A stretch of 43,343 bases of DNA from Phycisphaerae bacterium. GTDB taxonomy: Bacteria; Planctomycetota; Phycisphaerae; Sedimentisphaerales; UBA12454. Position 1 is the stretch's first letter. Every line of letters begins with the position of its first letter. The stretch lies in the NCBI GenBank assembly GCA_026386845.1, contig JAPLMW010000027.1:1-43343 (forward strand). Reading direction: 5' to 3'. The notes beneath the pieces are model-generated. The model did not search any database. It was not told the DNA's origin and was given only the letters and a program-made list of their open reading frames with translations. Of the stretch, positions 1 to 43,343 are shown in pieces. The position numbers and the translations under genes were made by a program.

Positions 1-130
1 GGGTTTCCCCATTCGGAAATCCCGGGATTAACGGTTGCTTAACACCTGCCCCGGGCTTATCGCAGTTTGCCACGTCCTTCATCGCCTCTCGACGCCTAGA
101 CATCCACCATACACCCTTAGTAACTTGACC
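1..130 (-). rRNA. rrl: 23S ribosomal RNA, 5' end (partial)
   Basis: Read on the minus strand, the segment begins GGTCAAGTTACTAAGGGTGT and carries the conserved opening of 23S rRNA: the GGTGGATG block, the GGCGATGAAGGACGTG block and the GGGGAAACCC block at the window edge. The mature 5' end is placed near base 130 by alignment from memory to the usual GGTTAAG start. The rest of the gene lies left of the window. Upstream in the transcript are tRNA-Ala and tRNA-Ile, as in a normal 16S-23S spacer, but no 16S gene precedes them. Confidence 0.95.
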
Positions 131-280
131 ATATCAATCAAAGATTGATGTGGTACCGGTTTGGATTATATTTTTAGACGCTATAAAATGTATTGTTGTG
201 TATCATCCTACTTCGCCCAAAGGGCTTCGAAGGATTCAATACAACGTACACCTTCTTTAAGACATCTACACTATTTACTT

Positions 281-291
281 TTAAAAGAACA
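281..291 (-). promoter_or_regulatory. boxA-like antitermination site in the 23S spacer
   Basis: The minus strand reads TGTTCTTTTAA, close to the boxA sequence that usually stands upstream of 23S in rRNA operons. It lies between tRNA-Ala and the 23S 5' end. A second boxA-like site precedes tRNA-Ile (657-669), so the two-site layout of a complete rRNA operon is kept. Confidence 0.55.
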
Positions 292-333
292 GTCACTGGC
301 CGTTAGATTTTAACTTCCAGCTACTGAATTATG

Positions 334-372
334 CCCTTCGATTCGTTCGCTACGCGAACTCACTCAGGACAT
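334..372. repeat. Copy of a TTCGA...CTCAGGAC repeat inside the rRNA spacer
   Basis: This segment of the tRNA-Ala/23S spacer begins CCCTTCGATTCG, contains the small palindrome GTTCGC/GCGAAC (345-350, 354-359) and ends ACTCAGGACAT. The TTCGA/TCGACT start and the CTCAGGAC end recur at 1318-1364 and 13257-13279, and the start alone at 1607-1624. It is a dispersed intergenic repeat of unknown function that has entered the spacer. Confidence 0.5.
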
Positions 373-396
373 TAAATTTGCCCTTGGCAAATTCAA

Positions 397-469
397 TGGA
401 GATGACAGGGATCGAACCTGCAACCTCCGGCTTGCAAAGCCGGCGCTCTCCCAGTTGAGCTACATCCCC
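397..469 (-). tRNA. tRNA-Ala (anticodon TGC)
   Basis: On the minus strand the 73-nt sequence starts GGGGATGTAGCTC and folds as a full cloverleaf. The anticodon stem CCGGC/GCCGG encloses the loop TTTGCAA, giving anticodon TGC (complement at 434-436). The T arm contains GGTTCGATCCC, and no CCA is encoded. It lies between tRNA-Ile and 23S, the classical position for this tRNA in bacterial rRNA spacers. Confidence 0.97.
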
Positions 470-520
470 GAGCCGATGCTAAATCTCAAATCTCAAATTT
501 GAAATCTCAAATTACTTTAG

Positions 521-594
521 TGGGCCCGGGAAGAGTCGAACTTCCGACCTTGCGCTTATCAGGCGCACGCTCTAACCAACTGAGCTACGAGCCC
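521..594 (-). tRNA. tRNA-Ile (anticodon GAT)
   Basis: On the minus strand the 74-nt sequence starts GGGCTCGTAGCTCAG and ends in the acceptor strand complement plus A. The anticodon loop CTGATAA lies between GCGC stems and gives anticodon GAT (complement at 558-560). It is the first gene of the Ile-Ala-23S transcript. In a linked operon it would follow 16S; here only a leader with promoters and boxA precedes it. Confidence 0.97.
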
Positions 595-656
595 AAAACC
601 GAAATAATGGTTTTGTAAAAGCCGTTGTTCGGACTCAATTGAACCATATAAAAAAC

Positions 657-669
657 TTTTCAAAGAACA
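657..669 (-). promoter_or_regulatory. boxA-like antitermination site upstream of tRNA-Ile
   Basis: The minus strand reads TGTTCTTTGAAAA, a very typical boxA of rRNA leaders. It sits about 60 nt before tRNA-Ile and after the two promoters. In most bacteria this site lies upstream of 16S, so its presence here suggests that the leader once served, or was copied from, a complete operon. Confidence 0.6.
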
Positions 670-709
670 AAAAAGAGCCCGTCTTCGTTACTACTTCGAC
701 GAGGCAGGC

Positions 710-743
710 AAAAAAATATCGCTGCCTTCAACTGACAGCGACA
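710..743 (-). terminator. Terminator-like hairpin in the rRNA leader
   Basis: On the minus strand TGTCGCTG pairs with CAGCGATA over an 11-nt loop, and seven consecutive T follow at once. One pair is a G-U wobble only in the minus-strand RNA, so the hairpin favours that strand. It lies only about 10 nt after the predicted start from the proximal promoter and before boxA. It could be an attenuator, or the end of a short transcript from the distal promoter. Confidence 0.5.
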
Positions 744-760
744 TTTATTACAGACGCGAA

Positions 761-789
761 ATAATAGTCAGTTACTGATAAGCAGTCAA
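761..789 (-). promoter_or_regulatory. Proximal sigma70-type promoter of the tRNA-Ile/Ala/23S unit
   Basis: On the minus strand, TTGACT (784-789) and TATTAT (761-766) are separated by exactly 17 nt. Transcription would begin near base 754 and run through tRNA-Ile, tRNA-Ala and 23S. Confidence 0.65.
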
Positions 790-920
790 GGACAAAAATT
801 AACGATATTTACAATTTCTCGCAATTCTTCTCCAAATATCATCTTCCAACCCCATTCCGCCATCGCTTAAGCTCTGGCAGATAAATGTAATGAGATTTCC
901 AACCACATTACAGCCTAATC

Positions 921-949
921 AATATATATACGAGGGAAATTATAGTCAA
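921..949 (-). promoter_or_regulatory. Distal sigma70-type promoter of the tRNA-Ile/Ala/23S unit
   Basis: On the minus strand, TTGACT (944-949) and TATATT (921-926) are separated by 17 nt. It lies 160 bp upstream of the proximal promoter with the same -35 hexamer. The tandem arrangement is typical of rRNA operons and argues that the unit starts here rather than continuing from a 16S gene. Confidence 0.6.
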
Positions 950-1169
950 GAGGATAATTTAAAAAAGAATACAGAACTCAGAACCCAGAAAACAGAATTG
1001 AGGATATAGAATGTATGGTTTTAAAACAGGGGATAAAAGGATGTAAGGAAGCAAGGAAGTAAGGAAAAAGAACGTTGAACATTCAACATCGAATTACTTA
1101 TAGTTTACAGTTAACGGCTTACAGTTTACAGAAGAAGTGAACAGTGGACAGGGGAAATGGAGGGAATTG

Positions 1170-1273
1170 CCCCCACACCAATTTGCATTGCGGAAGCAAA
1201 ATTCTCGATAGAGTCAAAAACTGCTTAGGCTGGTTTTTAAAATGTTCAACAATAGTGCAAATTGGTAAGGGGG
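1170..1273 (+). repeat. Inverted-repeat element, degraded copy 1
   Basis: It starts CCCCCACACCAATTTG and ends CAAATTGGTAAGGGGG, so its ends are inverted repeats, with two changes in the right end. The interior matches the copy at 10918-11029 over most of its length, including AGTCAAAAACTG, TTAGGC and AATGTTCAAC. No coding capacity is visible. It could be a MITE-like non-autonomous element or a mobile RNA-structure repeat. The nearest downstream gene is about 400 bp away, unlike the copy before trpS. Confidence 0.75.
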
Positions 1274-1317
1274 TATAGTTGAGTTCTTAATTGAAAATTT
1301 AAGATTGAAGATTGAAT

Positions 1318-1364
1318 CCTTCGACTTGGTTCGACAAGCTCACCACAAGCCGCTCAGGACAAGG
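1318..1364. repeat. Copy of the TCGACT...CTCAGGAC repeat
   Basis: The segment starts CCTTCGACTTGG, contains the nested piece TTCGACAAGCTCACC and ends GCTCAGGACAAGG. It shares its start and end with repeats at 334-372 and 13257-13279. Similar sequences are scattered between genes of many bacteria; no function is assigned. Confidence 0.5.
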
Positions 1365-1513
1365 AATGAAAATTTGAGGAATCCGTCAAAGGCGGAGAGA
1401 AGAGAACAGTGAGCATGGGAACAAAAGAAGTTAATTTGGCTACTAAATATCAGATTGAAAAGCCTTAAAATTTGGTTAAAGACAGCGGAAATGAATATTT
1501 TTTGAGATTTTGT

Positions 1514-1541
1514 TTGATTTTTATTAAAAATATGGTAAAAT
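1514..1541 (+). promoter_or_regulatory. Putative promoter of the AP2/HNH gene
   Basis: TTGATT (1514-1519) and TAAAAT (1536-1541) are 16 nt apart. The predicted start near 1548 gives a leader of about 120 nt that contains the hairpin at 1597-1645. Confidence 0.45.
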
Positions 1542-1596
1542 ACGCATAAAATTAAGTGAAAAGTGAACAGTAGATAGAAAAAGTAAAAAGGTAAAA

Positions 1597-1645
1597 CGCC
1601 GCCGTGCCCCTCGACTTCGCTCGGGCTAAACCGGCGGCGGCTAAA
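1597..1645 (+). repeat. CTAAA-tagged hairpin, nested pair
   Basis: Arms CGCCGCCG at 1597-1604 and CGGCGGCG at 1632-1639 are perfect complements and are followed by GCTAAAC. The loop contains a second GC-rich pair, CCC...GGG, itself followed by CTAAA, plus the piece CCTCGACTTCGCTCGGG of another repeat family. It belongs to the hairpin family described under findings. Confidence 0.7.
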
Positions 1646-1668
1646 CAAATTTTTACGGGAAATAAAAA

Positions 1669-2286
1669 ATGTATCACAATGTTAATGTCAAAATCTATGT
1701 TCCAAACCTTATAGAAAAATTAGGGGTTGCAATTTTACTTTGGTTTAGAAAAATAAAATTCGGGTTTCCATTCAGAAAAATAAAACTTACACAGGGGAAA
1801 TTCGCAATAATTGACCCGGAAGACTTCGAGAAACTTAATCAATTCAAATGGTGCGCGGCAAAAGATTACGATACCTTCTACGCTATCAGATTTGCACGAA
1901 CAGCAAATAACAAAAAAACCACAGTGAAAATGCATAGACAAATTATGAACGCAAAAAGAACAGATATCGTTGACCATAAAAACCGTGATGGATTAGATAA
2001 CAGAAAACGCAACCTTAGTATCGTTACAACATCACAAAATAACGCAAACAGCAAAAGAGGTATGAATTACGGCAGCAGCAAATACAAAGGAGTCTGCCGA
2101 GATAAAAAGTGCGGCAAATGGAGGGCAGGAATAAGCTATCAGGGAAAACATATACACTTAGGAATGTTCGATGATGAAATAGAGGCGGCAAAGGCTTACG
2201 ATGAAGCGGCGAAAAGATATCATGGGGAATATGCGGTGGTGAATTTTGAAGAGGATAGAATCGCCGCCCCGAGTGGCGGCGGCTAA
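1669..2286 (+). CDS. AP2/HNH-type endonuclease-like protein
   Basis: This 205-residue protein combines an HNH nuclease region (about residues 45-125) with a C-terminal AP2-type DNA-binding domain (about 138-193). The nuclease shows VDHKNRDGLDNRKRNL at 101-116, the usual DH...N...N core of this family. The AP2 domain has the SKYKGV...WRA...HLGMF...AAKAYDEAA pattern ending near VNF. Free-standing proteins of this build are relatives of homing endonucleases and are often multicopy in planctomycetes. The first ~35 residues are not typical of the family and the ribosome-binding site is weak, so a later start is possible. The last residues (AAPSGGG) and the stop codon are encoded by a CTAAA-tagged hairpin, so the native C-terminus was probably replaced or extended by repeat insertion. 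Target and activity are unknown. Confidence 0.85.
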   Translation: MYHNVNVKIYVPNLIEKLGVAILLWFRKIKFGFPFRKIKLTQGKFAIIDPEDFEKLNQFKWCAAKDYDTFYAIRFARTANNKKTTVKMHRQIMNAKRTDIVDHKNRDGLDNRKRNLSIVTTSQNNANSKRGMNYGSSKYKGVCRDKKCGKWRAGISYQGKHIHLGMFDDEIEAAKAYDEAAKRYHGEYAVVNFEEDRIAAPSGGG

Positions 2287-2287
2287 A
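2262..2287 (+). repeat. CTAAA-tagged hairpin overlapping a gene end
   Basis: CGCCGCC (2262-2268) pairs with GGCGGCG (2275-2281), followed by GGCTAAAT. The TAA of the CTAAA tag is the stop codon of the AP2/HNH gene. Confidence 0.75.
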
Positions 2288-2298
2288 TAAAAGACGAA

Positions 2299-2326
2299 CC
2301 CCCAACATAAAGTTGGGGGCTTTAGG
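2299..2326 (+). repeat. Hairpin with CTTTAGG tail, terminator-like
   Basis: CCCCCAAC (2299-2306) pairs with GTTGGGGG (2312-2319) over a 5-nt loop, then CTTTAGGATTTT follows. It sits directly after the AP2/HNH gene and could end its transcript, though the T-run is weak. Confidence 0.6.
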
Positions 2327-2337
2327 ATTTTAACGAA

Positions 2338-2362
2338 CTCCCGAATAAATTCGGGGGCTAAA
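2338..2362 (+). repeat. CTAAA-tagged hairpin
   Basis: CTCCCGAA (2338-2345) pairs with TTCGGGGG (2350-2357) over a 4-nt loop with one wobble pair, followed by CTAAAT. It is the third family member in tandem after the AP2/HNH gene. Confidence 0.7.
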
Positions 2363-2401
2363 TAATACGGGGCAGGCGGCCAGCGGGATGTAAATTAATG
2401 G

Positions 2402-2430
2402 TTGAGATTTTGAATTGATGAGGTTAAAAT
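2402..2430 (+). promoter_or_regulatory. Putative promoter of the PaaK-ACT operon
   Basis: TTGAGA (2402-2407) and TAAAAT (2425-2430) are 17 nt apart, about 58 nt upstream of the ATG at 2488. No other hexamer pair of similar quality was seen in this intergenic stretch. Confidence 0.5.
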
Positions 2431-2487
2431 ATGAGACCTGTATTTTTAATCCAAATAAAATGACAGAGAATAAAAAGGCACAAAATT

Positions 2488-3789
2488 ATGATATGGAATG
2501 AGAAATTTGAGTGTATGCCGGCAGGGGAATTGAAACAACTACAGGGCGAAAGGCTTAAAAAACTCCTGCCATATATCTATAACAACTGCAAAGCCTATAA
2601 AGATAAACTCGATAAGGCTGGGATTAAGCCGGATGCAATCCGTTCAATCGATGACATAAAGAAACTGCCTTTCACGACTAAAGTCGATATGCGGGATAAC
2701 TATCCTTATGGTCTTTTCTGCACGGACCAGAAAAATGTTGTCGAAATTCACGTATCGAGCGGGACAACGGGCAATCCAACGCTTGTGGGATATACGCGCG
2801 ACGATATAAAATTATGGTCTGAAGTAATGGCCCGCTCGATAGCCTGCGCGGGAGCCGAGCCGAGCGATACCATTCAAATCGCTTACGGATACGGATTGTT
2901 TACCGGAGGATTAGGCTTTCATTACGGCGCACTTGAAATGGGACTGAGAATTATTCCGGTGTCAGCAGGGCAGACAAGCCGACAGCTTAAAATTATGCAG
3001 GATTTTGCGCCGAAGATTCTGGGCTGCACACCGAGCTACGCGCTGTATATGGCAGAAGAGGCGCGTGAAATGGGCATCGACCCGAAAAAAGGCAACTGGA
3101 AAATCGGGATATTCGGAGCTGAGCCGTGGAGCGAACAGATGAGAACGGAAATCGAACAGACGTGGAATATGCTTGCGACGGATGTTTACGGGCTCTCGGA
3201 AATAATCGGGCCGGGAGTTGCGCAGGAATGTCCGAATAAAATCGGACTGCATATCTACAGCGATGTTTTTTATCCTGAGATAATCAATCCGAATACGGGC
3301 GAGCCTGTTAAAGAGGGCGAAGACGGCGAACTGGTTATAACCACGCTGACGAAACAGGCGATACCGTTTATCAGATACCGGACGCGCGATATTGTGAGTA
3401 TAAACCACGAGAAATGCAAATGCGGGAGGACAAGCCCGCGAATCAGCAAAATAAGAGGCAGGACGGACGATATGATTATCGTTCGAGGCATAAACGTGTT
3501 TCCATCGCAAATCGAGCACGTCCTGCTGGGTATCGAGGGAACCGAGCCGTATTACCAGATTGTCGTTGACAGGCAAAAACATCAGCTCGACGAGGTTGAG
3601 GTTCTTGTCGAGGTCAACAGCAAGATGTTTTCCGACGAGGTTAAACAGTTGGAACACCTGCGGGCGAAAATCAAAAAAGAAATTGAATCGGTGCTATCCA
3701 TCGGCGTAAAAGTTACGCTTGTCGAGCCCAAGACAATCGAAAGAAGTATGGGCAAAGCAAAAAGAGTTATAGATAAACGACAAATGTAA
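2488..3789 (+). CDS. paaK: Phenylacetate-CoA ligase family protein
   Basis: This 433-residue member of the adenylate-forming family has the length usual for PaaK. These cytoplasmic enzymes activate an aryl acid with ATP and transfer it to CoA. Visible motifs are the phosphate-binding loop SSGTTGNP (from residue 90), the YGLSEIIGPG segment, the RYRTRDI motif, and the hinge/C-terminal lysine region ending SMGKAKRVIDKR. A Cys-rich stretch (CKCGRTSPR) precedes the C-terminal domain, as in other PaaK. It stands 11 nt before an ACT-domain gene, a pairing often seen in anaerobes and archaea. There it is thought to serve aryl-acid salvage, such as indolepyruvate or phenylpyruvate breakdown products, rather than aerobic phenylacetate degradation. 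No paa oxygenase genes are nearby, so the exact substrate is unknown. Confidence 0.92.
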   Translation: MIWNEKFECMPAGELKQLQGERLKKLLPYIYNNCKAYKDKLDKAGIKPDAIRSIDDIKKLPFTTKVDMRDNYPYGLFCTDQKNVVEIHVSSGTTGNPTLVGYTRDDIKLWSEVMARSIACAGAEPSDTIQIAYGYGLFTGGLGFHYGALEMGLRIIPVSAGQTSRQLKIMQDFAPKILGCTPSYALYMAEEAREMGIDPKKGNWKIGIFGAEPWSEQMRTEIEQTWNMLATDVYGLSEIIGPGVAQECPNKIGLHIYSDVFYPEIINPNTGEPVKEGEDGELVITTLTKQAIPFIRYRTRDIVSINHEKCKCGRTSPRISKIRGRTDDMIIVRGINVFPSQIEHVLLGIEGTEPYYQIVVDRQKHQLDEVEVLVEVNSKMFSDEVKQLEHLRAKIKKEIESVLSIGVKVTLVEPKTIERSMGKAKRVIDKRQM

Positions 3790-3800
3790 GGGATTGAAAA

Positions 3801-4232
3801 ATGAAGATAAAACAGATTTCCATATTTCTGCAAAATAAGAAAGGCAGACTCTACGATGTGTGCGCAGTATTGGGGAAAAACAATATCAACATCCGTGCGC
3901 TTAACGTCGCGGAAACCGAAGCCTTCGGCGTGCTGCGAATTGTCGTAAACAAGCCGGACGAGGCGGTCAAGGCGCTGGGCGAGGCGAACTTCGTCGCAAA
4001 TATCACGGATGTCGTCGCTGTTGAAGTGCCGGACAGGCCGGGGGGACTTGCGGAAATACTGAAAGTTCTGGCCGACGAGGATGTGAACGTCGAGTATATG
4101 TACGGATTCGTTGAAAAAGCAACCGACGAGGCGCTGATGGTGTTCCGATTCGATAATCCCGACAAGGCGACGGAGATACTTAAAAAACATAATATCAAAA
4201 TCGCAAGCGAAAAAGAAATTAAAGAACTGTAA
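3801..4232 (+). CDS. Tandem ACT-domain protein
   Basis: A 143-residue protein made of two ACT domains, about residues 1-68 and 70-143. ACT domains are small beta-alpha-beta-beta-alpha-beta units that usually bind amino acids and regulate metabolic enzymes. The segments KKGRLYDVCAVLGKNNINI and RPGGLAEILKVLADEDVNV are the characteristic Gly-Leu helix starts of the two copies. No catalytic domain is attached. It follows the phenylacetate-CoA ligase by 11 nt with GGGATTGAAAA before the ATG and is very likely cotranscribed. A role as amino-acid sensor or stabiliser of the ligase is inferred from context only. A strong terminator follows. Confidence 0.9.
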   Translation: MKIKQISIFLQNKKGRLYDVCAVLGKNNINIRALNVAETEAFGVLRIVVNKPDEAVKALGEANFVANITDVVAVEVPDRPGGLAEILKVLADEDVNVEYMYGFVEKATDEALMVFRFDNPDKATEILKKHNIKIASEKEIKEL

Positions 4233-4262
4233 AATAGGGTATAGGGTTTAGGGTATAGATAA

Positions 4263-4302
4263 AAAAATGCCGCATCTGAAGTTTTTCAGGTGCGGCATTT
4301 TT
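4263..4302. terminator. Bidirectional Rho-independent terminator
   Basis: An 18-bp stem (4263-4280 with 4285-4302) with a GTTT loop has A-rich and T-rich flanks on both sides. It can stop the PaaK-ACT transcript on the plus strand and the aldo/keto reductase operon arriving from the minus strand. Confidence 0.9.
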
Positions 4303-4316
4303 GTTTTTACAATATT

Positions 4317-5558
4317 TTACGCAAGGAGTTTTTGAGCTTCTTTAATCAGGGAGCCGATAGGCATTCTGTTTGGGCAGAGTTTTTCGGCAAGGCGATAATC
4401 AAAACTGCCGATGGGGGCACTGACGCGAGAAGCGACATCAGAGAAAACCTGCTTTGCAAGAGGCGTATCGCCATATTTGCGATGATACATTAAAGACCTC
4501 ATCACATCATTGACATACGGCATCTGCGGAACCGCGGCGGAGCAGATATTAGCGCAGCCGGCACAATAACCGCTGCAAGTCTGCTTTGCGTAACTGTTCA
4601 TAAAATCCAAATCGCTTCGGCTTAATTCGGTTTTGTCGAGGACGGCGGCGACGTTCGATGTGAGAGTCGCAACATTTTTCATACCGACACAGGCTGAACA
4701 TATACGCTCATCCTGAAGGACAACTTTTATTTTGGCCTGGCCTTCCGAAAAGCCTTTCTGGATGAAATAATTGCCAAGAGAATTGCTGTCCCCGGTGTCC
4801 GATTTGAGGGCCTGAGTTTTCATCGCAATTAAAGCGATGCCGGCTTTGCTGCAGGCGTCAACGGCGGCAACGAGATTGGCGTCCTTCATCAACTGATAAT
4901 TATAGCTGGTCATTATGGCGTCAATCCAGTCGAGCTTGGCAGCGGCTGCCAGACAATCGGCCATATTTGAATGCGTGCTAAAGCCAAAATACTTTATGAG
5001 GCCTTTGGCCTTTGCGTCGGCGGCCCATTGCTTAAGCTCGTCTGTCAGACCCGCGGGGCTGCTTAAGGCGTGAACGCCGTAATACAAATCAACGTAGCTT
5101 GTGTTCATTCTTTTAAGAGAAGCCTGGAGGCAGGCGGTGCGTGAGGCGGCGTCTTTTGCGCCAGATGCCTTTGTAACTATGAAAATGTCCTTGCGGCGCT
5201 GGGGATTTTGGGCGAGAAACTGACCGATGCCTATTTCACTGTTTCCGCCGGCATAACCGTAGGCGGTGTCCCAGTAATTAACGCCCCATTGCAGGGTTTT
5301 GTGCAGCATTATCTGGTTGGCAACGATGTCAAACATCGCGCCGAAAGACAAAATAGGGACAGGGATTTTAGCGCGGCCGAGAAGACGGGTGGGAACCTGC
5401 GAATAGGTTTCCTTTTTCTCAACAGGTTTATTCGGTTCGGCGGGTTTGTTGGCGTCTATCACGGCAGCTAAAACGGAGCCTGACGCGATTGCAGAAGCAA
5501 TGCCGGTGCCGGCGGCGGTTTTCAAAAATTCACGTCTGTTTATCGGTTTACTTTCCAT
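4317..5558 (-). CDS. Tat-exported aldo/keto reductase with C-terminal Cys cluster
   Basis: This 413-residue protein starts with a twin-arginine signal (RREFLK, arginines 8-9, then an Ala/Gly-rich hydrophobic stretch). It is therefore predicted to act outside the cytoplasmic membrane with a folded cofactor. The aldo/keto reductase barrel (about 55-290) shows WDTAYGYAGG, VTKASG and the YGVH segment, which carry the Asp/Tyr/Lys/His catalytic set of the family. Beyond the barrel lies a Cys cluster, C328-x3-C332-x2-C335-x3-C339, resembling an iron-sulfur ligand set of COG1453-like reductases. The start is supported by AGGAGGT seven bases upstream of the ATG. It is the last gene of the five-gene minus-strand operon, 62 nt behind a polyferredoxin that might supply electrons. 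A Tat-exported aldo/keto reductase raises the question of the reductant, because NADPH is absent outside the cytoplasm. Substrate unknown. Confidence 0.9.
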   Translation of the reverse strand: MESKPINRREFLKTAAGTGIASAIASGSVLAAVIDANKPAEPNKPVEKKETYSQVPTRLLGRAKIPVPILSFGAMFDIVANQIMLHKTLQWGVNYWDTAYGYAGGNSEIGIGQFLAQNPQRRKDIFIVTKASGAKDAASRTACLQASLKRMNTSYVDLYYGVHALSSPAGLTDELKQWAADAKAKGLIKYFGFSTHSNMADCLAAAAKLDWIDAIMTSYNYQLMKDANLVAAVDACSKAGIALIAMKTQALKSDTGDSNSLGNYFIQKGFSEGQAKIKVVLQDERICSACVGMKNVATLTSNVAAVLDKTELSRSDLDFMNSYAKQTCSGYCAGCANICSAAVPQMPYVNDVMRSLMYHRKYGDTPLAKQVFSDVASRVSAPIGSFDYRLAEKLCPNRMPIGSLIKEAQKLLA

Positions 5559-5620
5559 TGTCTGACCTCCTAAAATAACATTGCCATAATTTTAACAAAT
5601 ATAAATTACAAATAAAGACC

Positions 5621-7333
5621 TTATTTTTCTCTTGTTTGGCCATAGGCTGTTACAAATATAGCACCTCTGCCGCTGACGGGACATTCGTGCTGGCAGATAC
5701 CACAGCCGATGCAAAGAGCCTGGTTGATATACGGCTGCTGAAGCCTAATCTGAATTTGAATTTCCGCTGCGGATTGCGGAAGAACTGTCAATGGGGAATC
5801 CGGGGATATTCTAATCGTATCGGCAGAGTTTGAAATAATCTTAGCCTGAATGGTTTTGCCGTTGGAATTGAACTGACAATAATAATCGCCGGTTGAAAAT
5901 CTTTCAGGAGAAAGAACGCCTTGCTCGAGCAGTATATTGTTATTCTCTGCGGTTTTGACTTTGAGCCGGTCAGAGACATTGGCAAAAACCGTGCGAGTGT
6001 AAATAGCCTTTGGGCTTACGGGACAGTTCTCCTGACAAACAATACAGGGCGTATTAAAAGCCCACGGCAGACACCTTGTCTTGTCGAAGAAGGCTGTGCC
6101 GAGCTTAACGGGGCCGTTGCTCTCAAAATTGCCTTTGCCTAACTTTTCAGCAAGCGTTAACGGCCTTATCGCAGCGGAAGGACACATATAGCCGCAGGCG
6201 ACGCAGTCAAGCTGGCAGCCGCTTGAGCCGATACGGTTGTTCATTACCGGTGTCCAGAGATTCAACAGGCCGGATTCGATACCTGCCGGCTGGATTACGT
6301 TTGTCGGACAAATCCGCATACACTGGCCGCACTTCAAGCAACGCTTAATAAATTCGTTCTCTGATAATGCGCCGGGCGGACGAACGATACCCTCAGAATC
6401 CTTCGAATAAGCGAGGAGTTTGAAAGCGGGCATCGCAAGCAGACCTGTGAAAGCTACCGCTAAAAAGCCGCGGCGCGATAAATCGGGGGAAACCTGAACA
6501 GTATCAGAAGAAGCGGTGCTGAAATCAATCGCGTTAAATTGACAATCGTCAAGGCAATTAAGGCATAAGATACATTCGCTCTGCTTTAGCGTTTCAGAAG
6601 GCTGACAGGAGCCTTGGCAATGTTTATTACATAACTTGCAGTCGGTGCAATTGGAATTGCGGTTGATACGCCAGAGTGAAAATCTGTTTAATAATCCAAA
6701 AAGAGCGCCGAGAGGACATATAAAAAGGCAGAAAAATCGCGGGATAAAGAAATTCAAAAGCGCAAAGGCAAGAAAGACCGACAAAATCAGCGGGGCGGTG
6801 CGGAAGAATCTATCTGCTGCTGAAAGAAGATTGATTGAATTATCGACGAGCGGCAAAAGCAAAAGATTGACAGTTCGAGTGAAAAGCGGGATGGGGTCGA
6901 GCAAACCGGTCTGGAGATTTTGCAAAGACGGCAGGGCGGCAATAATTAAAAATATAATCAATATATAATATTTTATATTCTGGGCTTTTCGATATTTATG
7001 CAGCGAGACGAGGTCTAAAGGTTTTTTGCCCCTGTGCGAAAGATACGAAATGAACTGATGCAATGAGCCGAAAGGACAAATAAAACCGCAGAAGAATCTG
7101 CCTATTAAAATCGTTAAAACAATCGTCAAAACAGACCACAGCAGTGGAGCATAAAGCCTGTGCGTTGAAAGAGTTGTGGAAATTGCGGCAAGCGGGTCGA
7201 GGTGCAGGAAGATATTGACAGGCCAAGCGCGGAGCTGGAAGAATTTTTCGCCGACGGTCGTTACAACGCAGAGCCAAATGAAAAGCACGAAAAAGAAAAG
7301 CTGACTAATTTTTCTGGCGGTAGTTATTTTCAT
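5621..7333 (-). CDS. NapH-like membrane polyferredoxin fused to ferredoxin domains
   Basis: A 570-residue membrane electron-transfer protein. The N-terminal half has several membrane helices and two NapH/MauN-type motifs, FFCGFICPFGSLHQF and RFFCLFICPLGALFG. Then come Cys-rich segments CTDCKLCNKHC and CILCLNCLDDC. In the middle is a second Tat-like signal (SRRGFLAVAFTGLL), followed by more 4Fe-4S motifs: CLKCGQCMRICP, CVACGYMCP, CIVCQENCP and CIGCGICQHECP. The arrangement looks like a NapH-type anchor joined to a NapG-like extracytoplasmic ferredoxin. NapH/NapG pass electrons from quinol to periplasmic partners, so a similar route to the exported proteins of this operon is plausible (inference). 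It lies 13 nt after the PHP gene. The internal SRRGFL at the junction supports an ancestral gene fusion. Confidence 0.88.
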   Translation of the reverse strand: MKITTARKISQLFFFVLFIWLCVVTTVGEKFFQLRAWPVNIFLHLDPLAAISTTLSTHRLYAPLLWSVLTIVLTILIGRFFCGFICPFGSLHQFISYLSHRGKKPLDLVSLHKYRKAQNIKYYILIIFLIIAALPSLQNLQTGLLDPIPLFTRTVNLLLLPLVDNSINLLSAADRFFRTAPLILSVFLAFALLNFFIPRFFCLFICPLGALFGLLNRFSLWRINRNSNCTDCKLCNKHCQGSCQPSETLKQSECILCLNCLDDCQFNAIDFSTASSDTVQVSPDLSRRGFLAVAFTGLLAMPAFKLLAYSKDSEGIVRPPGALSENEFIKRCLKCGQCMRICPTNVIQPAGIESGLLNLWTPVMNNRIGSSGCQLDCVACGYMCPSAAIRPLTLAEKLGKGNFESNGPVKLGTAFFDKTRCLPWAFNTPCIVCQENCPVSPKAIYTRTVFANVSDRLKVKTAENNNILLEQGVLSPERFSTGDYYCQFNSNGKTIQAKIISNSADTIRISPDSPLTVLPQSAAEIQIQIRLQQPYINQALCIGCGICQHECPVSGRGAIFVTAYGQTREK

Positions 7334-7346
7334 AATATTTTAAAAA

Positions 7347-8303
7347 TTAATTCCTATTTGGTTCTTCAATAACAATCGGGTTTGTCCATGCGTGCCTGCC
7401 GCCGGCATCGACAATTTCAGCCCTGACCCATTTTATTTTTTCCGAAAGTTTATAGCTGGCGGAAGTTATCAGATGGTTCGGGTCGGCTGTGACGTTATGG
7501 CTGAATGTATTTTGTCCCATAAAGCATATCTCGACCACCGGTGAACATTTTACTACGGCTTGACCAGCTTCGATGCGAAAATCATCAAACGCCGGGCCGC
7601 AGGAGGCATAAAAACAACCTGTTCGCAAGGCATCCATTATCGCCTTGGGTGTAAGCTCCTTTGCCTTTATCATTGTCCAGCTCTGGGCAATTCGCGCACT
7701 TTTGTGCAAATCATCGGCCGCAACAGCCGGTATGATACGGCCGGTATTAAGCAACTGGTCCCACTGGACGGAATTGTATCCTTTGCCGGTATAGGAGAAG
7801 TCGCCGTTATATACTTCCATTGCTATATAACCGTTAACGGTCAGCATATCATTAGTAGTATGCCCCGACCAATACGGATGAGCGAAGATAATTTCTCCGC
7901 CAGCGGCTTTGACCTGGCGAATGCGTTCCATTGCATTTACATCCGCTGCGAATTTCAAGCCCTCCGGAATATTCAGACATACAAAATGATATGGGACCTC
8001 TGCATTGCTTTTTGGGTGAGTTTCCATTCCGTTTAGTAATAAAAAGTTTGAGTCCGAGTATCCGGCGATATTGTTGGTTTTCTCGTGGTCTGTAACCGCA
8101 AGAACCTGATAGCCTTTGTCACGATACTGTTTGACGCGAACCGGCAGATTTACATCACCATCGGAAAGAGTCGTATGTGTATGCAGGTTTGCCTTATACC
8201 AATTGCCGGATGTTGTAAACGGGTTAACCAAAATATTGGCATTGGCGGACGAAATCAGAGAAAAGAAACAGATGATTGTTAATATACAGCAAAGTTTTTT
8301 CAT
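7347..8303 (-). CDS. Secreted PHP-domain metallohydrolase
   Basis: A 318-residue protein with a clear signal peptide (MKKLCC, hydrophobic core, cleavage after SANA near residue 23). A PHP domain follows: NLHTHTTLSDGD carries the first metal-binding His pair and Asp, VTDHEKTNN the next His, and FAHPYW and ADDLHKS further ligands. PHP proteins are usually metal-dependent phosphoesterases. This secreted class (COG0613-like) has no established substrate. It lies 3 nt downstream of the DUF362 gene and 13 nt upstream of the polyferredoxin, so it is translated from the same message. How a hydrolase fits a redox operon is not clear from sequence. Confidence 0.88.
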   Translation of the reverse strand: MKKLCCILTIICFFSLISSANANILVNPFTTSGNWYKANLHTHTTLSDGDVNLPVRVKQYRDKGYQVLAVTDHEKTNNIAGYSDSNFLLLNGMETHPKSNAEVPYHFVCLNIPEGLKFAADVNAMERIRQVKAAGGEIIFAHPYWSGHTTNDMLTVNGYIAMEVYNGDFSYTGKGYNSVQWDQLLNTGRIIPAVAADDLHKSARIAQSWTMIKAKELTPKAIMDALRTGCFYASCGPAFDDFRIEAGQAVVKCSPVVEICFMGQNTFSHNVTADPNHLITSASYKLSEKIKWVRAEIVDAGGRHAWTNPIVIEEPNRN

Positions 8304-8306
8304 TTT

Positions 8307-9302
8307 TCAGCCTTCAATCTTTGCGTAAACCGGTTTTAAAGATTCATAATCAGTTGTGCCAAGTTTCAGTTCCTGAGCTTTTAAAAGATAAGGTAAGTCG
8401 GCAGGTTTCATATTTAATAGAGTAGCTCCGAAACTGTCAACAGCAACCTGGTCGCAGCCTGCTATCATTATATCAGTCTGTTTCAAATCGGAAGAAGAGC
8501 CGCCGGTCGGGCCGTTTGAAATCATAACCTGGGTGCCATCGAGAATGACGAGCGTGGGTTTAACGAGCATCGCAAGCTCAACAATGATAGTATTAATGTC
8601 GGTGTGGAAGATACTTCTGCCGCCGCCGAGGAGGCCATACCAGTTTTTCATTACCATAGACGCACCGCTGCGACTATGGTCCTTAACGACCGCTATTCCG
8701 ATAACCTTGTCAACATTTTTGAGCGGTTCATAAAGGAAAGGCCAATTTTTTATAAGTTTTCCGCCAGGCAAAGTCAGCGGCCTGAAATAATTTGCCTTTG
8801 GCGAAATTATTTCCGCACCGCATTTTGCGGCGGCAGCGGATATTCCGCTTAATTCAAAGCAGCTTTTTGAATCATTAATGGGATTATCGGTAATATAAAC
8901 TTTTTTTGCTTTTGCCTGCTCGTAACAAAGCGTTGCGATTTCAGAAATGATGTCCGGATGACTGGTAGCACAAATTCTCGGCGGAGAGGCAAAGCCGATA
9001 TTAGGCTTGAGCAGGACGGTTTCGCCGGGCCGGACAAAACGGGTTATGCCGCCGAGAAGTTCGACGGCCCTGCGGACTGTCTGACTGCGAGCCGAGCCGG
9101 ATACAATGCTCATTGTCTGACCGGCAACAGGAGAAACGGAGTAATCCTTCAAACCTGAAACAGCAGAGAGCTTTGGGAGCATATTTAGGACATCAGATTC
9201 GTAAAGCCATTTTGCGGCGGCAGCGGCGGCGGCAACAGAAATGCCGGCCTTTGCGGAACGAGCCAGAAATTGTCTTCTTGAGATTTTATCGTTATGCGTC
9301 AT
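8307..9302 (-). CDS. Tat-exported DUF362-family protein
   Basis: The predicted start is the ATG at 9302, giving 331 residues. An open frame continues upstream, but this ATG sits right before a twin-arginine signal (SRRQFLARSAKAG, then a run of alanines). The body matches DUF362: a VLLKPNIGF motif, a Cys (RICATSHPD), the VIGIAVVKDHSRSG segment and the DQVAVDSFGATLL C-terminal motif. DUF362 proteins are widespread in anaerobes, often next to ferredoxin domains, and lack a settled biochemical role. Cofactor insertion before Tat export would explain the signal. The start codon lies one base after the stop of the upstream gene, so translation is probably coupled. No Fe-S motif of its own is visible; the neighbouring polyferredoxin may supply it. 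Confidence 0.87.
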   Translation of the reverse strand: MTHNDKISRRQFLARSAKAGISVAAAAAAAKWLYESDVLNMLPKLSAVSGLKDYSVSPVAGQTMSIVSGSARSQTVRRAVELLGGITRFVRPGETVLLKPNIGFASPPRICATSHPDIISEIATLCYEQAKAKKVYITDNPINDSKSCFELSGISAAAAKCGAEIISPKANYFRPLTLPGGKLIKNWPFLYEPLKNVDKVIGIAVVKDHSRSGASMVMKNWYGLLGGGRSIFHTDINTIIVELAMLVKPTLVILDGTQVMISNGPTGGSSSDLKQTDIMIAGCDQVAVDSFGATLLNMKPADLPYLLKAQELKLGTTDYESLKPVYAKIEG

Positions 9303-9303
9303 T

Positions 9304-10242
9304 TTATTTTTTAGGAAGATTTTGTATGAGTTTTTCCGCGAGTTTTTGCAAATCATCAATCGGCGCCGAAGCGCGGACGCCGGCAAAGAAGCCGCCGGTT
9401 ACAAAAAATATCTCATTTGTGCCGAATAATTCGACCGTCTTAGAGTCAGGCAGTTTGATAGTATGCTGCAAATCCTTTGCCCCGTTGTCAATCAGGAAAC
9501 GATAATATTTCGCGTAAGTATCAGCAGGATTATTTTTGCTTAAATAGGCTGTTATATCGTTTCCGCTGATTTTATAGTTTGCGGTGAAGATGTTTTTGAG
9601 GTCGCTGCAGCTGAAGGCATCGGCGTTGATGAATTTAAAGGAGTCAGCGATGAGATTATCGGTTGGGAAAAGGTCAAAAACAGGCATTTGGGTTTTGCCG
9701 GCGGATATTGCAGATGAAAGCTTCTTTGCGGCGTTTAGTGCCGATGTCAAAAGAGAATTGTCCTGAGAAGATAAAATTATCTCCATATAATATTTGCCGA
9801 AAGCGGCGTAAACAGAATCCGAAGCCGAATAACCAAACTGAGTCCAATCCAGAGGAGTGCTATCGTTTCTTTTCTGGAGGCTGTAAACGGCAAATGCGTT
9901 TTCGCCATCGGCCATATCGTAAAGATAAACTTCTGCCTCGCGGTCCTTTACCGAGTTATCCGTAAAACGTCTGCATTGAAGGGAAATAAAACCATTGCTG
10001 AGATATAAATCGTCTTTGCCGTCGATTTTTTCGTAAAGACTTTTTGAATTATAATTCTCAATATCTTCGGCGGCGGTGAAATTGCCTGCGAAAAGGTCAG
10101 CGGAAAGAATAGCCGAGTCAGAGCCGGATTTCTGGTAAGATTTCTGCTTAAAGCCTATGGCGACGGCAATGAAAACAAGAAGAATCAGCAAAAACCAGCT
10201 TATAACTGTCTGCCGGAGACTGTTTCTGGTTGATTGAGGCAT
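9304..10242 (-). CDS. Membrane-anchored DUF6599-like protein
   Basis: A 312-residue protein with one N-terminal transmembrane segment (SWFLLILLVFIAVAIGF) and a soluble extracytoplasmic body. The body holds the segment SLYEKIDGKDDLYLSNGF and the EVYLYDMADGENAFAVYS region, which I recall as typical of DUF6599-like proteins in planctomycetes; this family name is from memory and not checked. An upstream ATG at 10263 is possible, but the good promoter at 10276-10304 would put the RNA start only ~6 nt before it. The ATG at 10242 with GCGGG upstream is therefore preferred. It is the first gene of the operon, followed after one base by DUF362. Function unknown; it could be a scaffold or sensor for the exported redox proteins. 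Confidence 0.8.
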   Translation of the reverse strand: MPQSTRNSLRQTVISWFLLILLVFIAVAIGFKQKSYQKSGSDSAILSADLFAGNFTAAEDIENYNSKSLYEKIDGKDDLYLSNGFISLQCRRFTDNSVKDREAEVYLYDMADGENAFAVYSLQKRNDSTPLDWTQFGYSASDSVYAAFGKYYMEIILSSQDNSLLTSALNAAKKLSSAISAGKTQMPVFDLFPTDNLIADSFKFINADAFSCSDLKNIFTANYKISGNDITAYLSKNNPADTYAKYYRFLIDNGAKDLQHTIKLPDSKTVELFGTNEIFFVTGGFFAGVRASAPIDDLQKLAEKLIQNLPKK

Positions 10243-10275
10243 AAATTTACCCGCTTGCAACATTAATAGGCTGCA

Positions 10276-10304
10276 ATTATACTATTATATAACTTCAACG
10301 TCAA
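10276..10304 (-). promoter_or_regulatory. Strong sigma70-type promoter of the Tat/Fe-S operon
   Basis: On the minus strand TTGACG (10299-10304) and a perfect TATAAT (10276-10281) are 17 nt apart. The predicted start is near 10269. It drives the five genes down to the terminator at 4263-4302. Confidence 0.75.
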
Positions 10305-10321
10305 TGTATATTGGGAAATAA

Positions 10322-10345
10322 CCCGCCGTGAAACGGCGGGCTAAA
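10322..10345 (+). repeat. CTAAA-tagged hairpin
   Basis: CCCGCCGT (10322-10329) pairs with ACGGCGGG (10333-10340) over a GAA loop, followed by CTAAAT. Same loop and tag as the copy at 25063-25086. Confidence 0.8.
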
Positions 10346-10355
10346 TATATACGAA

Positions 10356-10381
10356 CCCTGCCATAGTGATGGCAGGGCTAA
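10356..10381 (+). repeat. CTAA-tagged hairpin
   Basis: CCCTGCCAT (10356-10364) pairs with ATGGCAGGG (10369-10377) over AGTG, followed by CTAACC. It lies in tandem with the previous hairpin just before tatA. Confidence 0.75.
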
Positions 10382-10407
10382 CCGGGTATAAAAATGGAGT
10401 TTAGAAT

Positions 10408-10629
10408 ATGATGCAGTTAACGCAAAATATAATGGCGTGGGGCTCAATCGGCTGGGCAGAATTGCTTGTGGTATTGGTTATCGCTCTTCTTATCTTCGGC
10501 AAGCGTCTGCCGGATGTGGCTCGTTCATTAGGCAAAAGCCTTACAGAATTCAAAAAGGGAATGAATGAGACCAAAGACGAGATAGAAGACAAGACCAAGC
10601 CAGATGAAGACAAGGAAGTAAAGAAGTAA
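10408..10629 (+). CDS. tatA: Sec-independent translocase subunit TatA/TatE-like
   Basis: A 73-residue protein with the TatA plan: a short exported N-terminus, one membrane helix (LLVVLVIALLIFG), the FGKRLPDVARSLGKSLTEFKKG hinge plus amphipathic helix region, and a charged tail. TatA forms the pore of the twin-arginine export system, which moves folded, cofactor-bearing proteins. GGAG lies nine bases before the ATG at 10408; a second Met codon follows at once. The gene points away from the minus-strand operon that encodes two Tat substrates and a Tat-like internal signal, which makes functional linkage likely. No tatC is in the window. The last codons and the stop lie in a simple GGAAGTAA-type repeat. 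Confidence 0.93.
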   Translation: MMQLTQNIMAWGSIGWAELLVVLVIALLIFGKRLPDVARSLGKSLTEFKKGMNETKDEIEDKTKPDEDKEVKK

Positions 10630-10667
10630 GGAAAGGGCAAACGGCTTGTCTGCGGTCAACTATACAA

Positions 10668-10741
10668 GTCCCCGTAGCTCAATTGGATAGAGCGTTGGCC
10701 TCCGAAGCCAAAGGTTGCAGGTTCGAGTCCCGCCGGGGACG
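10668..10741 (+). tRNA. tRNA-Arg (anticodon CCG)
   Basis: The 74-nt sequence starts GTCCCCGTAGCTC and ends CGGGGAC plus G. The anticodon stem TTGGC/GCCAA holds the loop CTCCGAA, giving anticodon CCG for the CGG codon. The T arm contains GGTTCGAGTCC. It follows tatA by 38 nt with no promoter in between, so it is probably cotranscribed with tatA. A long perfect inverted repeat starts at its discriminator base. Confidence 0.96.
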
Positions 10742-10773
10742 TTTTAAATCCCGATGATATCGGGATTTAAAAC
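10741..10773. terminator. Perfect inverted repeat after tRNA-Arg
   Basis: A 15-bp perfect stem with GAT loop (GTTTTAAATCCCGAT and its complement) starts at the last base of tRNA-Arg. It has A/T-rich outer pairs instead of a separate T-run. It is likely the terminator or 3' processing signal of the tRNA and could act in both directions. Confidence 0.6.
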
Positions 10774-10882
10774 AGAGCAATCGACCCCGATGAGATAGCC
10801 AAAAACATCTCACAGGGCAAGGAAATCGGAAATTGAAATTTGAAGCGTATCATCTTAGTCTATCATATCTTTAGGGAATTTC

Positions 10883-10911
10883 TTGACTTTTAAATCCAGG
10901 ATTGCTAATCT
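10883..10911 (+). promoter_or_regulatory. Putative promoter of trpS
   Basis: TTGACT (10883-10888) and TAATCT (10906-10911) are 17 nt apart. The predicted start is near 10918, the left edge of the inverted-repeat element, so the element would form the whole 5' leader of trpS. Confidence 0.55.
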
Positions 10912-10917
10912 TATGTC

Positions 10918-11029
10918 TTTACCCCCACACCAATTTGTATTGTGGGAGTAAGGTTCGTAAAATAGTCAAAAACTGTTTAGGCAGGTTTTAAAAATGTTCA
11001 ACCGTAGTGCAAATTGGTGTGGGGGTAAA
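10918..11029 (+). repeat. Inverted-repeat element, copy 2, forming the trpS leader
   Basis: The left end TTTACCCCCACACCAATTT (10918-10936) is the exact complement of the right end (11011-11029), giving 19-bp perfect terminal inverted repeats. The 74-bp interior is shared with the copy at 1170-1273. In RNA the ends would close one long stem. The right arm carries GGGGGT, the only ribosome-binding site candidate for trpS. No protein is encoded. It could be a MITE-like insertion or a mobile regulatory RNA. Confidence 0.8.
11021..11026 (+). promoter_or_regulatory. Ribosome-binding site of trpS inside the repeat
   Basis: GGGGGT lies eight bases before the trpS ATG and can pair with the CCTCC anti-SD through one G-U pair. 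It is part of the right terminal repeat, so folding with ACCCCC at 10921-10926 would hide it. Confidence 0.45.
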
Positions 11030-11034
11030 ATTAA

Positions 11035-11997
11035 ATGAGAGTATTATCAGGGATTCAGCCGTCCGGCAGATTGCATATCGGCAATTACTTCGGCGCTATG
11101 CGCCAGCACCTTCAGCTCCAGGCTGAAAACGATGGGTTCTATTTTATCGCAGATTACCACGCCCTGACCAGCGGGCCAAAGCCGGAAGATTTAAGGCAAA
11201 ATAAATTGGCGGTCGCAATGGATTATCTTGCGCTCGGTCTGGATACGAATAAAACGGTTTTCTGGTGCCAGTCCGATTTGCCGCAGGTTACGGAACTGTG
11301 CTGGATTTTGTCGTGTGTAACGCCGATGGGACTTTTGCAGAGGTGCGTAAGCTATAAAGAGAAAATCGAACAGGGCATCAGCCCCAATCACGGCCTGTTT
11401 GCGTATCCGGTTCTACAGGCGGCGGATATTTTGATTTTCGACAGTAATCTTGTTCCTGTCGGAGCCGACCAGAAGCAGCATATAGAAGTTACAAGAGATA
11501 TCGCAGGCTATTTCAATAATACTTACGGCGAAACGTTCGTTATTCCCAAAGAACATATTCTCGAATCTGTTGCGGTTGTGCCGGGGCTTGACGGGCGAAA
11601 AATGAGCAAAAGCTATAACAACACCATTGAGATTTTTGAGCCTGAGCAGTCTGTAAAGAAAAAAGTAATGAGCATTGTTACGGACTCCACTCCTGTCGAA
11701 GCTCCGAAGAATCCAGACAAGTGCAACGTGTTTGCATTGTTAAAATTGGTGTCGTCGAAAGAAGAACTTGCGGAATGGGAAAAGAAATACCGGCAGGGCG
11801 GTATGGGTTACGGGCAGGCCAAGAAAAGACTTGCCGAACTTCTGATTGAATACTTCAAACCATATAGAAAGAAACGTGCCGAACTTGAGCAGAATGCCGA
11901 TTACGTGCGGAAAGTCCTGCAGGAAGGCGCTCAAAAAGCCAAAGCAGCGGCCCAAAAGACCCTCGAGAGGGCGAGAAAGGCCGTGGGAATAGATTAA
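11035..11997 (+). CDS. trpS: Tryptophanyl-tRNA synthetase
   Basis: This 320-residue class I aminoacyl-tRNA synthetase charges tRNA-Trp in the cytoplasm. Both class I signatures are present: HIGN at residues 14-17 (GIQPSGRLHIGNYFGAM) and KMSKS at 189-193 (GRKMSKSYNN). The segment PVGADQKQHIEVTRDIA is typical of bacterial TrpRS. The length is normal. The start codon follows the inverted-repeat element by five bases, which makes its leader unusual; there is no T-box or trp-attenuator signature. The gene appears to be transcribed alone; a 220-bp stretch with hairpins separates it from scpA. Confidence 0.97.
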   Translation: MRVLSGIQPSGRLHIGNYFGAMRQHLQLQAENDGFYFIADYHALTSGPKPEDLRQNKLAVAMDYLALGLDTNKTVFWCQSDLPQVTELCWILSCVTPMGLLQRCVSYKEKIEQGISPNHGLFAYPVLQAADILIFDSNLVPVGADQKQHIEVTRDIAGYFNNTYGETFVIPKEHILESVAVVPGLDGRKMSKSYNNTIEIFEPEQSVKKKVMSIVTDSTPVEAPKNPDKCNVFALLKLVSSKEELAEWEKKYRQGGMGYGQAKKRLAELLIEYFKPYRKKRAELEQNADYVRKVLQEGAQKAKAAAQKTLERARKAVGID

Positions 11998-12030
11998 ACG
12001 TTAAACGGTTGCGGTTGCGTTGTGAATAAA

Positions 12031-12067
12031 AAGGAAGTAAAGAAGTAAAGAGGTAAGGAAGTAAGGA
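12031..12067 (+). repeat. Simple GGAAGTAA-like repeat
   Basis: Several imperfect units of AAGGAAGTAA stand in tandem. Related text is found at 1041-1069 and at 10612-10635, where it overlaps the tatA stop codon. A loosely complementary T-rich stretch follows at 12136-12172, so a large imperfect stem around the GC hairpins is possible. Confidence 0.4.
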
Positions 12068-12083
12068 AAAAAACAAATTTAAC

Positions 12084-12131
12084 CTCCGCCACTTGTGGCG
12101 GGGTAGGCCGCCGCGAGCGGCGGCCGCTAAA
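12084..12131 (+). repeat. Two tandem hairpins, the second CTAAA-tagged
   Basis: The first stem pairs 12084-12091 with 12096-12103 (CTCCGCCA and TGGCGGGG, one wobble). The second pairs GGCCGCCGC (12106-12114) with GCGGCGGCC (12117-12125) and is followed by GCTAAAT. The pair sits between trpS and scpA and could act as terminator or RNA stabiliser. Confidence 0.7.
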
Positions 12132-12220
12132 TAAGTTCCTTACATCTTTATATCCTTATTTTCTTACCTCTATTAAAAAACGAGCATCGCAACTGTATGC
12201 CGATAAACGAAAGGTAAAAG

Positions 12221-13198
12221 GTGTCAGAATATAGAATAAATCTCGATATATTTTCAGGGCCGCTTGATTTGCTGCTTTACCTTGTTCGCAAGGAAGAGGT
12301 CGATATTTACGATATCTCCATATCGCGAATTACCGAAGAGTATATCCGCTATGTAGAAATGATAAAAATGCTTGATGTAGAGCTGGCGGGGGAGTTTCTC
12401 GTTATGGCGGCGACACTGATGGAGATAAAATCGGCGATGCTGCTTCCCGCCGACGAGCTGAACGCCCTGGCAGAAGAACAGGATGACCCGCGGGCCGAGC
12501 TTATCAGGCAACTGCTTGAATATAAGAAATTCAAAGATGCCGCGAACATGCTCAAGATTTCCGCAGAGAGTCAGGAACAGAAATTTCCACGAAGCGATAA
12601 CATCATTGCCGGCTTAAAGTCAGATACCGAGCCTGAACTTGATATCGACCAGCTAAGCATCTGGGACATTTTGAATGCCTTTGATTCGATAATAAAGGCA
12701 ACCGGCGGTATGATGGATATCAGCCATATTGCCGATGATACTCCAATCGACCTTTATCAGATAGAAATACTTCATCGTCTGCAGACAGAGGGCGCGATGA
12801 GTTTTGCGAGGATTTTTCAGGGCAGGAAAAACAAATTAGTGATGGTAGGTTTGTTTCTGGCGGTGCTTGAGCTTGTAAGAGAAAAACTCATAACCGCAGA
12901 GCAGGCGAAAGCCGGAATGCCTATTTATCTGCGTTCGCTGACGGATGAGCCCGCTGAGCAGGCTGTTCATAATGCCATACTCACGCAAACCGAACAAAAG
13001 ACCGCTGAGGAGAATAATCAGCAAAAAGCCGCGATTCCGATAGAGACAATCGAAGATAAACAACCCGAGGCCGAGCCGCCGGTGCCGATTAAGGAAATCA
13101 GGGCTGAACCATCTGTCGATATTCCTTTGCAAGTCGAGCAGCGGCAGGATGTTAACGATGAAAATTCCGGCCTGGCTGCCGATAACGGCAGAGGTTAA
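12221..13198 (+). CDS. scpA: Segregation and condensation protein A with long C-terminal tail
   Basis: ScpA is the kleisin subunit that bridges the SMC dimer in chromosome segregation. The protein is 325 residues. The first ~245 match the family: FSGPLDLLLYLVRKEEVDIYDISI near the N-terminus, the EFLVMAATLMEIKSAMLLP helix, and the C-terminal winged-helix region (FARIFQGRKNKLVMVGLFLAVLELVRE). Residues ~255-325 form a low-complexity tail rich in Glu, Pro and Gln that normal ScpA lacks. The start is GTG with AAAGG upstream. No scpB follows, although the two genes are adjacent in most bacteria; a thioredoxin gene with its own promoter is next. Confidence 0.93.
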   Translation: MSEYRINLDIFSGPLDLLLYLVRKEEVDIYDISISRITEEYIRYVEMIKMLDVELAGEFLVMAATLMEIKSAMLLPADELNALAEEQDDPRAELIRQLLEYKKFKDAANMLKISAESQEQKFPRSDNIIAGLKSDTEPELDIDQLSIWDILNAFDSIIKATGGMMDISHIADDTPIDLYQIEILHRLQTEGAMSFARIFQGRKNKLVMVGLFLAVLELVREKLITAEQAKAGMPIYLRSLTDEPAEQAVHNAILTQTEQKTAEENNQQKAAIPIETIEDKQPEAEPPVPIKEIRAEPSVDIPLQVEQRQDVNDENSGLAADNGRG

Positions 13199-13203
13199 AT
13201 AGT

Positions 13204-13232
13204 TTGACATTTATCGCGGATGTAAATAGAAT
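13204..13232 (+). promoter_or_regulatory. Strong sigma70-type promoter of the thioredoxin gene
   Basis: A perfect TTGACA (13204-13209) and TAGAAT (13227-13232) are 17 nt apart, just after the scpA stop. The leader of about 90 nt contains the hairpin at 13246-13293. Confidence 0.75.
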
Positions 13233-13245
13233 CCTGGTTTTATTA

Positions 13246-13293
13246 CGTTGCCGTTCCCCTCGACTCTGCTCAGGACAGGCCGGCAACGGCTAA
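13246..13293 (+). repeat. CTAAA-tagged hairpin in the thioredoxin leader
   Basis: CGTTGCCG (13246-13253) pairs with CGGCAACG (13281-13288), followed by GCTAAAC. The loop (13257-13279) is a copy of the CCTCGACT...CTCAGGACAGG repeat, as in the hairpin at 1597-1645. Two repeat families are thus combined in one unit twice in the window. Confidence 0.75.
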
Positions 13294-13328
13294 ACCAAAC
13301 GGCCGGAAAATTAGAGAAAGGAATAAAA

Positions 13329-13658
13329 ATGGCAGCGAATTTAGTCGAACTGACCGATGCAGAATTTGATAATGTTGTGCATAACAGTTCAGAGCCGGTG
13401 CTGGTGGATTTCTGGGCGCCGTGGTGCGGCCCGTGCAAGATGATGGCGCCTGTCATAGTGGAGATTGCCAAAGAATATTCAGGTAAGGCAAAAATATGCA
13501 AACTGAATACCGATGACCATCATGAGGCGGCGATAGAATTCGGTATAAGCGCTATTCCCACCATGATTCTGTTTGACGGAGGCCAGATGAAAAAGAAATG
13601 GGTGGGTCTGGTGAAAAAAGAAGATATCGCCAACGCGATTGATGAATTGCTCGGGTAA
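13329..13658 (+). CDS. trxA: Thioredoxin
   Basis: A 109-residue thioredoxin with the classic active site WCGPC (Cys33 and Cys36) in VDFWAPWCGPCKMMAP and the cis-proline segment AIPTMILF. It reduces protein disulfides in the cytoplasm with electrons from thioredoxin reductase, which is not in the window. An open frame extends 81 bases upstream, but the ATG at 13329 has AAAGGA at the right distance and the normal thioredoxin N-terminus. The upstream codons would translate a repeat hairpin. It has its own promoter and is followed 60 nt later by aspS. Confidence 0.95.
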   Translation: MAANLVELTDAEFDNVVHNSSEPVLVDFWAPWCGPCKMMAPVIVEIAKEYSGKAKICKLNTDDHHEAAIEFGISAIPTMILFDGGQMKKKWVGLVKKEDIANAIDELLG

Positions 13659-13718
13659 ACTCCGTTTATCCGAAGAAAAGCGTAACAGATTATTTTTTTA
13701 GTTTTTCAGAGAAATTCC

Positions 13719-15509
13719 ATGCTCAAAAGAACTCATAGTTGCGGTCAATTGCGTGCCAGTGATACAGGCAAGAAGGTAAATCTCTGCGGGTGGGTCGATT
13801 CATACCGCGACCACGGCAACCTTGTTTTTATAGACCTTCGCGACAGATACGGTATAACGCAGCTCGTATTTAATCCGCAGTCGCAGCCGGAAATGCACAA
13901 ACTTTCGCGGCAGCTTCGCTGTGAATGGGTAATAGGCTCCAGCGGGACGGTGCGAATGAGAGGCGAGGGACTGACAAACCCCAAACTGCCGAGTGGCGAA
14001 ATTGAAATTATGATTGATAAACTTGAAATCCTCAACACCGCTGAGACGCCGCCATTCGAGATTTCCGAGGCGGAAAATGTGGACGAAGAACTGAGACTTA
14101 AATACCGCTATATCGATCTCAGGCGGCCCGAAGTGCAGGAACGGTTCAGGATTCGTCACAGGGTTACCAAGATAGCCCGTGACTTTTATGACAGCGAAGG
14201 CTTCTGGGAGATTGAAACGCCGTTCTTAGGCAAAAGCACCCCTGAAGGGGCGAGGGATTTTCTCGTGCCGAGCAGATTATGCAGCGGGTCTTTTTATGCG
14301 CTGCCGCAGTCGCCGCAGCTTTTCAAGCAGGTGCTGATGGTAAGCGGTATGGATAAATATTTTCAGATAGTCCGCTGCTTCAGGGATGAAGACCCAAGAG
14401 CGGACAGGCAGGCGGAGTTTACCCAGATAGATGTTGAGATGAGCTTTGTTCAAAGCGATGATGTGATTGACGTTAATGAACGGCTGGTCGCAAAGGTATT
14501 CAAAGAAATACTCGGCATTGAGGTGAAGACGCCGATAAGAAGAATGGATTATAAGCAGGCGATTGATGAATACGGTGTTGACAGGCCTGATATGCGATTT
14601 GAGATGAAGCTGAAAAATATTTCCGATATCGCGGCACAATGCCAATTCAAGGTTTTTAGCGATACTATAGCCAAAGGCGGCGTTGTAAAGGGCATTTGCG
14701 CGGTCGGCGGCGGGGTAAAGTTTTCGCGCAGCGATATAGAAAAGACTTTTACCGGTATAGTTACCGATTTCGGAGCGAAAGGTCTTGCGTGGTTCAAGGT
14801 AATTGTCGATGAACAGACTAAAAAAGCGGATTTATCGAGTAACCTCGCAAAATTTTTCACGCCGCAGCAGAGACAGCAGATAATTGAAAAGTTCGGCGCA
14901 AAACCCGATGATTTACTGCTGTTTATCGCTGATACACCTGCAGCGGCGAATAAGGCTCTTGCTCCGCTTAGAATAAAACTGGGCAGGGCGCTTGGATTGA
15001 TAGACGATAATCGTTATGAATTTGTCTGGGTTATGGACTTTCCGCTTTTTGAATGGAACGAAAAAGAGAACAGGTTTGATTCACTGCATCATCCGTTTAC
15101 GGCGCCTGTGCCGGAAGATATAGGGAAGCTCGATACCGACCCCGCTTCAATCAGGTCTCAGGCTTACGATATTGTCGTCAACGGCTCGGAAATCGGCGGC
15201 GGAAGTATTCGTATTCATCAGCCGCAGATTCAGGCAAAGGTTTTTGACCTGCTCAAGATTACACGAAAGCAGGCGGAAGACAGGTTCGGGTTTTTCCTGC
15301 AGGCACTCAAATACGGCGCTCCGCCGCACGGCGGCATCGCCTTCGGACTTGACCGGCTGATAATGCTGCTGACGAAAACGGATAATATCCGTGATGTTAT
15401 CGCATTTCCAAAAACGCAGAAGGGCCAGTGCCTTCTTACCGATGCGCCAAGCGGAGTTGAGCAGGCACAGCTTGATGAACTGAATCTCAGGGTCCAGACT
15501 CATCATTAG
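13719..15509 (+). CDS. aspS: Aspartyl-tRNA synthetase
   Basis: A 596-residue class II synthetase of the long bacterial type. The order is an N-terminal OB-fold anticodon-binding domain (about 1-110, starting RTHSCGQL), class II motif 1 around PEVQERFRIRHRV, motif 2 in FQIVRCFRDEDPRADRQAEF, a GAD insertion domain (about 290-420), and motif 3 in GIAFGLDRLIMLL. It charges tRNA-Asp, or tRNA-Asx if non-discriminating; the window has no gatCAB to decide. A short hairpin separates it from the following histidine kinase by 40 nt, so limited cotranscription is possible. Confidence 0.97.
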   Translation: MLKRTHSCGQLRASDTGKKVNLCGWVDSYRDHGNLVFIDLRDRYGITQLVFNPQSQPEMHKLSRQLRCEWVIGSSGTVRMRGEGLTNPKLPSGEIEIMIDKLEILNTAETPPFEISEAENVDEELRLKYRYIDLRRPEVQERFRIRHRVTKIARDFYDSEGFWEIETPFLGKSTPEGARDFLVPSRLCSGSFYALPQSPQLFKQVLMVSGMDKYFQIVRCFRDEDPRADRQAEFTQIDVEMSFVQSDDVIDVNERLVAKVFKEILGIEVKTPIRRMDYKQAIDEYGVDRPDMRFEMKLKNISDIAAQCQFKVFSDTIAKGGVVKGICAVGGGVKFSRSDIEKTFTGIVTDFGAKGLAWFKVIVDEQTKKADLSSNLAKFFTPQQRQQIIEKFGAKPDDLLLFIADTPAAANKALAPLRIKLGRALGLIDDNRYEFVWVMDFPLFEWNEKENRFDSLHHPFTAPVPEDIGKLDTDPASIRSQAYDIVVNGSEIGGGSIRIHQPQIQAKVFDLLKITRKQAEDRFGFFLQALKYGAPPHGGIAFGLDRLIMLLTKTDNIRDVIAFPKTQKGQCLLTDAPSGVEQAQLDELNLRVQTHH

Positions 15510-15521
15510 TATTTGGTTTAA

Positions 15522-15541
15522 CCCTGCCGTTTATGGCAGGG
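15522..15541 (+). repeat. Hairpin overlapping the histidine kinase ribosome-binding site
   Basis: CCCTGCC (15522-15528) pairs with GGCAGGG (15535-15541). The right arm and the bases after it (AGGGGG) are the Shine-Dalgarno candidate for the ATG at 15550. The stem resembles the CTAAA family (5' AACCCTGCC) but the tag is absent. Folding could reduce kinase translation. Confidence 0.6.
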
Positions 15542-15549
15542 GGTTCATT

Positions 15550-17160
15550 ATGAGAGAAATAATAAACAAATTCTGGCAGCTTTTGACAACTCTGCACCTG
15601 CGTCCCGTTTCTCTTGCCGGTAAATGCAGACTGCTGTTCGGTATAGCGATTCTGCTCGTTTTGACTCTTGCCCTGCTGATGCCGTATTTCTGGATGGGCA
15701 AACTGACAGAAAAAGCTGTTTTGGATTCCGGCAGGGCGGTAGTAAATACGGTCTATGAGAGGCATTTCAAAATTGGCGCCAAAGACGCAAACAGCACTAT
15801 TATGCTCGAAGAAAGCGGGGCGAGAAAAGAAGCTCAGCAGTCCAGCAGAGTAAAATGGCTCAGGTTTGACAAATCACAGCAGGAGTGGCAAAAACAGCTC
15901 TCAAAGAGGCAGAGAGAAACAATTGAGCAGATGGTCAAGCAGAACAAAAACAACGAGCTTGCCTGGGCGGGAAAAGTCGGGGGTTCCTCCGAGACTACGT
16001 ATATAAATCTTGTTCGCGCAAATAAAAAATGCCTTTCCTGCCACAGTGCCGAAGGTTCTGGGCCGGTTTTCAGCGTGGATGAGCCGGTTGGCGCGATTCT
16101 CGTGCAAATGCCCGGCAGAGAAACCAGCAGGACGGCGCTTTTAAACAGGATTTGTATTTTAGCTGCCGGTATTTTTGCCGGCGCCGGCGCAATCGTCGCA
16201 TTTTATATAATCGCTCAACGGATAATTCTAAGCCCCATCAGACAATTGCGCGGAATCGTTGATAACGTTTCGCAGGGCAATCTCGATGTCCGCAGCGGCG
16301 TTAAAACAAAAGATGAATTTGAAAAACTCGGCGACGCACTCAATACAATGCTCAATAATCTGGTCGAAGGCCAGGAAAAGCTTCGTCAGGCAAACAAACA
16401 ACTCGACGCCAAAATCACGGAGCTTTCGGAAAGCAACATAGAGCTTTTCAAAGCGAACAAACTCAAAGGCGAATTTCTCGCGAATATGTCGCACGAGTTC
16501 CGAACGCCTTTAAACGCTATTCTGGGGTTTGCAGAGATTTTGCGTGAAAAGGGCACCGAGGACGCGGCAAAAAGCAAACGTTATGCCGAGAACATTATGA
16601 CCAGCGGCAAAAGTCTTCTTAATATGATTAACGACCTGCTTGAGCTTGCAAAAGCCGAGGCTGGAAAAATAGAACTGCATATCGAAAAAACCAACATACA
16701 GGAATTGTGCCGGGGTCTTATGGCGTTTTTTTCGCCTTTGACGGAAAAACAGCAGCTAAAAGTGCGCCTGACTATCGATGAAAATATACCCCTGATAAAA
16801 ACCGACGCGGGTAAGGTTCAGCAAATTCTGTATAATCTGCTCAGCAACGCCGTCAAGTTTACGCCGGAGAACGGCAAAATCGAAATAAAGGCGTTTCTGC
16901 CCGACGAGAAGACCGTAAGAATTTCCGTTTCAGATACCGGACCGGGAATCGCCGAGACCGACAAGGAGAAGATTTTTGAAAAGTTCCGGCAGCTCGACGG
17001 CTCTTTGACGAGAAACCAGAGCGGCACAGGTCTGGGTCTTGCCATAAGTATGGAGCTTGCCAAACTGCTTTCCGGCACAATCGGACTCGAAAGCACGCTC
17101 GGCGAAGGCGCTGCCTTCTGGCTCGATTTGCCGATTATCAGAGCCGATGAATCACAATGA
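15550..17160 (+). CDS. Membrane sensor histidine kinase with CxxCH (DUF3365-like) domain
   Basis: A 536-residue kinase. It has a first membrane helix (about 27-49), then an extracytoplasmic domain of ~145 residues ending in CLSCH (Cys161, Cys164, His165). CxxCH is the covalent heme c motif, as in DUF3365/Tll0287-like sensors. A second membrane helix (about 200-223), a HAMP linker (about 224-275), a coiled coil, the HisKA domain with MSHEFRTPLNAILG (phospho-acceptor His315) and a full ATPase domain follow (NLLSNAVKF, DTGPGIAETDKEKIFEKF, GTGLGLA). It probably senses redox state, oxygen or NO through heme. No response regulator is adjacent: the stop codon overlaps the priA start (ATGA). It is therefore an orphan kinase in a housekeeping operon. 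Confidence 0.93.
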   Translation: MREIINKFWQLLTTLHLRPVSLAGKCRLLFGIAILLVLTLALLMPYFWMGKLTEKAVLDSGRAVVNTVYERHFKIGAKDANSTIMLEESGARKEAQQSSRVKWLRFDKSQQEWQKQLSKRQRETIEQMVKQNKNNELAWAGKVGGSSETTYINLVRANKKCLSCHSAEGSGPVFSVDEPVGAILVQMPGRETSRTALLNRICILAAGIFAGAGAIVAFYIIAQRIILSPIRQLRGIVDNVSQGNLDVRSGVKTKDEFEKLGDALNTMLNNLVEGQEKLRQANKQLDAKITELSESNIELFKANKLKGEFLANMSHEFRTPLNAILGFAEILREKGTEDAAKSKRYAENIMTSGKSLLNMINDLLELAKAEAGKIELHIEKTNIQELCRGLMAFFSPLTEKQQLKVRLTIDENIPLIKTDAGKVQQILYNLLSNAVKFTPENGKIEIKAFLPDEKTVRISVSDTGPGIAETDKEKIFEKFRQLDGSLTRNQSGTGLGLAISMELAKLLSGTIGLESTLGEGAAFWLDLPIIRADESQ

Positions 17161-19511
17161 TGTTGTCCTCCACGGATAATCTGTTCGACATTTCAGAAAA
17201 CAAAGATATTTCCTGCGGCAAAATCGTAACCGTTGCTCCCGATACCGGCGTTGATAATGTTTTTGATTATCTTCTGCCGGACAAATTAGGCGATGTTCAG
17301 CCGGGCCGGCGGGTCGAAGTGCCTTTCGGCAGAGCAGATAAACTTACAACGGCGTTCTGTGTAGAGGTAAAAAACGCCGAAACCTGCAAAATACCAAAAA
17401 GAAAACTGAAATTTGTAAAAAAGATACTCGATACAGAGCCTCTGCTCGACGCCAGATTGCTTGAATTCGGCAAATGGATAAGCGATTTCTACGTCTGTCC
17501 ATTAGGGCAGGTCTTGAGCGCAATGATTCCTGCCGCCGTCAAGAAAAGTGCAGGCGTAAAAAAACTTAAGCACGCATATCTGGCAATCGATGAAGAAAAA
17601 ACCGATAAACTCCGCGGCAAAAAACAAAAACAGATTGTCCAGGCCTTAAAAGAGGCAAACGCCTTTAATGCCGAATCTGCAGTTGAATTGAAAAATTTTC
17701 TGGAGCAGTTAAACATCGGCATTTCGCCTTTGAACAAACTTGTTCAGGCAGGCATTATCAAACTAACAAGCCGAACATTTACAAAAGAACTGCCGGTTGT
17801 TCCGGAAGGATTATTATTAAAAACAGCCGAAGTGATATTAAATGACGACCAGCAGAAAGTCATGGCCGAGATTGAGAGCAGAATAAATTCCAATAATTTT
17901 TCCGTTGTGCTTCTGCACGGCGTAACTGACAGCGGCAAAACCGAGGTATATATCAGGGCGATTGAGAAGGCTGTCGAAAAAGGCAAGAGCGCGATAGTGC
18001 TTTTGCCTGAAATCGCGCTGACCGCCCAGACTGTTCAGCGTTTCAGCAGCAGGTTTAAAAATATCGCCGTGATGCATTCGCAGCTTACCGCTTCGCAGCG
18101 AAATGCGCAATGGCAGAAGATTAAAACCACATCGCCGATAGTCGTCATAGGCGCAAGAAGCGCAATCTTCGCGCCGGTTGAAAATCCCGGAATAATCGTA
18201 GTCGATGAAGAGCACGAGCCGAGCTACAAACAGGATATGGTGCCGAGATATAACGGCAGGGACGCTGCTATTAAACTGTCGCAAATGGCAAATGCCGTCT
18301 GTGTGCTGGGAAGCGCAACTCCTTCGCTTGAAACACTTTATAACTGCAAGGCAAAAAAACATTTTACGCGGCTGACTTTGCCGAATCGCGTGATGAGCCT
18401 GGCGAAGCCCGAAATGAAAATCATTGATATGGCACAGCAGCATTTCCGCTCCGGCGGACAAGGTGAAAGTCACGGCGTAAATCTCATCAGTTCCGAACTG
18501 CTGGCTGCACTGATGCAAACTTTGCGAAACAAAGAGCAGGCAATTCTGCTGCTGAATCGCAGAGGCTACAGCAATTTTATATACTGCCCGAGCTGCAAAT
18601 ATACGCTCAAGTGCAAAAACTGCGATGTAACTTTGACTTTTCACAGGCCTGAAAAACCTCAGCAGCCGACGGAATTGAAAAATAAACTTAAAGGCGGCTT
18701 TGCGATGTGCCATTACTGCCTTTCGCAAACGCTTGTGCCGAGGAATTGTCCGCTCTGCGGCAAAGGGGTTACGATGTTCGGCCTCGGTTCGCAGCGGCTC
18801 GAAGACGAGCTTAAAACGAAACTCCCTGATGCCTGTGTTGTCAGGGTTGACAGTGATTCGATGCAGCATCACGATTATTACCGGCTGCTGACGGATTTCG
18901 ATGCGGGCAGAATCGACATTCTGGCAGGCACACAGATACTTGCCAAGGGACTGCATTTCCCGAATGTTACACTTGTTGGGATAATAAGCGCAGATACATC
19001 GCTGCAGCTTCCGGATTTCCGGGCGAATGAGCGCACATATCAGCTTATCTGTCAGGTCGCAGGCAGGGCGGGCAGAAGCAGCAAAGGCGGCACAGTTTAT
19101 ATTCAGACATTTTTGCCGAACCAGCCGGCGATTAAATTTGCGGTTAACGATGATTTTGAAGGCTTCATAAAAGAAGAACTAAAACACAGGCAGGCCTGTC
19201 TGCTGCCGCCGTTCGGCAGGGTGGCTCTGGTGCGAATGAGAGATGTAAAATACGACCGATTGACAAAAGCCGCCGATGATATCGCTCAGCAGCTAAACAA
19301 TATTATTTCTTCGCATCGGCTGGATATAAAACTTACCGGGCCGATGCCGGCGGTTATCGGGCGTATTCAGCGTTTTCACAGGATGCAGATTATTCTGCGG
19401 ACTGGCAATCCCAATAATTTTGCGGAGCTTTTCAGGATATTTCGCCGGCTCAAACCGCCGATATCTACCGTCCAGGTGCAGGTTGACGTTGACCCGGTGA
19501 ATTTATTGTAG
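17157..19511 (+). CDS. priA: Primosomal replication restart helicase PriA
   Basis: A 784-residue PriA, which reloads the replisome at collapsed forks. The order is an N-terminal DNA-binding domain (DNVFDYLLPD...GRRVEVPFG), the helicase domain with Walker A GVTDSGKT (residues 255-262; most PriA have GSGKT, here DSGKT) and Walker B DEEH (350-353). GSATPSLE follows, then the zinc-binding insertion with paired Cys (CPSCKYTLKCKNC and CHYC...CPLC), and the C-terminal helicase motifs ending QVAGRAGR. The start overlaps the histidine kinase stop; a second in-frame ATG follows at once. The coupling means its expression follows the kinase. tRNA-Pro with its own promoter lies downstream. Confidence 0.96.
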   Translation: MMLSSTDNLFDISENKDISCGKIVTVAPDTGVDNVFDYLLPDKLGDVQPGRRVEVPFGRADKLTTAFCVEVKNAETCKIPKRKLKFVKKILDTEPLLDARLLEFGKWISDFYVCPLGQVLSAMIPAAVKKSAGVKKLKHAYLAIDEEKTDKLRGKKQKQIVQALKEANAFNAESAVELKNFLEQLNIGISPLNKLVQAGIIKLTSRTFTKELPVVPEGLLLKTAEVILNDDQQKVMAEIESRINSNNFSVVLLHGVTDSGKTEVYIRAIEKAVEKGKSAIVLLPEIALTAQTVQRFSSRFKNIAVMHSQLTASQRNAQWQKIKTTSPIVVIGARSAIFAPVENPGIIVVDEEHEPSYKQDMVPRYNGRDAAIKLSQMANAVCVLGSATPSLETLYNCKAKKHFTRLTLPNRVMSLAKPEMKIIDMAQQHFRSGGQGESHGVNLISSELLAALMQTLRNKEQAILLLNRRGYSNFIYCPSCKYTLKCKNCDVTLTFHRPEKPQQPTELKNKLKGGFAMCHYCLSQTLVPRNCPLCGKGVTMFGLGSQRLEDELKTKLPDACVVRVDSDSMQHHDYYRLLTDFDAGRIDILAGTQILAKGLHFPNVTLVGIISADTSLQLPDFRANERTYQLICQVAGRAGRSSKGGTVYIQTFLPNQPAIKFAVNDDFEGFIKEELKHRQACLLPPFGRVALVRMRDVKYDRLTKAADDIAQQLNNIISSHRLDIKLTGPMPAVIGRIQRFHRMQIILRTGNPNNFAELFRIFRRLKPPISTVQVQVDVDPVNLL

Positions 19512-19512
19512 G

Positions 19513-19541
19513 TTGCAAAAGGAAATAAAATTTTGTAGAAT
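19513..19541 (+). promoter_or_regulatory. Promoter of tRNA-Pro
   Basis: TTGCAA (19513-19518) and TAGAAT (19536-19541) are 17 nt apart, with the predicted start about 5 nt before the tRNA. It begins immediately after the priA stop codon. Confidence 0.65.
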
Positions 19542-19552
19542 AGTAGTTTTCG

Positions 19553-19627
19553 CGGGGCGTAGCTCAGCTTGGCTAGAGCGCTTGGTTCGGGACCAAGAGG
19601 CCGGAGGTTCAAATCCTCTCGCCCCGA
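19553..19627 (+). tRNA. tRNA-Pro (anticodon CGG)
   Basis: The 75-nt sequence starts CGGGGCGTAGCTCAG and ends CGCCCCG plus A. The anticodon stem CTTGG/CCAAG holds TTCGGGA, giving anticodon CGG for CCG codons. The first acceptor base is C, as usual for bacterial tRNA-Pro. No CCA is encoded. It is convergent with aroDE, whose stop lies 24 nt away. Confidence 0.96.
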
Positions 19628-19650
19628 TTTGCCGAGGAACAAAATCCCGA

Positions 19651-21207
19651 TTATTTTTCTCCGAGAGCCTTAAATGTTGCCTGATGCAGGATTTCCATCG
19701 GACAGTCTTTATGTGTGAAAAGTTTAAACTGCTCGGCGGCCTGATTGATAAACATCTCGGCGCCGCTGACGGTTTTCGCGCCGGCCTGTTTGGCCTGCTT
19801 TAAGAGCAAAGTTTGGAGCGGATTATAGACCGTATCAAACACAATCATATCTTTCCTAAGGCACTTTACCGGCAGAGGACTTGCATCGGCGTTGGGAGAC
19901 ATTCCGATACTTGTGCAGTTAATCACAATCTGAGCATCCATTTTCTCGATGTCTTCCAGGCCGGCCGAATGGCAGCCAAATTCAGAAGCGAGACTGTGTG
20001 CTTTCGAGACGGTGCGATTATATATCGTAACCTTCGCGCCTACATCGACAAGGCCTGCGATAATCGCCCTTGCCGCTCCGCCTGCTCCGATAACAGCAAC
20101 GATTTTGCTGTGAAGTTGTTTTCTTTTTATTCCCATCACTTGTGTCAATGCGTCCATCGCACCGGCATAATCCGAGTTGTAGCCGGTTATTCTCTCGTTG
20201 AGTCCGATGGTCAACGTATTGACCGCGCCGATTTTTACAGCCAAAGGCTCGATATATTCGCCCTTTGCCCTTGCGTATTCGAGGGCGCTGGTTTTGTGCG
20301 GGATTGTTACGCTAAAGCCCCTGAAATCAAGCCACGGTCTTGTGGTAATATTGTCGAGAAATTCGTTAAATTCCATCTGGCCGCCCGCGACCCAAAGAGG
20401 CAGATAAACCCTATTCATTTTTTCCGCCTCGAAACAGGCGTTTAAAACATCGGGACTTATCGAATGTCCCACAGGGTCGGCGATTACGCCGAAAAGTTCG
20501 GTTTTGCTGTTTATAATATCGAACCGATACAGTTTTTTCATTTTTTCTATTGTCAACTGACCCTGTGCGGTAGTCTGGTTTTCTTCTACGCTTGCGAAGG
20601 TCAGAAACGCATCGAGTTTTTTCGCGATAATTCTGCTGATAATACCCGCAGGCCCCATACAGATTGCGATTGCCTTATTACCATATTTTTTAAGGATGTC
20701 GAACGCTGTGAAGCAATCGTTTATATGATTGGCCTGGTATGCGGTTTTGGCAATAGCCGCCGGGAAAGCAGCAAACATCTTTTCATAAATACTGTCTAAA
20801 TCTTCAAATGCCCCGTTAAAATTGTGTGCCGAAAGTATCAATTTTGTTTTAGAGGCGGCTGATAGTGCTTTTTGGATTGCTTCGCCAAAATCTTTTTTTG
20901 TGAAATTCGCATATTCACAGTCGATGAAATCCGCGCCGAGTTTTATCGCTTCAGTCAGAATCTGGCCGCGAACAGCAGGAGATAAATTATTCTGTCCGCC
21001 CTGTGCGGTATCTCTGCAGGTAACAATTAACGGCAGGGCAGTCTTTTTAGCAAATGCGATTAATTCTCTCAGTTTGTCGGTATTAAGTGCTTCGATGTAG
21101 TCTGTCCGCAGTTCGAGCATTTCAGCGCCGGTTTTAACGGCTGCTGTTATCTGCTCTTTGCAGCTTGTTAAATCCTTTCCCGATATTGGAATCGTAAGAT
21201 ATGTCAT
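19651..21207 (-). CDS. aroDE: Bifunctional 3-dehydroquinate dehydratase / shikimate dehydrogenase
   Basis: A 518-residue fusion of two successive shikimate-pathway enzymes. Residues ~1-225 are a type I dehydroquinate dehydratase: TGAEMLELRTDYI, the His of LILSAHNFNG, and the Schiff-base Lys in AIAKTAYQAN. Residues ~240-518 are NADP-dependent shikimate dehydrogenase: FGVIADPVGHSISP, the catalytic Lys/Asp pair in SVTIPHKTSA and GYNSDYAGA, and the nucleotide-binding GAGGAARA. This order is also found in chlamydiae and plants. The product channels dehydroquinate to shikimate for aromatic amino acids. It follows a small LeuA-like gene by 26 nt on the same strand and shares its promoter. Confidence 0.96.
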   Translation of the reverse strand: MTYLTIPISGKDLTSCKEQITAAVKTGAEMLELRTDYIEALNTDKLRELIAFAKKTALPLIVTCRDTAQGGQNNLSPAVRGQILTEAIKLGADFIDCEYANFTKKDFGEAIQKALSAASKTKLILSAHNFNGAFEDLDSIYEKMFAAFPAAIAKTAYQANHINDCFTAFDILKKYGNKAIAICMGPAGIISRIIAKKLDAFLTFASVEENQTTAQGQLTIEKMKKLYRFDIINSKTELFGVIADPVGHSISPDVLNACFEAEKMNRVYLPLWVAGGQMEFNEFLDNITTRPWLDFRGFSVTIPHKTSALEYARAKGEYIEPLAVKIGAVNTLTIGLNERITGYNSDYAGAMDALTQVMGIKRKQLHSKIVAVIGAGGAARAIIAGLVDVGAKVTIYNRTVSKAHSLASEFGCHSAGLEDIEKMDAQIVINCTSIGMSPNADASPLPVKCLRKDMIVFDTVYNPLQTLLLKQAKQAGAKTVSGAEMFINQAAEQFKLFTHKDCPMEILHQATFKALGEK

Positions 21208-21233
21208 AGTATTAACCCAAAACTCAAAACTTC

Positions 21234-21815
21234 CTATTCCATCTGCTGTAAGATTCTGTCTATTACGATATTTATCGCTATAAGATATGCCTTTGCCGTT
21301 GCTTCGAGCATATCAATCGAGCAGGCCTTAACCCTGACCTGCCTGTTATGATATTCGACTGTCATACTTGCCTGTCCGAGGGAATTTGCGCCGCTGCCGA
21401 TGGTATCAAAGCTGAAGTCCTTCAGGAAGACCCTTATACCTGTTGCCTGGTTGATTGCCGAGCATATCGCATCGGTAGAACTGTAGCCGGCCGCTTCGGA
21501 GGTTATTTTTTCGCCGTCCGGAGTTTTGAGCGCTACTGTTACCGCAGGCAGGACGGTCGGTCCGATAGTGATTTTAAGCGAGACGAGGTCCCATCCTTTT
21601 TGAGGCTGAATATGGACTTCCTCGGCAATAGCCGCGATTTCCTCGGTAAAGATTATTGCTTTCAGCTCATAGAGGTCATTAATCCGCTGATAAACCTGTT
21701 CGAACTGTTTATCCGTAAGCTCTTTGCCCGTCGCCGCAATCTGAGCGTGCACAATTTCACGAACCGGCGGATTATTGCCGTCAAATACCGGATTGTCTGG
21801 ATTCTGCAAAATCAT
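21234..21815 (-). CDS. Stand-alone LeuA-type allosteric domain protein
   Basis: A 193-residue protein matching only the C-terminal part of 2-isopropylmalate or citramalate synthase. The helical subdomain comes first (GKELTDKQFEQVYQRINDLYELKA). The LeuA dimerisation/regulatory domain follows (about 75-190: WDLVSLKITIGPTVLPAVTVAL, DAICSAINQATGI, LGQASMTVEY, ATAKAYLIAIN). The TIM-barrel catalytic domain is absent, and nothing homologous precedes it; ribF starts divergently 128 bp away. It is intact and frame-clean, so it looks like a functional separate regulatory subunit or binding protein rather than a dead remnant. It is probably transcribed with aroDE. Leucine or another branched metabolite would be the expected ligand (family knowledge; not shown). 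Confidence 0.85.
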   Translation of the reverse strand: MILQNPDNPVFDGNNPPVREIVHAQIAATGKELTDKQFEQVYQRINDLYELKAIIFTEEIAAIAEEVHIQPQKGWDLVSLKITIGPTVLPAVTVALKTPDGEKITSEAAGYSSTDAICSAINQATGIRVFLKDFSFDTIGSGANSLGQASMTVEYHNRQVRVKACSIDMLEATAKAYLIAINIVIDRILQQME

Positions 21816-21832
21816 CCTTGAAATCTCGAATT

Positions 21833-21862
21833 ATCATACAATCTATCAGAAAAAATCTACAA
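21833..21862 (-). promoter_or_regulatory. Putative promoter of the LeuA-domain/aroDE operon
   Basis: On the minus strand TTGTAG (21857-21862) and TATGAT (21833-21838) are 18 nt apart, about 18 nt before the ATG at 21815. The leader would be very short. Confidence 0.4.
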
Positions 21863-21904
21863 TTGCGACTAAAAAACTCCATCTTTTTGGTGTTCTTAAA
21901 TTTC

Positions 21905-21933
21905 TTGCACGGATTGCCTTTCAGCCGTAAAAT
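21905..21933 (+). promoter_or_regulatory. Putative promoter of ribF
   Basis: TTGCAC (21905-21910) and TAAAAT (21928-21933) are 17 nt apart. The predicted RNA start (~21940) is nearly at the ATG at 21943, suggesting a leaderless message; no Shine-Dalgarno sequence is present. Confidence 0.45.
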
Positions 21934-21942
21934 GGACTTATA

Positions 21943-22914
21943 ATGCAGGTTATAAACACAATTGAGAAAATCGATAATAAACTTAAAGGCTGCTGTCTGA
22001 CGATAGGCAACTTTGACGGCGTTCATCTTGGCCATAAGAGGATTATCGATACCGCCCGGCAAACCGCCGAGCAATTTGGCAATTGTCCCGTCGCGGCTAT
22101 TGTCTTTGACCCTCATCCGGCAGCTATCCTGCACCCGGAAAAACAAACGCAGGTTCTAACGCCATTACCGTTAAAAAAGGCTCTGCTTGAGGCAGCAGGT
22201 ATTGATTATCTGATTGTCCTGACGGACAGTTACGAACTTTTGACGCTTTCGCCTGCGGATTTTATCGTTGATTTCCTGAAGGACACTATCGCTCCAAAGG
22301 TTGTAGTCGAAGGTGATGATTTTCATTTCGGCTATGGCCGCAGCGGCAATGCTCAGCTTCTTCAACAGCTTGGAAAACAGCTTGGCTTTGATGTTATCAT
22401 TGTCGAGCCTCAGGAAATAAAACTTAAAGACGGCTTATCCAGGATTTCAAGCACGCTTATTCGTCATCTGTTGCAGGCCGGCAATGTCGCAGATGCGGCG
22501 AAGTCGCTCGGCAGGTCTTACCGCCTTATGGGAATAGTTTCCAAGGGCAGAGGCAAAGGCGCCGAACTTGGTTTTCCGACGGCCAATATCGAGCCGCACG
22601 AGCAGATTATTCCCGCCGAAGGTGTTTATGCAGGTTTTGTTTCCGTTGCCGACAGTATTGAAAAATTATGTGTATTGAACCAGAAAATTCCCGCCGTTTT
22701 CAGTCTCGGCAGGGCTAAAACATTTATTTCCGACCATCCTTTGCTGATAGAGGCGCACATACTCGAAGGCAAAGTTGAAGATTTGTATAACAAATACCTT
22801 GCTATGGATTTTGTTGATTTTATTCGTCATCAGCAGCGTTTTGAAATGGAAGAAAAACTCAAGGAGCAAATAAAGAAGGATTGTGAAATTGCAAAACAGA
22901 GCCTGGAGCGATAG
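21943..22914 (+). CDS. ribF: Bifunctional riboflavin kinase / FAD synthetase
   Basis: A 323-residue RibF that converts riboflavin to FMN and then FAD. The N-terminal adenylyltransferase domain carries GNFDGVHLGH (residues 22-31), FDPHP and the SSTLIR motif. The C-terminal kinase domain shows SKGRGKGAELGFPTANIEP and the ...EAHILEGKVEDLYNKYLAMDFV region. The last codons (about QSLER and the stop) lie inside the left copy of the REP-like repeat flanking the transposase downstream, so its natural end was altered slightly. No SD is visible and the promoter sits very close to the ATG. Confidence 0.95.
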   Translation: MQVINTIEKIDNKLKGCCLTIGNFDGVHLGHKRIIDTARQTAEQFGNCPVAAIVFDPHPAAILHPEKQTQVLTPLPLKKALLEAAGIDYLIVLTDSYELLTLSPADFIVDFLKDTIAPKVVVEGDDFHFGYGRSGNAQLLQQLGKQLGFDVIIVEPQEIKLKDGLSRISSTLIRHLLQAGNVADAAKSLGRSYRLMGIVSKGRGKGAELGFPTANIEPHEQIIPAEGVYAGFVSVADSIEKLCVLNQKIPAVFSLGRAKTFISDHPLLIEAHILEGKVEDLYNKYLAMDFVDFIRHQQRFEMEEKLKEQIKKDCEIAKQSLER

Positions 22915-22931
22915 CGACAGGAGAAATTCTC
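22892..22931 (+). repeat. REP-like direct repeat, left copy
   Basis: This 40-bp stretch starting CAAAACAGAGCCTGGAGCGA is repeated at 23427-23466 with two differences. It overlaps the ribF stop codon and contains AGGAG (22919-22923), which is the ribosome-binding site for the transposase ATG at 22933. Confidence 0.85.
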
Positions 22932-22932
22932 A

Positions 22933-23490
22933 ATGAATTATCCATTGGCATATTTTATAACTTTTACGACTTACGGCACATGGCTACACGGCGATATACG
23001 AGGCAGTGTTGACAGAAGTCATAATAAATATGGAGATGGATTTTTGCCGGAGAAGGAGAGTTTCGAGCAACAGGATTGTAAACTCTTAAAAAGTACCGCA
23101 GTTTTTCTTGATGAAAAAGATAGAGATATTGTGTTGAATGCTGTACTTAGCCAATGTGATTTTAGAGGTTGGTTCGCGTATGCAGTGCACATCAGAAGCA
23201 ACCATGTTCATATTGTTCTTTCGGCTTTGGAAAAACCTGAAAAGATAATGACTACCCTTAAGGCCTATTCAACAAGGGCGTTGCGTGCTTCAGGTGTTAA
23301 AAAAGCAAGATTTTGGACAACGCATGGAAGTACAAAATATTTGTGGACGAAAGAAAAGCTTGAAGCGGCAATAAAATATGTTAGAGATGGACAAGGCATA
23401 ATGATGGCTTATGGCCATTCAAAAAACAAAACAGAGCCTGGAGCGAAAGCGACAGGAGGAATTCTCCTTGCGCTGTCGCTTGGGCTCTGA
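22933..23490 (+). CDS. REP-associated tyrosine transposase (IS200/IS605-like Y1 family)
   Basis: A 185-residue HUH-type single-strand transposase. The family start YFITFTTYGTWLHGD, the metal-binding HVH (His91, His93) and the candidate catalytic Tyr112 (LKAYSTRAL) are all present. RAYT enzymes nick and join single-stranded REP hairpins and are thought to spread REP sequences. The gene is flanked by a 40-bp direct repeat. The right copy continues into a full palindrome that also encodes the last ~19 residues and the stop of this gene. The left copy supplies its ribosome-binding site. It lies between ribF and nrnA in the same direction, so it can be transcribed from the ribF promoter. It looks intact and possibly active. 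Confidence 0.92.
   Translation: MNYPLAYFITFTTYGTWLHGDIRGSVDRSHNKYGDGFLPEKESFEQQDCKLLKSTAVFLDEKDRDIVLNAVLSQCDFRGWFAYAVHIRSNHVHIVLSALEKPEKIMTTLKAYSTRALRASGVKKARFWTTHGSTKYLWTKEKLEAAIKYVRDGQGIMMAYGHSKNKTEPGAKATGGILLALSLGL
23427..23488 (+). repeat. REP palindrome, right copy with complete hairpin
   Basis: It begins with the 40-bp direct repeat and continues into its complement. CAGAGCC pairs with GGCTCTG (outer stem), AAGCGACAG with CTGTCGCTT (inner stem) and AGGAG with CTCCT near the tip; an 8-nt bulge lies between the outer and inner stems. The layout is that of a REP hairpin. It lies inside the 3' end of the transposase gene. Confidence 0.85.
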
Positions 23491-23512
23491 TAGCTAATGA
23501 AAAAGGAATTTT

Positions 23513-24532
23513 ATGACAACAACGGATAACTTTAAAAAAGCGATTGAACTGATTAAAATCGCCAAAAGCTGGCTTGTAACCTCGCATACACGCCCAGACG
23601 GCGATGCTGTCGGCTGTATAAAAAGTTTTTGCGAGATTGCGGCACAGCTTGGCAAAGAGGCAAAGCCGCTGCTGCTTTCGCCGCCGGCGGAATGGTATAA
23701 ATTCATCTTCGATTCGCCGGTGCCCGTCCTCGGAAATGATGTAAAACTCGACCAATTGCAGTCCGAAAAATTCGGCAAATTCGACCTTGTTGTAATTGTC
23801 GATACCAATAGCTATGTTCAGCTTGCCGAATTTGACAAATGGCTCAAGGTTTCAAAAATACCCGTGCTGGTTATCGACCATCATCTGACAGGAGACGGCC
23901 TGGGGACTGTCGAGGTTGTAGATTCGACGGCGGCGGCAACAGGCGAAATAATCCTCGACCTGCTCAAATACAGCGGCTGGAAAATCACGCCGTCAATCGC
24001 GGAAGCTCTTTATATCGCCATTTCAACCGATACAGGCTGGTTCAGATTCGACAACACCGATGCCAGAGTAATGCGCAACGCATCGATACTTGTCGAACAC
24101 GGGGCGAAGCCGGCTGAAATCTATCATAAAATGTATCAGAATTACTCGCCCGCAAGACTCAAACTTTTAGGCAAAATGCTCGAAAAACTCGAACTTCATC
24201 ACAATAACAAAATTGCCCTGATGTTTATTATGCGGAGCGATTTCGATTCGACCGGCGCTACAGGGACAGATACCGAAGATTTCGTCAATGAATCGCAGCG
24301 TATCGGTTCTGTTGAGACGTGTGCCTTGTTTGTGGAATTGAAAGACGGCGGCTTCCGCTGCTCGCTGCGGAGCAATGGCAGCGTCGATGTTCGCCAAATC
24401 GCTGCCAAATTCGGCGGCGGAGGCCATAAAGTAGCCGCAGGTGTCAACCTCAAAGGTCCGCTGGTTTTAGCCGATGCGAAAAAGATGATTCTCGATGAGC
24501 TCGAAAATGCGTTATCGGCCTCTGGCAAATAA
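23513..24532 (+). CDS. nrnA: DHH/DHHA1 phosphoesterase, NrnA-like
   Basis: A 339-residue member of the DHH superfamily. It is likely a bifunctional oligoribonuclease and 3'-phosphoadenosine 5'-phosphate phosphatase that degrades nanoRNA in the cytoplasm. The motifs are in order: SHTRPDGDAVGC, the Asp-rich VIVDTN, the signature VIDHHLTGDG, and at the C-terminus the DHHA1 loop GGGGHKVAAG. The start has AAGGA a few bases upstream. It follows the transposase by 22 nt, so the mobile unit has probably inserted between ribF and nrnA, which are neighbours in many bacteria in rbfA-truB-ribF-type operons. Confidence 0.92.
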   Translation: MTTTDNFKKAIELIKIAKSWLVTSHTRPDGDAVGCIKSFCEIAAQLGKEAKPLLLSPPAEWYKFIFDSPVPVLGNDVKLDQLQSEKFGKFDLVVIVDTNSYVQLAEFDKWLKVSKIPVLVIDHHLTGDGLGTVEVVDSTAAATGEIILDLLKYSGWKITPSIAEALYIAISTDTGWFRFDNTDARVMRNASILVEHGAKPAEIYHKMYQNYSPARLKLLGKMLEKLELHHNNKIALMFIMRSDFDSTGATGTDTEDFVNESQRIGSVETCALFVELKDGGFRCSLRSNGSVDVRQIAAKFGGGGHKVAAGVNLKGPLVLADAKKMILDELENALSASGK

Positions 24533-24571
24533 CACCTTGGTTAAAATTAAGGCAACCTCTAAAAATACGTT

Positions 24572-24621
24572 TTGTCATTGCGAACGCAGCCCGCTTCGGA
24601 CGGACAGGCGTCGGGGGGCTG
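24572..24621 (+). repeat. GTCATTGCGAACGC-type intergenic repeat
   Basis: The segment begins TTGTCATTGCGAACGCAGCC and ends GGGGGGCTG, with CAGCCC and GGGCTG as inverted ends. The opening resembles the GTCATTGCGAG-type repeats scattered in many bacterial genomes. Only one copy is in the window. Confidence 0.4.
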
Positions 24622-24678
24622 AATATGTAAGAAATTGGCGCGGTTTGGTGTTTTATATAAATAGTAAAGGTGAATAAA

Positions 24679-24957
24679 ATGAAGAAAATACCTCTTATCA
24701 TGTCGTTGATTGTCAATATTTTGCTCGTCGTAGCAGTGTGTGGTATTCGTCTTCATTACCACAGGGCGATATTTCAAACACTTTATAACATCACCATATC
24801 TGACGTCCGTTTTCAGGAGGGCGTCCTGGCTGAACTTCAGTCAGAAGATGAATACAAAATCATGGCAGTTAAGACCATGCTCAAGCAGAATATTCAAAAG
24901 GGAAAGGAGTCTGCGGAAATTTGGAAAGCTGCATCAGAGAGGGTTAGGCTGAAGTAA
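24679..24957 (+). CDS. Small single-pass membrane protein, unknown function
   Basis: About 92 residues with one N-terminal transmembrane helix (LIMSLIVNILLVVAVCGI). A charged, helical cytoplasmic or extracytoplasmic tail follows, with no Cys pair and no known motif. The ATG at 24679 is preferred over an in-frame GTG at 24670 because AAAGGTG lies at a proper distance before the ATG. A weak promoter-like pair, TTGGCG and TAAATA (24635-24663), lies upstream. I do not recognise the family. It stands alone between nrnA and the convergent folD; codon use looks like that of its neighbours. Confidence 0.6.
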   Translation: MKKIPLIMSLIVNILLVVAVCGIRLHYHRAIFQTLYNITISDVRFQEGVLAELQSEDEYKIMAVKTMLKQNIQKGKESAEIWKAASERVRLK

Positions 24958-25058
24958 AAAAGAGGTTTTGATGAATGGTTTAGATGAAGTGCTGTTTGCA
25001 GAGAGCCGGAAACTGTCGAGATGGCTAAGACGAATATCTTTTCCGCTAATATAAGAAC

Positions 25059-25086
25059 AAAACCTGCCGTGAAACGGCAGGCTAAA
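25059..25086. terminator. CTAAA-tagged hairpin acting as folD terminator
   Basis: CCTGCCGT (25063-25070) pairs with ACGGCAGG (25074-25081) over GAA, followed by CTAAAT on the plus strand. On the minus strand the stem directly follows the folD stop codon, whose TAG is read from the CTAAA tag, and continues into TTTTGTTCTT. It therefore looks like a working Rho-independent terminator for folD. Confidence 0.75.
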
Positions 25087-25960
25087 TGTTTGCCTTTGCG
25101 CTCTCGACGGTATTGTATAATAACATAGTGATAGTCATCGGCCCGACGCCGCCGGGGACTGGTGTAATTAAACTTGCCTTTTTGCTGACATTTTCAAAAT
25201 CCACATCGCCGACAAGCCGAAAACCCGCCTTCTTTGTCGAATCTTCAACTCTGTTTATGCCGACATCAATAACAACGGCGCCATCTTTTATCATATCAGC
25301 CGTTATAGCGTTCACTTTGCCTGCCGCAGCAATGACTATATCAGCTCTTCTCGTATGAGCGGCTACATCTTTCGTCCTCGTATGGCATACAGTAACCGTA
25401 GCGTTGCCGGCAGGGGATTTCTGAATCAGCATATTCGCAAGCGGTTTGCCGACGATATTGCTTCTGCCGACAATTACGACTTCTGCGCCGTCAAGTTTTA
25501 CGCCGCTCCTTAGGAGCAATTGCACAACGCCATTGGGCGTGCAGGGCAGAAACGCTTTTTGGCCGACGACCATTTTGCCGACACTTATCGGATGAAAGCC
25601 GTCAACGTCCTTTGCGGGGTCAATTGCCAATAAAACTTTTTGCTCATCTATGTGTTTTGGAAGGGGCAACTGAACGAGGATTCCGTTAATTTTCGGGTCT
25701 TTGTTCATTTTATTGACGAGGGCAAGCAAATCTTTTTCGCTCGTCTCTGCGGGCAGACGGTTATCATCGGAATAAATGCCTATTTCGCCGCAGGCCTTTT
25801 CCTTGGCGGTTACATAGGAGACAGAAGCGGGGTCTGCACCAACGAGGATTACGCCAAGGCCGGGGATGATGCCTTTAGCCTTGAGCTTTTCAATTTCAGC
25901 TTTTAGTTCAGCCCGGATATTTGCCGCGATTTGTTTACCGTCAATGATTTTGGCTGGCAT
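25082..25960 (-). CDS. folD: Methylenetetrahydrofolate dehydrogenase / cyclohydrolase
   Basis: A 292-residue FolD, the bifunctional enzyme linking 5,10-methylene-, methenyl- and 10-formyl-tetrahydrofolate. Signatures are [15 protein letters not shown] (with the catalytic Lys), [21 protein letters not shown], the nucleotide-binding [14 protein letters not shown], and [14 protein letters not shown]. The length is normal. The stop codon lies in the tag of a repeat hairpin that serves as its terminator. It follows the BioD/DRTGG gene by 98 nt on the same strand, and no separate promoter stands out. Confidence 0.97.
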
Positions 25961-26058
25961 CTTTTCTCCGAAAAAAATCCTAAACTCTAAATCCTGAACA
26001 AATTATAAATTAAAAATTTAAATTTTCCAAACAATTTTGAACATTTGAATCCCCGTTT

Positions 26059-27156
26059 TCACGAGGATAAATTTTGAAGAATGGCCTTGATGTTGACGTT
26101 ATCACGCAGAAGGTCGTAAGTTCTGGCGATTTTGTCGGTGTCCTTAGAGCGGATTTTAAAGTGCAAATCCTTCATTTTAGCCGTTACGGTAAATGTATCC
26201 TCATCTGTAAGAAGCACCGGAATAGTGCTCCTTAAAAGAAGCGAAAGAATAGTCGAGTCCGGCTTTAAGCCGCCGGTAAGGACAAGGCCGCCGCTGCATA
26301 ATTTGTCGTGAAAATCGACTGACTCGGATAATGCCAAAGTAAGTAATATATTGTCGATGCGGTCGCCGGGCGTAATTATCAGCGTGTTTTTATCGATGTA
26401 GCGAATTACGTTCTGCGGCTCCATCGCAGCAACGACAGTATGCCCGATTTTGTTGGAAAGCAATTCATGGCCGCAAAGCACGTCATATTCAAGCTCCTCG
26501 GCTACCTGCCCGACACTGAAAAAGGAAAGCGATGAATCGTAAGGAACATGGCCGATGAGCTTTGTGCCGATAAGCTGCAATCCTTTCGGGGCAATCGTAA
26601 GAATTTTTTCATATTTGTTCGGATAGATTTTATTCAAAATCACGCCGATGATGTTTACGTTATATTCCTTGAACAAAGCAAGAGACATAGATACTTCATC
26701 TATCGGTCTGCCGATTCCGCCGGCTGAGACTATAATGACATTGGCGCCGAGCATCTGCGCGACACGGGCATTCGACAGGCCGAAACAGCTTCCAACGCCG
26801 GCGTGGCCTGTGCCTTCGACTATAATCATAGGATGTTTTTGCGTCAGCTTATTGAAGCTGCTCATTATTCGCTGCTCGAGCGGGGAGACATCAGGATTTT
26901 GAATGAATTTTGTAGTAAAGCCTTCTTCGACGGCGATGGGACTCATATCGGAAGGGAGGTCTTCAAAGCCAAAGGCCTGGTGAGCAAGCACAGCATCCTC
27001 GTCAATGTTATGACCCTCATACTGGACATATCGCTGGCCGACAGGCTTAAAGTAGCCGGGATTATAGCCTTGTTTTCGTAAATGCTGAATCAGGCCGCAT
27101 ATAACGGCTGTTTTGCCGCTGTCCTGACCGGTTGCGCTTATATAAAGTGGTTTCAT
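26059..27156 (-). CDS. BioD-like P-loop plus DRTGG domain protein (Pta N-terminal-like)
   Basis: A 365-residue protein like the N-terminal regulatory half of large phosphotransacetylases (COG0857). A P-loop ATPase domain of the BioD type comes first (SATGQDSGKTAVICGL, then YFKPVGQRY and VEGTGHAG). A DRTGG domain (about 215-325) follows and ends before any acetyltransferase domain. The start is the ATG at 27156; an upstream TTG would give seven more residues but would precede the predicted RNA start. Stand-alone proteins of this type are common in archaea, cyanobacteria and planctomycetes, with no settled role; nucleotide or adenine-derivative sensing is plausible. No pta or ack gene is in the window. 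The neighbour folD suggests C1 metabolism, weakly. Confidence 0.88.
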   Translation of the reverse strand: MKPLYISATGQDSGKTAVICGLIQHLRKQGYNPGYFKPVGQRYVQYEGHNIDEDAVLAHQAFGFEDLPSDMSPIAVEEGFTTKFIQNPDVSPLEQRIMSSFNKLTQKHPMIIVEGTGHAGVGSCFGLSNARVAQMLGANVIIVSAGGIGRPIDEVSMSLALFKEYNVNIIGVILNKIYPNKYEKILTIAPKGLQLIGTKLIGHVPYDSSLSFFSVGQVAEELEYDVLCGHELLSNKIGHTVVAAMEPQNVIRYIDKNTLIITPGDRIDNILLTLALSESVDFHDKLCSGGLVLTGGLKPDSTILSLLLRSTIPVLLTDEDTFTVTAKMKDLHFKIRSKDTDKIARTYDLLRDNVNIKAILQNLSS

Positions 27157-27163
27157 ACAGGTA

Positions 27164-27192
27164 TTTATAGTGGACAAACGTAAATTTTACAA
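27164..27192 (-). promoter_or_regulatory. Putative promoter of the BioD/DRTGG gene
   Basis: On the minus strand TTGTAA (27187-27192) and TATAAA (27164-27169) are 17 nt apart. The predicted start falls at about 27157, next to the ATG at 27156, so the message would be leaderless. Confidence 0.5.
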
Positions 27193-27275
27193 GTATAAGT
27201 TCAAATTCGGCAGGTAAAGTTTAAGGTTGCATAACTTATTAGGAGTGAACAACTTACATCAATTTAGGCAAAATA

Positions 27276-27304
27276 ATGCCAAAATTTATTCCTTAATGTA
27301 TAAT
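27276..27304 (+). promoter_or_regulatory. Putative promoter of the dxr-rseP-polysaccharide operon
   Basis: A perfect TATAAT (27299-27304) lies 17 nt after ATGCCA (27276-27281), a weak -35. The start near 27311 would leave a leader of about 10 nt before the ATG at 27321. Confidence 0.5.
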
Positions 27305-27320
27305 TAACCGAAATTCATAT

Positions 27321-28481
27321 ATGGTAAAAAGAATAGCGATACTCGGTTCGACAGGCTCGATAGGCAGAAATGCCCTGCGGGTTATAGAGGCGCTCGGCGA
27401 TGAGTACGAAGTCGCTGTGCTTACCGCGCACAGCAATGTCAAACTGCTCGCCGAACAGGTGAAAAAATTCAAGCCGAAAATAGCGGTAGTTACCAATCCC
27501 GAAAAGTTTGATGAATTCAAGACTTTGGCAGGCGGCGGCAAAACCGAGATACTTTGCGGCGAAAAAGGATTAGTAACTGCCGCTGCCGCAGCAGATGTCG
27601 ATATTGTCATAGCGGCGATTGTCGGCGCTGCGGGACTCGAAGCAATTCTATCAGCGGCAAAGGCCGGCAAGACCCTTGCCATAGCGAATAAAGAGCCATT
27701 AGTTATCGCAGGCGAACTTCTGACAAAAATCGCGAGGGAAAATAACGTTAAATTGCTGCCGGTTGACAGCGAACATTCCGCCATTTTCCAGGCAATACAG
27801 TCAGGAAATCCAAAAGAAGTAAACAGAATAATCCTGACGGCAAGCGGAGGGCCTTTCAGGGGTGCCACCGCTGAGCAGATTCAAAATGTAACGATTGAGC
27901 AGGCACTGGCGCATCCGACGTGGAATATGGGCAAAAAAATCACGATAGACTCAGCGACGATGATGAACAAGGCGCTGGAAGTAATCGAGGCGAGATGGCT
28001 GTTCGATGTGCCGGTCGAGAAAATCGAGGTTCTTGTTCACCCGGAATCCATTGTTCATTCGATGGTCGAATTTGTCGATGGTTCAATAATCGCCCAGATG
28101 TCTGAGCCGGATATGTGCCTGCCGATACAATACGCCCTGACATTCCCAAAGAGGGTAAAGGGCATAACAAAACATCTAAGGTTGGAGCGAATAGGGAAAT
28201 TAACCTTTGAAAAGCCGGATATGGAGGTCTTTAGGGCACTAAAGATAGGTTACCAGGTAGCACAAACCGGCGGCACAGCGACGGCGGTTTTTAACGCGGC
28301 AAATGAGGCGGCAGTCAAAGAATTTCTGGAAGGAAAGATAAAATTTGTTAATATAGCCGAACTTATCGAACGTTGTCTTGATAAACATAAGGTCAAAACG
28401 AATGCGACGCTGGAGGATTTGCTTTCAGCCGACAAATGGGCAAGAAATGAGGTCAAAGAATGTCTGAAAAGAAAGATATAG
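27321..28481 (+). CDS. dxr: 1-deoxy-D-xylulose 5-phosphate reductoisomerase
   Basis: A 386-residue enzyme making 2-C-methyl-D-erythritol 4-phosphate, the committed step of the MEP isoprenoid pathway. Visible features are the NADPH loop GSTGSIG (residues 9-15), AIANKEPLV, the metal and substrate motif PVDSEHSAIFQ, the SGGPFRG loop, and HPTWNMGKKITIDSATMMNK. The end overlaps the start of rseP by 22 bases. The dxr-rseP pair is widely conserved in bacteria; here the operon continues into glycosyltransferases. Confidence 0.97.
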   Translation: MVKRIAILGSTGSIGRNALRVIEALGDEYEVAVLTAHSNVKLLAEQVKKFKPKIAVVTNPEKFDEFKTLAGGGKTEILCGEKGLVTAAAAADVDIVIAAIVGAAGLEAILSAAKAGKTLAIANKEPLVIAGELLTKIARENNVKLLPVDSEHSAIFQAIQSGNPKEVNRIILTASGGPFRGATAEQIQNVTIEQALAHPTWNMGKKITIDSATMMNKALEVIEARWLFDVPVEKIEVLVHPESIVHSMVEFVDGSIIAQMSEPDMCLPIQYALTFPKRVKGITKHLRLERIGKLTFEKPDMEVFRALKIGYQVAQTGGTATAVFNAANEAAVKEFLEGKIKFVNIAELIERCLDKHKVKTNATLEDLLSADKWARNEVKECLKRKI

Positions 28482-30526
28482 CATCGCGTAATCTTAAAAA
28501 CGCGCTGGTTCTGGCGGCAATGATAGGACTGTTTATCTGGTGGGTTTATACAGATATCGGAAGGGCCGCGAATGTAATGCTCGCACTAATCGGACTTGGC
28601 GCGGTGATATTTGTGCATGAGTTCGGCCATTTTATTGCGGGAAAGCTGACCGACATAAATGTTGAGGCCTTTGCGCTGGGTTTTGGACCTGTTGTTCTCG
28701 GGGTCAAAAAATTTGAGAATTTTTTGCAGGTTCGTATTCTGCCGACCATTCTTGTCAAAAGCGACGACGACGATAAAGGACTTTTGTGTTTCAAACTGCC
28801 GGTTCGCTGCAAGGCCGGCGAGACAGAATATCAGTTGAGAATTTTTCCGGTAGGAGGATTTGTAAAACTTCTCGGGCAGGAGGATATCGGCGCAGACAAA
28901 CCGAGCGATGACCCGCGGTCGTTTTTAAATAAAGCTACCTGGAAAAGAGTATTGGTCGCGGCTAACGGCGTGGTCTTTAATGTTATTCTGGCGATAGCGT
29001 TTTTCATTGTAGTTTTTACGATAGGTATCAAAATGTCGCCGGCGATTATCGGCGATTGTTTACCGGGGTTTCCCGCCGACAAGGCCGGTCTAAAGGCGGG
29101 CGATGAGATAATCGAGATTAATGGAAAGGCAAATCCCGACTTTCGGGGCGTAGCGCTTATCGCGGCTTTTTCAGGTAAAAATGAGCCGGTCAGTTTGAAG
29201 GTGAAACGGACAGACGGCAGCGTTGAGAATCTCGCTGTCATCGCGAAAGATATGCCGGGTATGGGATTCAAAGGGTTCGGCATAACACCGGCAGGGGCTC
29301 TCGAAATCGCAAAGGTTGAAAATCCTAAGGATTTATTTGAGCGAACCGGCCTTAAAACCGACGATGTGCTGACTGCTGTCGGAGAGGATAAAGTCGAACA
29401 GTCTTGGCAATACAGGGCTGCGATGCAGAATCTCTTTGAGCCGAGCGTTGCGCTGACTTTTCAAAGAGCCGGCCAAGCCGAGCCGGTAGTAAAGAATTTT
29501 GAACTTATTTTCGCGCCTGCCCTGAAATATGAGGAAGAAGGCAATTTTGTGCCTGCGAATATATACGGCCTGATGCCAAGACTTAAAATTATTTCTATTG
29601 AGCTGCCGGAGGCAAATGAAGTTCTGCAGAAGGGCGATATTATAGTTCGAGCGGCAGAAGCGGCTAATCCTACCTATAAAGAGCTGCGCCAGATAACAAC
29701 GGCTTATGTGGAAAAAGAACTCAGCATAACGGTTTTGCGAAATAATGAGCTTGTAGAAACAACAGTGATTCCCAAAAAGGAGCCCAACGGCAGGGCGGTT
29801 ATAGGCATCGGTGTCGGACTCGATGTGGAAAATCCTGTTGTCGCGGCAACGGCAGATGCTAATACGTTTCTGTGGCCGAGTGATTTGCCAAAAGGAGCAG
29901 AAATAGTCGCAATCGCCGGCAAAAAGGTTGAAAATTATTTTGATATTGCCGCAGTATTAGGAAAGAACAAAGGCAAAACGGTAAAGGTAGAATACAGCGT
30001 CGCACTGAACAGCAAAAAGTTTGATTTTGCCGTTCCTGCCGAGGGGAATTTTATTCAAGCCAGGGCCGAACTTTTACAGGAGCTTCCGTTTAAGCCTTTG
30101 TCGCGACTCTACAGGGCGGCAGGACCGGCGGACGCTTTAAAAATGGGTTTCAGAAAGACCGTAGAATTCATTGCTCAGACCTATATGACACTCAAGGGTT
30201 TAATCATCGGCAGCGTAAGCCCAAAAAGTCTTATGGGGCCGGTCGGGATGATTGCGGCAAGTTCGAGAATTATAGCAGAAAAGGAATTTATGCAGTATCT
30301 GCACTTTATGGGTATAATCAGTGCCTGCCTTGCTGTTATGAATTTTCTGCCGCTGCCGATACTCGACGGCGGACTGGTTGTGATGCTCATAATTGAAAAA
30401 ATTAAAGGCTCACCGGTACATATAAAGGTGCAGGAATGGCTGACTTATGCCGGTCTTGCTATTATCGGAGCCTTATTTGTGCTTATTACGTATAACGATA
30501 TTATAAGGGTCTTTTTCAACAGGTAG
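28460..30526 (+). CDS. rseP: Site-2 intramembrane metalloprotease RseP, enlarged PDZ region
   Basis: A 688-residue membrane protease that cleaves transmembrane segments such as anti-sigma factors or signal peptides. The zinc site HEFGH (His53, Glu54, His57) lies in the first membrane segment. GGFVKLLGQED follows near residue 133, the second membrane segment around VVFNVILAIAFFIVVF, and LPLPILDGG (third zinc ligand Asp) near the C-terminus. Between them lies a region of roughly 350 residues. PDZ-like folds are recognisable at KAGLKAGDEIIEING and at LFERTGLKTDDVLTAVG; further GD/I motifs (VLQKGDIIVRA, LPKGAEIVAIAG) suggest up to four. E. coli RseP has ~450 residues and two PDZ domains, so the insert is large. 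It overlaps dxr and is followed after 7 nt by a glycosyltransferase fusion. Confidence 0.94.
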   Translation: MSEKKDIASRNLKNALVLAAMIGLFIWWVYTDIGRAANVMLALIGLGAVIFVHEFGHFIAGKLTDINVEAFALGFGPVVLGVKKFENFLQVRILPTILVKSDDDDKGLLCFKLPVRCKAGETEYQLRIFPVGGFVKLLGQEDIGADKPSDDPRSFLNKATWKRVLVAANGVVFNVILAIAFFIVVFTIGIKMSPAIIGDCLPGFPADKAGLKAGDEIIEINGKANPDFRGVALIAAFSGKNEPVSLKVKRTDGSVENLAVIAKDMPGMGFKGFGITPAGALEIAKVENPKDLFERTGLKTDDVLTAVGEDKVEQSWQYRAAMQNLFEPSVALTFQRAGQAEPVVKNFELIFAPALKYEEEGNFVPANIYGLMPRLKIISIELPEANEVLQKGDIIVRAAEAANPTYKELRQITTAYVEKELSITVLRNNELVETTVIPKKEPNGRAVIGIGVGLDVENPVVAATADANTFLWPSDLPKGAEIVAIAGKKVENYFDIAAVLGKNKGKTVKVEYSVALNSKKFDFAVPAEGNFIQARAELLQELPFKPLSRLYRAAGPADALKMGFRKTVEFIAQTYMTLKGLIIGSVSPKSLMGPVGMIAASSRIIAEKEFMQYLHFMGIISACLAVMNFLPLPILDGGLVVMLIIEKIKGSPVHIKVQEWLTYAGLAIIGALFVLITYNDIIRVFFNR

Positions 30527-30533
30527 TTATCGA

Positions 30534-31937
30534 ATGTTCGAAGACAAAGCTGATACAAACAGTATTTTGAAATGGAGGAAAAGAAATTCCTATTATTACG
30601 GCTGGATAGAAAAGATTCACAAATTTATAGTAAGACCCAACAACAGAATTCTGCATATTGGCTGTGAGACGGGAGATTTGCTGGCCGGTCTAAATCCTTC
30701 CTATGGGCTGGGAATAAGTGCCAGCAGCGAAAATATCGAACTGGCGAAAAAAAGATTTCCTGCTATTGATTTTCAGGTTGCCGACCCTCATAAATTTAAG
30801 ACGAACGAAAAATTTGATTATATAATTATATGCAATTCTCTCGGTCGGTGGCACGATATACAAAAGGTTTTTGAAAATGTGCGTTCCGCGGCAACGGCTG
30901 AGACGAGAATTATAGTAACATATTACAATTATCTGTGGGAGTTTGCGCTTCGGCTGGGTTCTTTTTTAAGATTGAGAAGGCCTTATAAGTATCAGAACTG
31001 GCTTGCCCAGGGCGATATAATCAATCTGCTGAATCTTGCCGATTTCGACGTAATCAGACAGGATTCGTATGTTTTACTTCCCAAGCGGATTTGGCCGATA
31101 ACTTCCATTTGTAATTATTTGCTTTCCCTGCTGCCGGGGTTGAAACATCTGAACCTGGTCAATCTGATAATCGCAAGGCCGGCGGCTGTCCAAATACCTG
31201 AAAAAGAGCTTTCCGTGTCCGTGATAGTGCCGTGCAGAAATGAAAAAGGCAATATAGAAGACGCTATTAAGCAAATACCCCGGATGGGTCGCCAAACCGA
31301 GATTGTTTTCGTTGACGGCAACAGCACCGACGGCACTGTGGAAGAAATAGAAAAACAAATAAAGCTTCATCCGGACAGAAACATTAAGCTGCTTCATCAG
31401 GGCCAGGCAAAAGGTAAAGGAGATGCAGTGAGAAAGGGCTTTGCCATTGCCGACGGCGATGTGCTGACGATACAGGATGCCGATTTGACGGCGCCGCCTG
31501 AAGACCAGTTAAAGTTTTTCAGGGCGTTATGTCAGGGCAAAGGAGAATTTATCAGCGGCTCAAGATTAGTTTACCCTATGGAAAAAGAGGCAATGAGATT
31601 TCTGAATCTGCTCGGAAATAAATTTTTCAGCGCCCTGTTTACCTGGATTTTAGGCCAGAGGTTCAAGGATACTCTATGCGGGACTAAAATGATAAGCAGG
31701 AAAAATTATGAGCTTATTGCCGCCAACCGCGATTATTTCGGCGATTTTGACCCGTTCGGAGATTTCGACCTGATTTTCGGCGCGGTAAAACAAAATCTAA
31801 AAGTTATCGAAATACCAGTTAACTATAAAGCCAGGACTTATGGAACGACAAATATCAGCAGATTCTGGCACGGCTGGCTTCTGCTGAGGATGAGCTGGAT
31901 AGCGTTTAAAAAAATAAAATGGCTGGGCAGAGGTTAA
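30534..31937 (+). CDS. Methyltransferase - GT2 glycosyltransferase fusion
   Basis: A 467-residue two-domain protein. The N-terminal ~210 residues are a class I SAM methyltransferase-like domain: motif I ILHIGCETGDLL and the region FDYIIICNSLGRWHD. The C-terminal part (about 225-450) is a family 2 glycosyltransferase of the dolichyl-phosphate-mannose-synthase type (VSVIVPCRNEKGN, FVDGNSTDGT, KGKGDAVRKGF, and the metal site IQDADLTAP). It probably transfers a sugar to a lipid carrier and may methylate a related intermediate. The methyltransferase motif has Cys-Glu in place of the usual Gly-x-Gly end, so its activity is uncertain. It starts 7 nt after rseP. The gene two positions further on has the same two domains in reverse order. 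Confidence 0.87.
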   Translation: MFEDKADTNSILKWRKRNSYYYGWIEKIHKFIVRPNNRILHIGCETGDLLAGLNPSYGLGISASSENIELAKKRFPAIDFQVADPHKFKTNEKFDYIIICNSLGRWHDIQKVFENVRSAATAETRIIVTYYNYLWEFALRLGSFLRLRRPYKYQNWLAQGDIINLLNLADFDVIRQDSYVLLPKRIWPITSICNYLLSLLPGLKHLNLVNLIIARPAAVQIPEKELSVSVIVPCRNEKGNIEDAIKQIPRMGRQTEIVFVDGNSTDGTVEEIEKQIKLHPDRNIKLLHQGQAKGKGDAVRKGFAIADGDVLTIQDADLTAPPEDQLKFFRALCQGKGEFISGSRLVYPMEKEAMRFLNLLGNKFFSALFTWILGQRFKDTLCGTKMISRKNYELIAANRDYFGDFDPFGDFDLIFGAVKQNLKVIEIPVNYKARTYGTTNISRFWHGWLLLRMSWIAFKKIKWLGRG

Positions 31938-31941
31938 CATA

Positions 31942-32712
31942 ATGAATTTGCTGGAACATTTAAAACAGCCCCAGTCAAGAGGAATTAAAAATCTTGACGA
32001 CCCGCAGACGGCGGTTTTGCATTCGCAGATTATAAAAGGGAAAGTTTTTCTCAGAAATTTATATACTGATTTTTATGAAGCTTTCAAAAAATCAGTCAGC
32101 TCAAATGCCGATAAGATGGTTGAATTAGGCAGCGGAGGCGGATTTATAAAGGAAATCATACCGGGTGTAATTACTTCTGATATTATTAAGCTTCCAAATG
32201 CGGATATGGCGTTTTCAGCGGAGCAAATACCTTTTGAAAACAACAGTGTTGACGCGTTTTTTATGATAGATGTGCTGCATCATATCAAGAAGCCGAGGGT
32301 TTTTTTTGCTGAGGCGCGAAGATGCCTCAAAAGCGGCGGCAAAATAGTAATGATTGAACCTGCCAATACATTATGGGGCAGACTTATCTATAAAAATTTT
32401 CATCATGAATTATTTGATATATCGGCAGGGTGGGAAATGGAGAAAACCGGGCCCTTGTCCGATGCAAACGGGGCAATGGCCTGGATAATATTTCAAAGGG
32501 ACAGGAAACTTTTTGAATCAGAGTTCAAAAACCTGAAAGTCTCCAGTATCAGTTTTCATACTCCCTTGCGGTATCTATTAAGCGGGGGATTGACCTATAG
32601 GCAATTAGCTCCTTCGTTTATGTACGGCTTTGTGAATTTTCTGGAAATTTGTCTTCGTCCCTTTAGCAAATGGCTTGGGATGTTTGAAACAATTGTATTG
32701 GAAAAACAATGA
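31942..32712 (+). CDS. Class I SAM-dependent methyltransferase
   Basis: A 256-residue type 11 methyltransferase. Motif I is MVELGSGGGFIKEI, the acidic motif II region is SDIIKLPNADMAFSAEQIPF, and post-motif segments are DAFFMIDVLHHIKKPRVFFAEARRCLKSGGKIVMIEP. It stands between the two glycosyltransferase/methyltransferase fusion genes with gaps of 4 nt and an overlap of 4 nt (ATGA), so it is translated from the same message. It likely methylates a sugar or lipid intermediate; the substrate is unknown. Confidence 0.9.
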   Translation: MNLLEHLKQPQSRGIKNLDDPQTAVLHSQIIKGKVFLRNLYTDFYEAFKKSVSSNADKMVELGSGGGFIKEIIPGVITSDIIKLPNADMAFSAEQIPFENNSVDAFFMIDVLHHIKKPRVFFAEARRCLKSGGKIVMIEPANTLWGRLIYKNFHHELFDISAGWEMEKTGPLSDANGAMAWIIFQRDRKLFESEFKNLKVSSISFHTPLRYLLSGGLTYRQLAPSFMYGFVNFLEICLRPFSKWLGMFETIVLEKQ

Positions 32713-34262
32713 TGGATATTAAAACCGAAGAAAATCGATCTGTTGAAAAAAAGAGAGTTTTGATTTTTATTGTGTGCTATAATGCGGAAGGCACCATTGA
32801 AACGGTGCTTGACCGTATTCCACAGGCAGTATGGGAGAATGAAAATTATCAGAGCGAATCGCTGATTATAGACGACCAGTCTTTCGACAAGACTTTTTAC
32901 AAGGCACATAATTATTCCGAGCTTCATCCTGACCGTCATATTACAGTGTTGTATAATCCCAGGAATCAGGGTTATGGCGGCAATCAGAAAGTCGGCTATT
33001 GCTATGCTCTCCGGCAGGGCTTCGATGCCGTTGTTTTATTGCACGGCGACGGGCAATACGCTCCTGAGTATCTCGACCAGATGATAAGGCCGATTATAAA
33101 TAACGAGGCTGACGCGGTTTTCGGTTCCCGGATGATTAACCGCGTCGATGCTCTTAAAGGGCGAATGCCCCTGTATAAATGGGTCGGCAACCAGATTTTA
33201 ACTTCTGTCCAGAACAGGATTATAAAATCGCAGTTGTCGGAGTTTCACAGCGGCTATCGGGCATACAGCATAAAGACTCTTTCCGAAATACCTTTTGAGT
33301 GCAATTCAAATTATTTCGATTTTGATACCGATATAATAATTCAGCTTGTGGACACAAAAAAGAGAATAAAGGAAATTCCTATTCCTACTTTTTATGGAAA
33401 TGAAATCTGCAGGGTTAACGGAATCAGGTATGCGATTCGGATTATCAAATCCTGCGTGGAGTCGCGTCTGAACAAACTTGGATTGTATTATCAGCCTAAA
33501 TTCGATTATCATCAGGATTCGAACGCTCATTATCAGGGCAAATTCGGATACCTCAGTTCGCAGCAGTTTGCGCTGGATAGTGTCAAGGCGAATTCAACGG
33601 TAATTGATATCGGGTGTGGGCCGGGGTTTATGGCAGAAAAGCTTAAAGATAAAAACGTAAAGACCGTCTCGATTGATTTACAGATTCAGCCGCAGGCAAG
33701 AGAAAATTCCTTCAAATGCATCGAGACCGATGTTGAAAAGTACGATTTTAAGGATGATTTCGGCAAGGTGGATTATCTGCTGGTTCTTGATATTGTCGAA
33801 CATCTCAAATCTCTGGAGCAGTTTTTGAAAGTGATACGTCGAAGATTTTCGAAAGACAGCCCGACGATAATCATAACAACCGGTAATATTGCCTTTTTAC
33901 CTGTAAGATTAGGTCTGTTTTTAGGAAGTTTTAATTACGGCAAGAGGGGTATTCTTGATATGGACCACGCTCGCCTGTTCACTTTTTATTCGTTAGTGAA
34001 AACACTGGAGATTAACGGGTATGAAGTCATAAAAAAGCAGGGTATTCCGGCGCCGTTTCCACTGGCTGTCGGCAGGGGCAAGTTTGCCGGTTTTCTGCTT
34101 TGGATTAATAAAATTTTGATTTTGATTTCAAAGACTTTATTTTCCTATCAGATTGCGGTTGTAGCAAAACCTTTGCCGACGCTGGAACACCTGCTTGATG
34201 ACGCCCACAAGGCTAAAGACGAAAAAATACAGGAAATCGCGAAATTGGGTGATAAGACCTGA
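32709..34262 (+). CDS. GT2 glycosyltransferase - methyltransferase fusion
   Basis: A 517-residue protein with the reverse domain order of the gene at 30534. The N-terminal ~240 residues are a family 2 glycosyltransferase: VLIFIVCYNAEGTIETVLDR, IIDDQSFDKTF, NQGYGGNQKVG, the metal site LHGDGQYAPE, and FHSGYRAYS. The C-terminal ~250 residues are a SAM methyltransferase with motif I VIDIGCGPGFMAEKL and the sequence VDYLLVLDIVEHLKSLEQF. Near residues 455-480 is a short hydrophobic stretch (FAGFLLWINKILILISKTLF). It overlaps its neighbours by 4 and 1 nt. A role in making a lipid-linked glycan is inferred from context. Confidence 0.9.
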   Translation: MMDIKTEENRSVEKKRVLIFIVCYNAEGTIETVLDRIPQAVWENENYQSESLIIDDQSFDKTFYKAHNYSELHPDRHITVLYNPRNQGYGGNQKVGYCYALRQGFDAVVLLHGDGQYAPEYLDQMIRPIINNEADAVFGSRMINRVDALKGRMPLYKWVGNQILTSVQNRIIKSQLSEFHSGYRAYSIKTLSEIPFECNSNYFDFDTDIIIQLVDTKKRIKEIPIPTFYGNEICRVNGIRYAIRIIKSCVESRLNKLGLYYQPKFDYHQDSNAHYQGKFGYLSSQQFALDSVKANSTVIDIGCGPGFMAEKLKDKNVKTVSIDLQIQPQARENSFKCIETDVEKYDFKDDFGKVDYLLVLDIVEHLKSLEQFLKVIRRRFSKDSPTIIITTGNIAFLPVRLGLFLGSFNYGKRGILDMDHARLFTFYSLVKTLEINGYEVIKKQGIPAPFPLAVGRGKFAGFLLWINKILILISKTLFSYQIAVVAKPLPTLEHLLDDAHKAKDEKIQEIAKLGDKT

Positions 34263-36379
34263 TGAAAAAGAAAAATGTAGAAAAAGAAACGCCTTTAAAC
34301 TGTAACCGAAAAAGCGGTTTTAAATGTCTTATAGGCGTTTTTATTTTTTTCTGGCCGCTGATATATTTATTTCATCACATTCTTCCCATAAACGGCCAGC
34401 ACACCGCCATGGGCAATGATTTTATTCTGCTGTATTATAAATATAAGGTTTATTTGCTTGCCTGCCTTGCCGAATTCAAATTTCCTCTCTGGTCTCCTTC
34501 GGAAGGCTGCGGTTTTCCATTTTATATAAATCCGTTTGCACAGGTTTTTTATCCTTTAAATCTGCCGTTGGTTCTGTGGTATAAAATATCGGGCGGATAT
34601 AATCCAATAGACCATCAGTTTTTTGCCATAATCGGCATTTCAATATTTGCTCTTGGCCTTTATAAATGGCTTCGATTAATTAACAAAAACATGAGGGCTG
34701 TTGTTCTGAGTACTATTATTATTTCCGTGAGCTTTAAAATAACGGAGATATTAAGATTTCCCAATGCAGTGCACACGGCCGCGTGGTATCCATGGATACT
34801 TTATGCAATTACGAAAATATTTAAAAGTCAATCTGTCAAAGACAGCTTATTAGGCGGTGCAACGCTTGTTTTCTCTATTATTTGTCTTTGCACAGGAGGA
34901 TATCCATATTATGTTTATTATTCCCAGTTTTTATTCGTGCCATACTTTCTTATTTTTCTCATCAGGCCGTTTCGCCGGTATTTATTCAATATAGATTCAA
35001 TTAAATGGAAAAATGCTGTTTTAACTTTTGCAGTTTGCGCGATAATTACGGCTCTTATCTGTGGTCCATACCTGCTGAGCATTAAAAACCTAATGTCTCA
35101 AACAATAGACCGGGCAGGCAAGGACTTTGGTTATTCTACAGAGCATGTATTTGATTTTACCGATACAATCGGCTCGTTAGTCTGGCCACCCACTGCACAA
35201 GTGGAAGGCTGGTATTTTTTCAGCATTACGGCTTTATTGATTATTCTTTTGTATCTGTTTACGAAATCGACAGGCAGATTTTCCTCTGATACGCATTTTT
35301 CCGGCGGAATTGCCGCAAAGGTGTTTTTTGTTCTTTGGATTGGAGTCATAAGCTACATCACTTATAATAAACATTCATATCTTTTTATATTCCTATGGAA
35401 ATACATGCCGGGCTTTTCCAGTCTTCGCGTCTGGGGCAGGTTAAATATTATTCTTTTGCCGATACTGGCCTGGCTGCTGTCATTGGCTTTTAATCATTTT
35501 GAAAATTTAATCTTTGACTCTATTCGGATAGAAAGCAAAAGTTTCTGGAAAAAAAATCAGGCGATTCTAACGCTGATTTTGATTTATGTTGTAATCCTGG
35601 CTGTTCAGCTTTATTTGATTTTGAATAAAATGTACGATTATTACTGGCAGGAATACTTACAAAATGTTTCCGGGTACAATGTATGGTTCTTGTATACAGG
35701 GATTGCGGCATTTGCTGTTATCCTGTCAATATTGGCAGTCAGTAAAAAGCGTGCTTTAGTATCGAATAAAGCTTCAGCTTTAGTTGCTTTCTTGTTAATA
35801 ACTGCTGCTGTGTTTGAGATGTGGCCTGTCGGGACACATACGTGGACATATACGGCAAAATCCCTTAGAGGGAGAATAAATCCTGATGTTGATATGATAA
35901 ATCGCGCATCATTCGAATATCCAAGAAAGAATTACATGAATTCAATTTCTCTGGATCCTGTTTTTAATGTAAGCATTCTGCCAAACTGGTATTTTGGCCG
36001 TTATGTAAAATTTTTAAAGGAATCTTTCGACGATATAGAGGCTCTGAACGTTTTGCTTGGCGTAACCGGCAAACAAAAAGTATTCTTCTCAGAATCTATT
36101 GATTATAAAACAGTGAGAGATTTTTTGACGGATGCACTGCGGTATAAAAATCACGGCTTTCTATTGTCATATACCGGCGATGAATTGGAATGGAAAATTG
36201 ATGCTCCCGCGGCAGGATACCTTAGTTTTATTGATAACTGGGACAGCAACTGGAAGGTTTTTGTCGATGGTGAAGAAAACAAGATAGAACTGCTTTTCGG
36301 CACATTTAAATCGGTTGCCGTCAAGAGGGGAGGACATCTCATAAAATTTACTTATGAACCAGGTTTGTTGTATAGATGA
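34262..36379 (+). CDS. YfhO-like multi-spanning membrane protein
   Basis: A 705-residue membrane protein with about a dozen hydrophobic helices. Its C-terminal soluble domain is of the YfhO type (YLSFIDNWDSNWKVFVDGEENKIELLFGTFKSVAVKRGGHLIKFTYEP). YfhO family members are thought to be lipid-carrier-dependent glycosyltransferases that add sugars to lipoteichoic acid or surface glycans. The N-terminal loop has the Asn/Asp-containing GNDFILLYYKYKVYLLACLAEFKFPLWSP segment, the usual active-site loop region. The family normally has a last transmembrane helix after the FxYEP motif; here the protein stops seven residues later (GLLYR), so the last helix is missing. The start overlaps the previous stop by one base. 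Confidence 0.85.
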   Translation: MKKKNVEKETPLNCNRKSGFKCLIGVFIFFWPLIYLFHHILPINGQHTAMGNDFILLYYKYKVYLLACLAEFKFPLWSPSEGCGFPFYINPFAQVFYPLNLPLVLWYKISGGYNPIDHQFFAIIGISIFALGLYKWLRLINKNMRAVVLSTIIISVSFKITEILRFPNAVHTAAWYPWILYAITKIFKSQSVKDSLLGGATLVFSIICLCTGGYPYYVYYSQFLFVPYFLIFLIRPFRRYLFNIDSIKWKNAVLTFAVCAIITALICGPYLLSIKNLMSQTIDRAGKDFGYSTEHVFDFTDTIGSLVWPPTAQVEGWYFFSITALLIILLYLFTKSTGRFSSDTHFSGGIAAKVFFVLWIGVISYITYNKHSYLFIFLWKYMPGFSSLRVWGRLNIILLPILAWLLSLAFNHFENLIFDSIRIESKSFWKKNQAILTLILIYVVILAVQLYLILNKMYDYYWQEYLQNVSGYNVWFLYTGIAAFAVILSILAVSKKRALVSNKASALVAFLLITAAVFEMWPVGTHTWTYTAKSLRGRINPDVDMINRASFEYPRKNYMNSISLDPVFNVSILPNWYFGRYVKFLKESFDDIEALNVLLGVTGKQKVFFSESIDYKTVRDFLTDALRYKNHGFLLSYTGDELEWKIDAPAAGYLSFIDNWDSNWKVFVDGEENKIELLFGTFKSVAVKRGGHLIKFTYEPGLLYR

Positions 36380-36385
36380 ATCGAT

Positions 36386-36517
36386 ATGCAAATCCCAAGT
36401 AAAATCAGATGTGAACTGGCTGATAGCAGAACTCCTCTGCTGCGCATACTTTTTATTGCGCTGGCGTGTTTGTTCCATTATTGTTATAATAGAGGCATAT
36501 TTCTGGGCGAAGAATAG
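36386..36517 (+). CDS. Possible 43-residue membrane peptide
   Basis: A short open frame with one hydrophobic stretch (ILFIALACLFHYCYN) directly after the YfhO-like gene and before a promoter-like site. There is no ribosome-binding site of note and no recognisable family. It might be a detached remnant of the missing C-terminal helix of the upstream gene, or chance. Confidence 0.2.
   Translation: MQIPSKIRCELADSRTPLLRILFIALACLFHYCYNRGIFLGEE
36482..36490 (+). promoter_or_regulatory. Extended -10 promoter candidate upstream of the flippase
   Basis: TGTTATAAT (TG-N-TATAAT) is a textbook extended -10; no good -35 lies 17 nt upstream. It would start a transcript near 36497, about 125 nt before the flippase ATG, making the second half of the polysaccharide locus a separate operon. 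Confidence 0.4.
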
Positions 36518-36622
36518 GCCATTTTAAAATACTGACTGTTACAGTTAATTGTAACTCACAGGGACGGAGTTTGAGAAAAACGGTGAAAACTAACACGTTA
36601 AACAAGTCTCTTTAAATTTCCA

Positions 36623-38140
36623 ATGAAGCTTATAAAGAAGAACATAGCTGCCAATTTTGCCGGGAATATATGGCAGGCCCTGATAGGACTGATTTTTATC
36701 CCGCTTTATATGAAATTCCTGGGGATGGAATGCTGGGGGCTGATTGGTATTTTTACAGCGATGCAGACCATGTCCGGTATTTTAGACCTGGGTATGAGTA
36801 ATACCTTGAATCGTGAAATGGCTCGCCTGTCCGCATTGCAGGACAGGGAACAGGAAATGCGTAATCTTGTCCGCACGCTGGAAGTTATTTACTGGAGCGT
36901 CGCTGTGTTTGCCGGGATTGTCGTAGCGGCATTGTCACCGTTTATCGCGCATCACTGGGTCAAAGCGGAGCAGTTATCTCCTAAATCCATAGAGCATGCG
37001 TTTTTACTTATGGGATTTGCAATAACTCTCCAGATGCCGGTCGGATTTTACTCCGGAGGATTGATGGGATTGCAGAGACAGGTTCTGCTTAACGCAATTA
37101 TTATTAGCACAAGCACATTACGCGGCGTCGGAGCCGGTCTGATTTTGTGGCTGGTTTCCCCGACAATCCAGGCCTATTTTTTATGGCAAATAGTTGTCAG
37201 CATAATAAATACCTTTTTTTTAGTGATGTTTCTTTGGCGCAGACTCTCGCCCGGCGATAACAAAGCAGTTTTTCAAAAGCAACTGCTCAAGGGTATTTGG
37301 AGATTTAGCGCCGGAATGAGTGGAATCACTATCCTTGCATTAATTCTTACTCAATCGGATAAAATCATATTAAGCAAGATGCTCCCGCTTAAAATGTTTG
37401 GTTATTACACTCTTGCCTGGATAGTAGCGACGAGTATTGGTGGCCTCTTCACGGCGGTATTTAGCAGTATTTATCCGAGATTGACGCAATTAGTTTCTAT
37501 TAACGACCAAGATGAACTGAAACGACTCTATCATGAAAGCTGCCAGTTTATGTCGGTTCTGATTCTACCTGCCGCCATCGTTATAGCTTTATTTCCCAAT
37601 GAAATCCTGCTTCTGTGGACACAGAACCCAACAACGGCCCAAGAATCTCATCTTTTGGTAAGCATTCTGATTTGCGGTACGGCGCTTAATGGATTAATGT
37701 ATTTGCCCTATGCACTGCAATTAGCATTTGGCTGGACAAGTTTATCCTTTTTTAAAAATGTTATTGCTGTGATTCTATTTGTGCCGCTAATTATTTATAT
37801 GGCTGCGTACTATGGCGCTGTGGGTGTGGCCAGCGTATGGCTTGTTTTAAACATGGGGTATGTCCTCTTTGAAATTCCAATAATGCACCGTCGATTATTG
37901 CATAAAGAAAAATGGCGATGGTATTTGCAGGACGTATTCATTCCTCTTGTGGTATGTATATTTGTCGCCGGTATCGGCCGGATATTGATAAGAGGGCTGA
38001 TGCCGCAATATATGACGCTGCTGTATTTAATTATCATTTCGGCATTAACAGTCGGGACAACGGCAATTACAACCCCCGTAACGAGGGCATGGTTGTTTAT
38101 GCAGTTATCAAAAATCAAATTAGTATATGGAGGTAAATGA
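36623..38140 (+). CDS. Wzx-like polysaccharide flippase
   Basis: A 505-residue membrane protein with 12 or more predicted helices of the MATE/MOP superfamily (oligosaccharide flippases). It starts KKNIAANFAGNIWQALIGLIFIPLYMKFLG, a typical Wzx/RfbX opening, and contains GLIGIFTAMQTMSGILDLGMS, which fits the first Wzx helices. It would move lipid-linked glycan units across the inner membrane. It lies between the lipid-glycan glycosyltransferases and the smaller GT2 genes. Part of its C-terminal coding sequence (about 37990-38065) is recognisably repeated in a remnant at 41056-41130. Confidence 0.9.
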   Translation: MKLIKKNIAANFAGNIWQALIGLIFIPLYMKFLGMECWGLIGIFTAMQTMSGILDLGMSNTLNREMARLSALQDREQEMRNLVRTLEVIYWSVAVFAGIVVAALSPFIAHHWVKAEQLSPKSIEHAFLLMGFAITLQMPVGFYSGGLMGLQRQVLLNAIIISTSTLRGVGAGLILWLVSPTIQAYFLWQIVVSIINTFFLVMFLWRRLSPGDNKAVFQKQLLKGIWRFSAGMSGITILALILTQSDKIILSKMLPLKMFGYYTLAWIVATSIGGLFTAVFSSIYPRLTQLVSINDQDELKRLYHESCQFMSVLILPAAIVIALFPNEILLLWTQNPTTAQESHLLVSILICGTALNGLMYLPYALQLAFGWTSLSFFKNVIAVILFVPLIIYMAAYYGAVGVASVWLVLNMGYVLFEIPIMHRRLLHKEKWRWYLQDVFIPLVVCIFVAGIGRILIRGLMPQYMTLLYLIIISALTVGTTAITTPVTRAWLFMQLSKIKLVYGGK

Positions 38141-38221
38141 ACACAAAAGCGACGGTTACGTATAAGAAACTTTTACGGAAAGCAGTCGCTCACATATATG
38201 CTGCAAAGAAAGGACGACAAC

Positions 38222-38959
38222 ATGTTTTATTCACAGTTTGGTGAAGACAAGATTCTTTTTGAAATTTTCCAGAGGAAGACCAGCGGGGTCTGCGTCGAAG
38301 TTGGGGCAAACAATGGGGTCGACGACAGTATCTCATTGTTTTTCGAGAAAATTGGCTGGAAGTGCATTCTCGTAGAACCAAACCCTTCCCTATGTCGAGG
38401 AATTCGTGCGGTACGCAATGCCTTGATTTATGAATGTGCTGCATCTAATCGGAGCGGCGTAGGAACTCTCTATGTGGCCGAAGGGGCGGTAAGGTCTGAT
38501 GGGTTATCGACGATAAGTACTAACAAAGAAGATCATGACAGAATCAAAAATTATGGATTTGTAAGTCGCCCTGTACAGGTGCGCACGATGACCCTGGACG
38601 AAATTTTAACGGATGCACAAATTAACGGCGACGTTGATTTTATCTCTATTGATGTTGAAGGTCATGAGTATGAAGTACTCGAGGGGCTCTCTTTAGAAAG
38701 ATGGAAGCCAATGATAATGCTGGTTGAAGACAACTCTAACCTTGAAAATAACACTGTATGTACTTATTTAAAAAAATTTGATTACGTTAGATTCTTGCGA
38801 ACTGGCGTAAATGATTGGTATTCGCATCGAACAAATAAACGACTCGTGAATATGAGAAGCAAAATGCGGATAATGTGGATTACATTTAAAAGAAGGGTAA
38901 AAAACATGCTCCTGAGAATCCCGCTAATTTTGAAAATTAAAGGTTACTTTAGGGCATAA
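38222..38959 (+). CDS. FkbM-family methyltransferase
   Basis: About 245 residues. The start at 38222 is preferred over an in-frame ATG at 38198 because AAAGGA stands at the right distance and the family opening is MFYSQFGEDKILFEIF. The FkbM signature runs from VCVEVGANNGVDDSISLFFEK (motif I) through ILVEPNPSL to FISIDVEGHEYEVLEGL. FkbM proteins O-methylate sugars or other hydroxyls in surface glycans and natural products. It is followed after 13 nt by a GT2 gene. Confidence 0.92.
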   Translation: MFYSQFGEDKILFEIFQRKTSGVCVEVGANNGVDDSISLFFEKIGWKCILVEPNPSLCRGIRAVRNALIYECAASNRSGVGTLYVAEGAVRSDGLSTISTNKEDHDRIKNYGFVSRPVQVRTMTLDEILTDAQINGDVDFISIDVEGHEYEVLEGLSLERWKPMIMLVEDNSNLENNTVCTYLKKFDYVRFLRTGVNDWYSHRTNKRLVNMRSKMRIMWITFKRRVKNMLLRIPLILKIKGYFRA

Positions 38960-38972
38960 GGAGTTAGAAGCT

Positions 38973-39992
38973 ATGCCTCTCACCTCGCTTTCTATATGCA
39001 TCCCTACATATAATTTTGGCAAATTTATCGGGGAGACTCTTGAAAGTATAGTTTGCCAATTAACGGATAAAGTGGAAATTGTTGTACTCGATGGAGCATC
39101 TACGGATAATACGTCGGATATTGTGCGCCAATTTCAAGCAGACTGTCCCAACCTGACATATCATCGACTCGATAAAAGGGGTGGAATTGATCGCGATATT
39201 GCAAAGTCGGTTGAATTGGCTAACGGCGAGTATTGTTGGCTGTTTAGCAGCGATGATATAATGAGACAAGGCGCAATCGCAAAAATGCTCGGTCAGATTA
39301 AACACGGACACGACCTGTACTTGTGTAAGCATACGAATTGCACTTTTAATATGAAGTTTTATAGTGAGCATCCTGTGTTGAGAACCAATAAAGAGGTTGA
39401 GTTTAACCTTACAAACCAGTTGGACCGGCAGCGTTATTTCAATCTTGCAATTACTACTGAGGCGTTTTTCAGTTTCATGGGCGGGGTTATCGTAAAGAAA
39501 TCAAGATGGGACTCCGTTCCGATGAATGAGATGTTTGTGGGAAGCTGCTGGACACATGTTGTAAGGATATTTGAATTGATGCCGAAGGGGCTTACGGTAA
39601 AATACATTGCCGAACCGCTCCTCGACCGTCGTGAAGGTAACGATTCTTTCTCTGACAAGGGCGTTGTAAATCGTTACAGAATTGCAATAGACGGTTATCA
39701 TAAGATAGGAGATGTTTTCTTCGGGCATAAGAGTTTTGAGGCGTATCATATAAGGAGGGTGATTCGATACGAGTTTAATCTGCGAAACTTTCTGAGGGCG
39801 AAAGTATCATGCTGGAAGAATCCATCTCGTGAAGATAAGAGTGCTCTTGATGCGCTCTTTCATAAAGCATACAGCGACAGTCCTTTGCTTTCTAATTTAA
39901 AATATTTTATCTACAAGTTTTCTCCCAATTGGCTGCTTTATCCGGCGGACAAGGTTTACTCCAGGATAAAGAAATATTGGATAGGCTCATAA
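38973..39992 (+). CDS. GT2 glycosyltransferase
   Basis: A 339-residue family 2 glycosyltransferase of the GT-A fold. The order is LSICIPTYNFGKFIGETLESI, VEIVVLDGASTDNTSDIVRQ, GIDRDIAKSVELANGEYCW and the metal-binding FSSDD. The C-terminal part carries several Arg-rich helices and no membrane helix. It is paralogous to the next gene (same length, about half identical at the N-terminus), evidence of tandem duplication. The sugar donor is unknown. Confidence 0.92.
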   Translation: MPLTSLSICIPTYNFGKFIGETLESIVCQLTDKVEIVVLDGASTDNTSDIVRQFQADCPNLTYHRLDKRGGIDRDIAKSVELANGEYCWLFSSDDIMRQGAIAKMLGQIKHGHDLYLCKHTNCTFNMKFYSEHPVLRTNKEVEFNLTNQLDRQRYFNLAITTEAFFSFMGGVIVKKSRWDSVPMNEMFVGSCWTHVVRIFELMPKGLTVKYIAEPLLDRREGNDSFSDKGVVNRYRIAIDGYHKIGDVFFGHKSFEAYHIRRVIRYEFNLRNFLRAKVSCWKNPSREDKSALDALFHKAYSDSPLLSNLKYFIYKFSPNWLLYPADKVYSRIKKYWIGS

Positions 39993-40011
39993 TGCTTGAG
40001 TTTGTGAAGCC

Positions 40012-41031
40012 ATGACCCGACCTCGTTTGTCCATCTGCATTGCTACCTATAATCGTGCCGGATACATCGGGGAAACGCTTGAAAGTATCATCCCGCAAAT
40101 AACTGATGAAGTTGAAATTGTTATAGTTGACGGCGCATCAATGGATGACACAAGCAGAGTAATCAAGAGTTATATTGAAGTTTGTAAAAAGATTAATTAT
40201 ATACGGCTCCCGTCCAAGGGAGGTGTTGATCAGGATTATTGTAAAGCCGTTGAACTTGCACAAGGCGAATACTGCTGGCTCTTTACGGATGATGATATGC
40301 TAAAGCCTGATGCTATAAGCGCTGTGCTTAATGAAGTCTCTAAAGGTTATAGCTTGATAATTGTAAATGCTCAAATAATGAACAGAGGGCTTTCGAAAGT
40401 CATAGAGAATAAATGTCTTTTGATAGATACAAATGAAGTGTACTCAGAATCTGAGATGGAGCCGCTATTCAATCGCGTTGTTTCATGCGTACATTACATC
40501 GGATGTGTTGTAATAAATCGCGACTTATGGATACAGCGGGAGAAGAAACGCTATTTCGGCACAGAATTTATACATGTAGGTGTGATTTTTCAATCCCCTT
40601 TACCTGCTCCGGCATTGGTAATTGCCCAACCGTACATTATGTACAGAAACAGTACCGCCCAATGGACACAGCGAGCATTTGAGATTTGGCTATTCAAATG
40701 GCCGACCATCCTTTATTCATTTGCTCATATTTCAGAACACGCCAGACAAGAATATCGAAAGGCACCGTCTTGGAGTAGATTGAGAAAGATTATTATATAC
40801 CGGGCTATGGGCGCATATTCACTAAAAGAATATCAAAAATGGTTTGCATCAAAAGATTCATCTTTATGGTGGCGGTTAGCTACATTGTTCGTAGCTATAA
40901 TGCCGGCTTGTTTTGTAAATCTGTTCCTGCTGTCATATCTTAAGATGATAAAGAAAGAGGCACAATTGATTGATTGTCTTGAGAATAATGAGAATAACAT
41001 TATGAATAATGTAAGGCGGAAAGATCGTTAA
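40012..41031 (+). CDS. GT2 glycosyltransferase, tandem paralog
   Basis: A 339-residue family 2 glycosyltransferase with LSICIATYNRAGYIGETLESI, VEIVIVDGASMDDTS, GGVDQDYCKAVELAQGEYCW and the acidic metal site FTDDD. Residues ~290-315 include a hydrophobic segment (LATLFVAIMPACFVNLFLLSYL) that could be a membrane anchor. It starts 19 nt after the previous gene. A second, internally deleted copy of this gene with its flanking bases is found at 42670-42872, so the locus has been duplicated and rearranged. Confidence 0.92.
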   Translation: MTRPRLSICIATYNRAGYIGETLESIIPQITDEVEIVIVDGASMDDTSRVIKSYIEVCKKINYIRLPSKGGVDQDYCKAVELAQGEYCWLFTDDDMLKPDAISAVLNEVSKGYSLIIVNAQIMNRGLSKVIENKCLLIDTNEVYSESEMEPLFNRVVSCVHYIGCVVINRDLWIQREKKRYFGTEFIHVGVIFQSPLPAPALVIAQPYIMYRNSTAQWTQRAFEIWLFKWPTILYSFAHISEHARQEYRKAPSWSRLRKIIIYRAMGAYSLKEYQKWFASKDSSLWWRLATLFVAIMPACFVNLFLLSYLKMIKKEAQLIDCLENNENNIMNNVRRKDR

Positions 41032-41055
41032 TAATCTCATAAAAAATAAAAGGAG

Positions 41056-41301
41056 ATGATATCGCAATATATGATGTTGCAATGTTTAATTATCATTTTA
41101 GTTTTAACGCTGGGAATAGCGGCAATTATGATTAATCCAAAAGATGAAATGGAGTTGTGTAATACAATGAATGAAGTGTATAATAATGAAGCGTTAAGAG
41201 CTAAATATGCAGCATTAGGAATAGTTAGAGCAAATGATTTTTCTTGGCAAAAATGTGCCAATGACTATATCGAAATATTTAAAAAAATAGTATTAAGTTA
41301 G
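41056..41301 (+). pseudogene. Chimeric remnant: flippase tail joined to a GT4 glycosyltransferase tail
   Basis: An 81-codon open frame without a proper N-terminus. Codons ~3-26 (QYMMLQCLIIILVLTLGIAAI) match the end of the Wzx-like flippase (QYMTLLYLIIISALTVGTTAI), and the DNA is visibly similar. Codons ~27-81 (NPKDEMELCNTMNEVYNNEALRAKYAALGIVRANDFSWQKCANDY...) match the C-terminal helix of family 4 glycosyltransferases, which usually reads NP.d...a....n..lr......g..ra..FSW. The frame is open across the junction. It looks like two gene tails fused by deletion or recombination; expression as a small membrane protein cannot be excluded. Confidence 0.7.
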
Positions 41302-41305
41302 CACA

Positions 41306-42268
41306 ATGGAAAAGTATTTAATTACAGGATTTAGCGGTTTTGTTTCTTTCCACTTCTTAAATTTTTTAGATAATCTGCATACAGGTAGCAGTGTACTAGG
41401 AGTAGATATTAATGAACCTGCATTTAATATTAACGAATACAAATATGTTAAGTGTACGTTTAATAAAATTAATTTACTTAATAAAGATCAGGTAGATAAA
41501 ATAATTTATAACTACCAGCCCGATTATATACTTCATTTAGCCTCATGTAGTAGTGTGGCGTATAGTTGGGAAAATCCAGTAGAATCCTTTGTAAATAATA
41601 CCAATATTTTTTTAAATTTAGTAGAGCAGGTTCGTGTTTTAGGCTTAAAATGCCGAATACTTTCTGTAGGCTCTTCTGAAGAGTACGGCAAAGTAAACCC
41701 TGGTCTTTTACCTTTACACGAGGATTTATTTGTGAATCCGCTAAGCCCTTATGCTGTGGCAAGGGTATCGCAAGAAATGCTTTCAAAAGTATATTGTAAT
41801 AGTTTCGGATCAGATATAATTTTAACTCGTTCTTTTAATCATATAGGTCCACATCAAAGCGAAGTTTTTGTGGTATCTTCTTTTGCAAAGAAGTTAGTAA
41901 CTATCAAACATAGTAACTTGCACAACAAACAAATAACAGTAGGAAATATTAATATTGTTAGAGATTTTGTAGATGTACGTGATGTAGTAAAAGCATACGA
42001 TTTACTTTTACATAGTGGTACAAAAGGCGAAGTTTATAACATTTGTTCTGGTGTTGGTATTTCTATAAAACAAGTTTTAGAACAAATGATGACTATTTTA
42101 AATTTGAAAGTAGAGCCAGTTGTCGATGAAAATTTAGTTCGTCCCGCTGATAATGAAATAATAATAGGATCATATGATAAAATACACAAAGAAACTGGTT
42201 GGGAACCAAGAATAAAGTTTAACGACAGTTTAGCCGATGTAATAAATTATTGGGTCAATAAAATATAA
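41306..42268 (+). CDS. NAD-dependent epimerase/dehydratase (GDP-mannose dehydratase/reductase-like)
   Basis: A 320-residue extended SDR. The N-terminus YLITGFSGFVSFHFLNFL is the Rossmann loop (TGxxGF, third Gly replaced by Ser14). LHLASCSSVAYSWENP and VGSSEEYG (Ser124/Glu region) form the active site. The tyrosine motif reads Y149-A-V-A-R153, Arg where most SDR have Lys. RSFNHIGPHQ and RDFVDVRDVVKAY fit GDP-mannose 4,6-dehydratase or GDP-6-deoxy-lyxo-hexulose reductase relatives. It would provide a deoxysugar nucleotide for the glycan. The gene is visibly more AT-rich than its surroundings and lies among gene fragments, so recent transfer is likely. Confidence 0.88.
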   Translation: MEKYLITGFSGFVSFHFLNFLDNLHTGSSVLGVDINEPAFNINEYKYVKCTFNKINLLNKDQVDKIIYNYQPDYILHLASCSSVAYSWENPVESFVNNTNIFLNLVEQVRVLGLKCRILSVGSSEEYGKVNPGLLPLHEDLFVNPLSPYAVARVSQEMLSKVYCNSFGSDIILTRSFNHIGPHQSEVFVVSSFAKKLVTIKHSNLHNKQITVGNINIVRDFVDVRDVVKAYDLLLHSGTKGEVYNICSGVGISIKQVLEQMMTILNLKVEPVVDENLVRPADNEIIIGSYDKIHKETGWEPRIKFNDSLADVINYWVNKI

Positions 42269-42306
42269 GTTTTTAAAGAATATTTTGATAGGACAAAGCA
42301 ATATAA

Positions 42307-42651
42307 TCCACCACAGTGAAGAATTCATACGATATTATTTTTTCAACCTCAGTGATTGAACATGATCCGGACGATGAGTCATTTACAAGGTGTATAGCTG
42401 ATTTATTAGCCCCTGGTGGCATGGCTGTAATTACATGTGATTATAAAGACGGATGGAAGCCGGGTGAACCTAAGCCGGAAGTTGATGCAAGGTTTTATAC
42501 ACAGCATGATCTGAGAGATCGTTTATTGCCATTGATGGGTAATTGCCATCTGGTAGATGAACCGCAATGGGACTGTCCCAATCCTGATTTTAATTATTTG
42601 GGAAAATATCAATATACCTTTGCAACATTCGTCGTACAAAAGAATCGGTAA
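42307..42651 (+). pseudogene. Fragment of a SAM methyltransferase, N-terminus missing
   Basis: A reading frame starting with GTG at 42316 gives 111 residues that begin in the middle of a methyltransferase (YDIIFSTSVIEHDPDDESF...LLAPGGMAVITCDYKDGW). Motif I and the SAM-binding glycine loop are absent. An in-frame stop at 42304 closes the frame just upstream. It is a truncated remnant of a methyltransferase related to sugar-modifying enzymes. Confidence 0.75.
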
Positions 42652-42669
42652 AAAACAAGGCAAGGATTA

Positions 42670-42872
42670 TAATGCTTGAGTTTGTAAAGCCATGACCAAA
42701 CCTCGTTTATAGCTATAAATGCCAGCTTGTTTTGTAAATCTTTTCCTGCTATCATATCTTAAAATGATAAAGAAAGATGTACCACTGATTAATTGTCTTA
42801 AGAACAATATTATGAATAACTTAAGGCGGAAAGATTATTAACAATCTCATAAAAAATTAAAGGAGATGATAT
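42670..42872 (+). pseudogene. Internally deleted second copy of the GT2 gene
   Basis: Bases 42670-42709 repeat 39990-40029 (the end of the intergenic gap and the first codons of the GT2 gene, ATGACC...CCTCGTTT) with few changes. At 42709 the text jumps to the gene's end, matching 40892-41062 up to and including the AGGAGATGAT after the stop codon. About 860 bp of the middle are lost. It shows that a second copy of the GT2 gene existed directly before the methyltransferase at 42871. Confidence 0.85.
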
Positions 42873-43343
42873 GCATTTAACATTTCGAAAAAGCTGTCGA
42901 GTCTGTGGATCGACAGCATTGACGCAGGTAATTAATCTTGGTAATCAGCATCTTCAGGGGTCATTCGTCAAACCAGGAAAAGAAATACCCCCCATGAGAA
43001 AAATTCCTCTGTCGCTTGTCCGATGCGATCCTACTAAAGACGAAAAGGCTTGCGGCCTTCTGCAAATGGAACATACAGTACCGCCTGAAGTTCTATACTC
43101 TTCCTATTGGTATCGTTCGGGAACAAACAATACCATGAGAGATCATCTCAAAGGCATTGTTGAAGAAGCTGTTTCGATACTTAATAAATCGAGTGGTTCA
43201 GTCCTTGATATTGGGTGCAACGATGGAACACTATTTAACTTCTACCCGGAAGGATTCCGAAAATACGGAGTTGACCCATCCGATGTTGCTCAGGAGATTG
43301 ACAAACAGACAGCGACCGTCATTCAGGATATATTTCCATCGGA
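42871..43343 (+). CDS. Zinc-binding-domain SAM methyltransferase, 5' part (cut by window end)
   Basis: An open frame of 157 codons from ATG 42871 that runs off the window, with AGGAG at 42861-42865. The first residues FRKSCRVCGSTAL hold a Cys-x2-Cys of the zinc-binding N-terminal domain of sugar C-methyltransferases, with further Cys at VRCDPTKDEKACGLLQ. Then come SSYWYRSGTNNTMRDHL and the SAM-binding motif VLDIGCNDGTLFNFYP. Family members C-methylate or otherwise modify NDP-deoxysugars. The Shine-Dalgarno region is shared with the tail of the GT2 copy, so the gene probably stood directly behind a GT2 gene before the rearrangement. Confidence 0.9.
   Translation, partial: MHLTFRKSCRVCGSTALTQVINLGNQHLQGSFVKPGKEIPPMRKIPLSLVRCDPTKDEKACGLLQMEHTVPPEVLYSSYWYRSGTNNTMRDHLKGIVEEAVSILNKSSGSVLDIGCNDGTLFNFYPEGFRKYGVDPSDVAQEIDKQTATVIQDIFPS

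Follow-up and report, generated by a model that had tools for sequence, protein, structure and literature searches.

NapGH, the quinol dehydrogenase of periplasmic nitrate reductase, delivers electrons outward through a four-helix NapH part with CxxxCP motifs and a Tat-exported NapG polyferredoxin outside the membrane; NosR, MauMN and PceC/RdhC are its relatives. Aldo/keto reductases (AKRs) with a C-terminal ferredoxin domain form the COG1453 type. The glucose-fructose oxidoreductase of Zymomonas is a Tat-exported enzyme that acts outside with tightly bound NADP. In the lactate racemase LarA, Lys184 holds the nickel-pincer cofactor and His200 ligates it, and LarA and the DUF362 proteins are both assigned to Pfam clan CL0471 (PMC11770544).

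The window analyzed here, a stretch of 43,343 nucleotides from a Phycisphaerae bacterium (contig JAPLMW010000027.1), contains five open reading frames on its minus strand. In order of transcription they encode a DUF6599 protein, a DUF362 protein, a PHP hydrolase, a polyferredoxin and an AKR, at the positions given in the initial annotation and with gaps of 1, 3, 13 and 62 nucleotides; the promoter and terminator that it reported for this set were also both located. The best promoter-like site of the minus strand, TTGACG-17-TATAAT, runs from 10304 to 10276 and ranks first among 15 in the region; it is a candidate by consensus match only, at 11 of 12 positions. At the other end, an 18-bp hairpin (4263..4302) is the predicted terminator of the minus-strand operon, and because it carries T-runs on both strands it could serve as a bidirectional terminator. 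A convergent ACT-like gene (3801-4232) shares this hairpin. The divergent tatA gene (10408..10629, plus strand; TIGR01411, PF02416) does begin 166 nucleotides away, counted from a DUF6599 start at 10242. tatC was not found within the window, and tatA alone adjoins the operon.

Four of these genes, in the order DUF6599–DUF362–polyferredoxin–AKR and on one strand, form a conserved and widespread core. Searching named genomes with an alignment of DUF362 yielded 80 loci, many of them from Desulfobacterota, and most have the four genes in the above order on a single strand. DUF6599 lies immediately 5' of DUF362 on the same strand in 69 of the 75 loci from other genomes, and the polyferredoxin gene follows 3' of DUF362, again on the same strand, in 64 of 69 testable loci, being missing from some. 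An AKR gene is found within 9.5 kb in 42 of 54 loci and is absent from that range in the other 12; in a more divergent set of loci of the class, it precedes DUF6599. The core occurs in at least six phyla, namely Planctomycetota, Desulfobacterota, Verrucomicrobiota, Sumerlaeota and Myxococcota, together with a spirochaete bin. Given that its order is conserved in other genomes, the arrangement is not due to chance. Beside the module loci, no recurrent extra partner gene was found beyond tatC and lineage neighbours.

The phylogenetic profile for which the initial annotation had called gave a concordant result. Among 120 genomes of the class, DUF362 was detected in 26 (at E ≤ 1e-20), DUF6599 in 18 and the module-type AKR in 11. 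Of the 18 genomes with DUF6599, 17 also have DUF362, and of the 11 with the AKR, 10 also have DUF6599; the latter overlap has a hypergeometric p of 4e-9, with no correction for relatedness. In one genome (G028), the AKR occurs with neither a DUF362 nor a DUF6599 match. Pairwise distances among the four core proteins are correlated, with r between 0.68 and 0.86 and none of 2000 permutations as high; host relatedness adds to this correlation, which therefore backs co-inheritance and not physical contact. The single gene unit proposed earlier thus stands: the scattering among relatives that had been named as evidence against it was not seen, and the genes stay together.

The fifth gene (7347..8303, minus strand), which encodes the secreted PHP hydrolase, is not part of this core. 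Its product passes the CehA/McbA domain model (NF038032, E=6e-33) with a score of 114.7 bits where 80 is required, and differs from that family in being secreted. Among the fetched loci, the gene is confined to the window, L046 and L080, where it occupies a slot flanked by DUF362 and the polyferredoxin gene; it is absent from L047, L081 and L082, which are about equally close relatives, and from all others. In L084 the slot holds a gene for a secreted DUF4832/GH42-like protein, and in L056 an open reading frame that looks by eye like a transposase. That is, the PHP protein is optional cargo of one sub-lineage and is not conserved with the module. It had previously been counted as a member of the pathway and read as a pointer to a phosphorylated or cyclic substrate. 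Neither proposal holds, since an insert confined to close relatives carries no information on the substrate of the module, and since a match to CehA/McbA rather than to phosphoesterases does not imply a substrate of that kind.

The polyferredoxin (5621..7333, minus strand) is a fusion of a NapH-like part with four transmembrane helices and a NapG-like part, and has about six predicted [4Fe-4S] motifs. It scores 69 of 234 bits against NapH and 64 of 269 against NapG, and so does not reach the equivalog cut-offs. Most of its cysteines are invariant across 28 sequences. According to the transmembrane scan and this conservation, the NapH part is a four-helix domain with two CxxxCP and two [4Fe-4S] motifs, in which C82/C86, C202/C206, C232-C239 and C254-C264 are invariant and C229 is nearly so. 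The NapG part has four [4Fe-4S] motifs, at the invariant cysteine sets 332-342, 373-384, 421-437 and 541-551, and a Tat signal. This signal is an internal helix (SRRGFLA..., 6410..6478, minus strand), whose RR/Tat motif recurs in 46 of 57 homologues, and it would put the NapG part outside the membrane. The predicted topology therefore has two motifs facing the cytoplasm and four outside. By analogy, this electron-transfer part is expected to work like NapGH, with which it shares the four-helix NapH part with CxxxCP, the NapG-like polyferredoxin and Tat export. Unlike NapGH, however, it is a single fused chain whose Tat helix lies within the sequence, and the module has no recurrently linked nitrate reductase, cytochrome or copper enzyme; the terminal protein is instead an AKR.

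That AKR (4317..5558, minus strand; PF00248, E=8e-24) carries a Tat signal, as do 55 of 58 homologues, and a C-terminal iron-sulfur tail. Its catalytic tetrad is retained almost throughout (D97 in 53/53, Y102 in 52/53, K130 in 53/53 and H163 in 51/53 sequences), the catalytic Asp being lost in two divergent AKRs (L053 and L067). The barrel aligns to solved AKRs, with the PDB matches ending at profile position 326, ahead of the tail. In the tail, Cys332, Cys335, Cys339 and the Cys395-Pro pair (4374..4565, minus strand) are the predicted ligands of one [4Fe-4S] cluster; the first three are present in 53 of 53 sequences and Cys395 in 52. The CxxCxxCxxxCP motif occurs twice in full in divergent homologues; the module clade retains only the first three cysteines of the first copy and the fourth of the second. 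In two-cluster ferredoxins, it is exactly these four cysteines that ligate one cluster. Hence one cluster appears, from this pattern of cysteines, to have been lost as a set, with exactly one [4Fe-4S] cluster kept. Cys290, conserved in 52 of 53 AKRs, lies where ordinary AKRs have their NADP phosphate-binding loop. The module AKR shares its barrel, tetrad and C-terminal cysteine motifs ending in CP with the COG1453 type, from which it differs in Tat export, in keeping one of two clusters and in the conserved Cys290. Like the Zymomonas enzyme, it is a Tat-exported oxidoreductase that would act outside the membrane, and bound NADP is proposed for it; the Zymomonas enzyme, however, has a different fold, no iron-sulfur cluster and no membrane electron partner. 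Several loci contain two to four copies of the AKR gene, mostly in tandem and 51-82% identical where aligned, while the other core genes remain single. Multiplication of the AKR alone is as expected for a variable, substrate-facing catalytic subunit.

The DUF362 protein (8307..9302, minus strand; PF04015, E=6e-43) is likewise Tat-exported, with the motif in 75 of 80 homologues. Its predicted structure (pLDDT 93.6) has the LarA fold: the ten best Foldseek matches in the PDB all belong to the LarA family, with probabilities of 0.99-1.00, E-values from 9e-5 to 9e-4 and TM scores by query of 0.39-0.47. The signature H209-x9-K219-x13-H233 (8604..8678, minus strand) is kept in 60 of 60 and in 16 of 16 aligned homologues and resembles H174/K184/H200 of LarA, where the homologues show the spacing H-x9-K-x15-H. 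DUF362 and the LarA superfamily have in common the clan and the fold, and their putatively equivalent His/Lys/His sets are similarly spaced; unlike LarA, DUF362 is exported. In a profile search against PDB sequences, DUF362 gave no real match.

The DUF6599 protein (9304..10263, minus strand; PF20244, E=4e-42) probably starts at 10242, the position at which close relatives begin. In the AlphaFold model (pLDDT 92), an N-terminal membrane helix is followed by two tandem alpha-beta domains, probably PsbP/Mog1-like, each with the order beta-beta-alpha-beta-beta-beta-alpha. Foldseek returned weak matches, including RseB, TM1622, TiME and PsbP, and no confident PDB relative. A Tat motif was seen in 1 of 71 DUF6599 homologues. 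The Tat motifs of DUF362, the AKR and the polyferredoxin support the earlier proposal of an extracytoplasmic redox unit.

Our preferred reading, to which we assign a probability of about 0.42, is that the four genes encode an extracytoplasmic redox module, in which a transmembrane iron-sulfur wire serves the exported AKR, accompanied by a LarA-fold partner and the membrane-anchored DUF6599. The polyferredoxin would conduct electrons through the membrane, from the cytoplasm-facing NapH cluster pair to the four NapG clusters outside, and the NapG part would exchange electrons with the AKR via the one [4Fe-4S] cluster in the tail of that enzyme. The AKR would then reduce a carbonyl compound with a pyridine nucleotide that it does not release, as free NADPH is not available outside; the direction and the bound NADP are assumptions of this scheme. 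DUF362 may be a further subunit with the same type of hydroxy/keto compound as its target, or a cofactor holder, and DUF6599, given its PsbP-like model, may be a scaffold or assembly factor.

The initial annotation had quinol as the source of the electrons. A quinol donor is a feature of NapGH that is not established for the module: domains of MenD and MqnA, the markers of the classical Men and futalosine pathways, were detected neither in the window's genome nor in its relatives of the order, which makes such a donor doubtful, though a MenA-type prenyltransferase passes its cut-off. Donation to the inner clusters by a cytoplasmic ferredoxin is no less likely than by quinol. The missing MenD and MqnA also favor the reverse flow, in which the exported AKR would be a dehydrogenase of an alcohol, hydroxy acid or sugar, with electrons passing inward through the polyferredoxin to a ferredoxin in the cytoplasm or an acceptor in the membrane. 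This direction suits the anaerobic life of many hosts, sulfate reducers among them, and the resemblance of DUF362 to LarA, an enzyme of hydroxy acids. Yet NapGH, the characterized relative, works outward, and no transporter or catabolic gene recurs beside most modules. We regard the reverse flow as the most serious competitor, albeit an unlikely one.

Alternatively, DUF362, DUF6599 and the polyferredoxin might serve the maturation or repair of the exported iron-sulfur AKR, or of other Tat proteins, and not catalysis. PsbP-like domains, typical of assembly factors, point this way, as do the 12 of 54 modules without a nearby AKR and the adjacency of Tat genes in Planctomycetota. Among the 80 named loci, tatA lies close upstream in 11, joined by tatC in 10 of them; all 11 are on the Planctomycetota side, two being titled 'uncultured bacterium' or 'Candidatus Kuenenia', and neither gene was found beside the module in Desulfobacterota. 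Against a maturation role, six conserved cluster motifs in a NapG-like architecture suit electron transfer, and the AKR retains its tetrad and is multiplied while the others are not. On balance, we consider maturation or repair improbable.

The invariant H-x9-K-x13-H on a LarA fold raises a further issue, namely whether DUF362 is itself the catalyst. In two related genomes of another family (G079 and G091), LarB-LarE-LarC lies immediately 5' of genes for a DUF362 protein with a Tat signal and for a polyferredoxin. This cluster is the lead for a speculative reading in which the DUF362-polyferredoxin pair is the core: an exported LarA-fold enzyme with a nickel-pincer or related pyridinium nucleotide, whose hydride electrons, in contrast to those of LarA racemases, would cross the membrane via the NapH-NapG fusion, would then constitute an electron-coupled pincer dehydrogenase/reductase. 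The same cluster could favor DUF362 as the main catalyst, that is, a Tat-exported enzyme of the nickel-pincer type wired to the polyferredoxin, with the AKR as one of several accessories. We give this version little credence. In the window's genome and two members of its family (G000, G105 and G116), LarB, LarC and LarE were not found above cut-off, so that the known route could not supply these hosts with the ordinary nickel-pincer (NPN) cofactor, which is ruled out for the DUF362 of this genome family. Furthermore, no equivalents of LarA H108 and R75 are evident in DUF362 sequences, and the hhalign alignment, which matches H209 and K219 to the His and Lys of LarA, is not significant. Finally, that the genes are co-transcribed but unrelated neighbours, which is true of the variable PHP insert only, is very improbable for the others in view of an order conserved across phyla, a common phylogenetic profile and correlated distances.

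We found no description of the four-gene module in the open-access literature searched, nor any mention there of DUF6599, and the same search returned nothing relevant on exported iron-sulfur AKRs; the papers on DUF362 that were consulted present no comparable module. The component families are known; what is new is the combination of an exported iron-sulfur AKR and a LarA-fold protein with a NapGH-like part. It constitutes a compact redox module common to Planctomycetota, sulfate reducers and other anaerobes, and it places DUF6599 and one clade of DUF362 in a concrete, testable context. The module predicts that an exported AKR would be powered by a membrane iron-sulfur wire in place of free NADPH, and it offers a route to ask whether DUF362 proteins are exported kin of the nickel-pincer enzymes.

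The operon and the divergent tatA are separated by a dispersed palindrome (window 10308-10346), a second copy of which lies at 25049-25087. This palindrome, AACC(C/T)GCCGTGAAACGGC(G/A)GGCTAAAT, carries a paired change in its stem (C/T with G/A) and is adjoined by a second hairpin, CCCTGCCATAGTGATGGCAGGG; it is a REP-like element. A 114-nt direct repeat, with copies 82% identical at 1167-1280 and 10919-11032, is possibly a regulatory or mobile element; the latter copy is directly upstream of a trpS-like ORF (11035).

Elsewhere, a single module is followed on its 3' side by four AKR genes (L084:10783-17144), 59-72% identical to one another, which represent an expansion of the terminal enzyme. 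Genome G028 encodes a module-type Tat AKR with an Fe-S tail (L180:735-2072), and yet has no match for DUF362 or DUF6599; this AKR may be a remnant of the module or an independent use of the enzyme.

MenA-type prenyltransferases were found in the window's genome, G056, G063 and their relatives, while MenD and MqnA were not detected in these genomes; the sequences suggest that the menaquinone pathway is unusual or missing in this order.

LarA homologues are encoded in the window's genome (G000:C65:92292-93107; L168) and in its two family members, G105 and G116, with the His/Lys/His site present in those of G000 and G116. LarB, LarC and LarE were not found in any of the three, i.e., these LarA proteins are orphans. 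In two genomes of another family, G091 (L060:1536-7451) and G079 (L061:145-5975), a Tat-signal DUF362 and then a NapH-NapG polyferredoxin are encoded directly 3' of LarB-LarE-LarC, the genes that make the nickel-pincer cofactor. The cluster suggests an exported pincer enzyme with wiring to the membrane.
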